Assembly (NCBI RefSeq): GCF_014651035.1
Contig: NZ_BMWC01000016.1
Span: 1-64,000 of the forward strand
Source: Streptomyces lomondensis
Lineage (GTDB): Bacteria; Actinomycetota; Actinomycetes; Streptomycetales; Streptomycetaceae
DNA length: 64,000 nt
Reading direction: 5' to 3'
The notes under the pieces were generated by a model, which saw only the letters and a list, made by a program, of their open reading frames with translations, was not told where the DNA came from and made no database searches. Positions 1-64,000 of this stretch are shown here, piece after piece. How positions within the stretch are numbered: the first letter of the stretch is position 1; every line of letters begins with the position of its first letter. The translations under genes were made by a program, and so were the position numbers.

Positions 1-142
1 CGGCTACCGAAGACTCAGCCCCCGCTACGAACGCAACCCCCGCAACTACCCGGCCTTTCTCAGCCTCGCCGCAGCCATGTGCTGCTACAAGCGACTCGCC
101 CGCCTCACCACATAGGACACGGTCTTATCGTGCGCGCCTGCC
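1..142 (+). mobile_element. Right end of an IS5-like insertion sequence, cut by the window edge
   Basis: The segment up to the shared base pattern near 141-142 matches, in reverse complement, the IS end at 9451-9600. Beyond that point the two sequences differ completely, which marks the IS boundary. Both copies carry the same terminal stretch (GGACACGGTCTTATCGTGCG just after the transposase stop). The copy is oriented so that its end faces the 143-9450 segment. Few differences are visible in the overlap (for example Phe-Leu-Ser against Phe-Pro-Gly in the transposase), so the two are separate but related insertions. Confidence 0.75.
2..115 (+). CDS. IS5-family transposase, C-terminal fragment (5' part outside window)
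   Basis: An open frame enters from the left edge and ends at the TAG at 113-115. The translated tail (GYRRLSPRYERNPRNYPAFL, then CCYKRLARLTT) is the typical C-terminus of IS5-family (IS427-like) DDE transposases of Streptomyces. The same tail occurs on the minus strand ending at 9478. Whether this copy is intact cannot be judged because most of it lies outside the window. Confidence 0.75.
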   Translation, partial: GYRRLSPRYERNPRNYPAFLSLAAAMCCYKRLARLTT

Positions 143-172
143 ACGGCCCTCGGTGCTGGTGAGCTCGCCGAC

Positions 173-487
173 TCAACTGTCGCCGGTACCTCGCAGCACC
201 CATCCCGCTGGTGACCGTCTGCGATCGCCAGAGACGTGTCGGCTCCAGGCCCCACCAGCCTCGGATGCAAGGCAGGTTGTGGTGACGTGGTGGTAGCCGA
301 GGGCATCGGCCACGACGACAGCGGGCATCTCCAGGACTTGCTGGCGGATCGCTGCGATCCGGCCGACGATCGTGGGGACCCTGAGGTCGTTGATCAGCTC
401 CGGAGAGAGCGAAGGGATGCAGCGGCTTACCGGCCCGCCAGCGGGGAAACAGCCACCGGGAGTCACGGTGGTCGCGGTGTGCAAGCT
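173..487 (-). pseudogene. Tyrosine recombinase/integrase remnant
   Basis: The minus-strand frame ending at 173 contains VPTIVGRIAAIRQQVLEMPA, then VVADALGYHHVTTTCLASEAGG and AWSRHVSGD. As I recall the family, this resembles the C-terminal part of integrase-like proteins found in Streptomyces. The upstream part (about 400-487) keeps only fragments in other frames, and no N-terminal region is present, so the gene is a remnant. It lies directly inside the left IS copy, which suggests the IS landed in older mobile DNA. Assignment rests on motif memory and is moderate at best. Confidence 0.45.
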
Positions 488-692
488 CTCCGTCATCGCC
501 CGCGCTCTGCACACCACCCGCCGGGCGCTGCGAGGGCCACGAGCGCACGGCGGTCCGGTACGCCCGGCGCCACCGACCCCAAGCTGTACCCGGCCACGAT
601 CTGGGCCAACTGGCTGTGTGGCGACCACAAGCCACTCCAGCAGCAATTCCGGGATGAAACATCGGGAGAAAACGACCTTTCAGAACTGGCCC
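488..692. other. Gap without a recognisable gene
   Basis: No frame here gives a protein I recognise. The stretch separates the integrase remnant from the promoter region of the two-component operon and may be further decayed mobile DNA. Confidence 0.4.
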
Positions 693-726
693 AAAGCACG
701 GCTCCGTCAACGCTGTTCCGTACTTT
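693..726. promoter_or_regulatory. Inverted repeat AAAGCACGG-N16-CCGTACTTT upstream of the two-component operon
   Basis: The half-sites are at 693-701 and 718-726, ending 42 bases before the ATG at 769. An almost identical element lies at 5414-5446 before the ABC transporter operon. The flanks are also similar (CCC before the left half, CCGG after the right half). Being shared by two promoters that face each other across the module suggests a binding site for the response regulator at 2578-3246. That assignment is inferred. Confidence 0.5.
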
Positions 727-768
727 CGGCCGGTACGCGATGCGCTTTGGCTTTCTAGCCTGGGCGGC

Positions 769-1314
769 ATGAATACAGGGGATCGGCCGACAAGGTCGGC
801 TGGCATGATGTTCAACATCGGGCTCGGCGTCGTGTTCACCCTGGGGATCGTCTTCACGACTTTCATGCTCATGGACAGCTGGGGCGGCGCCTCCTGGGTG
901 TTCGGCTCCGCCGTCTCGATCATCGTGGGGGGCCTCGCGCTGATGCGCGAGCGGCAGAAGATGCTGACCGCGGTCGGGGGCCTGGCCGTGACGGCCGTCG
1001 CCGTCGCGGTGTCCCTGATCGCCGGGGACGACCTGCCGCAGGAGCCCGCGCCCATCACGGCGCTGGCCCTGTCGGTGCTCGTCGGCTCCTCAATCAGGAC
1101 GCTGCCGAGGGGGCCGGCCGCCGGGATCGCTGCGGGTGGCGTCGTGGTGACCGGGGGCACCTGGTTCGACGGGGGGACCGGCGTGACGAGCCTGGCCACG
1201 ATGGGGATGATCGCCGCCCTCGTGATGGGGTCGGTGCTGCGCGGACTCGACCGCAACCGGCACGCCAACGCCCCCGCCCCGCAGGGCTCCCGGGCCGACC
1301 CGCCGCGTTCGTAG
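769..1314 (+). CDS. Membrane protein resembling a kinase sensor domain without the kinase
   Basis: A 181-residue protein with about four or five hydrophobic segments: MFNIGLGVVFTLGIVFTTFM near residue 15, then segments near 45-60, 65-85, 95-125 and 135-155. It aligns by eye along its length with the membrane part of the next gene: both have the TWGAAFWV/SWGGASWV pattern followed by a VVGGLAxMRxRxxxxTAVxGL stretch. It ends two bases before the GTG at 1316 and is surely co-transcribed with the kinase. It has no H-box or ATPase domain. A role as accessory sensor or modulator is inferred; no named family was recognised. Confidence 0.75.
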   Translation: MNTGDRPTRSAGMMFNIGLGVVFTLGIVFTTFMLMDSWGGASWVFGSAVSIIVGGLALMRERQKMLTAVGGLAVTAVAVAVSLIAGDDLPQEPAPITALALSVLVGSSIRTLPRGPAAGIAAGGVVVTGGTWFDGGTGVTSLATMGMIAALVMGSVLRGLDRNRHANAPAPQGSRADPPRS

Positions 1315-1315
1315 C

Positions 1316-2581
1316 GTGGCCGGAGAACTGGTGGACGCGGTGAGCTCCGCCCAGGCCGCTGCCACTACCGTGGAGTTGACCGCCGGCGCGCCCGCGGCCC
1401 CGCCGAGCGGCGCGGATCGCGGGCAGAGATTCGGTAATCTGATCAACGTGACCATTCCGGACCGATGGGCCAGGGGCGTCTCCACCGTCGGGCTTGGCGT
1501 CACGTTCCTCACGGCGATCGCCATCCAGGCCGTCGCAATCGCGCAGACCTGGGGAGCCGCGTTCTGGGTACCCGGGGCCGCCGCCGCCGTGGTGGTGTGC
1601 GGGCTCGCGATGATGCGTCATCGGGAGCGGACCTGGACGGCGGTTGCGGGCCTCGTCGTTGCCGCGCTGGCGGTCCTCATCCCGCTGCTGCCCGGGACCG
1701 AGCTTCCCGCCGGGCTCGGACCCTCCATGGCCCTGGGCCTGGGAGTGCTCATCGGTTCCGCGGTCAGGGTGCTGCCGACTGTGCGGGCCGGGGCCGTCGC
1801 GGGCGCCGGACTGCTGGTGATCGCTGCCCAGTCCGCCGCCCGGCCGGCGTCAGCGGTCGTGGCCATCGCCGCAGCGGCGTGGCTGGCCGCCCTCGGGGTC
1901 GGGCTGTCGCTGCGCATGCTCGACGGCCGGGCGAGGGCGACCGCCGAACGGGTGCGTCGGGCCGAACGGCTGGAGCTTGCCCGGGAACTGCACGACATCG
2001 TGGCCCATCACATCACGGGGATGCTGATCCAGGCGCAGGCCGCCCAGATCGTCGCGAGGCGGGCCCCGGAGAATGTGTCGAACTCGCTGACCGAGATCGA
2101 GACCGCCGGGTCCGAGGCCCTGGCGGCGATGCGCCGCGTCGTCGGGCTGCTGCGTGACACCGACGACGCGGCGCCTGCCTCACCCGGCCCGGAGGCTCTG
2201 AGCACGCTGGTCGAGCGCTTCAGCCGCCAGGGCCCGACGGTGCGACTGAGCATGCCCGACGACGACACGCAGTGGCCGCCTGAAGTGACCAGCACCGTGT
2301 ACCGCATCGTCCAGGAGGCGTTGACGAACGTCCTTCGGCACGCGCGGCACGCCCGCTCCATCGACGTCGTCGTCGGCCGCGACGCCGAGGCCGTCACCGT
2401 CGAGGTCGCCGACGACGCCCCGCCGAACTCCGTCCGGCCCCGTCACCGCGGCGGGTACGGTTTGATCGGCATGCGCGAACGCGTCGAGACGCTCGGCGGC
2501 TCCCTGTGTGCCGGTCCCCGGCCCGGCGCCGGCTGGTCCGTGCGGGCGACCCTGCCCGTCCCCGCCCGGAGGCCCGGATGA
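1316..2581 (+). CDS. Two-component sensor histidine kinase (NarL/DesK-type, HisKA_3)
   Basis: Hydrophobic helices cover about residues 55-205. They are followed by the dimerisation/phosphoacceptor motif LARELHDIVAHHITGM (His near residue 226) and a HATPase_c domain with N-box VQEALTNVLRHARHA and glycine loop GYGLIGMRERVETLGGSL. The start is uncertain. GTG 1316 gives the full open frame, but GTG 1448 gives an N-terminus that lines up better with the preceding paralogue; the 40 or so extra residues are Ala/Thr-rich and unlike a membrane domain. Its stop overlaps the regulator start by ATGA, so the pair is translationally coupled. The stimulus is unknown. Confidence 0.9.
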   Translation: MAGELVDAVSSAQAAATTVELTAGAPAAPPSGADRGQRFGNLINVTIPDRWARGVSTVGLGVTFLTAIAIQAVAIAQTWGAAFWVPGAAAAVVVCGLAMMRHRERTWTAVAGLVVAALAVLIPLLPGTELPAGLGPSMALGLGVLIGSAVRVLPTVRAGAVAGAGLLVIAAQSAARPASAVVAIAAAAWLAALGVGLSLRMLDGRARATAERVRRAERLELARELHDIVAHHITGMLIQAQAAQIVARRAPENVSNSLTEIETAGSEALAAMRRVVGLLRDTDDAAPASPGPEALSTLVERFSRQGPTVRLSMPDDDTQWPPEVTSTVYRIVQEALTNVLRHARHARSIDVVVGRDAEAVTVEVADDAPPNSVRPRHRGGYGLIGMRERVETLGGSLCAGPRPGAGWSVRATLPVPARRPG

Positions 2582-3246
2582 CCATCAAGGTTCTGCTCGC
2601 CGACGACCAGGCGATGATCCGCCGTGGCCTGCGGCTGATCCTGGAGGATCAGCCCGACATCGCCGTCATCGGGGAGGCGGCGGACGGCGCCGAGGCGATC
2701 GAGATGGCCAGGCGGCTGCGGCCGGACGTGTGCCTGGTGGACATCAGAATGCCCAAGCTCGACGGCATCGAGGTCACCCGCGCGCTGGCCGGCCCGGGCG
2801 CAACCGATCCGATACGGGTCATCGTTGTCACCACGTTCGATCTCGACGAGTACGTGTACGGGGCACTGCGCGGCGGCGCGGCCGGGTTCATCCTCAAGGA
2901 CGCCGGGCCCGCCCTGCTCATCGAGGCCGTCCGCGCCGCCTGCAACGGCGAGGCGCTGGTCTCGCCGTCGGTCACCCTACGGCTGCTGAAGCACCTGAAC
3001 GAGACCGGGGCTGTGCCCCGCGGTTGCGCCAGGCAGTCGCCACCGCTGTCCGGACGCGCGCTCGAGGTCGTGCAGGCCATCGCGCGTGGCCGCACCAACC
3101 AGGAGATCGCCGCCGAGCTGTTCATCTCCCTCAGCACAGTCAAGAGCCACCTGTCGGGGATTCAGACCAAGCTCGGGCTGCGCAACCGGACCGAGATCGC
3201 CGTCTGGGCCTGGGCGAACCGCATCGTCGAGAGCACCTCTGAGTAA
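2578..3246 (+). CDS. LuxR/NarL-family response regulator
   Basis: A 222-residue regulator with receiver domain at residues 1-120: acidic pair LLADDQ, phospho-acceptor Asp55 in CLVDIRMP, Thr in VVTTFD, Lys in FILKDA. A LuxR DNA-binding domain follows at about 157-215 (ALEVVQAIARGRTNQEIAAE, then LSTVKSHLSGIQTKLGLRNR). It is cognate to the upstream kinase by the 4-base overlap. The inverted repeat before the operon and before the ABC transporter operon is its most likely target, by inference. ATG 2578 was chosen over an upstream in-frame start because of the ATGA junction. Confidence 0.92.
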   Translation: MTIKVLLADDQAMIRRGLRLILEDQPDIAVIGEAADGAEAIEMARRLRPDVCLVDIRMPKLDGIEVTRALAGPGATDPIRVIVVTTFDLDEYVYGALRGGAAGFILKDAGPALLIEAVRAACNGEALVSPSVTLRLLKHLNETGAVPRGCARQSPPLSGRALEVVQAIARGRTNQEIAAELFISLSTVKSHLSGIQTKLGLRNRTEIAVWAWANRIVESTSE

Positions 3247-3371
3247 ACGGTTCACCTCCTCAGCACGACCGCCAGTTTCCGTACGGTCGGGTTGAGTCAG
3301 CGCGCCGGGGGTGCAGCGACGGCAGACCCGATACGGGCATCATCGAAGCCATCCTCATGGCGAGCGAAAAG

Positions 3372-3401
3372 GGCGCCGCCGGGAAAGCCCCCGGCGGCGC
3401 C
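3372..3401. terminator. Stem-loop between convergent operons
   Basis: A perfect 12-bp stem (GGCGCCGCCGGG at 3372-3383 pairing with 3390-3401) with a 6-base loop lies between the response regulator stop and the convergent ABC permease stop. It could terminate transcription from both sides; there is no clear U-tract, as is usual in Streptomyces. Confidence 0.6.
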
Positions 3402-3426
3402 TGGACGGCGTCGGTTGACACGAGGG

Positions 3427-4452
3427 TCAACTCACCCGGCGCCGGATCCGCCAGAGGCCGAACGCAGTGAGGATCCCGCTGAGTGTCAGGTAGATCGCGG
3501 TCTCCAGCCATTGGAACGACCAGTAGCGGCTGCTGGGGTGGTATTGGACGTCGACATGGAGGTTGTGCTGGGCGAGGCACACTGCCGTGTCGCCGAACGT
3601 GCCGCCCGCGCCGGTCTTGGGCGGGCTGTCGAGGCAGTCGTTGAACTTGCTCGCGCTGAGGGTCTTGCCGTCTGCGGTGCGCAGCGGGCTCGTCTCAGCA
3701 ATCCACGCGTCGGGTGCGTTCGGAATTTTCACCCCGCCGATGACGGAGCCACCGCCGATGCTGCCCAGATTCTGCGCCCCATTGATGGCTTCGACCGTCA
3801 TCGGCAGCGTGGCCTTGACCGGCGGCATGAGGCTGGGCCGCACCACGTTGGGGAAGAAGAACTGGAAGGCGAGGAAGACGACGAGCGTCACAGCCATCGC
3901 GGGCAGGGTCTTGCGCAGCAGGAGCCCGACGACTGTGCCGAATGTGAAGGCCAGTGCGGCGTAGCCGATCGGGGCGATGTTGCGGGCGCCGAACACGAAG
4001 GTCTCGAAGTGCTCCTTGACCACCTCGTCGAAGGGGCGGGCCGCCCAGGTGAGCAGGGCCGCAGCCGCGCCGGTCACGATCACAGCGGCCAAGCCGATGA
4101 GCAGGATCTTGCTGAGGAGCCAGCGCGGGCGGGTGATGCTCTGGTTCCACACCAGCCGGTGGGTGCCGTTCTCCAGTTCCCGGGCGACCAGGGGAGCGCC
4201 CCAGAAGGTGCCGATGAGGGCGGGGATCAGGGCGAGTCCGGCCGCCAGGAACAGCAGGGTGTTCTGGTAGGCGCCGCGGAACTGGCTCCTTGCCTCGGCG
4301 CAGTTGGCCGAGCCCTCGCACTTGGCTTGGTAGGCGTCGTAGGCGTCGCGGATGTCTGCACCGAGGGACACCATGTACACGGCAATAACGGCCAGTGCGC
4401 CGGCGCCGAACAGCGCCTGGATGCGGAACTGCCGCCAGCTCAGCCACATCAT
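3427..4452 (-). CDS. ABC-2 type transporter permease
   Basis: A 341-residue integral membrane protein. There is a first helix at about 12-32, a loop with two Cys (AKCEGSANCAEA), and helices near 63-88 (LLFLAAGLALIPALIGTFWG), 115-138, 155-180, 185-205 and 315-333. A large extracytoplasmic region lies between the last two. The motif LVARELENGTHRLVWNQSIT is typical of Streptomyces ABC-2 permeases. Its ATG overlaps the ATPase stop (ATGA), so the two form one transporter. The substrate is unknown; the linked two-component system suggests an envelope-stress or antimicrobial-export role, which is inference only. Confidence 0.85.
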   Translation of the reverse strand: MMWLSWRQFRIQALFGAGALAVIAVYMVSLGADIRDAYDAYQAKCEGSANCAEARSQFRGAYQNTLLFLAAGLALIPALIGTFWGAPLVARELENGTHRLVWNQSITRPRWLLSKILLIGLAAVIVTGAAAALLTWAARPFDEVVKEHFETFVFGARNIAPIGYAALAFTFGTVVGLLLRKTLPAMAVTLVVFLAFQFFFPNVVRPSLMPPVKATLPMTVEAINGAQNLGSIGGGSVIGGVKIPNAPDAWIAETSPLRTADGKTLSASKFNDCLDSPPKTGAGGTFGDTAVCLAQHNLHVDVQYHPSSRYWSFQWLETAIYLTLSGILTAFGLWRIRRRVS

Positions 4453-5372
4453 CGCTGGGCCCCCCGGACTGCGGCCTCGGTCCGGGCGACGGATACGGCG
4501 GCTGCCCGGGTCATGTAACCGAGGACGAGTTCCTCAAGCGTGACGGGCTCGGCCTGACAATGCAGGGCCTCGGGCTCGCTGTCGGTGCGGACGACCGCGC
4601 TGCTGTGCGCGCCGCTGTGCTCCACCGAGATCACCTCGATGCCGGCGGGCAGCCGGTCGAACTCGCCGCGAGGCGCGACCAGTCGGGCGTGCCTGGCCAG
4701 CAGATCCCGGGTATCGCCGGCGACCTGCACCCGCGAGTCGCACAGCACGATGAGGTAGTCGCAGACCTGCTCGATGTCGCCGAGCAGGTGCGAGGACAGC
4801 ACGGCGCTGGCACCGAGCTCGAGGACGAACTCCGTCAGGTTCTGCAGGAACCCCTTGCGGGCCAGCGGGTCCAGCGCCGCCGCCGGCTCGTCGAAGATCA
4901 GCAGCTCGGGCCTCTTGGCCGCCGCGATGGTCAGCGCCAGCTGCGCTCGCTGGCCACCCGACAGCTGCCCGGCCTTCTGCGCGGGGTTCAGCCCCACCTG
5001 GCCGATACGCCGCTCGGCCAGGGGCGGGTCCCACGCCGGGTTCATCTTCGCGCCGAGCTTCAAGTGCTCGGCCACGGTGAACGCGCCGTACACCGGCGTG
5101 TTCTGCGCGACGAACCCCACCCGGGCCAGATGCGAGGCGTTCGCCGCGGGACGTGACCCCAGCACGGTCAGCGAGCCGGACGTCGGCTCGATCAACCCGC
5201 AGGCCAGGTGCAGCAGGGTCGACTTGCCCGCCCCGTTCGGGCCGACAAGGCCGATGACACGGCCGGAGGGGATGGTGAGGTTCACGTCGCTCAGGGCCGG
5301 CTTGCCGCGGCGACCGTATTTCTTCGTCAAACCCTCTGCTTGAAATGCCGGAGGGGAGTCTGTAGGTGGCAT
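4449..5372 (-). CDS. ABC transporter ATP-binding protein
   Basis: Contains Walker A GPNGAGKST, Q-loop VGFVAQNTPVYG, ABC signature LSGGQRAQLALT, Walker B ELLIFDEPAAALDP and H-loop SSHLL. A C-terminal extension of about 80 residues may contact the permease. ATG 5372 is preferred (first residues MPPTDSPPAFQAEGLTKKYG); an in-frame GTG at 5420 would add 16 poorly conserved residues. It is first gene of a two-gene operon with the permease. The inverted repeat at 5414-5446 lies just upstream and is shared with the two-component operon. Confidence 0.9.
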   Translation of the reverse strand: MPPTDSPPAFQAEGLTKKYGRRGKPALSDVNLTIPSGRVIGLVGPNGAGKSTLLHLACGLIEPTSGSLTVLGSRPAANASHLARVGFVAQNTPVYGAFTVAEHLKLGAKMNPAWDPPLAERRIGQVGLNPAQKAGQLSGGQRAQLALTIAAAKRPELLIFDEPAAALDPLARKGFLQNLTEFVLELGASAVLSSHLLGDIEQVCDYLIVLCDSRVQVAGDTRDLLARHARLVAPRGEFDRLPAGIEVISVEHSGAHSSAVVRTDSEPEALHCQAEPVTLEELVLGYMTRAAAVSVARTEAAVRGAQR

Positions 5373-5413
5373 GCCCTCATCCTGGAATTCCCCCTTCTTC
5401 CCAGCATCCGCCC

Positions 5414-5446
5414 AAAGCACGGTTCCCTAGTCGGCGACCGTACTTT
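5414..5446. promoter_or_regulatory. Inverted repeat AAAGCACGG-N15-CCGTACTTT upstream of the ABC operon
   Basis: Half-sites at 5414-5422 and 5438-5446, about 42 bases upstream of the ATPase ATG at 5372. It matches the element at 693-726 in both arms and in part of the flanks. A common regulator is inferred. Confidence 0.5.
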
Positions 5447-5567
5447 TGACCGGTTCCGAGCCCAGGTCCCGCTGCGGTGATCACCGATCCGGCAATTCCC
5501 CGGCGTGCGCGGTCGCTGGATCAAGGTGGCGGGTGGCAGAGACCTGCTGGCTGGAGCCGTGGACGGG

Positions 5568-6503
5568 TCAGACGGTGACGACGACTTTGCCCCGTGAGTA
5601 CCGGCCCGACGCGAACTCGGCGAGGGCCTTGGGGGCGTCGTCCAGGGGGTAGGTGGCCGCGACCTCGACGGACAAGGTGCCCGCGGCGACGCGCTCGGCG
5701 AGATGCTGCAGTTTCCCTTCGGGCGCCGACATCCGCACGTACACGACGGTGATGTCGCGCTCGAAGGTCTCCGGGCCCATCAGTGTGGACAGCAGCCGGC
5801 CGCCGTCCTTCACCGCGTCCGCCGTGTCCAGGAGGGCGGGACCGCGATTGATGAGATCCAGTACGACGTCCAGCCGTCCGCCGACCAGCCGCTGGGCCTC
5901 CTTCACCGGATCGGTCGAGGTGTAGTCGATGACGTCGTGCGCACCGAGGGAGCGCACGTAATCGGCGTCGGCGGGCGTAGCCGTGGCCAGTACCCGCAGG
6001 CCCGCCCGTGCCGCCAGCTGGACGGTGAAGGAACCGACGCCGCCGGTGGCCCCGATGATCAGGATCGTCCGGCCGGCCCCGGCCTCAGCCGCCGCCATGA
6101 TGCACTCCGCGGTCAGGGACGTGGCGGGCAGCGCGGCACCGCGCACCGCGTCCAAGCCCGTCGGCCGCTTGGCCACGTTCGGGCCCACTGCGACCGTCGT
6201 GTACTCGGCGATGGTGCCCGGGTGGAAGTGGGTGTAGGCCACCACGGCATCGCCGATCTCGTAGCCGGTGACGCCCTCGCCGACGGCCTTCACGACTCCG
6301 GCGGCGTCCATGCCCACGACGAAGGGGTGCTCGACCGGCATCATGGCGCGCATCGCGCCGGTCACCAGGGCGCCGTCCAGAGGGTTGAGGCCCGCGGCTT
6401 CCACTTGCACGAGCAGCTCACCGGGGCCCGGACGGGGAGCGGGCACATCGGTGACGACGAGCTGGTCCAGCGGGCCGTAGGACGGGGCGACAAGTGCTTT
6501 CAC
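5568..6503 (-). CDS. NADPH-dependent quinone oxidoreductase-like protein (MDR superfamily, zinc-free)
   Basis: A 311-residue protein with an N-terminal GroES-like domain (PGPGELLVQVEAAGLNPLDG; GMDAAGVVKAVGEGVTGYEIGD) and a Rossmann domain with ILIIGATGGVGSFTVQLAARAG at about residues 143-165. The C-terminus FASGRYSRGKVVVTV is typical of the family. The Cys/His zinc ligands of alcohol dehydrogenases are absent, so reduction of quinones or activated alkenes is expected. It is transcribed divergently from the LuxR-type gene at 6642, which may regulate it. Confidence 0.88.
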   Translation of the reverse strand: MKALVAPSYGPLDQLVVTDVPAPRPGPGELLVQVEAAGLNPLDGALVTGAMRAMMPVEHPFVVGMDAAGVVKAVGEGVTGYEIGDAVVAYTHFHPGTIAEYTTVAVGPNVAKRPTGLDAVRGAALPATSLTAECIMAAAEAGAGRTILIIGATGGVGSFTVQLAARAGLRVLATATPADADYVRSLGAHDVIDYTSTDPVKEAQRLVGGRLDVVLDLINRGPALLDTADAVKDGGRLLSTLMGPETFERDITVVYVRMSAPEGKLQHLAERVAAGTLSVEVAATYPLDDAPKALAEFASGRYSRGKVVVTV

Positions 6504-6641
6504 GGTCTTACTCCTCCACAGGTGGATGCGACGGGTCCAGCTTTGCGCCGGGGAGTGCGGCAGGTACCCGTCCTTCCGACCGGAGCGGACTGCTCGAAAG
6601 AGCAGGTCGACAGCGGCGAACGCTCATTAGGGTTTGTGGTC

Positions 6642-7932
6642 ATGGAGGCTGGTGACTTGTCGGACCCGGCGCAGGTGCTCGGCGCCGCGAAATCCGTACT
6701 CGCGGTGCCGCCGGAAGGCACCGCCGAGCAGCTGTCCGCGGTCCTCGCCGGGCCGCTGCCACACCGGGCACTGGCCGTCCTCACGGGTGACTGCTCCCGC
6801 TCGCCGATGCGCAGGGTCGGTGAGCCAGGCGTCGCCGACCGGATTTCCAGCGCGGAACTGGCCCGGCTGTCCGGCACGGTGGACATCGGTGTGCCGCGCT
6901 TCGCCGTCGCCCTCATCGGTGGCAAGGAGCGCAACGTGCTGTCCGTGGCCTCCGCCCCGCACCAGCGCTCCGGGGCGCTGCTGGCCGTCGTGACGGCGGA
7001 CCGCCACGAACCCGCCCCCGGCATCCGGCAGTTGGTGCAGCAGCTGTGGGACATCATCTCCCTTCAGCTGTCCGGGTACGCGGCGCAGGCCCACCCCCGT
7101 CCCGCTGGCCGGGAACCGGATAGCGGCCCAGGAACGGGCCAGGGTCATCGCCGAGCTGACCGACGCGCACGCGGCCGCGCTGTCCGCACTCCTCGGTGCG
7201 CTGCGCTCCCGCACGCTCGACGACGCAGCCGCCCGGCGTACGGCCGCGGACATCGCGGTCTGCGCCCTCATCGAGCTGCGCGCCGCCGGAGATCTCGACC
7301 GGTCCCTCACCGAGGAGACCGGACAAGGGGCCTTCGCCCGCCTCGAAGAACGTCTCGCCCCCCTCACCAGATACAGCGAGGTGACCCTCGAACTCGTTCC
7401 CCCGGATCCCGGCCTGCGAACGCGCCTGCTTCCCAGCGACATCGCCCACGCCGCGCGCGCTGTCGCACGGGGCGGCGTGCTGCTGATGCTGGAACAGGAC
7501 GGAATCGGCCGTATCCGCCTCCAGTGGAAACTCACCGGTGCCGGACTGCTGATCTCCCTCCGGGACGACGGGCCCGGCAGGCTCGCGGCGGACGCGCTCA
7601 CCATGCACCGGCTCGCGGACCGGGTCGCGTCGCTCGGCGGCGCAGTGTCCCTCGACGCGGTGCCGGGCTGGGGCACGCACATCACCGTCGAACTGCCGCT
7701 CACCACCCGGCAGGCCCTGCCGGCCGACGCCCTGCACGCCCTGAACCCGCGCGAACTGCAGGTCCTCGAGCAGATCACCGAGGGACACCGCAACCGGAAC
7801 ATCGCCGAAGCGCTGCAGATCAGCGAACACACCGTGAAGTACCACGTCCGCAACATCCTGGAGAAGCTGAAGGTCGATTCACGGGGCGAGGCCGCCGCCC
7901 TGGCCCGGGGGACACGACGCCCACTGGTGTGA
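6642..7932 (+). pseudogene. LuxR-family regulator with ATPase-like domain, frameshifted near 7083
   Basis: From ATG 6642 the frame reads a sensor-like region (MEAGDLSDPAQVLGAAKSVL... to LWDIISLQLSGYA). Around 7080-7090 the reading must shift by one base to continue as VPLAGNRIAAQERARVIAEL. The second part holds a degenerate HATPase-like region (LTMHRLADRVASLGGAVSLD, HITVELPL) and a C-terminal LuxR domain (LNPRELQVLEQITEGHRNRN, then EHTVKYHVRNILEKLKV). Together about 430 residues, a plausible full-length regulator. One extra base (probably G in GCGGCG at 7081-7086) explains the break. It may be a real mutation or a sequencing error. It lies divergent to the oxidoreductase. Confidence 0.75.
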
Positions 7933-8013
7933 CCCGGTACGAGGGCGGCCCACCCCGCCGGCCCGGCGCTTCAAGGGGCACCCCAGAGGAATGCCACCGC
8001 GATCTGTTGCGGG

Positions 8014-8979
8014 TCAGGAGGTTGGTGACGGCGCATAGTGGTGGGCAAGGTTGGTGGCGAGGTCGCGGAGGTGAGCCCTGGCTTCGGTGGGGCCGTGCAC
8101 AGTGATGGCGCTCCCGAACGGGAGTAAGGCTCGCACGTCCTCCAGACGCAGGAAGCGGATCGTCACCTTGTGGCCGGTGGGGGATTCTTCATGGTCGTCC
8201 CGGACGAGTCGTTGGCCGAAGATCCGTTGGGCTCGCTCGATCTGGGTCCGGTCGATGGTGGCGCTGACCTCTATCGCGTGGTGGTGTTCCCACTGATCAA
8301 CGAGCGCTGCGGCGACGGTGGCCAGGGTCTGGTTCTCGCGGATCCGTCGTGGCTGGTCGACTTCTTTCCACGTCGTGATCCGTTGGAGTCGGTACATCCG
8401 CGGCACTCGGGCACAGTCGGCGACGAGATACCAGATGCCGGCCTTGGCCAACAGCCCGTAGGGATCCACGACGAGGTCGCGTGGGCATGACTCGTGTGGG
8501 CTGTCGTACTCGATCCGTAGCCGGCGACCTCGCCGCACTGGGCCGATCAGCGAAGCCGGAGTCGTGCCGGAAGCTCGTGCCTGGAGCCAGGGACGGCTGT
8601 CCACGTGCACTACGTCGGTGAGCGGCAGGAGCTCATGACCTCGACGTGACTGTGTGGCGACGATCTTGGAGAGCGCGCGCCGGCTTTCGACCGATGCGTT
8701 GAGCTCCGCACGTTGCTTCTCGTCCAGCCCGGTGAGCGACAGATGATCACGCTCGCCCGGCGTGAGCCGCGTGAGGTCGAGCCCGGACCCGGGCGGCATG
8801 GTCACGCCTCCGAGGCGGCCCCGTTGTGCGGTCACCGGCAGTCCGGCGTCGCGGAGCCAGTTCAGGTCCCGGGTGATGGTTCGGAGGGACACCCCGAGCG
8901 CCGAGGCAAGCTCCTGTGTGGTCACGGCATCCCTCGATTCGAGGAGCAGCATCAAGGAGAAGAAACGGTCTGGGGTCAC
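8014..8979 (-). CDS. WYL-domain transcriptional regulator (YafY/DeoR-like)
   Basis: A 321-residue protein with an N-terminal winged helix-turn-helix (TTQELASALGVSLRTITRDL at about 20-40). The WYL domain follows, with IGPVRRGRRLRIEYDSP and DPYGLLAKAGIWYLVADC at about 145-190, then a WCX-like C-terminus. Such regulators usually control the neighbouring gene; here the divergent VOC gene at 9072 shares a 92-base intergenic region, so it is the likely target. The ligand is unknown. Confidence 0.9.
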   Translation of the reverse strand: MTPDRFFSLMLLLESRDAVTTQELASALGVSLRTITRDLNWLRDAGLPVTAQRGRLGGVTMPPGSGLDLTRLTPGERDHLSLTGLDEKQRAELNASVESRRALSKIVATQSRRGHELLPLTDVVHVDSRPWLQARASGTTPASLIGPVRRGRRLRIEYDSPHESCPRDLVVDPYGLLAKAGIWYLVADCARVPRMYRLQRITTWKEVDQPRRIRENQTLATVAAALVDQWEHHHAIEVSATIDRTQIERAQRIFGQRLVRDDHEESPTGHKVTIRFLRLEDVRALLPFGSAITVHGPTEARAHLRDLATNLAHHYAPSPTS

Positions 8980-9071
8980 ACACCAAGTTTTTCAGGAATT
9001 GCGACACGATACGGCGCATATCCCGGTCAGGCTGGTGGAGGCGTACCTACCACCTGCGAGAAGGACAACCC

Positions 9072-9437
9072 ATGACCACATCCGTCGTGTCCATCGTCTA
9101 TGTGAACGACGCTCCCGCCGCAGCTCGTTTCTACGGCGACCTCCTCGACATGAGCCCCTCGTTCGAGACTCCGGGATACATCACCTTCGACCTCGGGCCA
9201 GGCGCTGACCTCGCTCTGTGGTCTGGCCAGTTCGAGGATCTGTCACCGGATGTCCCGCGTACCAGTGAGGTTTGCCTGGCCATCGACGGTGGACCCGACG
9301 AGCTCAACGCGATCTTCAAGCAGTGGCAGGCCAAGGGCGTCACGATCCTGCACGAGCCTCATGACGCGGGGTTCGGGCTGACCTTCCTCGCAGCCGATCC
9401 TGACGGGAACCGTATCCGCGTCGCACCGCAGGACTGA
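9072..9437 (+). CDS. VOC-family (glyoxalase/bleomycin resistance/dioxygenase fold) protein
   Basis: A 121-residue protein with paired beta-alpha-beta-beta-beta modules: VVSIVYVNDAPAAARFYGDL at the start and EPHDAGFGLTFLAADPDGNR at the end. Start ATG 9072 follows an AGAAGGA ribosome-binding site. Single-VOC proteins of this size act as dimers in isomerase, resistance or dioxygenase roles; no specific substrate can be assigned. It is divergent from the WYL regulator and ends 13 bases before the IS copy. Confidence 0.85.
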   Translation: MTTSVVSIVYVNDAPAAARFYGDLLDMSPSFETPGYITFDLGPGADLALWSGQFEDLSPDVPRTSEVCLAIDGGPDELNAIFKQWQAKGVTILHEPHDAGFGLTFLAADPDGNRIRVAPQD

Positions 9438-9450
9438 AAGGCCACAATGC

Positions 9451-10237
9451 GGCAGGCGCGCACGATAAGACCGTGTCCTATGTGGTGAGGCGGGCGAGTC
9501 GCTTGTAGCAGCACATGGCTGCGGCGAGGCCGGGAAAGGCCGGGTAGTTGCGGGGGTTGCGTTCGTAGCGGGGGCTGAGTCTTCGGTAGCCGGACAGCCA
9601 GGACATGGTCCGCTCGACGACCCAGCGGCGGCGTCCTGATCGTTCGCTGGACTCGATCCCTTTGCGGGCGATGCGCACTCCGATCCGCTTCCACCGCAGC
9701 CATCTGCGCAGGTCGGCCCGGTCGTAGGCTTTGTCAGCGTGCAGGCGCTGAGGCTTGAAATGCCGGCCGCGGTAGGGGTCTTCGCTGTCGGGATGTTGCC
9801 GGCCGAGATACCGACGAGAAGGGGCAGTCCGTTCGCGTCCGACAGGACGTGCATCGTGGAACCCGGCCTGCCCCGGTCCACGGGACTCGGGCCTGTGTGT
9901 TCGCCCCCTTTTTTAGCCCTGACGTGCGCGGTGTCGAGGACGACGCGGGTGACGTCGATGAGGCCGGCGTCGTCGAGACGGTGCAGCACGGCCTCGTGGA
10001 GGCGGCCCCGGACGCCGGCTCTCGACCAGATCAGAAATCGGCGGTGAGCCGTCGACTTCGATATGCCGAAGCACGGTGGAAGTCGGCGCCATGCGCAGCC
10101 GCTGACAAGGACGTAGATGATGGCCGCGAACAGCGTCTCATTAGGGGTGTTCCGTTTCGGCGCCGGGCGGGCTGCAGCGCCAAGGCCCACGCAGCGGTGC
10201 GGGCTCTCCGACGTAGCGGCGGCCTCCGCTGCGGCAC
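9451..10237 (-). mobile_element. IS5-like insertion sequence, second and inverted copy
   Basis: The right end is defined at 9451 by the point where identity with the left-edge copy begins. The transposase C-terminus points inward, opposite to the copy at 1-142, so the two flank about 9.3 kb in inverted orientation. I could not find a matching left terminal repeat between 10100 and 10350. The outer end may have been lost or is too short to see, and the outer coordinate is approximate. Confidence 0.65.
9478..10237 (-). pseudogene. IS5-family transposase, frameshifted
   Basis: The N-terminal half is readable in one frame (TPNETLFAAIIYVLVSGCAW, HVRAKKGGEHTGPSPVDRGR, MHVLSDANGLPLLVGISAGN). After GISAGNI near 9795 the family's HDSEDPY continuation appears in another frame, then RRWVVERTMSWLSGYRRLSP and the normal C-terminus. 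A single missing base where CACGAC is expected (CCGAC is seen) explains the shift. The extreme N-terminus is also unclear, so the copy is probably inactive by itself. Confidence 0.75.
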
Positions 10238-10354
10238 CGCGTGGCAGACCGGCGACCGCCGTCTTCGGCAGTGTCGTCATGGCGATCCGCAGCCGCGCGC
10301 CGAGCTCTGGCAGCCATGCAGGGGAAGCCATGTTCTGCGAACCGGCACACCGCG

Positions 10355-10843
10355 TCAGGCCGAAGGAATGCGAAACTCGAATTCGGGACGGTCCCACGGC
10401 ACGGCAGGCGGGTTCGCGAGCGCAGTCCCGGTCCGCACTGCACCGACGCGGTGGTAGAAGTCCTCGGCAGGAAGATGCGACACGACCTTGACACGGTCGA
10501 GTCCGGCGGCACGGGCTTCGGACTGCATGTGCGCAACGAGCAACCGTCCGATACCCCGTCCTTGCGCTTCGTCGGCGACGAACAGCAGATCGAGCTCCGG
10601 TGGGGCGAGGACGAGCGAGTAGAACCCGAGGACCCGGTCTCCATGCTCGTCGGCGCCGACGGCCACGAAGGCGCGGTGGGCCTCGATGTAATCAGGACCG
10701 ACCCGGTAGCCCGCGACTGCGGCTGCGTACTTACCCTCGTAGGCGCCTGAGCCACGCACAAGCCGCGTGAGCCGTTTGGCATCCCGCGCGACGGCCCTCC
10801 GTATCGTGATCGGCCGGCTGATCGGGGAAGTGCGTGAACTCAT
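10355..10843 (-). CDS. GNAT-family N-acetyltransferase
   Basis: A 162-residue protein with acetyl-CoA binding motif A LLFVADEAQGRGIGRLLVAH (Q/RxxGxG/A pattern) at about 92-112 and the C-terminal VSHLPAEDFYHRVGAVRTG. This matches small GNAT enzymes of unknown acceptor. ATG 10843 was chosen because the sequence upstream in the frame (Arg/Pro-rich) is not protein-like; no strong ribosome-binding site is visible. It is divergent from RNase J. Confidence 0.82.
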   Translation of the reverse strand: MSSRTSPISRPITIRRAVARDAKRLTRLVRGSGAYEGKYAAAVAGYRVGPDYIEAHRAFVAVGADEHGDRVLGFYSLVLAPPELDLLFVADEAQGRGIGRLLVAHMQSEARAAGLDRVKVVSHLPAEDFYHRVGAVRTGTALANPPAVPWDRPEFEFRIPSA

Positions 10844-11016
10844 CGGGAGAGTATGTCGCACCGATGTCCCGTGCGGGTGTTCCTCGGCGGGGCCTCGCCG
10901 TCTCACCCGCCATCCCAGGTCATCCCGGCAGCCGATGCGGGTGCCCCGCTCCGTCGGGCGGAGAGATCGCACAGGCAATGGATCATCTCGTTCCGTTCTA
11001 CGGGTACCGTCAAGGT

Positions 11017-12702
11017 ATGAGTCATCCGCACCCCGAACTGAAAGCCGCCCCGCCCCTTCCCGAAGGAGGGCTGCGGGTCATCGCCCTGGGCGGCCTGGGT
11101 GAGATCGGCCGCAACATGACCGTGTTCGAGTACGCCGGCAAGCTGCTCATCGTCGACTGCGGCGTCCTGTTCCCCGAGGAGACGCAGCCCGGCGTGGACG
11201 TGATCCTGCCGGACTTCACCTCGATCCGGGACCGGCTGGACGACGTCGTGGCCGTGGTGCTCACCCACGGCCACGAGGACCACATCGGCGGCGTGCCGTA
11301 CCTGCTGCGCGAGCGGTCCGACATTCCCGTCGTCGGCTCCAAGCTGACGCTGGCGTTCCTGGAGGCCAAGCTCAAGGAACACGGCATCCGGCCGCGCACG
11401 GTGCGGGTGCGGGAGAGCGACCGGCGCGGTTTCGGGCCCTTCGATCTCGAGTTCGTGGCGGTCAACCACTCCATCCCCGACAGCCTCGCGGTCGCGATCC
11501 GCACCGGCGCCGGGATGGTGCTGCACACCGGCGACTTCAAGATGGACCAGTTCCCTCTCGACGACCGCATCACCGATCTGCGCGCCTTCGCCCGCCTCGG
11601 CGAGGAGGGTGTGGACCTGTTCCTCACCGACTCCACCAACGCCGAGGTCCCCGGCTTCACCACCTCCGAGCGTGAGCTGAACCCGGCGATCGAGCAGGTG
11701 ATGCGCACCGCGCCGCGCCGGGTCATCGTCTCCAGCTTCGCCAGCCATGTGCACCGCATCCAGCAGGTACTGGACGCCGCCCACCAGCACGGTCGCAAGG
11801 TCGCCTTCGTCGGCCGGTCGATGGTCCGCAACATGGGCATCGCCCGTGACCTGGGCTATTTGAAGGTCCCGTCCGGTCTGGTCGTGAGCACGAAGGAGCT
11901 GGAGAAGCTCCCGGACCACAAGATCGCTCTGGTGTGCACCGGCTCCCAGGGCGAACCGATGGCCGCGCTGTCACGGATGGCCAACCGCGACCACATGATC
12001 CGCATCGGCAAGGGCGACACCGTCCTGCTCGCCAGCTCCCTCATCCCCGGCAACGAGAACGCCATCTACCGGGTGATCAACGGCCTGACCCGGTGGGGCG
12101 CCCACGTGGTCCACAAGGGCAACGCCAAGGTGCACGTCTCCGGGCACGCCAGCGCCGGCGAACTCGTCTACTGCTACAACATCGTCAAACCCCGCAACGT
12201 CATGCCCGTGCACGGCGAATGGCGCCACCTGCGGGCCAACGCCGACCTCGCCATCCGCACCGGCGTCGACCCCGACCGGGTCGTCATCGCCGAGGACGGC
12301 GTTGTCGTCGACCTCGTCGACGGCCGCGCGTCCATCACCGGCAAGGTCCCCGCCGGCAACGTCTACGTGGACGGCATGGAAGTCGGCGGCGCCACCGAAG
12401 CGTCCCTCAAGGACCGCCTCACCCTCGCAGAGGAAGGCGTCGTCACGGTGGTGGCGATCGTCGACGCGGACACCGGCGCCCTCGCCGAGGCCCCCGACTT
12501 CCTCGCCCGCGGCTTCGTCCACGACGACACCACCTTCGAGCCGGTCATCCCCGTCATCGAGAAGACCCTGGCCACCGCGGCCGAGGAAGGCGTCGGGGAC
12601 GCGCACCAACTCGAACAACTCGTCGCCCGCGCCGTGGCGAACTGGGCGTTCCGCACCCATCGCCGCAAGCCCCTCATCATCCCCGTCATCATCGACGCCT
12701 GA
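11017..12702 (+). CDS. rnj: Ribonuclease J (metallo-beta-lactamase/beta-CASP RNase)
   Basis: A 561-residue protein. The zinc motif is THGHEDHIGG (His84, His86, Asp88, His89). Other metal and beta-CASP motifs are NHSIPDS, LHTGDFKMD, LTDSTNAE, SSFASHVHRIQ, CTGSQGEP and HVSGHASAGEL, with a C-terminal domain up to residue 561. The family processes and degrades mRNA from internal sites and 5' ends. Start ATG 11017 sits behind a weak AAGGT. In Streptomyces the main RNase J gene is normally next to dapA; dapA is absent here and the gene lies among IS remnants, so this could be an extra copy. Confidence 0.95.
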   Translation: MSHPHPELKAAPPLPEGGLRVIALGGLGEIGRNMTVFEYAGKLLIVDCGVLFPEETQPGVDVILPDFTSIRDRLDDVVAVVLTHGHEDHIGGVPYLLRERSDIPVVGSKLTLAFLEAKLKEHGIRPRTVRVRESDRRGFGPFDLEFVAVNHSIPDSLAVAIRTGAGMVLHTGDFKMDQFPLDDRITDLRAFARLGEEGVDLFLTDSTNAEVPGFTTSERELNPAIEQVMRTAPRRVIVSSFASHVHRIQQVLDAAHQHGRKVAFVGRSMVRNMGIARDLGYLKVPSGLVVSTKELEKLPDHKIALVCTGSQGEPMAALSRMANRDHMIRIGKGDTVLLASSLIPGNENAIYRVINGLTRWGAHVVHKGNAKVHVSGHASAGELVYCYNIVKPRNVMPVHGEWRHLRANADLAIRTGVDPDRVVIAEDGVVVDLVDGRASITGKVPAGNVYVDGMEVGGATEASLKDRLTLAEEGVVTVVAIVDADTGALAEAPDFLARGFVHDDTTFEPVIPVIEKTLATAAEEGVGDAHQLEQLVARAVANWAFRTHRRKPLIIPVIIDA

Positions 12703-12764
12703 GCCACGGCCCGGCCGAACGGCCCCCCGGTTCCGGTCGCGGTCTCACCGGCATCGCGGCCGGG

Positions 12765-12789
12765 CACGGGAGTCAGCAGGACTCCCGTG
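12765..12789 (+). terminator. Stem-loop after RNase J
   Basis: A perfect 10-bp stem, CACGGGAGTC (12765-12774) with GACTCCCGTG (12780-12789), and a 5-base loop, 62 bases after the RNase J stop. Confidence 0.65.
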
Positions 12790-12799
12790 GCCTGCAGTC

Positions 12800-12905
12800 C
12801 AACCTAGTTGAACCCTGTGGCAGGCCGGGGTTGGCAGACACCCCCTGACCAGGTTGAAGACCTCGCGGGGCGGCATATCGCTTGAGGCATCGGATGATCT
12901 CACGT
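12800..12905 (-). pseudogene. IS110-like transposase C-terminal relic
   Basis: The minus strand reads TRREIIRCLKRYAA and, after a frame change, EVFNLV. This resembles the C-terminal IIRCLKRYxAREV(F/Y)xLV signature of IS110-family transposases as I remember it. Only about 30 residues remain. The relic abuts the stop codon of the truncated dioxygenase, so the insertion probably helped disrupt this area. Confidence 0.4.
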
Positions 12906-12909
12906 CGGG

Positions 12910-13332
12910 TCACACCGGAACCGTCAGCGTCGCGGTGTACCCCTGCTCGACGCTGCCGGTGACGGTCGCGAGCTGCTGGTCGTAGCCGTCGCTGAAGACC
13001 ATGTCCGACTCCAGGGAGAGTTCGCTGAGATTCCTCACGCTCTCGCTGTAGCCGTCGGTGGCGTACACCCTGTCGCTCACGTCCTTCGGCAGCGCGAGCT
13101 GCGAGGTGTTCGTGATGGACCTGGCCGCCGTGGCGTCGGCCAGGCTGCCGTGGACCTCGAAGTGAACGTGCGGCCAGCGGCCCGGGTAGCAGCCGGGGAA
13201 GATGCTCCTGAACGTGACCTGTCCCTTGTCGTCCGCCTCCTGGACGCCGCGCAGATAGTTCTCGACCGTCACGCCGTCGTTGTACAGGGAGTACCTGCCC
13301 TCCCGGTCGCATTGCCAGATCAGCGCGGTCAT
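12910..13332 (-). pseudogene. Intradiol ring-cleavage dioxygenase, N-terminally truncated
   Basis: About 140 residues carrying the catalytic core of secreted intradiol dioxygenase-like proteins. WQCDREGRYSLYNDG supplies a Tyr ligand, FRSIFPGCYPGRWPHVHFEV the Tyr/His ligands (PGxYxGRxxHxH). The C-terminus is LATVTGSVEQGYTATLTVPV. The N-terminal half (linker domain, first beta strands and any signal peptide) is missing; homology stops near 13340, shortly before the SWIM gene stop. ATG 13332 is only the first available start and the fragment is unlikely to be functional. Confidence 0.75.
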
Positions 13333-13379
13333 GTCTATGCGGTCAGAAGCACTCCCGTCGCCTGCCGGCAGGCGGCTGC

Positions 13380-15869
13380 TCAGAGTTCGCCGGGAATGCC
13401 GAGGCCCGTCAGCGCGCCGACCGGATCCAGGTCGGGGGTGCCGCGCGGCCACCAGTCGTCCTGGCCGGGCTCGGACTCGTAGGCGTACCAGAGGCCGTCG
13501 CGGCCCAGGCGGAGCTGGACGTGGCCGCGGGGGTGGGTGAGGTGGTTGCGCCAGGGGCGGAAGGCGGGCAGGTCGGCGGCGAGGAGCAGGGGCCGGGCCC
13601 GGTCGAACCGGCCGGCCGGCGGGTCCCAGGGCTCCTCCAGTACGGCGAGGCCTTCCAGTCCGCCCTGCCGCCAGGCGGCGACCGCGCGGGCCAGCTCGGA
13701 GGGCGTACGGCCCGCCGCCGAGGCCAGGGAGGAGTAGAGGGCGCGGGAGCCCGCGGTGAGTCCCGAGCCGGGGCGGGCCGCGGCCAGGCGGACCGCGTCC
13801 TGCCACAGGGTCAGCTGCCCGACCGGGTCGCGGCCCGTGGTGAGCAGGGCGTGCGCCCGGGCGGCGGCGTCGGTGGCCAGTTGGTCCAGTGCGAAGGGGT
13901 CGGGGCCGCCTGGGGCCGCCGGGTAGGCCGGGGGCTGCTCCGGGTGCGGGGGCGGGGGCAGCGGTGCGGGGAGGGGCGGGAGGGCGCGATGTGCGAGGGC
14001 GTCACTGGCCCGTACGCCGGGCACTGGCGCCGGTTCCCTGTCCTGGGCGGCGCGCGCGGCGCGGGTGGCGCTCAGCCGGGACAGCGCGTCGAGCAGCTCC
14101 CGTTCGCCCCTGCCGCGCAGCAGGAGCAGGACGAACGGGTCGGCGTCGAGCAGCCGGGCGGTCTGGTAGCAGAGCGCGGCGGCGTGCTTGCAGGGGTGGC
14201 CGCGGTCGGGGCAGCTGCACCGGGGTTCCAGGTCGCCGGGGCCGGGCAGCAGAGGGACGCCGCAGTCCGCGAGGGACTGGGGCATCTCCTTGTCGAGGAG
14301 GGCCGCGATGTGCCCTGGCCGGTCTGCGGCGGCGTCCAGGAACCGGTCCCAGTCGGTGCCGTCGAGGGTGCGCAGGTGTACCTGTACGCGGTACGGCCGG
14401 GGGCGGCTGCCCCGCACATAGGCGAGGACGAGGCCGGGCGTCACCGTGATCGCGTCGACATGCCCCTGCTCGGCATACACGCGCCCGCGCTCCAGCCGCT
14501 TGGCGTCCAGCGCGCCCTGCTCCAGCGCGGCGACCCAGGCGTTCCCCCACCAGCTCTCGGCGAAGGTCGTCCCCTCCAGGGGCGGGAAGGGCGGGAAGGT
14601 ACGGCGGAGGTCGTTGTCCCGATCGGGGGCGGCCATGGAGCGGGGGGTCGTGCGCGGGGTGGAGCGGGGAGGGGTGGAACGGGGAGGGGTAGGGGCGGCG
14701 GTCGCGGGACGGACGGTCTCGGGGGCGGGGGCCGAACCCTCGGGGGCGGGGGCCGAACCCACAGGACCGGGGGCCGAACCCACGGAGACGGGAGCCGAGC
14801 CCTCGGAGGCAGGGGCCGAGCCGTCGGAGGCGAGAGCCGAACCCACACGGGCGGAGGCCGAACCCACGGAGGCAGGGGCCGAACCCACAGGACCGGGGGC
14901 CGAGCCCTCGGGGGCGGGGATCGAGCCCTCGGGGGCGGGGGGAGACCCCACAGGACCGGGGGCAGAGCCCACCGAGGCAGGGGCCGAGCCCACACGACCA
15001 TGGGCCGGAGCCGGCCTCGCCGCGTGATGGACGGTGTCCATGGCATGGTTCCGGGGCGCCGGCTCCCCGCTCTCCCTCGCCAGAGCCGAGAGCCGCTCCG
15101 GCGACGTTCCCGGGCTTTCCGCGTCATCCTTCCTCGCCGGGTTCGCCACGGCAGGCCCGTGCGGCAAGTCCGTCATGCGAGGGGATGGACTCCCCTGGCC
15201 GGTCATCTCGTCAGGGTCGTCGGACATCGGGGTCGGCTCGTCCGGCTCGTCCGGCATCCGGAAGGCGCCGGACAGCAACTGCCGTACGGCGGGCGTGCCC
15301 CCGCCGGCGGCGTGCTGGCGTGCTCGCCGCGCGGCCGCTGCCCTGTCGTCCACGGTGCTCTGCCGGGCCCGGCGCCTTCGCCGGGCGCCTTCCCGCTCGG
15401 TCTGTTCCCGTGCCCGCCGCGCCTCGTCCCGCGCTGCGCGCAGCGCCTCGCGCGCGACGTCCGCAGCGCGCGGCTGGGGCTGGTCGGTGGCGCCGCCGTC
15501 CCTGGCAGGGAAGGCCCCTTCGTCCGCCCCGGTGGGTCCCACCGGGCCGTCCTGCGGATCGCCGAACGACGCTTCCGGCTCCGGCGGTGTTCCCACCGCC
15601 CGGGTGTCCTCGGGCGCACCGGCGTCCTGCGCCGCACCCTCCTCGCTCCCCCGCTCCTCGCCGCCCCGGCCGCTCCCCCGGTGCCCGGACACCGCCCTCC
15701 GCAGTGCCTCGCGGGCCACGTCTCCGGGCCGGGGAGTCTCCTGGCCCGCGGGCGCCCCGGCGGGGGAAGGTGCCGGACGGTCCGCGGATGCCGGGTCCTG
15801 GTCCTGTGCCGCCCGCTCCCGGGCCTCCCTCAGGGCCCGGCGCGCCTCGTCGGCGGGCCGGCCCGTCAT
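13380..15869 (-). CDS. SWIM zinc-finger protein with long low-complexity N-terminus
   Basis: An 829-residue protein. Residues 1-200 are Ala/Arg/Glu-rich with repeated AREALR-type helices. A block of thirteen 7-residue repeats lies at about 293-383. The conserved part starts near residue 425 (FPPLEGTTFAESWWGNAWVA) and includes the SWIM zinc motif CSC-x8-CKH near residue 548. SWIM domains bind zinc and are implicated in DNA or protein interaction. Its ATG overlaps the SNF2 helicase stop (ATGA), and in this family pair the SWIM protein is thought to act with the helicase. The N-terminus is far more variable than the rest. Confidence 0.9.
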   Translation of the reverse strand: MTGRPADEARRALREARERAAQDQDPASADRPAPSPAGAPAGQETPRPGDVAREALRRAVSGHRGSGRGGEERGSEEGAAQDAGAPEDTRAVGTPPEPEASFGDPQDGPVGPTGADEGAFPARDGGATDQPQPRAADVAREALRAARDEARRAREQTEREGARRRRRARQSTVDDRAAAARRARQHAAGGGTPAVRQLLSGAFRMPDEPDEPTPMSDDPDEMTGQGSPSPRMTDLPHGPAVANPARKDDAESPGTSPERLSALARESGEPAPRNHAMDTVHHAARPAPAHGRVGSAPASVGSAPGPVGSPPAPEGSIPAPEGSAPGPVGSAPASVGSASARVGSALASDGSAPASEGSAPVSVGSAPGPVGSAPAPEGSAPAPETVRPATAAPTPPRSTPPRSTPRTTPRSMAAPDRDNDLRRTFPPFPPLEGTTFAESWWGNAWVAALEQGALDAKRLERGRVYAEQGHVDAITVTPGLVLAYVRGSRPRPYRVQVHLRTLDGTDWDRFLDAAADRPGHIAALLDKEMPQSLADCGVPLLPGPGDLEPRCSCPDRGHPCKHAAALCYQTARLLDADPFVLLLLRGRGERELLDALSRLSATRAARAAQDREPAPVPGVRASDALAHRALPPLPAPLPPPPHPEQPPAYPAAPGGPDPFALDQLATDAAARAHALLTTGRDPVGQLTLWQDAVRLAAARPGSGLTAGSRALYSSLASAAGRTPSELARAVAAWRQGGLEGLAVLEEPWDPPAGRFDRARPLLLAADLPAFRPWRNHLTHPRGHVQLRLGRDGLWYAYESEPGQDDWWPRGTPDLDPVGALTGLGIPGEL
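14721..14993 (-). repeat. Thirteen 21-bp tandem repeats coding a 7-residue unit
   Basis: Within the SWIM protein the minus strand encodes VGSAPAS, VGSAPGP, EGSAPAP and similar, thirteen times without interruption. The unit is [V/E/D]GS-[A/P/I]-x-x-x; Gly-Ser is invariant. The copies are degenerate at the DNA level. The array is probably a flexible linker and is prone to length variation. Confidence 0.85.
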
Positions 15870-18694
15870 GCCGTCCTCCGCAGGGACACCAGGTCGGACA
15901 GCTCACGGTCCGTCAGTTCGGTGAGGGCCGACTCGCCGGAGCCGAGGATCGCGTCGGCCAGGGCGCGCTTGGCCTGGAGCATCTCGGCGATGCGGTCCTC
16001 GACCGTGCCCTCGGTGATGAGGCGGTGGACCTGGACGGGCTGGGTCTGGCCGATGCGGTAGGCGCGGTCGGTGGCCTGCTCCTCGACGGCCGGGTTCCAC
16101 CAGCGGTCGAAGTGCACGACGTGTCCCGCGCGGGTGAGGTTCAGGCCTGTGCCGGCCGCCTTGAGCGAGAGGACCAGGACCGGGGTCGAGCCGGCCTGGA
16201 AGCGGTCCACCATGCGCTCCCGCTCCGGGACCGGCGTACCGCCGTGGAGGAGGTCGACCGGGACGGCCCGGCCGGCCAGGTGAGAGGTGATCAGGCGGGC
16301 CATTCCGACGTACTGGGTGAAGACGAGGGCCGAGCCGTCCTCGGCCAGCAGTGTGTCCAGCAGCTCGTCCAGGAGGGCGAGTTTGCCTGAGCGGGCGGCC
16401 AGCCGGTCCCCGGCGGGGGTGTGCTCCTCCTTCAGGTACAGCGCGGGGTGGTTGCAGATCTGCTTCAGCGAGGTCAGCAGCTTGAGCACCAGGCCCCGCC
16501 GGGCCATGCCCTCGGAGGTCTCGATGGCGAGCATCGACTCGCGGACCACCGCCTCGTACAGCGCGGCCTGTTCGCGGGTGAGCGGGACCGGGTGGTCGGT
16601 CTCCGTCTTGGGCGGCAGTTCCGGCACGATGCCCGGGTCGGACTTCTTCCGGCGCAGCAGGAAGGGCCGGACCAGGCGGGCCAGGCGCCGCACCGCCTCC
16701 TCGTCCTCGCCGGTCTCGACGGCACGGGCGTGCCGGGCGCGGAAGGACTTCAGCGGGCCGAGCAGGCCGGGGGTCGTCCAGTCGAGCAGGGCCCACAGCT
16801 CCGAGAGGTTGTTCTCGACGGGCGTGCCGGTGAGGGCCACGCGCGCGGGCGACGGGATCGTGCGCAGCGCCTTGGCCGTCGCCGAGTACGGGTTCTTGAC
16901 GTGCTGCGCCTCGTCGGCGACGACCATGCCCCACGCCTGCTCGGCGAGCGCGGGGGCCGCCGAGCGCATCGTGCCGTACGTGGTCAGGACGAAGCCGCCG
17001 TCCAGGCCGTCCAGGCTGCGGTCGGGGCCGTGGAAGCGGCGGACGGGCACGCCGGGGGCGAAGCGGGTGATCTCCCGCTGCCAGTTGCCGAGCAGGGAGG
17101 CCGGGCAGACGACCAGGGTCGGCTGGCGGCGGGCCCGCTTCAGGTGCAGCGCGATGAGCGTGACGGTCTTGCCGAGGCCCATGTCGTCGGCGAGGCAGCC
17201 GCCCAGGCCGAGGGAGGTCATCAGGTCGAGCCAGGCCAGGCCGCGGAGCTGGTAGTCGCGCAGGGTGGCGCGCAGGCCGGGGGGCGGGTCGGCCGGGCGG
17301 ATCCCGGCGGTCAGGCGGTCGCGCAGGGTGGCCAGCGCGCCGACGGGGACGGCCTCGACCGTCTCGCCGTCCACCTCGGCGGTGCCGGTGAGGGCGACCG
17401 ACAGCGCGTCGACCGGGTCGAGCAGCCCGAGGTCCCGCTTGCGGGCCTTGCGGACGAGGGCCGGGTCGACCAGGACCCACTGGTCGCGCAGCCGGACGAC
17501 CGGGCGGTGGGCCTCGGCGAGGGCGTCCATCTCGGCGTCGGTGAGCGGGTCGCCGCCGAGTGCCAGCTGCCAGCGGAAGCCGAGCAGGTCCTCGCTCTCG
17601 AAGAAGCCGGTGCCGTCGGTCGCGGAGCCGGGGGCCGGGCGGACCACCGCCGTGGCGGACAGGTCCTGGGCGAGGTCCCTCGGCCAGTGCACGGCGACCC
17701 CGGCCGCGGCGAGCCGGGTGGCCGCGACGCCGAGCAGGTCGCTCAGCTCGTCCTCGGTCAGGGCCAGCACGTCGGGCACGTCCTGGTCGGAGAGCCGGTC
17801 GAGCGGGGGCCAGACCCGGGCCGCCCGGCGGACGGCGAGGGCCGCGTCCACGCGCGCGCGGGGACCGAAAGCGGCGTCCGCCTCGCCCGCCCACAGGGCC
17901 GCCGCGTCGGCCACCAGGGTGGGGTCGGCGAGGCTGTGCACCTGGACGATCGCCGCACCGGCACTGCGGGCGCCGCCGTCCGAGGCGTCGTCGAACAGGT
18001 CGTAGGCGGACAGGTCCAGGCGGAGGGAGATCCGCACCCCGGCGTCCATGCCGGCGGCGACCTCGGCGGCCCAGTCGTGGGCGTCGGGCAGGTGCTGGGC
18101 CTCGCGGGCGGCGAAGGGCCTGCCGGTGGTGTGGGGCGCGGCCGGGGTGCGGGGCAGGGTGTCGGCGACCGCGTCCAGGAAGGCGCGCACCAGGGCCTCC
18201 GGCTCGGGCAGGCGGATCGGGCCCGGGCCGGGCAGCGGGACCGCGTGGCCCTCGTACGGCAGGGCGGCGGCGACCGCGCGCAGGTGGGCGATGTCGTCCG
18301 GGTCGAGGGGGCCGGCCCGCCAGGCGTCGTGTCCCGTGGGGGTCAGGCCGGGGAGCAGCCGACCGCGCGCGGTCAGCCGCAGGGCGTGCAGGGCGGCCGC
18401 GCCCCAGCAGGCGGTGGCGGGGTGGGCCGCCGGGTCGTGCCGGGCGCGCACCAGGAGCGGCAGGGCCACGTCCAGCGGGAGGGTCAGCGCCGGGGTGGTG
18501 CGCCGCCGGGCTCCCGCGCCGTGCCGTCGTACGACGGTCAGCTCGGTGTCCTCGGCGGGCAGGGGCTCGCCCTCGGGGTCCCAGAAGGCGATGCGCCCAT
18601 GGCGCGGGAGGGGTGCGGGCAGGAAGACGGCCGGGAGCCGGACCGGGGCCGTCGCCTCCCCCGCCCGCTCGGTCACCGCAGCCGTGTCGCCCAT
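15866..18694 (-). CDS. SNF2-family DEAD/H-box ATPase (helicase-like)
   Basis: A 942-residue protein. The N-terminal half is a bacterial SNF2-associated region. The motor begins near residue 475 (LRDYQLRGLAWLDLM). Motif I is ADDMGLGKT (about 505), motif II VVADEAQHVKN (about 590, DEAQ), motif III ALTGTPVENN, motif V SLKAAGTGLNLT and motif VI QATDRAYRIGQ (about 880). It translocates on double-stranded DNA by family analogy. ATG 18694 is preceded by a strong GGGAGGTGA ribosome-binding site. It couples by ATGA to the SWIM gene; the pair occurs together in many Streptomyces. Confidence 0.93.
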   Translation of the reverse strand: MGDTAAVTERAGEATAPVRLPAVFLPAPLPRHGRIAFWDPEGEPLPAEDTELTVVRRHGAGARRRTTPALTLPLDVALPLLVRARHDPAAHPATACWGAAALHALRLTARGRLLPGLTPTGHDAWRAGPLDPDDIAHLRAVAAALPYEGHAVPLPGPGPIRLPEPEALVRAFLDAVADTLPRTPAAPHTTGRPFAAREAQHLPDAHDWAAEVAAGMDAGVRISLRLDLSAYDLFDDASDGGARSAGAAIVQVHSLADPTLVADAAALWAGEADAAFGPRARVDAALAVRRAARVWPPLDRLSDQDVPDVLALTEDELSDLLGVAATRLAAAGVAVHWPRDLAQDLSATAVVRPAPGSATDGTGFFESEDLLGFRWQLALGGDPLTDAEMDALAEAHRPVVRLRDQWVLVDPALVRKARKRDLGLLDPVDALSVALTGTAEVDGETVEAVPVGALATLRDRLTAGIRPADPPPGLRATLRDYQLRGLAWLDLMTSLGLGGCLADDMGLGKTVTLIALHLKRARRQPTLVVCPASLLGNWQREITRFAPGVPVRRFHGPDRSLDGLDGGFVLTTYGTMRSAAPALAEQAWGMVVADEAQHVKNPYSATAKALRTIPSPARVALTGTPVENNLSELWALLDWTTPGLLGPLKSFRARHARAVETGEDEEAVRRLARLVRPFLLRRKKSDPGIVPELPPKTETDHPVPLTREQAALYEAVVRESMLAIETSEGMARRGLVLKLLTSLKQICNHPALYLKEEHTPAGDRLAARSGKLALLDELLDTLLAEDGSALVFTQYVGMARLITSHLAGRAVPVDLLHGGTPVPERERMVDRFQAGSTPVLVLSLKAAGTGLNLTRAGHVVHFDRWWNPAVEEQATDRAYRIGQTQPVQVHRLITEGTVEDRIAEMLQAKRALADAILGSGESALTELTDRELSDLVSLRRTA

Positions 18695-18777
18695 ACGTCC
18701 TGTCACCTCCCGCCCGCGTGTCGGATCAGTTGTCTCCGACTCTACGGGCGGGGTCTGACAATCGGCCCCGGCAGCGG

Positions 18778-19359
18778 TCAGGGCACGGTCCGGGACACGA
18801 CGTAGACCCAGGGGTACGCCGGGTTGGACAGGTCCACGACCACGTCGTGGGTGGGGGCGGGGTTCTTCTGCCGGTGCACGAAGCCGTACCACCCGTCGCC
18901 CTCGGGGAACTTCCAGCCGGTGACCTTCCGGTCGCGGGCGCCGATGGTGATGTCGCCCTCCTTCAGGTCCTTGCGCGTCATGCCGAGGCCCGTCAGGTAG
19001 GCGTCCAGGCCGGCCGCGTTGGTCTCGAACTGGGCGTACAGGCGGCTGGTCTTCCAGTTGTTGGTCTCGTAGTACGCCACGTGCCAGGCCGGGTGCGGGA
19101 CGGGCACCTGGTAGATGCGGCGCTGGAGCTTGGAGGGCCAGCCCGCGGTCAGGCCGGTCGCCGAGTACTTGGCCTCCTTGTCCTTGCCGCTGTCCCGGCT
19201 CTGGTTCGCGGAGATCACCAGATAGCCCGCCGGGATGCCGATGAGCAGCACGATGATCAGCAGGGTGAGCGCCCTGCGGCGGATCATGTGGCGGCGGTCC
19301 TCGGCCGGGCGTTCCTCGCCGTTCGGCCACGAGCCCTGATGCGGCAGGGATGCGGTCAC
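18778..19359 (-). CDS. Membrane-anchored protein of unknown function
   Basis: A 193-residue protein with a short Arg/His-rich cytoplasmic start and one transmembrane helix (ALTLLIIVLLIGIPAGYLVI, about 29-48). An extracytoplasmic domain of about 140 residues follows, with many aromatic residues (WHVAYYETNNWKTSRLYAQF). GTG 19359 follows AGGAG and overlaps the ROK kinase stop by GTGA. It lies 83 bases upstream of the SNF2 gene in the same direction. No family was recognised. Confidence 0.8.
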   Translation of the reverse strand: MTASLPHQGSWPNGEERPAEDRRHMIRRRALTLLIIVLLIGIPAGYLVISANQSRDSGKDKEAKYSATGLTAGWPSKLQRRIYQVPVPHPAWHVAYYETNNWKTSRLYAQFETNAAGLDAYLTGLGMTRKDLKEGDITIGARDRKVTGWKFPEGDGWYGFVHRQKNPAPTHDVVVDLSNPAYPWVYVVSRTVP

Positions 19360-20504
19360 GGCGTCTCCTGGGTACTGCGGAGGGACTGTGCGTACCGCTC
19401 GTAGCGCTCGTACCGCTCCACCCGGCGGCGCTTGGCGCGCCGGAAGCGGCGGGCGACCAGCCGGGCCAGGTCGGCGGCGCCGACCATGCCGGCCTCCGGG
19501 CCGAGCTGGGCCCGGGCGATACGGGCCTCGGGGCGGTAGCCGCGGCCGGTCAGATGCCTGCGGAACGCGTCCCGCGCGGGGCCGATCAGCAGGTCGTCGG
19601 CGGCCGAGACCCCGCCGCCGATCACGAAGCAGGAGGGGTCGAGGGCCGCGGCGAGGTTGGCGATGCCGACGCCGAGCCACTGGCCGATGTCCTGGAGCAG
19701 CTCGATGCACATGGCGTCGCCCTCGCGGGCCAGCTCCGTGATCATCGGGCCGGTGATGTCGCCGATGTTGCCCTTGACGTGCTCGATGATGCCGTACGCC
19801 ACCGGCGAGTCGGCGGCGGCCAGCTCGCGGGCCTCGCGGACCAGGGCGTTCCCGGAGCTGTACTGCTCCCAGCAGCCGCGGTTGCCGCACGGGCAGCGGT
19901 GCCCGCCGGGCACGACCTGCATATGGCCGAACTCGCCGGCGACGCCGTACTTGCCGCGCTTGACCTGCCCGTCCTCCAGGATGGCGCCGCCGATGCCGGT
20001 GCCCAGCGTGATCATCACGAGGTGGTCCTCGCCGCGGCCGGCGCCGAAGCGCCACTCCGCCCAGGCGGCGGTGTTGGCGTCGTTGTCCACCAGGACCGGG
20101 ACCGACAGGCGGCTGGCGAGGCGGTCCCTGAGGGGTTCGTTGCGCCAGGACAGGTGCGGGGCGAACAGCACGCGGTTGCGGTCGGCGTCGACCCAGCCGG
20201 CCGCGCCGATGCCGACGGCGTGCACGTCGTGCCGGTCGGAGAGGTCCAGGACCAGTTCGGCGATGGTGTCCTCGACGACCTTGGGGCTCTTGGACTTGTC
20301 CGGCGTCTCCGTGCGGAGCTTCTCCAGGATGTTGCCGTCGGCGTCGACGACACCCGCCATCACCTTCGTACCGCCGATGTCGATGCCGACCGTCGGCACG
20401 CGGGGCGCCGTCAGGTGTGAGCGGCGCTCCCGGGTGCCGACCGTGCGGAGCACGGTGGCACGGCGGGAGCCGATGGGGGCGGTGAAGTCGCGGTAGGTGC
20501 TCAT
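19356..20504 (-). CDS. ROK-family sugar kinase (glucokinase-like)
   Basis: A 382-residue protein. The phosphate-binding motif is VGIDIGGTKVMAGVVDADG near residue 38, the catalytic Asp lies in VDNDANTAAWAE, and there is LGTGIGGAI and the zinc-binding ROK motif GHRCPCGNRGCWEQYSSG near residue 200. This predicts ATP-dependent phosphorylation of glucose or another aldose in the cytosol. A basic C-terminal tail (RRFRRAKRRRVERYERYERY) is unusual. It is first of a run of four minus-strand genes with overlapping or short junctions (ROK, membrane protein, SNF2, SWIM). Confidence 0.9.
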   Translation of the reverse strand: MSTYRDFTAPIGSRRATVLRTVGTRERRSHLTAPRVPTVGIDIGGTKVMAGVVDADGNILEKLRTETPDKSKSPKVVEDTIAELVLDLSDRHDVHAVGIGAAGWVDADRNRVLFAPHLSWRNEPLRDRLASRLSVPVLVDNDANTAAWAEWRFGAGRGEDHLVMITLGTGIGGAILEDGQVKRGKYGVAGEFGHMQVVPGGHRCPCGNRGCWEQYSSGNALVREARELAAADSPVAYGIIEHVKGNIGDITGPMITELAREGDAMCIELLQDIGQWLGVGIANLAAALDPSCFVIGGGVSAADDLLIGPARDAFRRHLTGRGYRPEARIARAQLGPEAGMVGAADLARLVARRFRRAKRRRVERYERYERYAQSLRSTQETP

Positions 20505-20590
20505 CGCGCCCGATTCTGCCTCACGGTGGGGGTGTGTGCGGAGCGGGGCAGGGGCGGGGTGGTGCGGGTCATTTCCGAGTGCGGGTGAGT

Positions 20591-20622
20591 GGGGGCTGAG
20601 CGCGCAGTTCCCCGCGCCCCCG
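20591..20622. repeat. Streptomyces-type intergenic GC-rich repeat
   Basis: The stretch containing GAGCGCGCAGTTCCCCGCGC flanked by G5 and C5 runs matches, from memory, a short palindromic element seen many times in Streptomyces intergenic regions. It can fold into a hairpin and sits between the GntR stop and the ROK kinase start. Confidence 0.4.
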
Positions 20623-20637
20623 GGAAACGCGTCCCCC

Positions 20638-21402
20638 TCACGTCCTCACAAGAAGCTGGAACTCGAACGAATAGCGCGTCGGACGGTACGTGTGCGTGCC
20701 GTACTCGACCGCGCGGCCCGTGTCGTCGAACGTGACGCGTTGCATGGTCAGCAAGGGGGCGCCCGCCTCCTCCGCCAGTCGCTCGGCCTCCGCCGGTGTC
20801 GCCGCCCGGGCGCCGATGGACTGGCGGGCGCTGTGGAGGGTGATCCCGGCGGCTCGCATCAGGCGGTAGAGGCCGGTGGCCTCCAGTTGGCCGGTGTCGA
20901 GGTCGATGAGGCCGGGGGGCAGGAAGTTGCAGAGGTAGGCCATGGGTTCGCCGTGGGCGAGGCGGAGGCGTTCCACGCGGTGGACGTCGCTGTCCTCGGC
21001 GACGCCGAGTGCGGCGGCGACCTCGGCGGAGGCGGGCACGACCGTGTTGACGAGGACCTTGGTGGCGGGGCGCTGGCCCGCGGCCTCCAGGTCGTCGTAG
21101 AGGCTGCTGAGTTCCAGCGGGCGTTTGACCTGGCTGTGCACGACCTGGGTGCCCACGCCGCGGCGGCGCACGAGCAGGCCCTTGTCGACGAGCGACTGGA
21201 TGGCCTGGCGGACGGTCGGCCGGGACAGGCCGAGCCGGGCGGCGAGCTCGATCTCGTTGCCCAGCAGGCTGCCTGGGGTCAGCGTGCCGTGCTCGATCGC
21301 GGCCTCCAGCTGCTGGGACAGCTGGAAGTACAACGGCACGGGAGAGCTGCGGTCCACGCTGAGCTCGAGCTGCACGGTCGGGTCCACTTCTGGTTTCGGC
21401 AC
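20638..21402 (-). CDS. GntR-family (HutC-type) transcriptional regulator
   Basis: A 254-residue protein: N-terminal winged helix-turn-helix (GNEIELAARLGLSRPTVRQA near 48-68; LVDKGLLVRRRGVGTQVV), then a UTRA-like effector domain (about 90-245). It is divergent from a Gfo/Idh dehydrogenase and upstream of a ROK kinase, so control of a sugar or inositol pathway is likely. A palindrome in the divergent region is the candidate operator. Confidence 0.9.
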   Translation of the reverse strand: MPKPEVDPTVQLELSVDRSSPVPLYFQLSQQLEAAIEHGTLTPGSLLGNEIELAARLGLSRPTVRQAIQSLVDKGLLVRRRGVGTQVVHSQVKRPLELSSLYDDLEAAGQRPATKVLVNTVVPASAEVAAALGVAEDSDVHRVERLRLAHGEPMAYLCNFLPPGLIDLDTGQLEATGLYRLMRAAGITLHSARQSIGARAATPAEAERLAEEAGAPLLTMQRVTFDDTGRAVEYGTHTYRPTRYSFEFQLLVRT

Positions 21403-21452
21403 GGGCCGAGCGTAGCTCCGTGCGTTGTTGACGGGAAGTTGTGTAGTCAGAT

Positions 21453-21462
21453 TGTCCGGACA
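21453..21462. promoter_or_regulatory. Perfect palindrome TGTCCGGACA in the GntR/dehydrogenase divergent promoter
   Basis: A 10-bp perfect palindrome lies 50 bases upstream of the GntR start and 41 bases before the dehydrogenase start. Its size and position fit a GntR operator controlling both genes; this is inferred. Confidence 0.45.
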
Positions 21463-21503
21463 TTCAGATTGACAGGGGCGGGCTGGGCACGCAGTTTGTT
21501 TTC

Positions 21504-22526
21504 ATGCGCATCGGCGTCATCGGTACGGGCCGCCTCGGCACGATCCACGCGAACACGCTCAGCCGGCACCGCGACGTGGGCTCCCTGATCCTCACGGACG
21601 CGGACCCCGCGCGGGCCCAGGAGCTGGCGCACCGGCTGGGTGAGACGGCGGCCCCGGGCGTGGAGGAGATCTTCCGCTGGGGCGTCGACGCCGTGGTGAT
21701 CACGACGGCGACGTCGGCCCACGCCGAACTGATCGGTCGGGCAGCACGCTCGGGCCTGCCGGTGTTCTGCGAGAAGCCCATCGCGCTGGACCTGCCGGGG
21801 ACGTTGAGCGCCATCGCCGAGGTCGAGACGGCCGGCACGGTCCTCCAGATGGGCTTCCAGCGCCGCTTCGACGCGGGCTACGTGGGGGCGCGCGAGGCCG
21901 TGCGGTCCGGCAGGCTGGGACGGCTGCACACCGTGCGGGCGCTGACCAGCGACCAGGCGCCGCCGCCCGCCGCGTGGCTGCCGCTGTCCGGCGGGCTGTA
22001 CCGGGACGCGCTGATCCACGACTTCGACGTCCTGCGCTGGGTTACGGGCCGGGAGGTGGCGGACGTGTACGCGACCGGGTCCGACGCCGGGCCCGCGATG
22101 TTCCGCGCGGCGGGCGACGTCGACACCGGCGCGGCGCTCCTCACCCTCGACGACGGCACGCTCGCCGCGCTCACCGCGACCCGCCTGAACGGGGCCGGTT
22201 ACGACGTGCGCATGGAGCTCGCCGGGGAGCTCGACCAGATCGTGGTCGGCCTGGACGACCGTACGCCGATCGCGTCCACCGAGCCGACCGGGCCGCCGGC
22301 CGCGGACAAGCCCTGGACGGGCTTCCTGGAGCGCTTCGGCCCCGCCTACGAGGCGGAGCTGAACGCGTTCGTCGAGGTCGTCCGGGGCGAGCGGCCCAAT
22401 CCCTGCGACGGGCGCGAGGCCCTCCAGGCGCTGCGCGTCGCCGAGGCGTGCGAGGTGTCGCGCCGGGAGCGCAGGCCGGTGCGCCTCGCGGAGATCCCCG
22501 GCGGGGCCGCGGCCGCGTTCGCCTGA
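21504..22526 (+). CDS. Gfo/Idh/MocA-family dehydrogenase (inositol 2-dehydrogenase-like)
   Basis: A 340-residue NAD(P)-dependent oxidoreductase. The Rossmann motif is MRIGVIGTGRLGTIHANTL, the catalytic Lys lies in FCEKPIAL near residue 92, and the conserved GALIHDFD-like segment is present as YRDALIHDFDVLRWVTG near 170. The family oxidises polyols or sugars, myo-inositol being the best known case. No other inositol catabolic genes are present here, so the substrate is open. It is divergent from the GntR regulator. Confidence 0.88.
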   Translation: MRIGVIGTGRLGTIHANTLSRHRDVGSLILTDADPARAQELAHRLGETAAPGVEEIFRWGVDAVVITTATSAHAELIGRAARSGLPVFCEKPIALDLPGTLSAIAEVETAGTVLQMGFQRRFDAGYVGAREAVRSGRLGRLHTVRALTSDQAPPPAAWLPLSGGLYRDALIHDFDVLRWVTGREVADVYATGSDAGPAMFRAAGDVDTGAALLTLDDGTLAALTATRLNGAGYDVRMELAGELDQIVVGLDDRTPIASTEPTGPPAADKPWTGFLERFGPAYEAELNAFVEVVRGERPNPCDGREALQALRVAEACEVSRRERRPVRLAEIPGGAAAAFA

Positions 22527-22545
22527 CGGCGGGCGCGTGCGGCGG

Positions 22546-23235
22546 TCAGTGCCCCTCCGGTTCCTCCTGCTGGTCCTCCTCCAGGAATCCCGCGTCGTAC
22601 GCCAGCAGCGCGATCTGCACCCGGTTGTTGAGGTCGAGCTTGGCCAGGATGCGCGAGACGTGCGTCTTGACGGTGGCGACGCTCATGAAGAGGCCGGTGG
22701 CGATCTCGGCGTTGGACAGGCCCCGGCCGACCGCGACGGCGACCTCGCGCTCGCGGTCGTTGAGGACGGCCATGCGCTCACGCGCGCGTGCGTGGCGGGT
22801 GTCGGCGGCGGTGCCGGCCGCGTGCCGCATCAGCTGGCGGGTCACGGTGGGCGACAGGACCGGGTCGCCGGCCGCGACCCGGCGCACCGCCGCGAGGATC
22901 TCGGCGGGCGGGGTGTCCTTGAGGACGAAGCCGGCGGCGCCCGCGCGCAGCGCCCGCAGCACCTGTTCGTCGGCGTGGAAGGTGGTGAGGACCACCACCT
23001 GCGGGGCCTCCTCGCGGGACCGCAGCCGCTCCGTGGCCGTGAGACCGTCCACCGTCGGCATCCGGATGTCCATGAGCACGACGTCGGGGCGGGTGCGGTC
23101 GACGAGCGCCTCCACCTCGCCGCCGTCGGCGGCCTCGCCGACGATCTCGACGTCGTCGGCCCCGCCCATCATGAAGGACAGCCCAGCCCGCACCAGCGGA
23201 TCGTCGTCGACGAGGAGCACTCTGATCGCAGTCAT
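22546..23235 (-). CDS. LuxR/NarL-family response regulator
   Basis: A 229-residue protein: receiver domain with DDD near residue 11, Asp56 in VLMDIRMP, Thr in VVLTTFH and Lys in FVLKDTPP. The LuxR domain follows at about 155-215 (LNDREREVAVAVGRGLSNAE, VATVKTHVSRILAKLDLNNR). The C-terminus is acidic (EEDQQEEPEGH). It pairs with the kinase 127 bases upstream on the same strand and converges on the dehydrogenase with a gap of only 19 bases. Confidence 0.92.
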   Translation of the reverse strand: MTAIRVLLVDDDPLVRAGLSFMMGGADDVEIVGEAADGGEVEALVDRTRPDVVLMDIRMPTVDGLTATERLRSREEAPQVVVLTTFHADEQVLRALRAGAAGFVLKDTPPAEILAAVRRVAAGDPVLSPTVTRQLMRHAAGTAADTRHARARERMAVLNDREREVAVAVGRGLSNAEIATGLFMSVATVKTHVSRILAKLDLNNRVQIALLAYDAGFLEEDQQEEPEGH

Positions 23236-23362
23236 GGACCTTACGTAATCACGGCCGGGGCGGGCGCGGGCCCGGATGTGCGGTGCGTCCGCGCCAAGTC
23301 CGTGGCGCGAACCGGGCGTTGACGGGCCGTGCGCCCCGGCGCGCAGGCGGCGGATCTCCCGC

Positions 23363-24637
23363 TCACGGCCACGGCAGCCATGCCCGTACCTCGAACCCGC
23401 CCTCCGGGGTGGGGCCGTGTTCCAGGCGGCCGCCCGCGAGGGTCGCCCGCTCCGTCAGGCCGATCAGGCCCTGGCCGGAGCCGGGGACGGGCGGTACCTC
23501 GCCCTCGGGCGGCGGGTTGCGTACGGAGACGGTGAGGCCGTCGCCCGGTGCGCCGGTGACGCACACCGTGACCTCCGTACCGGGCGCGTGCTTGCGGGCG
23601 TTGGTCAGGCCCTCCTGGGTGATCCGGTAGGCGGTGCGGCCGACGGAGGCCGGGACGGCGGCGGAGTCGCCGACGCGGTGGTCGAGGGAGACCTTCATGC
23701 CGGCCTCCCGGGACTCGGCGACCAGCGTGTCCAGCCCGGCGAGCGTCGGCTGCGGCCGGCCCGTGTCGTCGGGCTCGCCCGCCCGCAGGACCCCGATGAT
23801 CTCCCGCAGGTCCTGGAGGGCCTCGTGGGCGCTCTCCCGGATCACGCCCGCCGCGCGCGCCGTCTCGGCCGGAGGCGCGTCGGGGCGGAACTCCAGGGCA
23901 CCGGCGTGCACGCTCAGCAGCGTCAGCCGGTGGGCGAGCACGTCGTGCATCTCCCGCGCGATGGCCTCGCGGGCGAGCCGCTGCGCCTGTTCGGCCCGCA
24001 GCCGCGCCTCCGTCTCGGCCCGCCGGGCCCGGTCCCTGAGGCTCAGCATCAACTGCCGCTTGGCCCGGACGAACATGCCCCAGCCGACGATCGCCACGGT
24101 GAGCAGCATGGCGAAGGGCACGCTCACCACGTACGGGACGTCCACGTCGGGGCGCAGCCAGTAGTACAGCGGGACCATCGCCATGTTGGCGCCGCCCACC
24201 CAGGCCACGTACCGGAACGAGCGGTGCACGGCGAGGGTGAACAGGGCGATCAGGCCCGCGCCGCCCGAGGTGTCCGAGACGAAGCTGACGGGCGTCATCG
24301 CCACGGCCAGCCCCAGCGGCCAGCGGCGGCGCAGCCAGACCGCCGCGCAGGCGAGTGCGCCGATCACCTGGTCGACGACGGCCAGTTCACGCGGCACATG
24401 GGGGTTTTCCTCGAGCGCCTCGATGGCGATCGCCCCCACCACGACGGCCAGCAGGAAGCAGGAGAAGTCGACGACCCAGTCACGGGCGGTACGCCGGGGC
24501 CGCCGCCCGGCCCGTGCGGTGTCGGGATCGAGTTCGTGGAGCAGCGCCGACGGAATGAACCATCTCCGCCCGGTGAACAGCGCGGGCGTCTCCTCCACCG
24601 GTACCGGGGAGGCCTGCCCCACGTCGTCACCAGTCAC
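23363..24637 (-). CDS. Two-component sensor histidine kinase (NarL-type)
   Basis: A 424-residue protein. There is a cytoplasmic start of about 50 residues, then four to five membrane helices (about 55-75, 90-120, 125-160, 168-190). The H-box is IAREMHDVLAHRLTLLSVHA with His231. The HATPase domain has QEGLTNARKHAPG and GQGLIGLTERATLAGG. GTG 24637 is the start that fits the coding region; the longer frame upstream is not protein-like. It forms a pair with the regulator at 22546. The signal is unknown. Confidence 0.9.
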   Translation of the reverse strand: MTGDDVGQASPVPVEETPALFTGRRWFIPSALLHELDPDTARAGRRPRRTARDWVVDFSCFLLAVVVGAIAIEALEENPHVPRELAVVDQVIGALACAAVWLRRRWPLGLAVAMTPVSFVSDTSGGAGLIALFTLAVHRSFRYVAWVGGANMAMVPLYYWLRPDVDVPYVVSVPFAMLLTVAIVGWGMFVRAKRQLMLSLRDRARRAETEARLRAEQAQRLAREAIAREMHDVLAHRLTLLSVHAGALEFRPDAPPAETARAAGVIRESAHEALQDLREIIGVLRAGEPDDTGRPQPTLAGLDTLVAESREAGMKVSLDHRVGDSAAVPASVGRTAYRITQEGLTNARKHAPGTEVTVCVTGAPGDGLTVSVRNPPPEGEVPPVPGSGQGLIGLTERATLAGGRLEHGPTPEGGFEVRAWLPWP

Positions 24638-24814
24638 GGTCGACAAATCTACGCAGCCGAGGCCCGTTCCACCGCTCCCTGGGCGGGATCGTCGACCAAA
24701 GTCGCCGCACCGCAGACTTTCGGCGCGGCCGGAGGGCCGGAAAGGGACTTCCGTCACCAGGAGCTCGCCCTGCGGCCGATGCGCCAGGTGAGTCCGCCGG
24801 GCGAGGCTCGGGGC

Positions 24815-25015
24815 ATGAAGCACGCGCTGGAGATTCTCGGCTTCCTCGCCCTCGTTCAGGGCGTGGCGGGCCTGGTGCACGAGTTCACCGACTGGAACTG
24901 GGGCCTCGTGCATCGATTCGGGTTCCTCGACGGCTACGAGGTCTACGCGAGCGTCGCGCTGCTCGTGCTGGGCGTCGCCCTGTTCGCGGCGGCCGGGAGC
25001 CGGAAGTCCGTCTGA
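24815..25015 (+). CDS. Small two-helix membrane protein
   Basis: A 66-residue protein with two hydrophobic segments (LEILGFLALVQGVAGLVHEF and VYASVALLVLGVALFAAAG) separated by DWNWGLVHRFGFLDGYE. ATG 24815 follows GAGGCTCGGGGC. The composition is clearly protein-like, and small proteins of this kind are common in Streptomyces. Function unknown. It converges on the RNase gene. Confidence 0.7.
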   Translation: MKHALEILGFLALVQGVAGLVHEFTDWNWGLVHRFGFLDGYEVYASVALLVLGVALFAAAGSRKSV

Positions 25016-25062
25016 GGACCGGGCGGACTTCCGGCCGGGGTTCACCGCGGTGGCCGGACGGC

Positions 25063-25458
25063 TCAGCAGCCGTAGTCGACCAGGTCGAACGACGCGTAGT
25101 GGTCGGCCGTGTAGTAGTCCTCCTGGTGCTCCTCACCGGTGACGATGCGCCGCGCACCGCGCGTGGAGGAGCCGGGGGTGATGACCGTGTACTCGTGGTA
25201 GTAGCCGGACGGCTGGCTGGGCAGGATGCGCTCCCGGTTCTGGAAGACCGTGCCGTCCTGGTCGAACGGGTACGGCCCGCCCTGCTCGATCAGGTCGAGC
25301 GTGTCGTGGGCCTGGGAGGGCAGGTCGCTGTAGCAGATGCTGCCAACGGCGGTGGGGGCCGCGTCGGCCGTGGTGGCGGAGACGGTGCCGCCGACGAGGA
25401 GGGCGGACAGGAGGGCGGCTGCTGCGCCGAGCCGCGAGGCGCGTGGGGGGAAATTCAT
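25063..25458 (-). CDS. Secreted guanyl-specific ribonuclease (RNase Sa/T1 family)
   Basis: A 131-residue precursor. The signal peptide is about 1-34 (SRLGAAAALLSALLVGGTVS, Ala-x-Ala cleavage near DAAPTA), with a mature domain of about 97 residues as in RNase Sa. Conserved features: ICYSDLP, DTLDLIEQGGPYPFDQDG, VFQNRERILP, then YYHEYTVITPG (catalytic Glu), TRGARRIVTG (catalytic Arg) and DHYASF (catalytic His); the final Cys pairs with the first. It cleaves RNA 3' of G outside the cell. No barstar-like inhibitor gene was seen nearby. Confidence 0.92.
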   Translation of the reverse strand: MNFPPRASRLGAAAALLSALLVGGTVSATTADAAPTAVGSICYSDLPSQAHDTLDLIEQGGPYPFDQDGTVFQNRERILPSQPSGYYHEYTVITPGSSTRGARRIVTGEEHQEDYYTADHYASFDLVDYGC

Positions 25459-25548
25459 GGGGCCATGATGACGCGCGTAGACAGTGGCATGTCAATGTCA
25501 AGTTGAGAGATTTTCCCGTCAAGTCCGATGAGTTGGCGGGGAGTTAAC

Positions 25549-26175
25549 CTACGCGTTCTCCGGCAGGGCGTACTCGCCGTACTGCGGGCGGCCCGCCAGG
25601 TCGTAGGTCTGGATCGAGACGCCCGCGCCGGTGACGCTCCCTCCGGCGTGCTCGAACGCGGTCGGTGCGGAGCCCTCCGGGAACAGCCGGAACCCGGCGC
25701 CGAGCACGACCGGGAAGGTCAGCAGATGGAGGGTGTCGACCAGGTCGAGCGCCAGCAGGGACTGGACCAGGGCACCGCTGCCGTGCACCTGGACCTCGCC
25801 GTCGATGCGCTCCTTCAGGGCGGTGACCTCCCTGGCGAGGTCGCCGGAGAGCACGGTGGTGCCCGCCCACCCGGGGTCCTTCAGGGTCGAGGAGACGACG
25901 TACTTCGGCAGGGAGTTGAGCCGGGAGGCGACCGGGTCGCCGGGGTCGGTCACCTTCGGCCAGAACGTGGCGAAGATGTCGTACGTACGGCGGCCGAGCA
26001 GGAAGGCGCCCGGGCGCGCGAAGACCTCGTTGATGAACCGGCCGAAGTCCTCGTCGGCGTACGGGAAGCTCCAGCCGCCGTGGGTGAAGCCCCCGCGGGT
26101 GTCCTCGTGCGGCCCGCCGGGGGCCTGGTAGACGCCGTCGAGGGTGACGAAGAGGGTGGAGACGAGCTTGCCCAT
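25549..26175 (-). CDS. RibD C-terminal/dihydrofolate reductase-like protein
   Basis: A 208-residue protein. It starts MGKLVSTLFVTLDGVYQAPG, contains FLLGRRTYDIFATFWPK near residue 65, YVVSSTLKDPGW and VQVHGSGALVQSLLALDLVD near 130-150, and LTFPVVLGAGFRLFPEG. This is the pattern of stand-alone RibD_C proteins, NAD(P)H-binding reductases of unknown physiological substrate. ATG 26175 follows GGAAGG. It is divergent from the SDR at 26345. Confidence 0.88.
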   Translation of the reverse strand: MGKLVSTLFVTLDGVYQAPGGPHEDTRGGFTHGGWSFPYADEDFGRFINEVFARPGAFLLGRRTYDIFATFWPKVTDPGDPVASRLNSLPKYVVSSTLKDPGWAGTTVLSGDLAREVTALKERIDGEVQVHGSGALVQSLLALDLVDTLHLLTFPVVLGAGFRLFPEGSAPTAFEHAGGSVTGAGVSIQTYDLAGRPQYGEYALPENA

Positions 26176-26344
26176 GGCGGGTGCCTTCCTTCCGGAGCGG
26201 AGGGGATCTGCTGCCATGGGTTCAGACCCCGCCGGCCCCCGCAACTCATCGCTGGGCCGTACGGCTCCTCGTCCGGCGGCCGCGCCCGGCCTCGACGTCC
26301 GTTCGCCGCCAGTGCCGGCCGCGCCGGGCCGCTGGGATGGACGC

Positions 26345-27089
26345 ATGACTTCACAAGGAACTCTCGACGGCAAGGTGGCTCTCGTGACCGGCGGGAGCCG
26401 TGGCATCGGCGCGGCGACGGCTCTGCGGCTGGCCCGGGAGGGCGCGGACGTGGCCGTCGGCTACGTGCACGGCAAGGAGGCGGCCGAGGGCGTCGTACGG
26501 GCCGTGGAGGCGCTGGGGCGCCGGGCGGTGGCGCTGCGCGCGGACGCGGCGGACCCGGCCGAGGCGGCCGGTACGGTGGCCGCGGCGGCCGAGGCGCTGG
26601 GCGGGCTCGACGTCCTGGTGAACAACGCGGGCGTGGGCGTGCTCGGGCCGCTGGAGAGCCTGTCGCTCGCGGACGTGGACCGGGTGCTCGCCGTCAACGT
26701 ACGGGCGGTCTTTCCTGGCCTCCCAGGCGGCCGCCGCGCGGCTGCCGGAGGGCGGGCGGATCATCACCGTCGGCAGCTGCATGGCCCAGCGGGTGCCGGG
26801 GCCCGGCGGGACGCTCTACGCGATGAGCAAGGCGGCGCTCGTGGGGCTGACGAAGGCCCTGGCGAGGGAGCTGGGCGGGCGCGGGATCACCGCGAACCTC
26901 GTCCACCCGGGTCCGGTCGACACCGACATGAACCCGGCGGACGGACCGTACGCGTCCGGGCAGGCGGCGATGACGGCGCTGGGCCGGTTCGGGACGGCGG
27001 ACGAGGTGGCGTCGATGGTCGCCTACCTGGCCGGGGCGGCGTACGTGACCGGGGCGGAGTTCGCGGTCGACGGCGGACACGCCGCATGA
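26345..27089 (+). pseudogene. Short-chain dehydrogenase (SDR), single-base frameshift near 26711
   Basis: The first frame gives the cofactor motif VTGGSRGIGAATALRLAREG and LVNNAGVGVLGPLESLS up to VNVRAVF. Then the frame shifts to LASQAAAARLPEGGRIITVG, followed by the active-site YAMSKAAL (YxxxK) and the C-terminus YVTGAEFAVDGGHAA. An extra T in GTCTTTCCTGG at 26709-26719 accounts for it. Corrected, the protein is about 247 residues, the normal size for classical SDRs. It may be a genuine mutation or a read error. Confidence 0.8.
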
Positions 27090-27093
27090 GACA

Positions 27094-27133
27094 CGTGGGG
27101 CGCACCGGTGCTGTCAGGCCGGTGCGCCCCACG
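27094..27133. terminator. Bidirectional terminator between SDR and allantoicase
   Basis: A perfect 15-bp stem, CGTGGGGCGCACCGG at 27094-27108 with its complement at 27119-27133, and a 10-base loop, between two convergent genes. Confidence 0.8.
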
Positions 27134-27144
27134 GGGCGGGTGGG

Positions 27145-28260
27145 TCAGCCGCCCAGCTCCTGGTGCCGCGCCGCCAGCCGGCCGGTGCCCTCCTGGGTCA
27201 GGGAGCCGAACAGGCGCAGGCGGGAGATGCCGCCGTCCGGGAAGATGTCCACGCGCGCGTGCGTGCCGACGGCCGGGGCCGGGAGGACGAAGCGGTGATT
27301 GGTGTCGGGCTGGAGGCGGGTGCGGGGCAGGATCTCGCGCCAGTCGCCGTCCTCGCCGTCCTTGACGGACACCGACGCCCAGCCGGCGCTGTTGCCCTTG
27401 AGGTAGGCGGTGTCGATCTCCAGGGCGCGGATCTCGGCCTGGGCGGCCAGCCGGTAGCGGATCCAGTCGTGGCCCTGGTCGCGGCGGCGGCGGGTCTCCC
27501 AGCCGTCGTCCATCTTGCGGGAGCGGCCCGGCTGGATGGTGTTGGTGGCGGGCGAGTAGAAGAGGTCGGAGGCGTCCTCGACCCGGCCGCCGTTCTCCAG
27601 GGCGACGACGTCGAAGGTGCCCAGCGCCGCCAGCCACTCGGGGTCCGGGACGACCTCGCCGTACACGCGCAGGCGGGCGATGCCGCCGTCGGGGTGCTGG
27701 TTGACCCGCAGGTGGGTGAAGCGCTGCTCGACCGCGACGGCGAAGCCGTTCGCCGCGTGGCCGCCGACCGGGGTGCGCGGGACCAGGGTCGTCCACTTCA
27801 CGTCGTCCCCGAGGAGCTCCTCCGGCGACGGCGAGCCCGGCACCGAGGTGCCCTCGACGGACACGGCCTGCGGGTAGTTGCCGCGGAAGTGGGCGGTGTC
27901 GACGACGATCCCGCGGATCACGCCGGGGGCGCCGAGGCGGACCAGCGCCCAGTCGTGGTCCTCCGCGGTAGGCCACGGGTGCTCGGCGGAGGCGCCCCGG
28001 CGGCGGCGCGTCTCCCAGCCGTCCATGATCTTGCCCTTGTGCCCGAAGTGCTCGGGGTCGAACTCGGCGCGCTCGGGCACCAGCAGGTTCTCGCGCTGGG
28101 CGAAGAACTCGTCGTTGGCGGCGATGACACCGGCGCCCAGACGCCGGTCGGCGAGGTTGGCGTGCCGGGTGAAGGGGAAGTCGGCGGTGCGGTAGTCCGC
28201 GTACGGGTCGCCGCCTCCGTAGGGGTTCGCGTCGCCGGTGAAGCTGGGAATCGCCGTCAC
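27145..28260 (-). CDS. alc: Allantoicase
   Basis: A 371-residue protein made of two similar halves, as known for allantoicase. Each has a KIMDGWETRRRR or RKMDDGWETRRRR motif and a VVDTAHFRGNYP or EIDTAYLKGNS motif. The reaction is allantoate to (S)-ureidoglycolate plus urea. The start is GTG 28260. It lies 37 bases downstream of allantoinase on the same strand, forming the allantoin operon. Regulation is probably by the IclR protein encoded at 29800. Confidence 0.94.
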   Translation of the reverse strand: MTAIPSFTGDANPYGGGDPYADYRTADFPFTRHANLADRRLGAGVIAANDEFFAQRENLLVPERAEFDPEHFGHKGKIMDGWETRRRRGASAEHPWPTAEDHDWALVRLGAPGVIRGIVVDTAHFRGNYPQAVSVEGTSVPGSPSPEELLGDDVKWTTLVPRTPVGGHAANGFAVAVEQRFTHLRVNQHPDGGIARLRVYGEVVPDPEWLAALGTFDVVALENGGRVEDASDLFYSPATNTIQPGRSRKMDDGWETRRRRDQGHDWIRYRLAAQAEIRALEIDTAYLKGNSAGWASVSVKDGEDGDWREILPRTRLQPDTNHRFVLPAPAVGTHARVDIFPDGGISRLRLFGSLTQEGTGRLAARHQELGG

Positions 28261-28297
28261 GGTGATCAGATCTGCCTTTCGCGGTCTGGGGTGGGAT

Positions 28298-29635
28298 TCA
28301 GTCGGTCCGGGTGAGGAGCTGCCCCTTCGGCTCGATGAACTCGCCGTCCGCGACGATGCGCTGCCCGCGCAGCCAGGTGGACTTCACGACGCCGTACAGG
28401 GTCCTGCCCGCGTACGCCGTGACGTGGTTGCGGTGCTGGAGGGCGGCCGGGTCGACGGTGAAGGTCTCGTCGGGGGCGAGGACGGCGAAGTCGGCGTCGC
28501 GGCCCGCCTCGATGGCGCCCTTGTGGCGCAGTCCGACCAGGTCGGCCGTCCGCGCGGACATCCAGCGGACCACGTCCTCCAGGCCGTGCCCGCGCCTGCG
28601 GGCCTCCGTCCACACCGCCGAGAGGCTCAGCTGGAGTCCGGAGATGCCGCCCCAGGCCGTCGCGAAGTCGTCGGTCTTGAGGTCGGCGGTGGACGGGGAG
28701 TGGTCGGTGACGACGCAGTCGATGGTGCCGTCGGCCAGGGCCTGCCAGAGCAGGTCCTGGTTCTCGGCCTCGCGGATCGGCGGGCAGCACTTGAACTCGC
28801 TGGCGCCGTCGGGGACTTCCTCGGCGGTGAGGGTCAGGTAGTGGGGGCAGGTCTCCACGGTGACGCGGACGCCCTCCGCCCGCGCCTCGGCGATCATGGG
28901 CAGGGCGTCGCTGGAGGACAGGTGCAGGACGTGCACGCGCGCGTGGAGGGCCTTCGCCTCGCGGATGAGCTGGGCGATGGCGCTGTCCTCGGCGTCCCGG
29001 GGGCGGGAGGCGAGGAAGTCGGTGTACTTGGGGCCGGGCCGCTGCGGGGCGGAGGCGAGGCGGTGGGGGTCCTCAGCGTGCACGATGAGCAGGCCGTCGA
29101 AGGCGGCGATCTCGGCCATGGTGCGGGCGAGCGGGTCCCGCTCCAGGTGCGGGAACTCGTCCACGCCGGACGGCGACAGGAACGCCTTGAAGCCGAAGAC
29201 GCCGGCCTCGTGCAGCGGGCGCAGGTCCTTGATGTTGTCGGGCAGCGCGCCGCCCCAGAAGCCGACGTCGATGTGCGCCTTGTCGGCGGCGACCCGCTGC
29301 TTGGTGCGCAGGTGCGCGACGGTCGTGGTCGGCGGGAGGGAGTTGAGGGGCATGTCGACGAGGGTCGTGATGCCGCCGGCCGCCGCGGCGCGGGTGGCGG
29401 TCCAGAAGCCCTCCCACTCGGTGCGCCCGGGGTCGTTGACGTGCACGTGGGTGTCGACCAGGCCGGGCAGCAGGACGTGGTCGCCCAGGTCCTCCAGGCG
29501 CGCCCCCTCAGGGGCGGGCGCGTCGTACGGGAGGACGGCCGTGATCGTGCCGCCGGCGACCGCGACCGATGCGGCGCGCGTCCCCTCGGGAGTGATGACA
29601 CGCGTCGAGCGGAGCACCAGTTCAGCGTCGGACAC
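28298..29635 (-). CDS. allB: Allantoinase
   Basis: A 445-residue cyclic amidohydrolase. Metal-binding motif [12 protein letters not shown], carboxylated Lys in [11 protein letters not shown], His in LIVHAED and VHVLHLSS, and Asp in VVTDHSP. It hydrolyses allantoin to allantoate. GTG 29635 is chosen over TTG 29653 because AAAGGGG lies at a good distance before it. Leading gene of the allantoin operon, divergent from the IclR regulator, with operator-like repeats in between. Confidence 0.95.
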
Positions 29636-29648
29636 CCGAACCCCTTTC

Positions 29649-29665
29649 TTCAACGTTCTGTTGAA
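29649..29665. promoter_or_regulatory. Inverted repeat TTCAAC-N5-GTTGAA at the allantoinase start
   Basis: Perfect 6-bp arms with a 5-base spacer, directly upstream of the allantoinase coding region. The arms and spacing fit IclR-family operators. Likely repressor site for the adjacent regulator; inferred. Confidence 0.6.
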
Positions 29666-29741
29666 GGAGTCTTCACTCCCATTGCAGCCCCGTCAAGGGC
29701 ACACTGCTACAGGGCACACCAGCACCCCACCCCCTGGACTT

Positions 29742-29756
29742 TTCCACGAAGCGGAA
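29742..29756. promoter_or_regulatory. TTCCA-N5-CGGAA element upstream of the IclR regulator
   Basis: An imperfect palindrome 43 bases before the GTG at 29800. It matches the element upstream of malate synthase (TTCCA-N5-AGGAA at 32554-32568), suggesting a shared regulator and autoregulation. Confidence 0.5.
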
Positions 29757-29799
29757 TTAACATCCCGGGAAGCGAAATGCTACCCGAAAGGAACGCGCC

Positions 29800-30594
29800 G
29801 TGCCGTCCAGCGCCAGCACCACCGACTCCGTCCGGTCCTCCGCCAACGGCGGGGTCCAGTCCCTGGAGCGCGCCTTCGACCTGCTCGAACGGATGGCGGA
29901 CGCGGGCGGCGAGGTCGGCCTGAGCGAGCTGTCCGCGAGCAGCGGGCTGCCCCTGCCGACCATCCACCGCCTGATGCGCACGCTGGTGGCCTGCGGATAC
30001 GTACGCCAGCAGCCCAACCGGCGGTACGCGCTCGGCCCGCGCCTGATCCGCCTCGGCGAGTCGGCCGCCCGGCTGCTGGGCACCTGGGCGCGCCCCTATC
30101 TCGCCCGGCTGGTCGAGGAGACCGGCGAGACGGCGAACATGGCACTGCTGGACGGGGACGAGATCGTCTACGTGGCGCAGGTGCCGTCGAAGCACTCGAT
30201 GCGCATGTTCACGGAGGTCGGCCGGCGCGTGCTGCCGCACTCCACGGGTGTGGGCAAGGCCCTGCTCGCCGGTTTCCCGCCGGAGGAGGTGCGCGCCCTG
30301 CTCGCCCGGACGGGCATGCCGGCCGCGACGGAGAAGACGATCACGACGCCCGACGGGTTCCTCGCGGCGCTGGAGGACGTGCGCCGCCAGGGCTACGCGA
30401 TCGACGACAACGAGCAGGAGATCGGGGTCCGTTGCCTCGCGGTCTCGGTGCCCGACTCCCCCACCGCCGCGGCCATCTCCATCTCCGGCCCGGCCGGCCG
30501 GGTCACGGAGGCGGCGACGGAGAAGATCGTGCCGGTGCTCCAGCAGGTCGCCGGCGAACTGTCGGTGGCGCTCGCCAGCCAGAGCCCCGCGTGA
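29800..30594 (+). CDS. allR: IclR-family regulator of allantoin/glyoxylate metabolism (AllR-like)
   Basis: A 264-residue protein: winged helix-turn-helix (LSELSASSGLPLPTIHRLMR, about 48-68) and an effector domain with VLPHSTGVGKALLAG, GYAIDDNEQEIGVRCLAVSV and AISISGPAGRV. The GTG start follows AAAGGAA. Its position between the allantoin operon and malate synthase fits AllR of Streptomyces, described as a repressor of allantoin genes and aceB and responsive to pathway intermediates such as allantoate or glyoxylate. The symbol is by context. Confidence 0.85.
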   Translation: MPSSASTTDSVRSSANGGVQSLERAFDLLERMADAGGEVGLSELSASSGLPLPTIHRLMRTLVACGYVRQQPNRRYALGPRLIRLGESAARLLGTWARPYLARLVEETGETANMALLDGDEIVYVAQVPSKHSMRMFTEVGRRVLPHSTGVGKALLAGFPPEEVRALLARTGMPAATEKTITTPDGFLAALEDVRRQGYAIDDNEQEIGVRCLAVSVPDSPTAAAISISGPAGRVTEAATEKIVPVLQQVAGELSVALASQSPA

Positions 30595-31262
30595 CGGGCT
30601 TACAGCACTGGCCCGGCCGGTACACCGACCGGCACGGCTCGCAGGAGGTCGTCTTCGAGTCCGACGGCCGGGAGCTGATCCGTACGACGATCCGGGGCGT
30701 CCTCTTCGAGGGCGACAGCATGGACACCCTGGGCGCGCAGGCCGGTGAGCCGCCCGCGGCGATGTTCCGGCTCCACGACGGCGACCTCCGCTCCTGCCTG
30801 CTGCAGTGGCGGCTGCCGCTGTCCGTCGAGTTCGCGGGGCAGGGCGTCCGGGAAGGGATGCTGCACTGCGCGCTGCGGCTGCCGGACCCGGCCGCGCCGG
30901 ACGGGCAGAGCCTGGTCCTCACCCTGCGCCTCGACGGGCGGGAGTACGGCAGCCCGGACGACTGCGGCGACTTCGAGGAGGGCCTGTACGCGATCCAGCG
31001 CGAACTGCCCCCGGGCGCCCGGCTCAAGGCGTGCATCGCGTGCGCCTGGTCCGACTACAACCCGGTCGGCCACGGCCTGATGGCCGGTCTGGCCTGCTTC
31101 CGGGACGCCAAGGACCGCTACCGGCAGGTCGACGGCAAGCAGGGACCCCGGGGCATCTTCGCGATCTGGAAGGCGCACACCGAACTCGTCCAGGAGACCT
31201 GGCTCTGCGGCCGGTTCGAGCCCCGGGCCACGCACACGGGCTACCGGGGCTCCTTCCCGTAA
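30591..31262 (+). CDS. Conserved protein of unknown function coupled to the IclR regulator
   Basis: A 223-residue soluble protein starting at GTG 30591, overlapping the IclR stop by GTGA. It begins LQHWPGRYTDRHGSQEVVFE and has CACxAW-type cysteines (LKACIACAWSDYNPVGHG) near residue 147 and WKAHTELVQETWLCGRF near the end. No signal or membrane segment. I do not recognise a functional family with confidence. Co-expression with the regulator suggests a role near allantoin use, but the sequence does not show one. Confidence 0.75.
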   Translation: MTGLQHWPGRYTDRHGSQEVVFESDGRELIRTTIRGVLFEGDSMDTLGAQAGEPPAAMFRLHDGDLRSCLLQWRLPLSVEFAGQGVREGMLHCALRLPDPAAPDGQSLVLTLRLDGREYGSPDDCGDFEEGLYAIQRELPPGARLKACIACAWSDYNPVGHGLMAGLACFRDAKDRYRQVDGKQGPRGIFAIWKAHTELVQETWLCGRFEPRATHTGYRGSFP

Positions 31263-31339
31263 CGCCGGTCGAGCCAGGCCTCACCTCTAGCCCTGCCCGT
31301 AACGCCGGTCGAGCCAGGCCTCACCTCTAGCCCTGCCCG
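31261..31339. repeat. 40-bp tandem duplication across a convergent gene junction
   Basis: Positions 31261-31300 are repeated almost exactly at 31301-31340 (39 of 40 bases). The unit carries sequence from the end of the upstream gene and the stop codon used by the convergent gene at 31327, so each copy contains a usable CTA (minus-strand stop). The duplication leaves both proteins intact and looks recent. Confidence 0.9.
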
Positions 31340-31650
31340 CGCACCGGCCCTCCGAAGAGGTCCACCGCCCGGCGGACCTCCGCCAGCCCGGGTGACAGCG
31401 CGCTCACCGAGCCGATCGCGCCGGCGATCAGCAGCAGGGAGCGGCGCAGCCGCGGGATCTCGGGGCTGCCGTCGGCGGCGATGGCGTCCAGGGCGGCCAG
31501 TTCCTCCTCGGCGATGCTCCGGTCCGCGAACTCGCCGGGATGGGCGGCGAGCCGGCGGCGCAGCCGGGACACGGCGGAGCGCAGCTCCGTCACGCGCGGA
31601 TCCTCGCCGACCACGGGCCCTTGCCGCTTCTGCTCCACGCTCCGCAACAC
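31327..31650 (-). CDS. Small alpha-helical protein, DUF5955-like
   Basis: A 107-residue protein. It starts at GTG 31650 behind GGGGGAGGA. Charged helical N-terminal part (VTELRSAVSRLRRRLAAHPG, IAEEELAALDAIAADG) and a hydrophobic C-terminal helix (LRRSLLLIAGAIGSVSALSP). The pattern resembles a small conserved Streptomyces family that I associate weakly with DUF5955. Function unknown. It converges on the gene ending at 31262. Confidence 0.65.
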   Translation of the reverse strand: MLRSVEQKRQGPVVGEDPRVTELRSAVSRLRRRLAAHPGEFADRSIAEEELAALDAIAADGSPEIPRLRRSLLLIAGAIGSVSALSPGLAEVRRAVDLFGGPVRGQG

Positions 31651-31872
31651 AGTCCTCCCCCTCGCACCTCGTCGTGCGTGCCCTTCCGACGCGAAGTCCC
31701 CCACACCGGGCACTGGTCGGACGCCCGGCCGGCCGGTGCGGGCGACAGTAAACGACGCGGGCCACCAGGCGCCAGTCCATTGCGTCATCGACTTGTTTCG
31801 CTGCGTGACTTTCCTGGCCTGAGGGCGCGAGACACCCGGAGCGCGCAAGCCCCGCTGCGGTATGCAGGTTCC

Positions 31873-32487
31873 ATGACGACAAGGGAGACGACGGACGGGG
31901 CGCGTGCGGTTGCGGGGCTGCTGCTCGCCGCGGGTGGCGGGCGGCGGCTGGGCGGGCGCCCCAAGGCGCTGCTGCCCCACCGGGGGCGGCCGCTGGTGGA
32001 GCACGCGGTGCGGGTGCTGCGCGAGGGCGGCTGCGCCCGTATCCACGTGGTGCTGGGCGCGCAGGCGGACGAGGTGCGCGCGCGGGCTTCCCTGCCGGGC
32101 TGCGTGCTCGTCGACAACCCCGGCTGGGAGCAGGGCATGGGGACGTCCCTGCGGGCCGGGCTGGACTCGCTCGCCGGCACGGGCGCCCGGGCCGCCCTGG
32201 TCGCGCTCGTCGACCAGCCCGGCATCGGGCCGGAGGCGGTGTCCCGGGTGCTCGAGGCGTACGAGGGCGAGGAGTCGCTGGTGTCGGCCGCGTACGAAGG
32301 TGTGCGCGGCCATCCGGTCCTGTTCGGTGCCGCCCACTGGGCGGGCATCGCCGCGACTGCCACCGGGGACCGGGGGGCACGCGCGTACCTGAAGGAGCAC
32401 GGGCCGGCGATCTCGCTCGTCGAGTGCGGGGACGTCGCCCGGCCCTTCGACATCGACACCGAGGCCGACCTGACCCACCTGGAGTGA
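31873..32487 (+). CDS. MobA/MocA-like nucleotidyltransferase
   Basis: A 204-residue protein. The nucleotide-binding motif is LLLAAGGGRRLGGRPKALLP near residues 16-36; VDQPGIGP and VRGHPVLFGAAHW follow; the C-terminus FDIDTEADLTHLE is typical of MobA-like NTP transferases. By family it transfers CMP or GMP to molybdopterin. Between the allantoin genes and malate synthase this suits maturation of xanthine dehydrogenase, the step before urate and allantoin, though no dehydrogenase is in the window. Confidence 0.85.
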   Translation: MTTRETTDGARAVAGLLLAAGGGRRLGGRPKALLPHRGRPLVEHAVRVLREGGCARIHVVLGAQADEVRARASLPGCVLVDNPGWEQGMGTSLRAGLDSLAGTGARAALVALVDQPGIGPEAVSRVLEAYEGEESLVSAAYEGVRGHPVLFGAAHWAGIAATATGDRGARAYLKEHGPAISLVECGDVARPFDIDTEADLTHLE

Positions 32488-32553
32488 GCGGGGTGGCACG
32501 GAGCGCCACCTTGCCTCGATCCGGAGAATCTCGACATCAACAGACGATTGAAC

Positions 32554-32568
32554 TTCCACCATGAGGAA
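32554..32568. promoter_or_regulatory. TTCCA-N5-AGGAA element upstream of malate synthase
   Basis: Located 127 bases before the malate synthase ATG. It shares arms and spacing with the element at 29742-29756 before the IclR gene. Candidate AllR operator. Confidence 0.45.
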
Positions 32569-32694
32569 ACTAGTATCCACTGTTCAGAAGCGCCCGAGGG
32601 CTCCGCGGGCGCCGAACGCCGTATCCGGGAAGACTGGCACCCGGTGCCGAACCGCCGGCTCGTCTTCACAGCTCGCTGAAGGAAGTGACCGTTC

Positions 32695-34320
32695 ATGTCC
32701 GCTCCAGCGCCGTCCCCGCTGGCCATCGTCGACGCCGAGCCCCTGCCCCGGCAGGAGGAGGTCCTCACCGAAGCGGCGCTCGCCTTCGTGGCCGAGCTGC
32801 ACCGGCGGTTCACGCCCCGGCGTGACGAACTCCTCGCCCGCCGCGCCGAGCGCCGCGCCGAGATCGCCCGCACCTCCACCCTCGACTTCCTCCCGGAGAC
32901 CGCCGCGATCCGCGCCGACGACTCCTGGAAGGTCGCCCCGGCCCCGGACGCCCTGAACGACCGGCGGGTCGAGATCACCGGCCCCACCGACCGCAAGATG
33001 ACCATCAACGCGCTGAACTCCGGCGCGAAGGTGTGGCTCGCGGACTTCGAGGACGCCTCCGCGCCCACCTGGGAGAACGTGGTCCTCGGCCAGCTCAACC
33101 TGATCGACGCCTACACCCGGAACATCGACTTCACGGACCCGAAGTCGGGCAAGTCGTACGCCCTGAAGGCGAACGAGGAGCTCGCCACGGTCGTCATGCG
33201 CCCGCGCGGCTGGCACCTGAACGAGCGTCACCTCGTCGACGCGGACGGCACCCCGGTGCCCGGCGCGCTCGTCGACTTCGGCCTGTACTTCTTCCACAAC
33301 GCCAAGCGCCTGCTGGGCCTGGGCAAGGGCCCGTACTTCTACCTGCCCAAGACGGAGTCGCACCTGGAGGCCCGTCTCTGGAACGAGGTCTTCGTCTTCG
33401 CGCAGGACTACGTCGGCATTCCGCAGGGCACCGTCCGCGCGACCGTGCTGATCGAGACGATCACGGCCGCGTACGAGATGGAGGAGATCCTCTACGAGCT
33501 GCGCGACCACGCCTCCGGGCTGAACGCGGGCCGCTGGGACTACCTGTTCTCCATCGTCAAGAACTTCCGTGACGGCGGCGCCAAGTTCGTCCTGCCGGAC
33601 CGCAACGCGGTGACGATGACCGCCCCGTTCATGCGCGCCTACACCGAACTCCTCGTCCGCACCTGCCACAAGCGCGGCGCGCACGCCATCGGCGGCATGG
33701 CCGCGTTCATCCCGTCCCGCCGGGACGCCGAGGTCAACAAGGTCGCCTTCGAGAAGGTCCGCGCCGACAAGGACCGCGAGGCGAACGACGGTTTCGACGG
33801 CTCCTGGGTCGCCCACCCCGACCTGGTGCCGATCGCCATGGAGTCCTTCGACAAGGTCCTCGGCGACAAGCCGAACCAGAAGGACCGGCTGCGCGAGGAC
33901 GTCGACGTCAAGGCGGCCGACCTCATCGCGATCGACTCGCTGGACGCCAAGCCGACGTACGCGGGTCTGGTCAACGCCGTGCAGGTCGGCATCCGTTACA
34001 TCGAGGCCTGGCTGCGCGGCCTCGGCGCGGTCGCGATCTTCAACCTCATGGAGGACGCGGCCACCGCCGAGATCTCCCGCTCGCAGATCTGGCAGTGGAT
34101 CAACGCCGGCGTCGTCCTCGACAACGGCGAGACGGTCACCGCCGAGCTGGCCCGCAAGGTCGCCGCCGAGGAACTCGCCACCATCAAGGCCGAGATCGGC
34201 GAGGAGGCCTTCACGGCCGGCAACTGGCAGCAGGCGCACGACCTGCTCCTGAAGGTCTCCCTCGACGAGGACTACGCCGACTTCCTGACGCTGCCGGCGT
34301 ACGAGCAGCTGCGCGGCTGA
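32695..34320 (+). CDS. aceB: Malate synthase A
   Basis: A 541-residue protein of the AceB class (not the longer GlcB). It contains the family signature [20 protein letters not shown] at about 268-287, [11 protein letters not shown] near 165-175, [17 protein letters not shown], and [10 protein letters not shown] late in the sequence. It condenses glyoxylate with acetyl-CoA to malate. In this neighbourhood it consumes glyoxylate from ureidoglycolate, completing allantoin use. A terminator follows directly. Confidence 0.96.
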
Positions 34321-34330
34321 CACCGCCCGA

Positions 34331-34362
34331 CGCGCCCCGGTACCAGTTGGTGCCGGGGCGCG
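34331..34362 (+). terminator. Terminator after malate synthase
   Basis: A 15-bp stem with one mismatch (CGCGCCCCGGTACCA at 34331-34345 with 34348-34362), 10 bases after the stop codon. Confidence 0.8.
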
Positions 34363-34427
34363 GTCATGGGCGTAGGACGGGCCGTTGCGGAGGTGCTTGA
34401 GGTCGAGTACGGCCTGGCAGCCTGCGC

Positions 34428-34612
34428 TCAGTCGCCCCAGTGATCACTCAAGAAGTGCTTTACCGAAGGCAGACTCGGGAACACCCGTACCAGATCCTCC
34501 GGCAGCCCTTTGACCTCGTGAGCAGGACCGACGAAACCGGCGTTCATTCCGGCGCGGAGAGCTCCTACGACATCCGCCGTGACTGAGTCTCCGACACCCC
34601 CCGGCAGCCGAC
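34428..34612 (-). pseudogene. HAD-family hydrolase, C-terminal fragment
   Basis: A minus-strand frame without a start codon reads RLPGGVGDSVTADVVGALRA, then GMNAGFVGPAHEVKGLPEDL and a stop at 34428. GDSxxxDVxGAxxAGM is motif IV of HAD phosphatases. The upstream two thirds of the protein, including the catalytic Asp, is absent, so this is debris. Confidence 0.6.
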
Positions 34613-34864
34613 AGGGGTGGTGAAACCCCGAAGCTGAGACCTCGTGCCTGTCATCACAACATAGTCAGGCGCGGCAGGGAAGAGGGCGGAGTGTCCGCGG
34701 CTCGAAAGGGTCCACGACTTCCCAGCGGGGTCGCCTCAGCCGGCTCAAGGTGCTTTCCGGACCTCGCTGTTCACGCCGAGACGAACGTGAAATCGGAGGC
34801 CGCACCGGCAACCGCCAACAGCATGTACTGCTTGCCGTCGACGGGGCTGGAAGGCTCAGCTGGG
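34613..34864. other. Gap without a recognisable gene
   Basis: I see no convincing coding frame or structured element. A minus-strand frame (SPVDGKQYMLLAVAGAASDF) looks protein-like over about 25 residues but could not be assigned. Together with the HAD fragment it suggests a deletion scar downstream of malate synthase. Confidence 0.35.
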
Positions 34865-35140
34865 TCAGGCGGACCTGTCCGAGTGGCCAAGGGACTTCCC
34901 CGGGGCCACTCGGTCGCGTACGGCCTGCTTCACGGCCGTCGGCTCGGGGAAGCCCTGTTCGCGGCGGTCCCAGACGGCCTCGCCGTCGACGCGGACGACG
35001 AACACGCCGCCCTTGCCGGGCTTCAGGGCCAGTTCCGTCAGTTCGGCCTCGAAGGTCGTGAGCAGCTCCTGCGCCAGCCAGGCCGCGCGGGGCAGCCAGC
35101 GGCACTGGGTGCAGTACTCGATCTCGACACGGCCACTCAT
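34865..35140 (-). CDS. SelT/SelW/SelH-like (Rdx) thioredoxin-fold protein
   Basis: A 91-residue protein beginning MSGRVEIEYCTQCRWLPRAA with the CxxC redox motif (Cys10, Cys13), where eukaryotic homologues have selenocysteine. A Gly-rich stretch GKGGVFVVRVDGEAVWDRRE and FPEPTAVKQAVRDRVAPGKS follow, as in bacterial SelW-like proteins. A redox function is inferred. Its ATG overlaps the stop of the HipA-like gene (35137-35140), so both are translated together. Confidence 0.88.
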   Translation of the reverse strand: MSGRVEIEYCTQCRWLPRAAWLAQELLTTFEAELTELALKPGKGGVFVVRVDGEAVWDRREQGFPEPTAVKQAVRDRVAPGKSLGHSDRSA

Positions 35141-36042
35141 CCGAGGTGCACCGACCAATCCTGTTCGGCCGCGGGCTTGCCGTGCAGGTCGGGGACCTGC
35201 TTGAGCCATGCGGGGCGTCCTTGCTGGTTCCTCGCCGTCCGCCGGGCCTCCTCGGCGGCGAGTTCCTCCCGGCCGGGGAAGTCCGTGGGCAGCCACTGCC
35301 GCGAGGCGCGCACGCGCGCGTGGAGGTACGCCACGTAGGCCTCCCGGGCCTCGGCGGGCGAGGCGAAGTCGGTCAGCCAGGCATCCGGCACCTCCGCCAC
35401 GATCTCCCGCAGCAGTTCCTCGGTCACCTTGGGCGCCAGTTCCGCGTCGGCCGCCCGCACGTCCGGGGCGTACTGGCCGAGGGCGTGGTGCCGGAAGTCG
35501 TAGGCCTTGGCGGGGTCGGTGCCGTCCCAGCGGTGGTGGAAGACGAGGGCGGCTCCGTGGTCGATCAGCCACAGGCGCGGGGGCGCGACGCCGAGGGTGG
35601 GCCAGATCATCAGGTTGGAATTGTGGACCGTGCGGTCGACGTTGGCGGTCAGGGCGTCCAGCCAGACGATCCGGCCGGCCTCCAGCGGGTCGACCCGGAA
35701 GGTCTTCGCCACCTCCGGGGTGAAGTCCCGGGCGCCCGGAAGGTAGTCCATGCCGAGGTTGACGCCGGCGCTCGCGCTGTGGAGGTCGCGCACCTCCTGG
35801 TGGGGCTCGCCGTCGGCGATCACGGGGTCGAAGTGCACGAGGACCAGCTCGGGGAACCGCAGTCCGAGGGCGCGGGCCAGTTCGCCCACGATCACCTCGG
35901 CGACGAGCGCCTTGCGGCCCTGCGCGGAGCCGGTGAACTTCACGACGTACGTCCCGAGGTCGTCCGCCTCGACTACGCCGGGGACGGAGCCGCCGGACCG
36001 CAAGGGTGTGATGTAGCGGGTCGCGATTACATTTTTCAGCAT
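35137..36042 (-). CDS. HipA-like kinase domain protein
   Basis: A 301-residue protein. The N-terminal part TYVVKFTGSAQGRKALVAEV resembles the HipA Lys/phosphate-loop region, followed by GELARALGLRFPELVLVHFD. The segment WLDALTANVDRTVHNSNLMI carries the catalytic Asp and the Asn pair of HipA kinases, and LWLIDHGAALVF the metal-binding Asp. It is a stand-alone HipA-type protein without an upstream HipB-like antitoxin. ATG 36042 follows GGGGAA. It couples with the SelW-like gene. A toxin role is not shown. Confidence 0.8.
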   Translation of the reverse strand: MLKNVIATRYITPLRSGGSVPGVVEADDLGTYVVKFTGSAQGRKALVAEVIVGELARALGLRFPELVLVHFDPVIADGEPHQEVRDLHSASAGVNLGMDYLPGARDFTPEVAKTFRVDPLEAGRIVWLDALTANVDRTVHNSNLMIWPTLGVAPPRLWLIDHGAALVFHHRWDGTDPAKAYDFRHHALGQYAPDVRAADAELAPKVTEELLREIVAEVPDAWLTDFASPAEAREAYVAYLHARVRASRQWLPTDFPGREELAAEEARRTARNQQGRPAWLKQVPDLHGKPAAEQDWSVHLG

Positions 36043-36130
36043 TTCCCCAGGCCATCCATCTCTCTAGCGGACTCGCAGGTCTCCGGCCCTGGGGAGAATC
36101 TGGGGAGTTTCGACTGGCATGCGGTTCTCC

Positions 36131-36445
36131 CTACTTCCTGAGCAGTCCGTCGATAGCAGTGCGCCCCTTGCCTCCGGCCTCCGGCATGAAGTGAGCATAG
36201 TAACCAGGGTGATCGCGGACGAGGAGTGCCCGAGCCACCGCGCCAAGGTCACAACGGACTCTCCGGCCTCCAGCATGATCGAGGCGTAGGTGTGCCGCAG
36301 CACGTGGAAGCCGTCCTTCGGGGCCGCCGCCCACTGCCAGGGTTTCGCTCCCTTGGCACGCGGCGGGATGACGCCGGCCTCGGCCGACGCGGGCTTCCAG
36401 GTGTAGGTGTTCCACGTGTTCACCGCGACGGCGTTGCCGAGTCGT
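36131..36445 (-). pseudogene. Phage-type tyrosine recombinase, C-terminal fragment with frameshift
   Basis: One minus frame reads NTWNTYTWKPASAEAGVIPP and GFHVLRHTYASIMLEAGESV (catalytic Arg/His), TLARWLGHSSSAITL (second His). Then the sequence shifts frame to YYAHFMPEAGGKGRTAIDGL (catalytic Tyr) and stops at 36131. The N-terminal arm-binding and core domains are missing. No tRNA or attachment site was seen next to it. It is evidence for past integration of an element. Confidence 0.75.
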
Positions 36446-36509
36446 GTGGTAATCAGCAGCGAAAACCACCACCGGACCACCAGCGTCCGCCCGGCCGAGG
36501 GCCTCTCGT

Positions 36510-36808
36510 TCACCTCCGGCGGGCTGACCCGACTGATCGCCCGCATGGAGGCGGCCGGCCTCCTGGTCCGCCACCCCCACCCCGACGACCGCCGGGCCGC
36601 CTTTCTTGAAGCGAGCCCCAAGGGCCGTGAACTGCTGGAGCGCGCCCTGGCCGCACATGTCCCACAGATCACCGCCGACCTGATGGAGCCGCTCACCCCA
36701 GTCGAGCGGATGATTCTGCGCGAGCTGGTGAGCAAGCCGCTGACCCACTCCGCTCGCGGCACGGTGCCGGAGCCGTCACGGCCGCGCCCCGGGCCGGGAA
36801 ACCCTTAA
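36510..36808 (+). pseudogene. MarR-family regulator, C-terminal fragment
   Basis: The frame ending at 36808 contains SGGLTRLIARMEAAGLLVRH and PDDRRAAFLEASPKGRELLE, the wing and recognition part of MarR regulators, then the dimerisation helix (MEPLTPVERMILRELVSK). About 60-70 N-terminal residues are missing; the sequence before 36510 belongs to the integrase fragment on the other strand. The two fragments meet at a fusion point near 36450-36510. Confidence 0.65.
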
Positions 36809-37089
36809 GACCCGTTGAATCACGAGGCCGTTGGCCGACCCGTCTTACCACCGGAAGCCTTTGGGTGCGGGCCGGCGTCACCGACCCACAACGCAAGATG
36901 CCCTGTGGGCATCTCCCCCCAGGGCACCGCTACGGGTGACGACCAACCCGAGCAGACCGTGAGCTGACGAACCGGCACTGCCGCGACCACGGATCGGCCC
37001 GCCGCGACGACGGCGGGCCGACCTCCGCTTCGTTACCAGCCCGTTACGTTCCCGCCCTTGCCAGCCTCCTGACCGCTGCCGTTGAGTAC
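36809..37089. other. Intergenic region with a hairpin
   Basis: No gene is recognised. A perfect 8-bp stem (AGATGCCC at 36896-36903 with GGGCATCT at 36907-36914) could be a small terminator. The rest leads to the operator of the catabolic cluster. Confidence 0.4.
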
Positions 37090-37114
37090 TAACGCGCATT
37101 GGTAACGCGCATTA
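37090..37114. promoter_or_regulatory. Tandem LacI-type operator before the MFS/glycosidase operon
   Basis: TAACGCGCATTG (37090-37101) and TAACGCGCATTA (37103-37114) are repeated with a 13-base period, 65 bases upstream of the MFS start. Each unit is nearly self-complementary (TAAyGCGCrTTA), as expected for a LacI-family site. The same arrangement occurs at 49956-49980 and 59013-59037. Confidence 0.7.
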
Positions 37115-37178
37115 GCAGGGAAGTTGCCCTCTCCCGTCATGCGCAACGCATACCGCTCACCCCGAAGGCGAGGCCACC

Positions 37179-38519
37179 ATGGCGCTCACTCCCTCTGAAC
37201 CGCCGCCGACCGGCGGGCCCATCCTCGACAGCGCCCTCCCGACGGCCGGTGAACCGGCCGAGTCGGCGGACTCCGGTGACCTGCCGCAGGTGAAGGGCTC
37301 TTTCATCTGGCTGCTGGTCATGGCGATCTTCGGCGTGTACATCGCGTTCGTGACGCCGATCGCGATCTCCCTCGCGATCCGGGTCGAGCAACTGGCCCCC
37401 GCGCACGAGGAGTACCTCGGTTACATCACCGGCGCGGGCGGTCTCGCCGCCCTGCTGACGACGCCGGTGTGCGGGATGCTCAGCGACCGCACCGGCAGCC
37501 GGTTCGGCCGCCGCAGTCCGTTCCTGCTCGCCGGGACGGTCGTCGGTGTCGTCGCGCTGCTGGTGATGGCGGCGGCGCCCGGCATCCTCGTCCTCGGTCT
37601 CGGCTGGGTCCTGGCACAGGTGGGCTGGGGAACGGTCGTGTCACTGCTGATCGCCCTGCAGGCCGACCGGCTGCCCGAGTCCCAGCGCGGCAAGGTCTCG
37701 GGGCTGTCCGGCGTCGTCCAGCAGCTCGCGCCCATCGCCGGTGTCCTCATGGCGGGTGGCCTCACCGGGAACAACCTCCTGCTGTTCCTCGTCCCGGGGG
37801 TGTTCGGGGCGGTGGCCGTGATCGTGTTCGTCTGCCTCCTGCGCGAGCCTGACAGCCGCGGGATGACGGCGACGGCCGAGCCGCTGGACCTGAAGTCCCT
37901 GTCCCGCACTTACTTCTTCGATCCGCGCCGGAGCCCCGACTTCGCCTGGAACTGGCTCGGCAAGTTCCTGTTCATGTTCGGCGTCATCTTCAACACGACC
38001 TTCACCGCGTTCTTCCTGGCCGATCGGCTGGACATGACCGTCAAGGAGGTGTCGGGCACGGTCGCGGTCCTGGCAGGCGGTGGCGTCGTGGCCACGATGC
38101 TCGGCGCGGTCGGCGGCGGTTTCCTGTCCGACCGGCTGCGCCGCCGCCGCGCCTTCGTGCTGATCGGCGGCTGCGTGTACGCCTTCGGTGCGGTCGTCAT
38201 GGCGGTGGCACCCGGACTGCCGCTGATCATCCTCGGCGCGGCGCTGGCGAACCTCGGCCTGGGCCTGTTCGCCGCCGTGGACCAGGCGGTCATGCTCGAC
38301 GTGCTGCCCGAACGGGAGACCGACGCCGGCCGCTTCACCGCCATCTACGGCTTCTCCACCTCACTCCCGCAAGGGCTCGCCCCTCTCGTCGCGCCGGCCT
38401 TCCTGGCGATCGGCGCGGCGGGAGGCGACAAGAACTACACGCTTCTGTACTTCATCGCGGCGACCTGCAGCCTGCTCGGCGGCCTGGTGGTCGCGCTGCG
38501 CGTCAAGTCCGTCCGCTGA
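37179..38519 (+). CDS. MFS transporter, sugar/glycoside type
   Basis: A 446-residue protein with 12 predicted helices. It has the MFS loop motif GMLSDRTGSRFGRRSPFLLA after helix 2 and the matching GGGFLSDRLRRRRAFVLIGG in the second half. The GRRSPF pattern resembles SLC45/GPH-like sugar transporters. It is the first gene of an operon with glycosidases and lies directly under the LacI-type operator, so import of an oligosaccharide or glycoside is likely. Stop is 11 bases before the GH3 start. Confidence 0.88.
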   Translation: MALTPSEPPPTGGPILDSALPTAGEPAESADSGDLPQVKGSFIWLLVMAIFGVYIAFVTPIAISLAIRVEQLAPAHEEYLGYITGAGGLAALLTTPVCGMLSDRTGSRFGRRSPFLLAGTVVGVVALLVMAAAPGILVLGLGWVLAQVGWGTVVSLLIALQADRLPESQRGKVSGLSGVVQQLAPIAGVLMAGGLTGNNLLLFLVPGVFGAVAVIVFVCLLREPDSRGMTATAEPLDLKSLSRTYFFDPRRSPDFAWNWLGKFLFMFGVIFNTTFTAFFLADRLDMTVKEVSGTVAVLAGGGVVATMLGAVGGGFLSDRLRRRRAFVLIGGCVYAFGAVVMAVAPGLPLIILGAALANLGLGLFAAVDQAVMLDVLPERETDAGRFTAIYGFSTSLPQGLAPLVAPAFLAIGAAGGDKNYTLLYFIAATCSLLGGLVVALRVKSVR

Positions 38520-38530
38520 AAGGGACCGCC

Positions 38531-40625
38531 GTGAGCAACGACACCGCTGAGGCCCGCGATCGCGAGCGACACCGGAACGGCAAGGACCGCACGGACGGCG
38601 AAGTACGCACCGACGACAGGGTCATGGACATACCCGCCCTCCTGGCGGCCCTCACCTTGGAAGAGAAGGCCGCGCTGCTCTCCGGTGGGAGCTCGTGGGA
38701 GACGGCGGACGTCGAACGCCTCGGCATCCCCTCGATCGTGCTGACCGACGGCCCGCATGGTCTGCGCCTGCAGGACCCGTCCGCCGCACACTTCGATTTC
38801 GAAGCCGGCCTCCCGGCCACGTGCTTTCCCACGGCGGCGGCTCTCGCCTCGTCCTGGGACACCGAACTGCTCACCGAGGTGGGGCAGGCGCTCGGGGCGG
38901 AGAGCCGGGCGGCCGGTGTGGCGGTGCTGCTCGGTCCGGGCATCAATATCAAACGGTCGCCCCTGTGCGGGCGCAACTTCGAGTACCTCTCCGAAGACCC
39001 GCACCTCAGCGGCCGTCTGGGAGCGGCGCTGGTGCGCGGTGTACAGAGCAGGGGCGTGGGCGCCTCAGTGAAGCACTTCGCCGCCAACAACCAGGAGACC
39101 GACCGCATGCGGGTCAGCGCCCAGGTCGACGAGCGCACCCTGCGCGAGATCTACCTGGCCGCCTTCGAGCACGTCGTGACCAGCGCCGAGCCGTGGACGG
39201 TGATGGCCGCCTACAACAGGATCAACGGCGTCCACGCCGCGCAGAATCCCTGGCTGCTGACCGAGGTGCTGCGTGAGGAGTGGGGCTTCTCCGGGCTGGT
39301 GGTGTCGGACTGGGGAGCCGTTGCCGACCCGGTGGCCGCCGTCGCCGCGGGTCTGGACCTGGAGATGCCCTCCACGAACGGCGCCAGTGCGGCACGGCTC
39401 GTCGAGGCCGTCAAGGCCGCGCGGCTCGACGAGGCGGTGCTCGACCGGGCCGTGCTCCGGCTGCTCCAACTCCTTGAGCGTACAAAAGGGTTGAAGGAGC
39501 CTGCCGAGCACATCGACTTCGACCGGCACCACGCCCTGGCCAGGCGTGCCGCCGCCGAGTCGGCCGTGCTGCTGAAGAACGAGGGGGCGCTCCTACCGCT
39601 GAGCCCCGACGCTCCTACGACGGTGGCGGTGATCGGCGAGTTCGCCCGAACGCCGAGGTTCCAGGGCGCGGGCAGCTCCCGGGTCAGGCCCACCCGGGTC
39701 GACAACGCCTGGGAGGCGCTGAACGCGGTGGCCGGTGAGCCCCTTCGCCTGTTGTTCTCGCCCGGCTTCACCCTCACCGGAGAAGAGAACGGGACGCCGG
39801 TGTCCGAAGCGGTCGAAGCCGCCTCGGCTGCCGATGTGTCGGTCCTGTTCCTGGGGCTCCCCGAGGGCGAGGAGTCGGAGGGCTTCAACCGCACGCACAT
39901 CGACCTGCCCGAGGTCCAGCTCGGCCTGCTGGAGGCGGTGGCACAGGTCAACCCCAACGTGGTGGTCGTCCTGGCCAACGGCGGAGTGGGACATGCAGGT
40001 CGGCCACCCCTTCGGGCACGGCCTGTTCTACACCACCTTCGCCTACTCCGACCTGCGCGCCGAGGTGGAGGGACAGGGCGAGGACGTCGTCGTACGGCTG
40101 CGCCTCACCCTGACCAACACCGGACCGATGACCGGCAAGGAAGTCGTGCAGGTCTACGTCCGCGACGTCGTGTCCTGCGTCGACCGCCCGATCCGCGAAC
40201 TGAGGGCGTTCACCAAGGTGCGACTCGCGCCGGGGCAGTCCGCACCGGTCACCTTCGAACTGGGCGCGCGCGACCTGTCGTTCTTCAGCCCCGCCCACGG
40301 CCATTGGATGCTGGAGAGCGGCGACTTCGAGATCGGCGTCGGTGCTTCTTCCCGTGATCTGCGGCTGACCACCACCGTCACCGTCGACGCCCCTGCGCCC
40401 ACCCGTCCCCTCAGCATGGAGTCGCCGGTCGGTGAGTGGCTGGCCCACCCGGAAGGCGGCCCCCGGCTCCGCGCGGCACTCGGCGCGATGGAGGGCTCGG
40501 GCGTCGCGACGGACCCCGAGATCCTCCGGATGGTCGAGTCGCTGCCGTTGAACCGGCTGGTGGCGATGAGCGGCGACCGCCTGGACACCACACGTCTCGG
40601 CCCGCTCCCCGACCGAACCCCTTGA
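38531..40625 (+). pseudogene. GH3 beta-glycosidase with internal deletion and frameshift at about 39990
   Basis: GTG 38531 starts a GH3 protein: DGPHGLRLQDP, GPGINIKRSPLCGRNFEYLS, KHFAANNQE, catalytic nucleophile LVVSDWGAV (Asp260). It continues to NPNVVVVLANGGV. There the frame changes and the sequence resumes at MQVGHPFGHGLFYTTFAYSD with a fibronectin-like C-terminal domain (TNTGPMTGKEVVQVYVRDVV). Roughly 100-130 residues expected between these points, the rest of the second alpha/beta domain, are missing. The lesion is a deletion plus frame change, not a one-base error, and the enzyme is probably inactive. Confidence 0.85.
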
Positions 40626-40660
40626 GCAGCGGCTCACCCCCCTCACAGAGAGAAAGCCTC

Positions 40661-43123
40661 GTGATCCGAGTTTCCTTCAACGACGGCTGGCAGTTCCGGC
40701 CCAAGGTCAACCCGTTCGCCGAACTGTCCGGCCCCACTGCCCCGTTCCAGGACGTGACGCTGCCCCACGACGCGATGATCGGGCAGGACCGGGTCGCGCC
40801 GCGCGGCGAGGCCACCAGCGAGGGCGGCGCCGGGGCCTACTTCCCCGGCGGGGTCTTCGAGTACCGCAAGACGTTCTTCGTGCCCGAGGAGTACCGGGGC
40901 AAGCGGGTCCTCATCGAGTTCGAGGGCGTCTACCGCGACGCCACCGTGCACATCAACGGCGACTACGCCGGCCAACGGCCCTACGGCTACTCGCACTTCC
41001 GCGTCGACGCCGACCGCTTCCTGCGCTTCGGCGAGGACAACGAGATCCGCGTCGAGGCCCGGGCGCACGAGGACTCACGCTGGTACACCGGCGCGGGTAT
41101 CTACCGCGACACCTGGATGCTGACCGGCGAACTGGTCCGTATCGCCCCCGACGGCCTCCGTGTCACCACCCCGGACATCGACGCCGAACGGGCGGTGGTC
41201 GAGGTGGCCACCACCGTGGAGAACGACTCGATGGCGATCCGTACGGGCGAGGTCGTCACCGAGATCCGTGACGCCGTCGGGACGGTGCTCGCCTCCGGCA
41301 CCACGCAGGTGACGGTGATGCCCGGAGAGCCCGCGACCGCCCGCACGCGCCTGTACGTGAGCGATCCGGCGCTGTGGAGCCCCGGCTCCCCCGCCCTGCA
41401 CACCGCCGAGGTGACCCTGAAGGACGAGGCAGGTGACATCGACGCCGAGAGCGTCACCTTCGGCATCCGCTCCCTCCGACTGGACCCCCGGCACGGTCTG
41501 CGCGTCAACGGCGAGACGGTCAAGCTGCGCGGCGCCTGCGTGCACCACGACAACGGCCCCCTGGGAGCAGCGACGTTCGCCCGTGCCGAGGAACGCCGGG
41601 TGCAGCTCCTCAAGGACGCCGGGTTCAACGCGATCCGGATGTCCCACCACCCGATGAGCAAGGCGATGCTGGACGCCTGCGACCGCGTCGGCATGCTCGT
41701 CGTGGACGAGGCGTTCGACATGTGGACGTCCGCCAAGAGCGGTTTCGACTACAGCCTGCACTTCCCGGAGTGGTGGGAGCGCGACATCGAGGCGATGATC
41801 GCCAAGGACTTCAACCATCCCAGCGTGATCATGTACTCGATCGGCAACGAGATCCCCGAGGCCGGTACGGCCGTCGGGGCCGTATGGGGGCGCAGACTTG
41901 CCGAGAAGGTCCGAGCGCTGGACGGCACCCGCTACGTCACCAACGCCGTCAACAACATGCTGGCCATCATGTCCGAGCTGCCCGCCCTCGTGCAGAAGGC
42001 ACGACAGGCCAAGGGCGAGACCTCCAGCGAGGGCGCCGGTATCAACACCCTGATGGCCGACGTGGGCGAGGCGATGAACGCCATCAGCGCCTCACAGCTG
42101 GTGACCGAGCGCACGGCCGAGTCGTACGGCGTCCTCGACGTCGCCGGCATGAACTACTCCGACAGCCGCTACGCCATGGACGGCGACCTGTTCCCGGGCC
42201 GGATCATTCTCGGCACCGAGACCTTCCCCACCCGCATCGACACCTACTGGCGCCTGGTCGCACAGAACGACCACGTGATCGGCGACTTCACCTGGACCGG
42301 CTGGGACTACCTGGGCGAGGTCGGCATCGGCCGCCCCCAGTACCTCACCCCCGAGCACCCCAAGCCCACTCCCACGGCGGACTACCCCCACCTGACGGCC
42401 GACTGCGGCGACATCGACATCACCGGCCACCGCCGCCCCGTCTCCTACTACCGCGAGATCGTCTTCGGCCTGCGTACGCAGCCGTACCTGGCCGTCCAGC
42501 GACCCCAGCACCACGGCAAGGCGTTCGCGGGCATGCCATGGGCGTGGACCGACGCCGTCTCCAGCTGGACCTGGCCGGGCTACGACGGCCGGCCGGTCAC
42601 CGTCGAGGTCTACAGCGACGCCGACGAGGTCGAACTGCTCGTCAACGGCCGCTCCCTCGGCAGGCTCCCGGTGGGTGAGGACCACCGGTTCCGCGCTGAC
42701 TTCGACACCGTCTACGAGCCTGGCGAACTGCTCGCGATCGCCTATCGCGGCGGCGTCGAGACCGGCCGCCACCTCCTGCGGTCCGCGACCGGCCCGGTGC
42801 TCCTGCGCGCGCAGGCCGACCGAGCGATCATCACTCCCCACGTCGGCGACCTCGCCTATGTCACCCTCGCCCTGACCGACGCGGGCGGCACGCTCCACAC
42901 CGCGGCCGACAGGGAGGTGATGGTGGAGGTCACGGGCGACGGCGTCCTGCAGGGCTTCGGTAGCGCCGCCCCCTCCACCGAGGAGCGTTTCGACACGACC
43001 GTACGCCGCACCTACCAAGGGCGCGCCCTGGCCGTCCTGCGTCCCACCGGCATCGGCAAGATCCACCTCCGCGCCACCGCCCCGGGCTGCGAACCGGTCG
43101 AGACCGTGATCGGGGTCGAGTGA
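40661..43123 (+). CDS. GH2 beta-galactosidase-like glycoside hydrolase
   Basis: An 820-residue protein: N-terminal sugar-binding jelly roll (about 1-155, FEYRKTFFVPEEYRGKRVLI), Ig-like domain, TIM barrel (about 275-590). Acid/base Glu397 lies in MYSIGNEIPEAG and nucleophile Glu520 in LGTETFPTRID. C-terminal DUF4982-like and Ig-like domains follow (VEVYSDADEVELLVNGRSLG). No signal peptide, so cytoplasmic, acting after import. The family cleaves beta-galactosides, glucuronides or mannosides; the specificity is open. GTG 40661 starts 35 bases after the GH3 stop. Confidence 0.93.
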   Translation: MIRVSFNDGWQFRPKVNPFAELSGPTAPFQDVTLPHDAMIGQDRVAPRGEATSEGGAGAYFPGGVFEYRKTFFVPEEYRGKRVLIEFEGVYRDATVHINGDYAGQRPYGYSHFRVDADRFLRFGEDNEIRVEARAHEDSRWYTGAGIYRDTWMLTGELVRIAPDGLRVTTPDIDAERAVVEVATTVENDSMAIRTGEVVTEIRDAVGTVLASGTTQVTVMPGEPATARTRLYVSDPALWSPGSPALHTAEVTLKDEAGDIDAESVTFGIRSLRLDPRHGLRVNGETVKLRGACVHHDNGPLGAATFARAEERRVQLLKDAGFNAIRMSHHPMSKAMLDACDRVGMLVVDEAFDMWTSAKSGFDYSLHFPEWWERDIEAMIAKDFNHPSVIMYSIGNEIPEAGTAVGAVWGRRLAEKVRALDGTRYVTNAVNNMLAIMSELPALVQKARQAKGETSSEGAGINTLMADVGEAMNAISASQLVTERTAESYGVLDVAGMNYSDSRYAMDGDLFPGRIILGTETFPTRIDTYWRLVAQNDHVIGDFTWTGWDYLGEVGIGRPQYLTPEHPKPTPTADYPHLTADCGDIDITGHRRPVSYYREIVFGLRTQPYLAVQRPQHHGKAFAGMPWAWTDAVSSWTWPGYDGRPVTVEVYSDADEVELLVNGRSLGRLPVGEDHRFRADFDTVYEPGELLAIAYRGGVETGRHLLRSATGPVLLRAQADRAIITPHVGDLAYVTLALTDAGGTLHTAADREVMVEVTGDGVLQGFGSAAPSTEERFDTTVRRTYQGRALAVLRPTGIGKIHLRATAPGCEPVETVIGVE

Positions 43124-43191
43124 GCCCGCGCCGGAATCCCACCGCAGAGCCCTTCCGCCCCGCCCAGACCGTCCATCAGGAGCAGCACCCG

Positions 43192-45303
43192 ATGATCGAC
43201 CGGGAGTCCGTGGTCCGCCGCCACACCGTCGAACTGACCCGTCCGGACCCCTCTCATGTCCTGACGGTCGGCAACGGCGACTTCGCCTACACCGCCGACA
43301 TCACCGGCATGCAGACCTTCACCGCCTACCACGACCAGGCCACCGCCTGGTCGGAGGGCCGGCTGGCCGTCAACACCGCGACCATGTCGACGTGGGGCTG
43401 GCATGCGATGCCCAACCCCGAAGGCTTCGTGCTCGCCGATGCGATGTCCACCTACGACACCCCCCGCGGGCCCGTTCAGTACCCCGACAAGTTCGACATG
43501 ACGGCCACGTTCGGCGGTCAGGTGGCCGACGAGTACCGCGCGGGCACCTGGCTCCACGGCAACCCCCACCGCCTCGATCTCGGCCGCATCGGACTCCTCC
43601 TCCGTCCGAGCCCGGACGCCGCCCCGGAGGCCGATCCCGGCGTGCTCACGAACCCGCGCCAGCGCCTCGACCTGTGGACCGGCGTGCTCACCAGCGTCTT
43701 CGAGTACGCCGGACACGAGGTGCGGGTCACGACGGTCGCGGACCCGCACCACTCCCGGGTCGCTTTCCGTATCGAGTCGGACCTGCTCGCCGACGGCCGG
43801 GCCGCCGTCGCCATTCGCTTCCCCTACGCCAGCGACGGCTTCTTCCAGACCTCCGACTGGACGGCACCCGACCACCACCGCACGAGCCTTGACCGGGTCG
43901 ACGAGCGGACCTGTGTCTTCGACCGGGTTCTCGACGACACGTCGTACTCGCTGCGCCTCGGCTGGTCGACGCGCGGCCAGGTGGAGGTGACCGATGACCC
44001 GCACGAGTACGTCCTGTCGACCCCCGCCGGCACTCTGGAACTCGTGGCCGGCTTCTCACCGGGCGACGGAGGGGAGGCCGGACGGGACGGGTTCGACTCG
44101 ATCCGCGCCGCGGCGCAGGCATGGTGGCACGCCTTCTGGACCTCGGGCGCGGCCATCGACCTCTCGGGCAGCACGGACCCGCGGGCGCACGAGCTGGAAC
44201 GCCGGGTGGTCCTCTCGCAGTACCTGACCGCGGTGAACTGCTCCGGCATGACGCCGCCACAGGAAACGGGCCTGGTCACCAACTCCTGGCACGGCAAGTT
44301 CCACCTGGAGATGCACTTCTGGCACGCCGCGCACTTCGCCGCGTGGGGCCGTCCCGAACTCCTCGAACCGAGCCTGGAGTGGTACCTGTCCATCCTCGAC
44401 ACGGCCCGTGACACCGCGCGGCGGCAGCAGTACGACGGAGCCCGCTGGCCCAAGCAGGTCGGGCCGGACGGCCGTGAGAGCCCGTCCGACATCGGATCCC
44501 TGCTCGTCTGGCAACAGCCGCACCCGCTGTATCTGCTCGAGCTCCTCTATCGGGGCCGTGCGGACGAATCGCGCAAGGAACTGGTGGAGCGCTTCGCCGA
44601 ACTGGTCGAGGAGACGGCCCGGTTCATGGCCTCGTTCGTCGAGGACCGCGACGGCACCTACCACCTGCCCGCCCCGCTCGTGCCCGCGCAGGAGTTCTAC
44701 GACGCCAGGTCCACGGAGGATCCCACGTTCGAGCTGGCCTACTGGTGGTGGGGCCTGGAGATCGCCCAGCGCTGGCGCGAGCGCCTCGGTCTGCCACGGC
44801 ACACTCAGTGGCGGCGGGTCCAGGACGGTCTCGCTCCGCCCCGCCGGGACAGGGGCGTCTACGCGGCGATCGGGACGGAACCGTACCTGCGCCGCGACGA
44901 CCACCCTTCCCTGCTGTGCGCCCTCGGCGTGGTGCCCCGGACACCCCTGATCGACCCCGAGGCGATGGAGGCCACCCTCCTCGACGTCCGCGACGACTGG
45001 GACTGGAACAGCGCCTGGGGCTGGGACTTCCCCGTCATGGCCATGACCGCGACCCGTCTCGGCCGTCCCGACCTGGCCATCGACATGCTGCTCACGGACA
45101 CCCCGAAGAACCAGTACGCGCCGACCGGCCACACGCCGCAGATCGGCAGCCTTCTGCCGATCTACCTTCCCGCGGGCGGCGCCCTGCTCGCCGCCGTGTC
45201 CCTCATGGTGGCGGGCTGGGACGGCGCCGGCGACGATGTGCCCGGCTTCCCGAAGGACGGGAGCTGGACGATCCGGCACGAAGGCTTCACGCCGTGGCCG
45301 TGA
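43192..45303 (+). CDS. Six-hairpin glycosidase superfamily protein
   Basis: A 703-residue cytoplasmic protein without signal peptide. An N-terminal beta-sandwich (LTVGNGDFAYTADITGMQTF) is followed by an (alpha/alpha)6 barrel (about 330-680) with NSWHGKFHLEMHFWHAAHFA, SLLVWQQPHPLYLLELLYRG and DDWDWNSAWGWDFPVMAMTA. This is the layout of GH65- or GH95-related enzymes; the exact family is not certain. ATG 43192 follows CAGGAG. An in-frame GTG at 43120 overlapping the GH2 stop is the alternative start. Last gene of the MFS operon. Confidence 0.85.
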   Translation: MIDRESVVRRHTVELTRPDPSHVLTVGNGDFAYTADITGMQTFTAYHDQATAWSEGRLAVNTATMSTWGWHAMPNPEGFVLADAMSTYDTPRGPVQYPDKFDMTATFGGQVADEYRAGTWLHGNPHRLDLGRIGLLLRPSPDAAPEADPGVLTNPRQRLDLWTGVLTSVFEYAGHEVRVTTVADPHHSRVAFRIESDLLADGRAAVAIRFPYASDGFFQTSDWTAPDHHRTSLDRVDERTCVFDRVLDDTSYSLRLGWSTRGQVEVTDDPHEYVLSTPAGTLELVAGFSPGDGGEAGRDGFDSIRAAAQAWWHAFWTSGAAIDLSGSTDPRAHELERRVVLSQYLTAVNCSGMTPPQETGLVTNSWHGKFHLEMHFWHAAHFAAWGRPELLEPSLEWYLSILDTARDTARRQQYDGARWPKQVGPDGRESPSDIGSLLVWQQPHPLYLLELLYRGRADESRKELVERFAELVEETARFMASFVEDRDGTYHLPAPLVPAQEFYDARSTEDPTFELAYWWWGLEIAQRWRERLGLPRHTQWRRVQDGLAPPRRDRGVYAAIGTEPYLRRDDHPSLLCALGVVPRTPLIDPEAMEATLLDVRDDWDWNSAWGWDFPVMAMTATRLGRPDLAIDMLLTDTPKNQYAPTGHTPQIGSLLPIYLPAGGALLAAVSLMVAGWDGAGDDVPGFPKDGSWTIRHEGFTPWP

Positions 45304-45340
45304 CCGGCGGGCAAGGCGGAGCAGAGCCCACTCGCGGACG

Positions 45341-45372
45341 CCCTCATGGTGTAGCCGGCTACACCATGAGGG
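45341..45372. promoter_or_regulatory. 32-bp perfect palindrome with core GGTGTAGC-CG-GCTACACC
   Basis: The whole stretch equals its own reverse complement. It lies 51 bases before the kinase ATG and 37 bases after the preceding stop codon. The 18-bp core recurs at 47333-47350 and, with one change, at 62617-62634, both before membrane-protein genes. A terminator role was considered, but the recurrence before genes favours an operator. Confidence 0.7.
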
Positions 45373-45423
45373 CGGTGGCCTGCTCTCCCGTATGTCCGGA
45401 AACAGCCGCCTAGGGTGAGTGGC

Positions 45424-46608
45424 ATGTGGAAGACGTCGGTCAGGGCTGCCCTGGCCACCGTGCAGTTGGCCAAGTCGGTGGCCATGACCTTCGGGCTGTG
45501 CCTCTTCGTCTGTGTGCTCCAGATCGCGGTGATCGGCACGCTGGTGGTGGTCGGTGCCTGGCTGTTGCCTGAGACCGTGCTGCTGATCCGCAGGATCGCG
45601 GGCGCCAAGCGCAAACAGGTCGCCGGCTGGAGCGGCCGGGAGATCCCGGAGGCGTATCGGCCCCTCACCGGTGGCCTGCGCGAACGCCTGCGGGCCGCGG
45701 TGCGCGACCCCGGCACGCTGGTCGACCTGCGCTGGATGGCTGCCTGTTACGTCTACGGCTGGCTCGGCCTGCTGGCCGTGCCGCTGTGGGCGGTCGGTGC
45801 CGTCGTCGACGGCGTCCGGTGCGGCCTGCTGCGCCGCGACGCGGTCGTACTGCCGCTGATCGTGCGGCTGGCCGACCTGGACGCACGGTGGTCGACGGCA
45901 CTGCTCCGGCCCGCTCCCAACGCGCTGCTCGCCGCACGGGTCGAGGAACTGACCCAGACCCGGGCGGGTGCCATCGCGGCGCACGAGGCGGAACTGCGCC
46001 GTATCGAACGGGACCTGCACGACGGCGCGCAGGCCCGCCTGGTCGCTCTGTCCATGCGCGTCGGCCTCGCCAAGCGGGCCTACGACCAGCAGCCCGAGGT
46101 CGCCCGCAGGCTTCTGGACGACGCGCAGGAGCAGGCCGAGGCCGCGCTGACCGAGCTGCGGCAGGTGGTGCGCGGCATCCACCCGCCGATCCTGTCCGAC
46201 CGGGGCCTGGTGGGTGCCGTCCGGGCCCTCGCGGCCGGCAGCAGCCTCGATGTGACGGTGCAGGTGGACGGGTTGGGTGATGGGGGGCCCAGAGCGCCGG
46301 CCGCGGTCGAGTCGGCCGCCTACTTCGCCATCGCCGAGGCACTCACCAACGCCGCCAAGTACAGCGGTTCCCCGCGGGCGACCGTCCGCCTCGAACGTCT
46401 CCGCACCGGCCTGCGGGCCGTCGTCCAGGACGAGGGACTGGGCGGCGCTGGTGGCACCGCCCAGGCATTCGGCTCTGGGGGGGATTCCGGCGGCACGGGG
46501 CTGCTGGGCATCCGCCGCCGGGTCGCCGCACTCGACGGCACCGTGACCGTAACCAGCCCTGTCGGAGGACCGACCGTGATCGTCGTGGAGTTGCCGTGCG
46601 TGTGGTGA
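45424..46608 (+). CDS. Two-component sensor histidine kinase
   Basis: A 394-residue protein. An N-terminal putative-sensor membrane region has helices near 22-50, 104-130 and a weak one at 138-150. The H-box is LRRIERDLHDGAQARLVALS with His199. The HATPase domain has AIAEALTNAAKYSGSPRATV and a glycine-rich GTGLLGIRRRVAALDG. ATG 45424 is chosen because AGGGTGAG precedes it. It overlaps the response regulator by 13 bases. The 32-bp palindrome upstream suggests autoregulation. Confidence 0.9.
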   Translation: MWKTSVRAALATVQLAKSVAMTFGLCLFVCVLQIAVIGTLVVVGAWLLPETVLLIRRIAGAKRKQVAGWSGREIPEAYRPLTGGLRERLRAAVRDPGTLVDLRWMAACYVYGWLGLLAVPLWAVGAVVDGVRCGLLRRDAVVLPLIVRLADLDARWSTALLRPAPNALLAARVEELTQTRAGAIAAHEAELRRIERDLHDGAQARLVALSMRVGLAKRAYDQQPEVARRLLDDAQEQAEAALTELRQVVRGIHPPILSDRGLVGAVRALAAGSSLDVTVQVDGLGDGGPRAPAAVESAAYFAIAEALTNAAKYSGSPRATVRLERLRTGLRAVVQDEGLGGAGGTAQAFGSGGDSGGTGLLGIRRRVAALDGTVTVTSPVGGPTVIVVELPCVW

Positions 46609-47252
46609 TCGCTGAAGACAACGCCCTGTTGCGCGAGGGTCTCGTGCTGCTGCTCACCTCGTCGGGACACGACGTGGTGGCTGTCGCCGCCGCGGAGCCG
46701 GAGATTCTGCCCGCGCTCCTTCAGCACCGCCCGGACGTGGCCGTGCTCGATGTGCGCATGCCTCCCGGATTCCGCGACGAGGGCCTGCGCGCCGCCCTGG
46801 CAGCCCGTGAGCGGATTCCCGGGCTGCCGGTGCTGGTGCTGTCGCAGTACGTCGAGGAGTCCTACGCCGCCGAGTTGCTGAGCGGTGGCGGCAGCGGAGT
46901 CGGATACCTGCTCAAGGACCGGGTGGGCCGGGTGGAGGAGTTCCTCGACGCGCTGGAGCGGGTGGCGGCCGGTGGCACGGCCCTCGATCCCGAGGTGGTG
47001 GCCGAACTGCTCACCAAGCGCCGTAACTCGCCGCTCGACTCGCTCACTCCTCGGGAACGCGAGGTGCTGAAGCTCATGGCCGAGGGGCACGACAACACGA
47101 CCATCGCCCAGACGCTCGTGGTGACGGAACGGGCCGTCCACAAGCACATCGGCAACGTCTTCCTCAAACTGGGCCTCCCGCCCAGCGACAGCGGTCACCG
47201 CCGGGTCCTGGCCGTCCTGACCTACCTGAAGGCCCTGCCGACAGTCGACTGA
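46596..47252 (+). CDS. LuxR/NarL-family response regulator
   Basis: A 218-residue protein with receiver domain (VIAEDNALLREG; Asp52 in AVLDVRMPP; Lys in YLLKDRVG) and a LuxR domain (LTPREREVLKLMAEGHDNTT, ERAVHKHIGNVFLKLGL). The C-terminus SDSGHRRVLAVLTYLKA is typical of the clade that sits beside MMPL transporters. Start GTG 46596 lies inside the kinase gene. It is the best candidate to bind the GGTGTAGC palindromes. Confidence 0.92.
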   Translation: MRVVIAEDNALLREGLVLLLTSSGHDVVAVAAAEPEILPALLQHRPDVAVLDVRMPPGFRDEGLRAALAARERIPGLPVLVLSQYVEESYAAELLSGGGSGVGYLLKDRVGRVEEFLDALERVAAGGTALDPEVVAELLTKRRNSPLDSLTPREREVLKLMAEGHDNTTIAQTLVVTERAVHKHIGNVFLKLGLPPSDSGHRRVLAVLTYLKALPTVD

Positions 47253-47332
47253 ACCCGTCCGCACGTACGACCGCCGCCTGCCGCGCCCCGGCATGCGGCG
47301 GTCGTGCGTTGCGCCACCCGCGCCGCTCGGAC

Positions 47333-47350
47333 GGTGTAGCGGGCTACACC
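47333..47350. promoter_or_regulatory. Palindrome GGTGTAGC-GG-GCTACACC upstream of the MMPL transporter
   Basis: Lies 151 bases before the MMPL ATG. The similarity to the site at 62617 continues for about 30 bases beyond the palindrome (GGGAGTGCGC and CCTCGTG at matching distances), so both promoters look related by descent. Confidence 0.7.
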
Positions 47351-47501
47351 ATCGGTTCGGGAGTGCGCTCCCTCGTGAGGACCGGCCGCGAACGGGATCG
47401 TGGAAGACATCGAGGCACCCTCCTGGATCCGCCCGCAGCGGAGGAGAGAAGCCTCGCGTCCCCTGTGTTCCGCACCTCTGATGTGGAGGCTTTCTCCCGC
47501 C

Positions 47502-49724
47502 ATGGCAACTTTCCTGTACAGCCTGGGCCGCGCGGCCTTCCGGTGGCGAAAGCTCGTCACCCTCGCGTGGATCGCGATCATGGTCGCCGTCGGCCTCGCC
47601 GCGGCCAAGGCGCCGGCGGCACCCGACGACGGGTTCGCCATGCCGGGCATCGAGTCGCAGAAGGCGCTCGACCTGCTGGAGGAGCGGTTCCCCGACTCGG
47701 GAGCCGACGGCGCCACCGCTCGCGTCGTGTTCATCGCCCCGAACGGCGACAAGGTCACCGCGAACGAGAACAGGAAGACGATCGAGGCGTTCGTCGACGA
47801 GGCGGCCGACGGCTCGCGGACCGCCTCCGTCTCGGACCCCTTCACGACGAAGGCGGTCAGCAAGGACGGCTCCGCCGCGTATGCGACCGTGACGTTCACC
47901 GCGGACTCCGGCGACCTCACCGACGCCGACAAGAAGCACCTGGAAACGGCGATCGACCACGCCAAGGCCGGCTCCTTGACGGTCGAGGTCGGCGGAGACG
48001 CGCTGGCGACCCAGCCGTCCGCGGGCGGCTCGGCCGAGGCGATCGGCATCGGCATCGCCGCGGTCGTCCTGCTGATCACCTTCGGCTCCCTCGCCGCCGC
48101 CGGGCTGCCCCTGCTGACCGCGATCATCGGCGTCGGCATCAGCATGGCCGCCATCATCGCGCTGGGCAGCACCTTCGGCCTGTCCCTCACCACCGGCACC
48201 CTCGCCTCGATGCTGGGCCTGGCCTGCGGCATCGACTATGCCCTGTTCGTCGTCTCCCGCTTCCGCGAGGAGCGCGCCAAGGGCCACACGCCCACGGAAG
48301 CCGCCGGGCTCGCCGTCGGCACCGCCGGGTCGGCCGTCGTCTTCGCCGGCCTGACCGTCGTCATCGCCCTGGCCGGCCTGTCGGTGGTGGGCATCCCGAT
48401 GCTGGCCAAGATGGGCCTGACCGCGGCGGGCGCGGTACTCATCGCCGTCCTCATCTGCCTCACCCTGGTCCCCGCCCTCCTCGGGTTCTGGCCCAACGCC
48501 GTTCTCTCCCGTGCCGTACGCAAGGGCACCCGCACGGCCAATCGCGCCGACAACTCCGGCGAGCACAACGGCGGCACCCGCTGGGCCCGGCTCGTCGTAC
48601 GCCGCCCCCTGGCCGTGCTCCTGCTGGGCGTGGTGGCCCTGGGAGCGCTCGCGATCCCTGCGGCGGACCTCCAGCTGGGCATGCCCGGCGCCGAGTCCAA
48701 GCCGACCACGACCACCGAACGCCGCGCCTACGACGCCCTCGCCGACGGGTTCGGCCCCGGCTTCAACGGGCCTCTGACGATCGTCGTCGACACCAAGGGC
48801 TCCACCGACCCCGAGGCCGCCGTCACCACCGTCACGCGGAAGATCGCCGCCACCGACGGGATCGTGTCCGTCTCCCCCGCCAACTTCAACCAGGCCGGCG
48901 ACACCGCGGTACTGTCCGCCACCCCGGCCACCAGCCCCACCGACGCCCGCACGATGGACCTCGTCCAGACCATCCGTGACGAACGCCCCGCCGTCGAGCG
49001 GCAGACCCGGGCAACGTACGAGGTCACCGGCAGCACCGCGATGAACATCGACGTCGCCGAGAAGTTCCAGTCCGCGCTCGTGCCCTACCTGATCGTCGTG
49101 GTCGGCCTGGCCGTGGTGCTCCTCATGCTGGTGTTCCGCTCCATCCTGGTCCCTGTGAAGGCCGCCCTCGGCTACCTGCTGTCGGTCCTCGCCGCCCTCG
49201 GCGCCGTCGTCCTGGTCTTCCAGCACGGCTACGGTGCGGAACTGCTCGGTCTGGAGACCACCGGCCCGATCATGAGCATGATGCCGATCTTCCTGGTGGG
49301 CATCGTCTTCGGACTCGCCATGGACTACGAGGTGTTCCTCGTCTCCCGCGTCCGGGAGGCGTACGTCCACGGCGACCGGCCCGGGCAGGCGGTGGTCTCC
49401 GGGTTCCGCACCAGCGCCCGTGTCGTGGTCGCCGCCGCCCTCATCATGATCGCCGTCTTCTCCGGGTTCGTCGGCTCCGGCGAGTCCATGATCAAGACCA
49501 TCGGGTTCGGACTGGCCGCCGCGGTCCTCTTCGACGCCTTCATCGTCCGCATGGCCATCGTCCCGGCCGTCCTCGCCCTGCTCGGCGACCGCGCCTGGCA
49601 CCTGCCGGCCTGGCTGGACCGGCTGCTGCCGAACGTCGACGTCGAGGGGGAGGCGCTCACCCGCAAGCACGCCGCTCCCGCGGCGGAGTCCCGGCACCAG
49701 GCGCCCACTCCGGTCAGCCCGTAA
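47502..49724 (+). CDS. MMPL-family (RND-type) transporter
   Basis: A 740-residue protein with the RND pattern. Helix 1 (LVTLAWIAIMVAVGLAAAKA) is followed by a first extracytoplasmic domain, helices 2-6 (about 175-345), a cytoplasmic linker, helix 7, a second extracytoplasmic domain and helices 8-12 (about 520-705). Motifs GLACGIDYALFVVSRFREER and GIVFGLAMDYEVFLVSRVRE mark the two proton-relay repeats. The family exports lipids or drugs. ATG 47502 was chosen by alignment with family N-termini; ATG 47481 is possible. It is linked to the two-component pair by position and palindrome. Confidence 0.93.
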   Translation: MATFLYSLGRAAFRWRKLVTLAWIAIMVAVGLAAAKAPAAPDDGFAMPGIESQKALDLLEERFPDSGADGATARVVFIAPNGDKVTANENRKTIEAFVDEAADGSRTASVSDPFTTKAVSKDGSAAYATVTFTADSGDLTDADKKHLETAIDHAKAGSLTVEVGGDALATQPSAGGSAEAIGIGIAAVVLLITFGSLAAAGLPLLTAIIGVGISMAAIIALGSTFGLSLTTGTLASMLGLACGIDYALFVVSRFREERAKGHTPTEAAGLAVGTAGSAVVFAGLTVVIALAGLSVVGIPMLAKMGLTAAGAVLIAVLICLTLVPALLGFWPNAVLSRAVRKGTRTANRADNSGEHNGGTRWARLVVRRPLAVLLLGVVALGALAIPAADLQLGMPGAESKPTTTTERRAYDALADGFGPGFNGPLTIVVDTKGSTDPEAAVTTVTRKIAATDGIVSVSPANFNQAGDTAVLSATPATSPTDARTMDLVQTIRDERPAVERQTRATYEVTGSTAMNIDVAEKFQSALVPYLIVVVGLAVVLLMLVFRSILVPVKAALGYLLSVLAALGAVVLVFQHGYGAELLGLETTGPIMSMMPIFLVGIVFGLAMDYEVFLVSRVREAYVHGDRPGQAVVSGFRTSARVVVAAALIMIAVFSGFVGSGESMIKTIGFGLAAAVLFDAFIVRMAIVPAVLALLGDRAWHLPAWLDRLLPNVDVEGEALTRKHAAPAAESRHQAPTPVSP

Positions 49725-49733
49725 TTCCATACG

Positions 49734-49767
49734 ACCCGGTGGCCGCTCCTCGGAGGGGCCACCGGGT
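49734..49767 (+). terminator. Terminator after the MMPL gene
   Basis: A perfect 11-bp stem (ACCCGGTGGCC at 49734-49744 with 49757-49767) and a 12-base loop, 10 bases after the stop codon. Confidence 0.8.
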
Positions 49768-49955
49768 GCGGGGGCACTGAAGCGGCGGCGCCCCCGCACC
49801 CGTCGCGCCCCTGGGGACGGGGAGCGGCGGGTCCCGGGCCTGGCGGCGGCAACCCCCTGACCGCCGCCGGGCCCGGCCAGTCCTCGAAACAGCCGCCCGT
49901 TGCGTGATCGTGATGGGCGGCGTCTTGCATGGGGCGGCCTTCTTCGGTTGGCTGC

Positions 49956-49980
49956 TAACGCGCATCAGTAACGCGCATTA
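49956..49980. promoter_or_regulatory. Tandem LacI-type operator before the SDR/GH3/BVMO operon
   Basis: TAACGCGCATCA (49956-49967) and TAACGCGCATTA (49969-49980), 13-base period, ending 26 bases before the SDR start. Closely matches the operator at 37090-37114. Confidence 0.7.
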
Positions 49981-50005
49981 TCAACTCGAAGACGAGGAGG
50001 GCCGC

Positions 50006-50770
50006 ATGGCCACCGGACTCGCCGGACGCAGCGTTGTGGTGACGGGCGCGGCCTCAGGCATCGGACGAGCCACCGCGCTGCGCTTCGCGCACGAGGGCGC
50101 GCACGTACTCGTGGCCGACCTGAACGCCGACGGCGCGGAACAGGTCACGAGGGAGATCGAGGACGCCGGAGGCAAGGCACGGGCGGTAGCGGGCGACCTC
50201 AGCGACCCTCAGGTCGTGGACGCGGTGGTGAACGGGGCCCTTGCGAGCTTCGGTTCGCTCGACGTCCTGGTGAACAACGCCGGGGTCATGGACCGGATGT
50301 CGGCGTTGGGCGAGACGGACGACGCCGAGTGGGAGCGCGTCATCCGCATCAACCTCACCGCGCCGTTCCTCCTCACCCGCGCAGCGCTCCCCCACATGCT
50401 CGACGCCGGGCGCGGCTCCATCGTCTTCACCGCCTCCGAGGCGAGTCTGCGCGGCAGCGCGGCCGGGGCCGCCTACACCGCGTCCAAGCACGGGGTCGTG
50501 GGCCTGGTGAAGAGCCTGGCCGTGATGTACCGCAAGCAGGGCATCCGCGCCAACGCCGTCGCACCCGGACCCACCACCACCGGCATCAAGGTCGACGCTC
50601 TCCCCGACGCGCACGGTCCGGCGCTGGTCGGGCAGTTGATCGGCGCGAACATCGGACGGCTGGGCTCCGCGCAGGAGCAGGCGGCCGCCATCGTGTTCCT
50701 CGCCTCGGACGACGCCGCCTTCGTCAACGGCGCCGTCCTGCCGGTCGACGACGGCTGGTCCGCCGTCTGA
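50006..50770 (+). CDS. Short-chain dehydrogenase/reductase (SDR)
   Basis: A 254-residue classical SDR: VVVTGAASGIGRATALRFAH cofactor motif (TGxxxGIG), LADLN-type Asp in VADLNADG favouring NAD, LVNNAGVMD, Ser in FTASEASLRG, active site AAYTASKHG (YxxxK), and C-terminal FVNGAVLPVDDGWSAV. ATG 50006 follows GAGGAGG. First gene of an operon with a GH3 enzyme, a Baeyer-Villiger monooxygenase and an SMP-30-like protein. It could oxidise a hydroxyl of an aglycone to the ketone needed by the monooxygenase; this is inferred. Confidence 0.9.
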   Translation: MATGLAGRSVVVTGAASGIGRATALRFAHEGAHVLVADLNADGAEQVTREIEDAGGKARAVAGDLSDPQVVDAVVNGALASFGSLDVLVNNAGVMDRMSALGETDDAEWERVIRINLTAPFLLTRAALPHMLDAGRGSIVFTASEASLRGSAAGAAYTASKHGVVGLVKSLAVMYRKQGIRANAVAPGPTTTGIKVDALPDAHGPALVGQLIGANIGRLGSAQEQAAAIVFLASDDAAFVNGAVLPVDDGWSAV

Positions 50771-50836
50771 CCGGGCCCCTCTCCCACGCCGACCTCACCT
50801 TCGCTGCCCCGCCCTGATCGAACAGGAGCCGTTCCG

Positions 50837-53215
50837 ATGACGACCATCCCCGACCCGGACACCATCAAGTCCCTCGTCTCGCGACTGACCGTCGAGCAGA
50901 AGATCGCGCAGGTCACCGGGTTCCCCGTCACCGACCTGTTCGTCCCGGGCGGGGACACGGGCTTCCGCCTGGACCCGGGCCGGCTGCCCGAGCTGCGCCC
51001 GCACGGCGTGGGTCACCTGTCCCTGAGCTGGTACCTCGGCCGGGACGCTGACAGCCTGAAGTCCGCGCTGGACGGCATCCAGCAGTCCGTGCGGGACCTG
51101 AGCCCCTTCGGGATGGGCGCACTCGTGCACAACGAGGCGATCAACGGCTTCCTGCACCCCTGCGCCGAACAGTTCCCCACCGCCTGGTCACAGGCCGCGA
51201 CCTGGAACCCCGACCTGACCGAGCGGATCGCCGCCACCGCGGCGGCCGACATGCGCCGCACCGGCGTCCACCTCGCGTTCGCGCCCGTCATGGACCTGAA
51301 CCGGGATCCCCGCTGGGGCAGGGTCCACGAGACATACGGCGAGGACCCGGAACTCGCCGCGCAGTTCTCCGTGGCGTTCGTGCGCGGCATCCAGGACGAG
51401 GACGGCGGGGCGAGCACCCTGGCGGTCGGCAAGCACTTCCTGGGGTACGGGGCCTCGGAGGGCGGCCTCAACCAGGCCACCACCCAGCTGGGCCGCCGGG
51501 CCTTGGTCGACGACTACGCCGAGCCCTTCCGGCGCGCCATCGCCGAGGCCGGCCTGTACGGCGTCATGAACTCCTACAACGACATCGACGGCCTGCCCGT
51601 GGCCGCCAGCCACTGGGTCCTGACCGAACTGCTGCGGGAACAGCTCGGGTTCGAGGGGCTGGCCGTCAGCGACTACGACTCCGTCAACCTGCTGCGGCAC
51701 GTCTTCCACACGGCGACGACCCCGGGCCGGGCGGGCGCCCAGGCCATCGCGGCGGGCCTGGACGTCGAACTGCCGGGCGACACCAACTACTCCCATCTGG
51801 CGGAGGAGATCGAGGCCGGGCGCCTCGACGAGAGCGTGCTCGACCGGGCCGTGGCCCGGGTCCTCACGGTCAAGGCCCGGCTGGGCCTCATCCCGGACGT
51901 CCGGACGCAGAGGCCGGCACAGCCCGCCGGGCCCCAGCCGGCCGAGGCCACAGAACTGCGCCGGACCGTCGCGTCCGAGAGCCTGGTGCTGCTCCAGAAC
52001 GACGGAACCCTGCCGTTGCCGCCGCAGGGCATCACCCTCGCCGTCACGGGACCGGCCGCAGACGACCTGCGCATCCACTTCGGCGCCTACACCTCGGTGG
52101 CCCACGACGAGGTACCGACGGGCATGCGCGCGCTGAAGGAGGGCCGGGTTCCCGGCGTCGACCCGGCCACCTTCGTCTTCACCGACATCTTCCAGGCACG
52201 CTTCCCCGGCGACGACTCCGTCTTCGCCGGCATCACCCGGAACCTGCACCCCGACACCCCCACCGTGCTCCACGCACTGCGGGACCGTACGGACTCCGTC
52301 GTACACGTGCCGCTGGGCTCCTTCGAGGACGACGGACCGCTCGACGCACAGGAGGTGGACGCCGCGGTGGCGGAGGCCGACGTGGTCGTCGCCGTCGTCG
52401 GCGAGCGCACCGGCTGGGTCGGCAACAACACCGCCGGCGAAGGCCAGTCGACCGCCCACCCGAGGCTGCCCGGCAACCAGGAGGAACTCCTCGAACTGCT
52501 CGCCCGGACGGGAAAGCCCTTGGTGACGGTCGTGGTGTCCGGGCGTCCCCTGGTGCTCACGGGGGCCGCCCGGGCCTCCCGCGCCGTGCTGCTCGCCCCG
52601 CTGCTGGGAGAAGCGGCGGCCGATGCCGTCACGGGCTGCCTGCTCGGCGACATCAACCCGAGCGGCAAACTGCCCAGCACCTTCCCCCGTGACATCGGCC
52701 AGCTCCCCTTGTACCACGGCCACCTGTTCGGCAGCGGCTACGGCCACCCGACCGGCACCCGGCACGGATACAACGACCTGCCCGACGTCACACCCCTCTA
52801 CGCCTTCGGCCACGGCCTGTCCTACAGCACGTTCGAGGCGGCCTTCGACGAGACGGACGGACCGGCCGTCGAGCAGCGCGGGGACCGCGTCCGTGCCCGG
52901 TTCCGGGTGACCAACACCAGCGACGTGGCCGGGACGGCCGTCCTGCAGATGTACGCCCGTGACGAGGACGCCAGCGTCGTACGGCCCGTGCGCCGGCTGC
53001 TGGCCTTCACCCGCGTCCCGCTGGCCGGCGGGCAGAGCACGAGCGTGCTGCTGGAGGCGCCCCTGGAGCGACTCTTCTACACCCTGCCCGACGGACACCG
53101 CGGGCTGGAGTCCGGTGACGTCACGATCATGGGCGCCTTCGCCAGCGACGACATCCGATGTGCCGCCACCCTTCCCCTCAGCGGTGCGGACGCTTCGGGA
53201 ACGCAGTACAGGTGA
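50837..53215 (+). CDS. GH3 beta-glycosidase (intact)
   Basis: A 792-residue protein. (alpha/beta)8 domain with PFGMGALVHNEAINGFLHPC, NRDPRWGRVHETYGEDPELA, GKHFLGYG and nucleophile Asp279 in GLAVSDYDSVN. Then an alpha/beta sandwich (VVVAVVGERTGWVGNNTAGE, GDINPSGKLPSTFPRDIGQL) and a fibronectin-III-like C-terminal domain after YAFGHGLSYSTFEAAF. The sequence resembles beta-xylosidase/beta-glucosidase types; no signal peptide, so cytoplasmic. Unlike the GH3 gene at 38531 it is complete. ATG 50837 follows CAGGAG. Confidence 0.93.
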   Translation: MTTIPDPDTIKSLVSRLTVEQKIAQVTGFPVTDLFVPGGDTGFRLDPGRLPELRPHGVGHLSLSWYLGRDADSLKSALDGIQQSVRDLSPFGMGALVHNEAINGFLHPCAEQFPTAWSQAATWNPDLTERIAATAAADMRRTGVHLAFAPVMDLNRDPRWGRVHETYGEDPELAAQFSVAFVRGIQDEDGGASTLAVGKHFLGYGASEGGLNQATTQLGRRALVDDYAEPFRRAIAEAGLYGVMNSYNDIDGLPVAASHWVLTELLREQLGFEGLAVSDYDSVNLLRHVFHTATTPGRAGAQAIAAGLDVELPGDTNYSHLAEEIEAGRLDESVLDRAVARVLTVKARLGLIPDVRTQRPAQPAGPQPAEATELRRTVASESLVLLQNDGTLPLPPQGITLAVTGPAADDLRIHFGAYTSVAHDEVPTGMRALKEGRVPGVDPATFVFTDIFQARFPGDDSVFAGITRNLHPDTPTVLHALRDRTDSVVHVPLGSFEDDGPLDAQEVDAAVAEADVVVAVVGERTGWVGNNTAGEGQSTAHPRLPGNQEELLELLARTGKPLVTVVVSGRPLVLTGAARASRAVLLAPLLGEAAADAVTGCLLGDINPSGKLPSTFPRDIGQLPLYHGHLFGSGYGHPTGTRHGYNDLPDVTPLYAFGHGLSYSTFEAAFDETDGPAVEQRGDRVRARFRVTNTSDVAGTAVLQMYARDEDASVVRPVRRLLAFTRVPLAGGQSTSVLLEAPLERLFYTLPDGHRGLESGDVTIMGAFASDDIRCAATLPLSGADASGTQYR

Positions 53216-53256
53216 GTGGACGCCAGGCCGTACCCCGAAGCAGAGATGAGGACAGC

Positions 53257-55092
53257 GTGCCCACCCCCCACACCCCAGTCCCCCCGCAGGCCGTCGACAT
53301 CGACCTGGATGCCCTGCGCGCCCGCTACCGGGCCGAGCGCGAACGCCGGCTCCGCCCGGACGGTCGCGGTCAGTACCGCACCACCACAGGAGAGTTCGGC
53401 TACTACGACGAAGACCCGTATGCCGACAGGGACTTCACCCGCGAGCCGCTGACCGACCGGGTGGAGGTCGTCATCGTCGGCGGTGGTCTGGGCGGCCTGA
53501 TCGCCGGCGCCCGGCTGCGGCAGGCCGGTGTGGAGTCGATCCGGGTGATCGAGAAGGGCGGGGACTTCGGCGGTACCTGGTACTGGAACCGCTACCCCGG
53601 CATCCACTGCGACATCGAGTCCTACGTCTACATGCCCCTGCTGGAGGAGGTCGGCTACGTCCCGCGGTGGAAGTACGCCCCCGGCGAGGAGATCCGCGAG
53701 CACGCCCGCGCCATCGGACGGCACTTCGGCCTCTACCGCGACGCCTGCTTCCAGACCTCGGCGACCGAGCTGCGCTGGGACGAGGCCGAATCGGAGTGGA
53801 TCGTCGGCACCGACCGTGGCGACCGCGTCCGGTCCCGCTACGTGATCGTGTCCACCGGCACCCTCAGCCAGGCCAAACTGCCTGGCATCCCGGGCATCGA
53901 GATCTTCCGGGGCCACACCTTCCACACCAGCCGCTGGGACTACGCCTACACCGGCGGCGACGCGAACGGAAACCTGCACAAGCTCGCCGACAAGCGCGTG
54001 GCCCTCATCGGAACCGGCGCCACCGCCATCCAGGTCGTCCCGCACCTCGGCGCCGACGCGCAGCACCTGTACGTGTTCCAGCGCACGCCGTCCTCCGTCG
54101 ACGTACGCGCCAACCGCCCCACCGACCCGGACTGGGCGAGCTCGTTGCAGCCCGGCTGGCAGCGCCACCGCATGGAGAACTTCCTCAAGGTCGTCACTGG
54201 TGTCCCGGTCGACGAGGACCTGGTGAACGACGGCTGGACGAGCAGCGCCCGCCTGTTCGAGAAGCTGATCCCGACCAACAGCTACGCGGACGTCCCGGCC
54301 GAGGAGCGCGAACGGGCCTACGCACTGGCGGACGCCCAGAAGATGAACGAGATCCGGGCTCGGGTCGACGCCCTGGTCGACGATCCGGAGACGGCGGAAC
54401 TCCTCAAGCCGTGGTACCGCTACATGTGCAAGCGGCCCACCTTCAGCGACCACTACCTCCAGACGTTCAACCGGCCCGACGTCACCCTCGTCGACACGGC
54501 CGACACCCACGGCGTCGAGCGCATCACGCCCAACGCGGTCGTCGTCGGCGACCGGGAGTACGAGGTCGACTGCATCATCTTCGCCACCGGCTTCGACGTC
54601 GGCGTCTCCGGCATCCTCTCCGGGCGGCTGCCGGTGTACGGCCGCGATGGCCTCGCCCTCATGGACGCCTGGAAGCTGGGCCCGAAGACCCTCCACGGCT
54701 TCTACAGCCACGGCTTCCCCAACATGTTCCAGCTCGGCCCCATGCAGAACGCCAGCGCCGTCAACTACGTGCACATCCTGGAGGAACAGGCCGCCCACGT
54801 CACCGAGGTCATCGCGGCGGCCCGTACACGGCAGGCACGGTACGTCGAGCCCACGCCCGAGGCCGTGGCGGAATGGGTCGCCACGATCCGCGAGAAGTCG
54901 GCGGACCTGCACGCGTTCCAGGCCGAGTGCACACCGGGCTACTACAACAACGAGGGCATGCCGAGGGAGCGCAACGAGTCCTTCGGGGACGGTCCGGTCG
55001 CCTTCAACGCCCTGCTGCGCGACTGGCGTGCGAAAGGCGGGATGGACGACGTCCTCGTAGAGCCCGGCACCGCGCGGGAGGCCGGCTCGTGA
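53257..55092 (+). CDS. Baeyer-Villiger monooxygenase (flavin-dependent, type I)
   Basis: A 611-residue protein. An N-terminal extension of about 70 residues (YRTTTGEFGYYDEDPY) is followed by the FAD motif VVIVGGGLGGLIAGARLRQA, the sequence GTWYWNRYPGIHCDIESYVY, the type I BVMO fingerprint FRGHTFHTSRWDY (FxGxxxHxxxW[P/D]) near residues 216-228, and the second Rossmann motif VALIGTGATAIQVVPHLG. It converts ketones to esters or lactones with NADPH and O2. The long N-terminal extension resembles cyclododecanone/steroid-type BVMOs. Its stop overlaps the next gene by GTGA. Confidence 0.93.
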   Translation: MPTPHTPVPPQAVDIDLDALRARYRAERERRLRPDGRGQYRTTTGEFGYYDEDPYADRDFTREPLTDRVEVVIVGGGLGGLIAGARLRQAGVESIRVIEKGGDFGGTWYWNRYPGIHCDIESYVYMPLLEEVGYVPRWKYAPGEEIREHARAIGRHFGLYRDACFQTSATELRWDEAESEWIVGTDRGDRVRSRYVIVSTGTLSQAKLPGIPGIEIFRGHTFHTSRWDYAYTGGDANGNLHKLADKRVALIGTGATAIQVVPHLGADAQHLYVFQRTPSSVDVRANRPTDPDWASSLQPGWQRHRMENFLKVVTGVPVDEDLVNDGWTSSARLFEKLIPTNSYADVPAEERERAYALADAQKMNEIRARVDALVDDPETAELLKPWYRYMCKRPTFSDHYLQTFNRPDVTLVDTADTHGVERITPNAVVVGDREYEVDCIIFATGFDVGVSGILSGRLPVYGRDGLALMDAWKLGPKTLHGFYSHGFPNMFQLGPMQNASAVNYVHILEEQAAHVTEVIAAARTRQARYVEPTPEAVAEWVATIREKSADLHAFQAECTPGYYNNEGMPRERNESFGDGPVAFNALLRDWRAKGGMDDVLVEPGTAREAGS

Positions 55093-56714
55093 CGCGACAG
55101 CACCCCAGCCGCTTCGGCCCGGCCGGTACCAAGCCACCCCGCAGTACCCGCTGGGACATCGCCCGGCTCACCTCACCGAGCCCGCTCTGGGGGTCGAACG
55201 GCGTCGCGTTCGGCCCCGACGGGAGGCTGTACGTGGCGCAGTTCCTCGCCGGGCAGATCAGCGCCGTGGACACCGCGACCGGTGACATCGAGGTGGTCGT
55301 CCCGATGGGCGGGCCCGTCCAGTCCCCGGACGATCTGGCCTTCGGCACGGACGGTTCCATGTACATCGCCGACCTGGTCCCCGGCCGGGTCTGGCGGCGC
55401 AGCCCGCAGGGCGAGTACACGCTGGTCTCCGACCAGGTGCGGGTACCCAACGGCATCACATGCCTGGGTGACCGCCTCTTCGTCAACGAGATGCGGATGA
55501 ACGGCCGGCTGCTCGAACTCTTCCCCGACGGCCGCGCCCCCGTCGTCCTCACCGAGGGGCTCGCCCTGGGCAACGCCATGCAGATCGGCCCCGACGGCTG
55601 CCTGTACTACCCGCACATGGTGACGAACGACGTATGGCGCATCCCGCCCGACGGCGGCGCGCCGGAACAGGTCGCGCAGGAGGTCCACGAGCCCGTGGCG
55701 GTCCGTTTCGACCGGGAGGGAGTCCTGACGATCCTCTCGCGCGGCGAGGCCGGCATCGTCACCCGTATCGACCTGCACGGCACGGGCGCCCGCTCCCTCG
55801 TCACCAGCGGCGTCACGGGCCTGGACAACGCCGCTTTCGACGCCGAGAACCGCATGTTCGTCTCCAGCTTCGCCACCGGCGGCGTCACCGAGATGCACCC
55901 CGACGGCCGCATCCGGGAGATCGTGCCGCGCGGGCTCGACGGCCCGTACGGCATCACCGTCGATCTCGGCGGCAGTGTGTACGCGGCCGACCACTACCGC
56001 CTGGCGGAACTGGAACCAGGAAGCGGCCCCGGCCACGGACGCACCCACAGGCATCTCCGGATGGTGCACGCGGTCACCGCGGCCGACGGGCACCTGCACA
56101 CCACCTCCCAGTACGGAGACGTCGCGACGTACGACCCCGGCACCGGAGCCGCCCGGACCCGGGCGACAGGGCTCAACCAGCCCATGGGCGTCACCGTCGA
56201 CCCCGACGGCCGTCTCGTCGTCGCGGAGACGGGCGCCGGGCGCGTCCTGGCCATCGACGCACAGGACACCGTCACCGTTCTCGCCGAAGGGCTCCCCCAC
56301 CCGGTCGACGTGACGTACGACTCCGACGGTCACTGTTACGTGAGTGACGACGTGCTCGGCGCCGTGCTCAGGCTCGACGCCGCTGAGCCGCTGACGGTGA
56401 CGGACGGGCTGGACGCCCCGCAAGGGCTGACGGTCCTGGGTGAGGAGCTGTTCGTCGTGGAGACGGCGACCCGTCGACTGAGCGCGGTCTCGCTCCGGAC
56501 CGGAGAGCACCGGGTCGAGGCCGAGGACCTCGCCGTCGGCCCACCGCCGGGCGCCGGCCGCACCGACCCCGCACTGTTCGCCCATGGCATGCCGGGCGCA
56601 CCGCGCTTTTTCGCCGGCCTGACCGCGGCGCCCGACGGCTCGCTGCTGCTGTCGGGCAATGGCGAGGGCACGGTCCTGCGGCTCCGGCCGCGAGTGGCTG
56701 ACGCGCAGGAGTAA
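55089..56714 (+). CDS. SMP-30/gluconolactonase-like beta-propeller protein
   Basis: A 541-residue protein built of propeller repeats: NGVAFGPDGRLYVAQFLAGQ, DDLAFGTDGSMYIADLVPGR, NAMQIGPDGCLYYPHMVTND, YGITVDLGGSVYAADHYRLA, MGVTVDPDGRLVVAETGAGR and others, at least eight, so perhaps two propellers. SMP-30-like proteins include metal-dependent lactonases. Encoded with a 4-base overlap after a Baeyer-Villiger enzyme, hydrolysis of its lactone or ester product is an attractive inference. No signal peptide. Confidence 0.85.
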   Translation: MTRQHPSRFGPAGTKPPRSTRWDIARLTSPSPLWGSNGVAFGPDGRLYVAQFLAGQISAVDTATGDIEVVVPMGGPVQSPDDLAFGTDGSMYIADLVPGRVWRRSPQGEYTLVSDQVRVPNGITCLGDRLFVNEMRMNGRLLELFPDGRAPVVLTEGLALGNAMQIGPDGCLYYPHMVTNDVWRIPPDGGAPEQVAQEVHEPVAVRFDREGVLTILSRGEAGIVTRIDLHGTGARSLVTSGVTGLDNAAFDAENRMFVSSFATGGVTEMHPDGRIREIVPRGLDGPYGITVDLGGSVYAADHYRLAELEPGSGPGHGRTHRHLRMVHAVTAADGHLHTTSQYGDVATYDPGTGAARTRATGLNQPMGVTVDPDGRLVVAETGAGRVLAIDAQDTVTVLAEGLPHPVDVTYDSDGHCYVSDDVLGAVLRLDAAEPLTVTDGLDAPQGLTVLGEELFVVETATRRLSAVSLRTGEHRVEAEDLAVGPPPGAGRTDPALFAHGMPGAPRFFAGLTAAPDGSLLLSGNGEGTVLRLRPRVADAQE

Positions 56715-56881
56715 CGCGCCTCAGCAGGGACCAGCGCGGGCTCCGCGCCGACAAGGTACGGTCAGGTCAACGAGTGGGTCCCGAGCACCGCGCCAGGGCG
56801 GCCTGGCAGCCCGGGCCCGCTGCGCGAGTTCCAGCCCTGGGGTGGTCGTCGGACCGCTGCCGCCGGAGTTGATGAGAGGCC

Positions 56882-57856
56882 ATGAGGCAGGTTGCCAAGC
56901 GCGTCACCAGTGCGGATGTTGCGCAGGAAGCCGGTGTGTCCCGCACGACCGTGAGCTTCGTGCTGAACAACCGACCTGGGCACGCCATCCCGGAGGAGAC
57001 GAGGCAGCGTGTCCTCGAAGCGGCACGCCGGCTCAGGTACCGGCCGCACGCCTCCGCTCGGGCGCTGGCGGCGGGGCACAGCGACATCGTGCTGCTGGCG
57101 CTGCCCGACATGCCGATCGGCGCGGGCATCAGCCGGTTCTCCGAGGAGTTGGCCACCGCCTTGGCCGAGCGCGGCCTCACCCTGGTCGCCCACTTCGCGG
57201 GAGCGGACGACCAGTCGCTCCAGGACGTCTGCGCGGCCGTCGACGCCTCCGCCGTCGTCGGTCTCGGCGCCTTCGAACCGGCGACCGTCCAGGCCCTCCA
57301 CTCCGCGGGTGTCAAGGTGGTCATCCCCAGCGACGGCAACGCCCCGTCCATGCGTCACGTCGGCCGGCTCCAGGCCGAGCACCTCATCGAACGGGGGCAC
57401 CGGCACCTCGGCTACGCCATGCCCACCCACCCCAGCCACCTCCCCATGGCGCGGCACCGGCTTCAGGGCGCCACCGACGTTTGCGCGGCCGCCTCGCTGG
57501 AGCCCCCCGTGGTGATCGACGTGGAACTGGAGATCGCCGCGGCGGAGCAGGCCGTGCGGCAGTGGACGTCCCGCTCGGTCACCGGTGTGTGCTCATTCAA
57601 CGACGAGACCGCACTGGCCGTGCTGGCGGGCGCACGGGAAGCCGGCGTCGCGGTACCACGGGACCTCGCCGTCGTGGGTGCCGACGACATACCGACCGCC
57701 GCGCTGTCACTGCCGGCCCTCACCACTGTCTCGTTCGATCTGCGGGAGGCCGGACGTCAGCGCGCGGAGGCCGTGGCGTCCGCGCTCGCCGGACGCGCCC
57801 CCACGTCCGACGCCGCCCCGGTGGGGCCCGAGCTGATCGTGCGCGCGTCCGGTTGA
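56882..57856 (+). CDS. LacI-family transcriptional regulator
   Basis: A 324-residue protein. N-terminal helix-turn-helix TSADVAQEAGVSRTTVSFVL, hinge SARALAAG near residue 60, periplasmic-binding-like effector domain with VVGADDIPTAALSLPALTTV. The 56712-56723 stretch upstream (TAACGCGCCTCA) resembles half of the cluster operator. It converges on a close paralogue at 57921. Recognition helices of the two differ at one residue (Arg or Gln after Ser), so both may read the same tandem operator. Confidence 0.92.
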   Translation: MRQVAKRVTSADVAQEAGVSRTTVSFVLNNRPGHAIPEETRQRVLEAARRLRYRPHASARALAAGHSDIVLLALPDMPIGAGISRFSEELATALAERGLTLVAHFAGADDQSLQDVCAAVDASAVVGLGAFEPATVQALHSAGVKVVIPSDGNAPSMRHVGRLQAEHLIERGHRHLGYAMPTHPSHLPMARHRLQGATDVCAAASLEPPVVIDVELEIAAAEQAVRQWTSRSVTGVCSFNDETALAVLAGAREAGVAVPRDLAVVGADDIPTAALSLPALTTVSFDLREAGRQRAEAVASALAGRAPTSDAAPVGPELIVRASG

Positions 57857-57920
57857 TCCGGCGGGGACCTTACGTGGTGACGCGAGGCCGGACCGTGCTG
57901 CGGCGGCGGGCACGAACCGC

Positions 57921-58898
57921 TCAGGCGGACCCGCGTACCAGCAGCTGAGGCCCGGGCGCCAGCACGCTCAACTCGACGTCCCCGCCGTCGAGTCCGGCAG
58001 CCACCACTTCCGCCAGCCGGGCTCCCGCCGCACCGAGGTCGAAGGCGATGGTGGTCAGGGGCGGGGCGGCCAGGCGGGCGACGGGAATGTCGTCCACGCC
58101 CACGACCGCGAGATCATCGGGTGCGGTCAGACCGTGCGCGCGCAGGCCGGCCAGGACGGCGATCGCGATCTCGTCGTTGTAGGCGCAGACACCCGTGACG
58201 GACTGTCGGCGCCATGCGGCGACGGCCTGCGCGGCCTCCGCGTCGTCGAGCCCCGTGGGCTGCGCGACGGCCGGGTCGACGCCACGCTCCGCGCACACCT
58301 CCAGGACCCCGTGGAGCCGTTCCTCGGCCCACGACCGAAACGCCTGCCGCTCGGGCAACGCGTAACCGATGCGCCGATGGCCACGGTCGAGGAGGTGACG
58401 GGCCTGCAGTCGACCGATCTCCTTCTGGGGCGGGGAGAAGTCCGCACCGACGGCGAGGACGAGATCGACACCCGCCTGATGGAGGGCCTCGGCCGTCGGC
58501 TCGTCGAACGGCTCCAGACCCACCACCGCGGACGCGTCCACCGCGGCACTCACGTCCTCCAGCGCCCGAGCACCTGATGCGACGAGGTGGGTCACCAGAG
58601 TCAGGCCCCGCGTGGCGAGTGAGGACCCGAAGTGCTCGATGAAGCCCGACACACTGGGACTGATGGGCATTCCGGACAGAGCGAGCAGCACCACGTTGCT
58701 GCGGCCGGCCGCGAGGGTCCGGGCCGACCCGCGCGGCCGGTAGTTCAGCTGCCGGGCCGCTTCGAGGACCCGGCGCCGCGTGTCGGTGGGGATGCGCTGA
58801 CCGGGCTTGTTGTTCAGTACGAGGCTCACCGTCGTCTGGGACACACCGGCAGCGCGCGCCACGTCGGTGCTCGTGATCCGCTTGGCAGGGGGCTTCAT
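57921..58898 (-). CDS. LacI-family transcriptional regulator, paralogue
   Basis: A 325-residue protein with helix-turn-helix TSTDVARAAGVSQTTVSLVL, hinge SARTLAAG, effector domain ending VVGVDDIPVARLAAPPLTTI. It is similar along its length to the regulator at 56882. It is divergent from the GH1 gene at 59070, and the shared 171-base region contains the tandem operator at 59013-59037, so it probably controls GH1 and itself. Confidence 0.92.
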   Translation of the reverse strand: MKPPAKRITSTDVARAAGVSQTTVSLVLNNKPGQRIPTDTRRRVLEAARQLNYRPRGSARTLAAGRSNVVLLALSGMPISPSVSGFIEHFGSSLATRGLTLVTHLVASGARALEDVSAAVDASAVVGLEPFDEPTAEALHQAGVDLVLAVGADFSPPQKEIGRLQARHLLDRGHRRIGYALPERQAFRSWAEERLHGVLEVCAERGVDPAVAQPTGLDDAEAAQAVAAWRRQSVTGVCAYNDEIAIAVLAGLRAHGLTAPDDLAVVGVDDIPVARLAAPPLTTIAFDLGAAGARLAEVVAAGLDGGDVELSVLAPGPQLLVRGSA

Positions 58899-59012
58899 CG
58901 GTCCTCGTCGTCAGTCCTCGTCGTGATGGATGGCGCCGCTTTACCGATTCGTGACCATCGATGCGCTTGCCGTAGTCGACCTGTCGGCTGTTAGGTTACT
59001 CAGCGAATCAGC

Positions 59013-59037
59013 TAATGCGCGTTACTAACGCGCATTT
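59013..59037. promoter_or_regulatory. Tandem LacI-type operator before the GH1 gene
   Basis: TAATGCGCGTTA (59013-59024) and TAACGCGCATTT (59026-59037), 13-base period, ending 32 bases before the GH1 start. The first unit is the reverse complement of the usual TAACGCGCATTA, which shows the unit is read as a palindrome. Confidence 0.7.
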
Positions 59038-59069
59038 CTTCTGCCGGACACTGACCCAGGGGCAGCGAC

Positions 59070-60341
59070 ATGGCATTTCCCGAAGGATTTCTGTGGGGCG
59101 CGGCGACCGCCGCGCACCAGGTCGAGGGCAACAACGTGGCCAGCGACTTCTGGGCCCTGGAGCACACGCCCGGCAGCTTCTTCGCCGAACCCAGCGGCGA
59201 CGCCTGCGACCACTACCGGCTGTTCCGCCAGGACATCGCCCTGCTGGCGGAGCTCGGGTTCAACAGCTACCGCTTCTCCATCGAGTGGGCGCGGGTCGAA
59301 CCCGAGGACGGCAGGTTCTCCCGGGCGGCCATCGAGCACTACCGCGACGTCCTGCAGGCGTGCCACGACCACGGCCTCACCCCCGTCGTGACACTGCACC
59401 ACTTCACCAGCCCCCGCTGGCTGACGGAGCTCGGCGGCTGGGAGTACGACAAGACCCCCGAGCGCTTCGCCGCCTACTGCGGCAAAGTCATGAGCGAACT
59501 GGGCCCACTGGTCCCGTACGCGTGCACCATCAACGAGGCGAACATCGGCCCGCTCATTCGCGACGTGCTGACCGCCGCCCCCCAGGACGGCCGCGAACCC
59601 GCCGGGGCCCCGGTCGGCGTGACCGACCAAGCCGCGAGGGACGGCGAGGACGCCCTGTCGCCCGTCGACGCCCTCCCGGCGGACCAGGACCGGCCGAAGG
59701 TCTTCTTGTTCACGTTCAGTGAGCAAGGCGTGTCGATCGTGAAGCGCGCCCACACCGCGGCGCGGCAGGCGATCCGGGACGCCAGCCCCGCCACCCAGGT
59801 GGGCCTGACCCTGGCCCTGCAGGACATCCAGCCCGAGCCGGGCGGCGAGAAGCAGGCCGAGCGAATCTGGGCCGAGACCTTCGAGGACTTCGTCCCGGCC
59901 CTGGACGGCGACGACTTCCTCGGCGTCCAGAGCTACACGCGGTCCCTGGTCGGGTCCGACGGGCCGCTGCCCGTGCCCGACGGCGCCGAGACGACCCAGA
60001 TGGGATACGAGTTCTACCCGCAGGCCATGGAGAACGTGCTGCGCCGGGCCACCACAGCGGGCCTGCCGCTGATCGTCACCGAGCATGGGATCGGCACGGC
60101 CGACGACTCCCGCCGTGTCGAGTTCGTCCGGCAGGGGCTCGCGGGCCTCGAACGCGCCGTCACCGACGGGGTGGACGTGCGCGGTTACCTCCACTGGTCC
60201 GCCTTCGACAACTACGAATGGATGCTCGGCTACCGGCCCACCTTCGGCCTGATCGCCGTCGACCGGGACACCCAGCGCCGCACTCCCAAGGAAAGCGCCC
60301 GCTACTTGGGCGCCCTTGCACAGCGCAACGCGCTCGCCTGA
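59070..60341 (+). CDS. GH1 beta-glucosidase-like glycoside hydrolase
   Basis: A 423-residue protein: FPEGFLWGAATAAHQVEGNN at the start, FNSYRFSIEWARVEPEDGRF, TLHHFTSPRW, acid/base Glu156 in CTINEANI, nucleophile Glu338 in LIVTEHGIGTADD, and YLHWSAFDNYEWMLGY near the end. The acid/base motif is NEA instead of the usual NEP and the nucleophile motif TEHG instead of TENG. Shorter than the usual 440-480 residues, mainly after the acid/base. Cytoplasmic. Controlled through the adjacent LacI operator. Confidence 0.92.
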   Translation: MAFPEGFLWGAATAAHQVEGNNVASDFWALEHTPGSFFAEPSGDACDHYRLFRQDIALLAELGFNSYRFSIEWARVEPEDGRFSRAAIEHYRDVLQACHDHGLTPVVTLHHFTSPRWLTELGGWEYDKTPERFAAYCGKVMSELGPLVPYACTINEANIGPLIRDVLTAAPQDGREPAGAPVGVTDQAARDGEDALSPVDALPADQDRPKVFLFTFSEQGVSIVKRAHTAARQAIRDASPATQVGLTLALQDIQPEPGGEKQAERIWAETFEDFVPALDGDDFLGVQSYTRSLVGSDGPLPVPDGAETTQMGYEFYPQAMENVLRRATTAGLPLIVTEHGIGTADDSRRVEFVRQGLAGLERAVTDGVDVRGYLHWSAFDNYEWMLGYRPTFGLIAVDRDTQRRTPKESARYLGALAQRNALA

Positions 60342-60437
60342 CGCCGAACCGCTTCTCGCCGGCGCCCTGTCGCTGTTTTCTGCTGACCGGGCGCTCCGGG
60401 CCACGACGACGTTCCCCCTCCGAGAATGAGGTGCAGG

Positions 60438-61439
60438 ATGAACCGTCCCAAGGCTTTCTGCGCAGCTCTCACCGCTGTGTGCGCGCTGTTCCTTCCCGCG
60501 GCCGTACCGTCGGCCGCGGCGGTGGCTCAGGGGACGGACGGCGGACCTCCCCGCGCCGGCTGCGACTTGAAGGCAGGCCGTACGACGCTCTCCGTCACCT
60601 CGGGCGGGCTGCAACGCACCGTCCTGGTCCACGTGCCCCCGAGGCTGGAGGGCCACGGGCACCTGCCGATGGTGCTGAATCTGCACAGCAGTCAGAGCAG
60701 GGCGCTGTGGCAGATCGCCATCAGCCAGATGGAGCAGACCGCCGACCGCGAGGGGTTCGTCCTCGTCGCGCCGCAGGGCGCCGTGACCGCCGGGCCCGGG
60801 TACCGGTGGAACGTCCCGCACGTCAGTGAGCCCGGCGGCCCGGACGACGAGCGTTTCCTGAGCGACACCATCGACACGCTGACCCGCAGCGGGTGCGCCG
60901 ATCCGAGGCGGGTGTACGCGACGGGCTACTCCGGCGGTGCCCGGATGGTGTCGCAGTACGCCTGCGACCACCCCGGCCGCCTGGCCGCGATCGCGGTGGT
61001 GGCGGGACTGCGAGCGGGGGCGCCGGTCAAGGACGCCAGTGGCACCTACCTGCCCGACCCTTCGACGTGCAGGCCCCACCGAGCGCTCCCCGTCCTGTCG
61101 TTCTCCGGCACCGCCGACACGGTGAACCCGCACAACGGTGGCGGCTTCGGGTACTGGGGATACGGTGCCGAGACGGCCCAACGGCGATGGGCGGCGCTGA
61201 ACGGCTGCCGACTCGGTCCGCGCACGGTCCAGGTCACCGAGCACGTCAGCCGGGTGACCCACTCCGCCTGCCGCCGGGGTGCGCGGGTCTCGATGTACGT
61301 CATCGACGGTGGCGGGCACACGTGGCCGGGATCCACCATCCCGCTGCCGCCCGACAGCGGACCGGTCAACCCAGAGATCAGCGCCAACGACGTCATGTGG
61401 CGGTTCTTCGCCGCCGAAGGCCGCTCCCGGCTGTCGTGA
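60438..61439 (+). CDS. Secreted PHB-depolymerase/feruloyl-esterase-like protein
   Basis: A 333-residue precursor. The signal peptide is about 1-32 (FCAALTAVCALFLPAAVPSA). The alpha/beta hydrolase core is VPPRLEGHGHLPMVLNLHSS, catalytic Ser165 in ATGYSGGARM, Asp in SFSGTADTVNPHNGGG, His in IDGGGHTWPG. The family (LpqC/esterase PHB) cleaves short polyesters, feruloyl or acetyl groups outside the cell. ATG 60438 preferred over 60426 for signal-peptide length. It follows GH1 by 96 bases and could remove ester decorations before uptake. Confidence 0.87.
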   Translation: MNRPKAFCAALTAVCALFLPAAVPSAAAVAQGTDGGPPRAGCDLKAGRTTLSVTSGGLQRTVLVHVPPRLEGHGHLPMVLNLHSSQSRALWQIAISQMEQTADREGFVLVAPQGAVTAGPGYRWNVPHVSEPGGPDDERFLSDTIDTLTRSGCADPRRVYATGYSGGARMVSQYACDHPGRLAAIAVVAGLRAGAPVKDASGTYLPDPSTCRPHRALPVLSFSGTADTVNPHNGGGFGYWGYGAETAQRRWAALNGCRLGPRTVQVTEHVSRVTHSACRRGARVSMYVIDGGGHTWPGSTIPLPPDSGPVNPEISANDVMWRFFAAEGRSRLS

Positions 61440-61530
61440 CATCCCGGTGCCCACCGCATTCCGTTCGGGCCGGCACGGCCTCCCACACCAGACCCGGTAC
61501 AGACTTGTCCCTTCTCCCAGGAGCCCCCGG

Positions 61531-62493
61531 TTGCCCGTCGACCCGCAGATAGCCGCGTCGTTTGCCCTCTTGGACGGCATCACCTCCTACCGCGACGCCG
61601 AAACCGACCCCGACAAACGCGCCCGCCTCGTCGCCGCGCTCACCCCGGAGCCCGGGTACGACCCTCCGCCCTGCGCCGTACGCGACGTGGACGCGCCAGG
61701 GCCGCACGGAGCCGTGCCGGTACGCGTCTACGCACCCCGGAACAGATCCCGAACGGCCCGGCCGGGACTGGTCTGGGCACACGGCGGAGGTTTTCGCTTC
61801 GGCAACCTGGACATGCCCGAATCGGACATGGTCGCCCGCGAACTGTGCCACCGCGCCGACGCGATCGTGCTGTCGGTCGACTACCGCCTGGCCGTCGACG
61901 GCGTCACCTACCCCGTACCGCACGACGACGTGGTGGCGGCGTGGCGCTGGGTCGCCGCCACCACGACCGAACTCGGCCTCGACCCGGGCCGGTTGGCTCT
62001 GGGCGGGGCAAGCGCCGGCGGGAACCTGGCCGCCGGCGCAGCGCTACGGCTGCGGGACGAGGGCGACCTCGTCCGCCCCTGCCGCCTCCTGCTGGCCTAC
62101 CCCGTCGTACATCGCCGGCTGCCGCCGCTGCCGCACGAGCTGCGCGTGCGGATGACCGACATACCGCGGCTGCTCCGCTTCCTGCCCGAGGACGTCGAGG
62201 AACTGGCTCGCACCTACCTCGGTGAGTCGGCGAACCACGCGGACGTCGTTCCCGGCTACGCGATGCCCGCCGAAGCCGACGTCTCAGGACTGCCGCCCAC
62301 CGTCATCATCACCAGTGAGTACGACGACCTTCGCGCCTCCGCCGAAGTGTTCGCCGAACAGCTCGCCAGATCCTCCGTCCCGACGCGGGTCGTGATGGAG
62401 CGCGGTGTGCTCCACGGGCACCTGAACCGCGACCCCCGCACCACGGGAACGAACCACTCGCTCGATCTCCTCGCAAACGCGCTCACACCCTGA
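61531..62493 (+). CDS. HSL-family alpha/beta hydrolase (esterase/lipase)
   Basis: A 320-residue cytoplasmic protein. Oxyanion motif AHGGGF near residue 84, nucleophile Ser161 in LGGASAGGNLAAG (GxSxG variant), Asp in ITSEYDDLRASAEVFAEQL and His in GVLHGHLNRDP. It probably starts at TTG 61531 behind CAGGAG; no ATG or GTG gives a better N-terminus. The family hydrolyses esters of small or medium acids. It lies downstream of the secreted esterase and may process an intracellular ester, for example a Baeyer-Villiger product; this is inference. Confidence 0.85.
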   Translation: MPVDPQIAASFALLDGITSYRDAETDPDKRARLVAALTPEPGYDPPPCAVRDVDAPGPHGAVPVRVYAPRNRSRTARPGLVWAHGGGFRFGNLDMPESDMVARELCHRADAIVLSVDYRLAVDGVTYPVPHDDVVAAWRWVAATTTELGLDPGRLALGGASAGGNLAAGAALRLRDEGDLVRPCRLLLAYPVVHRRLPPLPHELRVRMTDIPRLLRFLPEDVEELARTYLGESANHADVVPGYAMPAEADVSGLPPTVIITSEYDDLRASAEVFAEQLARSSVPTRVVMERGVLHGHLNRDPRTTGTNHSLDLLANALTP

Positions 62494-62616
62494 CACCACA
62501 CAAACAACCGAAAGGGCCAGGACGAAAGGGCGACGCCCGATGAACTGGGAGCACCCCGACAAGGCACTGGCGCCTGGCTGTCCGGCTGCCGACGCGGCCT
62601 CGGCCCCGGGCCTCAT

Positions 62617-62634
62617 GGTGGAGCGGGCTACACC
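62617..62634. promoter_or_regulatory. Near-palindrome GGTGGAGC-GG-GCTACACC upstream of the GtrA-like gene
   Basis: One base differs from the perfect core at 47333-47350. The following 30 bases also match that promoter without gaps at most positions. It lies 105 bases before the ATG at 62740. Confidence 0.65.
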
Positions 62635-62739
62635 ACTGGTTGGGGAGTGCGCGTCCTCGTGCCGCTCAGCGTACGGCGGCATCGTGGAAGTCAGCCGATC
62701 GGCGAGGTCGGCGGCACTCCCGCCGGAAGGAAGACCGCA

Positions 62740-63672
62740 ATGCCACGCCCGCTCCCGCTCTCGCCGCAGCCGGCCTCCGCAACGGCTCACGAGGCCCGGC
62801 GCGAGGAGCGGGCCGCAGCCGTCGAGGACGGCATGGACCGGGGGCACCGTGTCACTCCTGGTCCGCTCGCCGCCTTCGCCCGGTTCGTCCTGTGCGGCGG
62901 TGGTGTCGGGCTCGCGTCCAGTCCCGCTGTGACGGTGCTCGCCCTGCTGATGCCTTGGGCGCTGGCCAACGCGCTTGTCACGGTCGCGTCCACGGTGCTG
63001 TGCACTGAGCTCCATGCACGCTTCACCTTCCGGACCGGCCGGAGTGCCGGGCTGCGGCAGCACTGGCAGTCCGGTGGTTCAGCCGCCATCTCCTTCGTGG
63101 TGACCTCCGTCGCGATGTTCGCGCTGCACGCCGTCCAGCCGTCCGTCGGAGTCCTGCGGGAGCAGGTCGTCTACCTGAGTGCCTCCGGCCTCGCGGGAAT
63201 CGGGCGCTTTCTGGTACTCCGCCTGTTCGTCTTCGCCATCGGCCGGAAGCGAATGAGCGCCCCGCTGCGTCTCGAAGAGACACTCACCACCCCCAGCGGT
63301 CCCCTTCGTCAGGAGTACCCCGCACCAGCTCCGCATCGAGCAACGCGCCAGAGGCTCCCTCACCGCCCCAGCCGCTGCCACCAGTTGAACCGCACCGCAC
63401 GCCAAGCTTCCCCTCCTCTTCCGCACCACCACGACAACAAGGAGTCACGTCGCCTCGCCCCACTCCCACCACCACGAGCACACCCTGCTGTTCCTGAACG
63501 CGGGACGCCCTGTGCTGTGCGAGAAGGCGTTCGCGCTCGACGCCGTGCAGGCCGCCGAGATGGTGGCGGTGGCCCGGGAACGGGGGCTGTTCCTGATGGA
63601 GGCGATGTGGAGCCGGTTCCTGCCGGCCTATGTCAAAGTCAGGGACCTGCTCGCCGAGGGCGTCATCGGTGA
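62740..63672 (+). CDS. GtrA-like membrane protein with an unusual C-terminal extension
   Basis: A 310-residue frame. Residues 40-170 have four helices: [40 protein letters not shown] followed by [22 protein letters not shown] and [20 protein letters not shown]. This is the GtrA fold, linked to transport of lipid-bound sugars or to cell-wall glycan synthesis. ATG 62740 follows GGAAGGAAG. The last 130 residues are Pro/Arg-rich, not membrane-like, and overlap the next gene in another frame. The natural stop was probably lost by an indel near 63260-63300. Linked to the MMPL gene by its promoter. Confidence 0.7.
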
Positions 63673-64000
63673 AGTCCAGTCCGTCGAGGCCGACTTCGGC
63701 TTCCGGTTCCCGACCGGATCACGGCATACGGCACGCTCGGCGCGACCGGCGTCGACGAGCACGTCGCCGTCCTCTCCGGCTACGACAGCGGCGCGGTCGC
63801 GCTGGCCCAGAGTTCCTTGCGGGCGACCCTCGGTTGCACAGCCCGTATCACCGGAACCGCCGGCCACATCGAGCTGCCGTTCCTGATGCACTGCCCGGAC
63901 GAACTCACCGTCCAGACGCGGGGCACCACCGAACGCCTGAGTCTGCCCGCCGCCCGCGAGGCCGACGGCGACGACACGGCGGGCGGCGGCCTGCACCACC
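63450..64000 (+). pseudogene. Gfo/Idh/MocA oxidoreductase, truncated and internally deleted, runs off the window
   Basis: Begins without a Rossmann motif at [20 protein letters not shown] and continues [12 protein letters not shown] (catalytic-Lys motif EKxxA) and [20 protein letters not shown] to [10 protein letters not shown] near 63714. The next part is in another frame: [33 protein letters not shown] and onwards to the edge. About 70-80 N-terminal residues and 30-40 internal residues expected for the family are missing. Two lesions make function very unlikely. GTG 63512 is only an internal codon. Confidence 0.7.

What the first reader, a model, noticed from the sequence alone, without database searches (positions are those of the whole stretch)
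693..5446. Shared inverted repeat AAAGCACGG/CCGTACTTT at both ends of a sensor-ABC module
The element occurs 42 bases from the first gene of the two-component operon (693-726) and about 42 bases from the ABC ATPase start (5414-5446), with spacers of 16 and 15 bases. The operons converge, so the sites bracket the module. This predicts that the response regulator controls both itself and the transporter.
Basis: partly seen in the sequence, partly recalled or inferred. Interest (0 to 1): 0.58.

Follow-up and report, generated by a model that had tools for sequence, protein, structure and literature searches.

The report
Operator pair of a sensor-transporter module
Two matching DNA elements flank a bacterial sensor-and-exporter gene module; they are very probably the switch through which the sensor's regulator controls both itself and the exporter, and in related bacteria the same switch sits in front of quite different membrane and secreted proteins.

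Summary
The two elements are the only matches to their pattern in the 8.78 Mb genome. The conserved element is longer than described: 17-nt arms with a 15-17 nt spacer (685-734, 5406-5454). Homologous modules in Streptomyces, Amycolatopsis, Micromonospora, Plantactinospora and Actinomadura carry it. In a sample of 394 genomes of the class, all 19 with a site also have a close homologue of the regulator (25 have one). One supported clade of 30 regulators has full (19) or partial (10) sites at its loci; of 26 other regulators none has a full site, 5 a single arm. Geometry is alike at both promoters: the near arm ends about 21-22 bp before a -10-like hexamer and 33-36 bp before the start codon, suggesting leaderless mRNAs and class II activation. 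Of 34 sites in two genome samples, outside the model's training set, 26 precede DUF418 membrane proteins, 4 a PAF-acetylhydrolase-like hydrolase, 3 ABC ATPases. Codons 2-8 also resemble each other across these unrelated genes, as if operator, promoter and leader travelled as one cassette. Against: four to six genomes have sites without a regulator of the clade. Binding, sign and signal are untested.

The parts
685..734 (+). operator 1 (core 693-726): 17-nt arms, 16-nt spacer, in front of the sensor/regulator operon
   Evidence: model R1 E 3.7e-10 (a training site)
756..761 (+). -10-like hexamer TAGCCT, 21 nt after the operator edge, 7 nt before the start codon
769..1314 (+). small membrane protein (SMP), 39% identical over 163 residues to the N-terminal half of the kinase; no Pfam match
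1316..2581 (+). histidine kinase (HisKA_3 + HATPase_c)
2578..3246 (+). response regulator (Response_reg + GerE/LuxR), NarL/FixJ type; proposed binder of both operators
3371..3402 (.). strong hairpin between the convergent operons, likely bidirectional terminator (inferred)
3427..4452 (-). ABC-2 family permease
4449..5372 (-). ABC transporter ATPase; start codon taken as ATG at 5372
5349..5369 (-). leader codons 2-8 of the ATPase, similar to the first codons of unrelated genes behind the same operator elsewhere
5379..5384 (-). -10-like hexamer CAGGAT, 21 nt after the operator edge, 6 nt before the start codon
5406..5454 (-). operator 2 (core 5414-5446): 17-nt arms, 15-nt spacer, in front of the ABC operon
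   Evidence: model R1 E 5.4e-12 (a training site)

Best explanation
The two elements are operators of the module's own NarL-type response regulator (2578-3246). When the kinase (perhaps with the small kinase-like membrane protein) senses its signal, the phosphorylated regulator binds both arms, probably one dimer per 17-bp arm, about three helical turns apart. The arm nearest each gene lies at about -51 to -35 from the start codon (centre near -43), in place of a -35 element in front of a -10 hexamer, so the regulator activates transcription of leaderless mRNAs for its own operon and for the ABC exporter (class II activation). The ancestral form was probably one operator shared by two divergent operons; in this genome it exists as two copies. 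Shown by sequence: sites, geometry, conservation, co-occurrence with the regulator clade. Inferred: binding, dimer per arm, activation rather than repression, start sites, ancestry. Unknown: the signal and the substrate.
For: Only 2 sites in the genome. The same pair with diverged spacers around the 93-98% identical module of G124, the only other of 246 genus genomes with a strict match. All 8 public loci found through the permease have a related element before the ABC gene. PWM scan of 61 loci: full sites in 15 (L044 repeats L005), partial in 3, none in 43; 42 of these 43 have no regulator of this clade at the locus (13 sites of this set trained the PWM). Sequence model R1 (19 sites) then found sites it was not built on: before SMP-HK-RR operons on other contigs in Micromonospora fulviviridis (L146) and Amycolatopsis thailandensis (L147), and a half site before an orphan regulator in S. 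albipurpureus (L149). Class sample: 19 of 394 genomes have a site at E<=1e-3 and all 19 are among the 25 with the regulator at E<=1e-88, Fisher 1.6e-27; without the 4 genomes that supplied training sites, 15 within 21 of 390. Family f17 sample, no training genomes: 20 of 71, all within the 37 with the regulator at E<=1e-80, p 7e-8. Regulator tree: one clade (99/96) with 19 full, 10 partial and 1 no site; 26 other regulators, no full site. Operator edge to -10: 21.4 +/- 0.6 nt on the target side (29 of 31 promoters) and 21.5 +/- 0.7 on the kinase side (12 of 13) (hexamers were sought only 17-24 nt from the edge).
Against: No binding or expression data. Four class-sample genomes (G514, G629, G684, G692) have sites but only regulators outside the clade (66-68% identical); G791 and G820 in the f17 sample also show only 64-68% regulators. 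L050 has a clade regulator but no site. In the f17 sample 3 of 17 genomes with a regulator at least 70% identical have no site at the threshold (G407, G773, G821); G407 has a weak one. Five of the 26 regulators outside the clade (L240, L241, L243, L244, L247) have single-arm matches (10-14 bits) nearby, as strong as some I labelled partial inside the clade (L219, L220, 12.4-12.5 bits), so the arm is not exclusive to the clade. Kinase-side promoters of several relatives keep only the near arm. The internal dyad expected for a dimer per arm (best centre 9.5) was not significant (544 of 2000 controls reach it).
Confidence: 0.8

Rival explanations
1. The regulator binds these operators but represses: it blocks RNA polymerase, and the signal relieves it.
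For: The near arm abuts the place of a -35 element, which could also serve repression.
Against: The near arm ends 21-22 bp before the -10-like hexamer in most cases, the classical class II activator position, and I see no TTGACA-like -35 by eye (no scan was run); NarL-type regulators in such modules usually activate (recalled); LnrJK is needed for lnrLMN induction (PMC7472640, passages).
Confidence: 0.15
2. A different transcription factor encoded elsewhere binds the element, and the module's regulator is only a linked passenger.
For: Four to six genomes have sites without a regulator of this clade.
Against: Sites follow the regulator to unlinked loci; full nesting in two samples; other groups of the same regulator family have related sequences near their own loci: a 17-N16-17 repeat in L222 (1 of 6 stretches given) and single arms in five more distant loci.
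Confidence: 0.08
3. The elements are promoters for an alternative sigma factor rather than operators.
For: They lie just upstream of start codons at fixed distance.
Against: Most promoters have their own -10-like hexamer outside the element; the element is symmetric and can serve both directions.
Confidence: 0.03
4. A recent local duplication or chance makes the two copies look alike without function.
For: Only two copies in this genome.
Against: Spacers differ while arms agree, in this genome and in G124; conserved across genera.
Confidence: 0.01

Closest known systems
LnrJK-LnrLMN of Bacillus subtilis (linearmycin/polyene sensing two-component system with its ABC exporter; PMC7472640, passages read)
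   Same: Two-component system whose main target is an ABC exporter operon.
   Different: lnrLMN has three genes; here one ATPase and one permease. No operator or protein sequence was compared; the signal here is unknown. That LnrK is NarL-type is recalled.
NarL/FixJ-family response regulators in general
   Same: Receiver plus GerE/LuxR HTH; HisKA_3 kinase partner.
   Different: Operator with two 17-bp arms about 33 bp centre to centre, facing apparently leaderless promoters on both sides.
YrkPQ with DUF418 protein YrkO, B. subtilis (mentioned in PMC10128005, passage read)
   Same: A two-component system controlling a DUF418 membrane protein and other envelope genes.
   Different: No homology was tested; only the target class is shared, and with relatives of the window's system, not with the window itself.
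MacS, MctRS, MadRS and LiaS models (NCBIfam)
   Same: Kinase (all four) and regulator (MadR, MctR) match these models in part.
   Different: All far below the curated cut-offs.

Membership tests
NarL/FixJ-type two-component system | HisKA_3 kinase with HATPase domain | tested here: met
   PF07730 61.6 bits, PF02518 39.8 bits, above cut-offs
NarL/FixJ-type two-component system | Receiver domain plus C-terminal GerE HTH, conserved Asp at the phospho-acceptor place | tested here: met
   PF00072 and PF00196; D55 invariant in 18 aligned regulators; that D55 is the acceptor is inferred
NarL/FixJ-type two-component system | Phosphorylation-dependent DNA binding | not testable with these tools
   needs protein
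Autoregulated sensor-ABC exporter module | Shared operator at regulator operon and transporter operon | tested here: met
   sequence only
Autoregulated sensor-ABC exporter module | Export or resistance phenotype | not testable with these tools
   none
LnrJK-LnrLMN | Three-gene transporter operon as in lnrLMN | tested here: not met
   one ATPase and one permease
LnrJK-LnrLMN | Induction by polyenes | not testable with these tools
   none
LiaS / MacS / MctRS / MadRS (NCBIfam equivalogs) | Score above curated cut-off | tested here: not met
   kinase 45-75 bits against 300-700; regulator 130-135 (MctR, MadR) against 300
Class II activator-dependent leaderless promoter | -10-like hexamer 5-8 nt before the start codon, activator arm over the -35 place | tested here: met
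   sequence geometry only
Class II activator-dependent leaderless promoter | No Shine-Dalgarno sequence | tested here: inconclusive
   clear on the kinase side by eye; AGGA inside CAGGAT could serve on the ABC side
Class II activator-dependent leaderless promoter | Transcription start at the start codon | not testable with these tools
   needs 5'-end mapping

The most novel reading that the evidence does not exclude
The operator, its leaderless promoter and the first eight or so codons form a portable cassette that has been joined in frame to at least three unrelated genes (ABC ATPase, DUF418 membrane protein, PAF-acetylhydrolase-like hydrolase) in different actinomycete lineages, so that one sensor system keeps its switch but exchanges its effector.
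Probability: 0.45. Interest if true: 0.62.

Novelty: new variant of a known kind. Interest (0 to 1): 0.5.

Why it matters
It turns an uncharacterised sensor-exporter module into one with a defined operator, promoter geometry and regulon, testable in one gel shift and one reporter. The same switch in front of three unrelated genes gives a natural comparison for finding the common signal, probably membrane or lipid stress (inference), and a case for asking how regulons swap effectors while keeping their promoter and first codons.

Tried and rejected
Internal dyad of the arm: best centre 9.5 but not significant (544 of 2000). Seven arms of a sister regulator group pair 4-8 of 9 positions about the same centre, against a mean of 3.9 (1-6) in the 38 arms of this clade (which corrects one mistyped letter); suggestive only.

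Alternative sigma-factor promoter: considered and rejected because most genes have their own -10-like hexamer outside the element. Shine-Dalgarno reading of CAGGAT: the distance to the operator is tighter (sd 0.56) than to the start codon (sd 0.89), but the hexamer was sought in a limited window, and some genes have a second in-frame start 9-10 nt earlier; not excluded for the ABC side. The kinase-side hexamer TAGCCT is no Shine-Dalgarno.

Structure of the small membrane protein: AlphaFold model of low confidence (mean pLDDT 53, six helices); no fold search made. R1 hit in G098 at 365840 (E 1e-3) has none of the module's genes nearby; taken as noise. Of six regulator paralogue loci five had no hit at E<=1 and one, L166, a weak partial hit (E 0.2). 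In one search my script chose a wrong frame for L210 and L214 (and for L300); the gene families were settled by tblastn.

Papers: searches for the motif letters (68 papers hold them, the 20 listed had no bearing by title), for NarL-ABC-Streptomyces (25), DUF418 with response regulators (50) or with regulon and Streptomyces (73), LnrK (53), NarL modules (55), NarL and leaderless (72), divergent promoters (74): no paper in the parts of these listings that I saw describes this operator. Only passages of PMC10128005 and PMC7472640 were read; of all others only search listings.
Full report
WHAT IS THERE. The pattern AAAGYACGG-N13..18-CCGTRCTTT occurs at 2 places in the 8,782,931-base genome and the reversed control at none. 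The genes between them are, on the plus strand, a small membrane protein (SMP, 769-1314), a HisKA_3 kinase (1316-2581) and a NarL-type regulator (2578-3246), and on the minus strand an ABC ATPase (4449-5372) and an ABC-2 permease (3427-4452). A strong hairpin lies between the convergent operons. The genus is Streptomyces by inference: G187, called same genus, has a contig of the same length (363,159 bases) as the S. albipurpureus record of L005.

CONSERVATION. Of 246 genus genomes searched with the strict pattern, one other than the window's own (G124) has a match, and it has the same pair around a module 93-98% identical in protein; arms identical, spacers changed. A permease search of public genomes gave 8 loci; all 8 carry a related element before the ABC gene. 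Aligning these shows a longer element: 17-nt arms, spacer 15-17. Gene order varies: convergent in the window and G124; tandem in L006, L007, L010, L012, L085; divergent in L005, L011, L086, L087, where one element lies between the two operons. In 4 of 5 two-site loci (window, G124, L006, L085) the arm nearest the kinase operon is of the ACCGG type and the arm nearest the ABC operon of the ATC type, as in the divergent form; in L012 the kinase-side arm reads ATCAG. This suggests an ancestral shared operator that was copied when the operons were moved apart (inference).

CONTROL BY ABSENCE. In a PWM scan of 61 loci (60 around ABC homologues plus the window), full sites were found in 15 (L044 repeats L005; L047 scored 34 and is called partial in the tree below), partial in 3 (L045, L046, L105), none in 43. 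Of the 15, L005/L044, L008 and L009 have no regulator at the locus but one elsewhere in the genome. Of the 43, 42 have no regulator of this clade at the locus (some of their genomes have one elsewhere) and one, L050, has one. The PWM was trained on 13 of the sites, so this is partly in-sample.

TESTS ON NEW SEQUENCE. A sequence-only model of 19 sites (R1) was run on 18 genomes that hold a module or a relative. In the window's genome the next hit after the two sites has E 0.07. L008 and L009 had seemed exceptions because no regulator was near; the model found further sites on other contigs in both genomes, and there SMP, kinase and regulator follow directly (L146 in Micromonospora fulviviridis, E 9.5e-14, also divergent to another ABC ATPase; L147 in Amycolatopsis thailandensis, E 2e-9). 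In S. albipurpureus the regulator lies apart from its kinase behind a kinase remnant and keeps a half site (L149, E 0.008).

CO-OCCURRENCE. In a class sample of 394 genomes 19 have a site (E<=1e-3) and 25 a regulator homologue (E<=1e-88); all 19 are among the 25 (taken as the same draw; Fisher 1.6e-27). Both searches score only part of the first-look candidates, so weak matches can be missed. Four of the 19 (G000, G487, G561, G573) supplied training sites; without them 15 lie within 21 of 390. In family f17, with no training genome, 20 of 71 have a site and all are among the 37 with a regulator at E<=1e-80 (p 7e-8); 5 of these 20 were already in the class sample. Of the 17 f17 genomes with a regulator at least 70% identical, 14 have a site; G407, G773 and G821 do not. 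A tree of 56 regulators puts 30 in one clade (99/96): 19 with a full site at the locus, 10 with a partial one, 1 (L050) without. The 26 outside have no full site; five of them (L240, L241, L243, L244, L247), all in the most distant group, have a single-arm match of 10-14 bits, near a quinone-oxidoreductase-like gene in at least four. 'Partial' labels were given by me and include matches as weak as 12.4 bits (L219, L220), kept because they lie 21-23 nt before a -10-like hexamer of the kinase gene. So the two-arm site marks the clade; the single arm is wider, which fits a regulator family that recognises this arm.

PROMOTER GEOMETRY. From the operator edge to a hexamer of the -10 kind is 21.4 +/- 0.56 nt on the target side (29 of 31 promoters; none recognised in L010 and L206) and 21.5 +/- 0.65 on the kinase side (12 of 13; not L147). 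The hexamer pattern was made after seeing the alignments and sought 17-24 nt from the edge, so the spread is partly set by the search. The target-side hexamer is mostly CAGGAT, the kinase-side one TAGCCT or TAGCGT in 10 of 12, followed after 5-8 nt by ATG or GTG. Held-out promoters agree: hexamer at 21-22 nt in 11 of 12. This is what a leaderless promoter with an activator over the -35 place looks like (established knowledge of class II activation; the start sites are inferred, and some genes have a second in-frame start 9-10 nt earlier). Several regulators outside the ABC setting keep only the near arm at their own promoter, so the near arm seems to matter most for autoregulation.

OTHER TARGETS. 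The 34 sites of the two samples outside the training set were examined for the gene on the target side: 26 DUF418 membrane proteins, 4 PAF-acetylhydrolase-like hydrolases, 3 ABC ATPases, 1 none (L304). Pfam was run on three of the DUF418 proteins and two hydrolases; the rest were assigned by tblastn to L201 and L213. In 16 of 34 the kinase operon is divergent on the other side, as with the ABC gene. So in these lineages a DUF418 gene often takes the place of the ABC exporter. In the first set the leader codons 2-8 of ABC and DUF418/hydrolase genes are 48.7% identical across classes against 33.6% in 26 control windows (maximum 36.7%); with held-out genes, ABC against DUF418 49.9% (controls 33.1%, maximum 38.2%, 30 windows), ABC against hydrolase 47.4% (30.2%, maximum 46.7%), hydrolase against DUF418 40.5% (31.0%, maximum 38.3%); ABC against SMP, both behind the same operator, shows no excess (33.1% against 31.5%), nor does DUF418 against SMP (31.2% against 32.3%). 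L087 was left out of the ABC set and L300 of the 11 held-out DUF418 genes; related sequences are not independent and no p-value was computed. The common leader and the extra N-terminal stretch ahead of the first hydrophobic segment in several DUF418 and hydrolase proteins (by eye) fit an in-frame joining of a promoter-plus-leader cassette; selection on the first codons of leaderless mRNAs is the alternative.

UNEXPLAINED. G514, G629, G684 and G692 have sites before DUF418 or hydrolase genes but only regulators of the sister group; G791 and G820 look alike by identity. A related repeat is seen at the sister group's own promoter in L222, with the same 17-N16-17 form (1 of 6 stretches), so that group may have taken over; not tested.

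FUNCTION. ABC exporter, DUF418 membrane protein and a lipase-like hydrolase are plausibly all envelope-directed, so a membrane or lipid-directed stress is the likeliest signal (inference). For comparison only: LnrJK controls an exporter in answer to polyenes (PMC7472640, passages) and YrkPQ controls a DUF418 protein (PMC10128005, passage).

VERDICT. A two-component system that controls itself and its exporter is a known kind; the operator that serves both directions and the exchange of effectors behind a constant operator-promoter-leader make it a variant worth testing.

Noticed in passing
window 769-1314 and 1457-1945: The small membrane protein is a stand-alone relative of the kinase's own N-terminal membrane half (39% over 163 residues), a possible partner or decoy sensor; no separate copy was detected beside the kinase in L007, L010 and L011.
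   Followed up: partly
L005 (HK without RR) and L149:4914-5787: In S. albipurpureus one locus has the kinase without a regulator and another the regulator behind a kinase remnant: a split system that kept operator sequence at both places.
   Followed up: partly
L222:5888-5937: A sister regulator group, next to another ABC gene, has a related 17-N16-17 repeat (ATCGGCCG-type), a possible co-evolved operator variant.
   Followed up: partly
L240:2881-2903, L241:2912-2929, L243:671-685, L247:1454-1476: A more distant kinase-regulator group has a single CGGCCGAAAGTACG-type arm near a quinone-oxidoreductase-like gene; a gene of that family also sits beside the ABC operon in the window (5568-6503), there without such an arm in R1 searches.
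   Followed up: partly
L009:4780-5911: A site with the usual -10 and leader codons stands before a permease-like gene alone, with no ATPase between.
   Followed up: partly
L043 (G124:C1:8885303-8890121 of 8936092): The module lies about 46-51 kb from the end of that genome's single contig, fitting accessory, horizontally moved DNA (inference); only 3 of 392 genus genomes, the window's own included, have a permease over 80% identical.
   Followed up: no
window 2-115: The window starts at a contig end with a short open frame that looks like the tail of a transposase (recalled likeness; no Pfam match).
   Followed up: no
L050: A clade regulator without any recognisable site at its locus.
   Followed up: no
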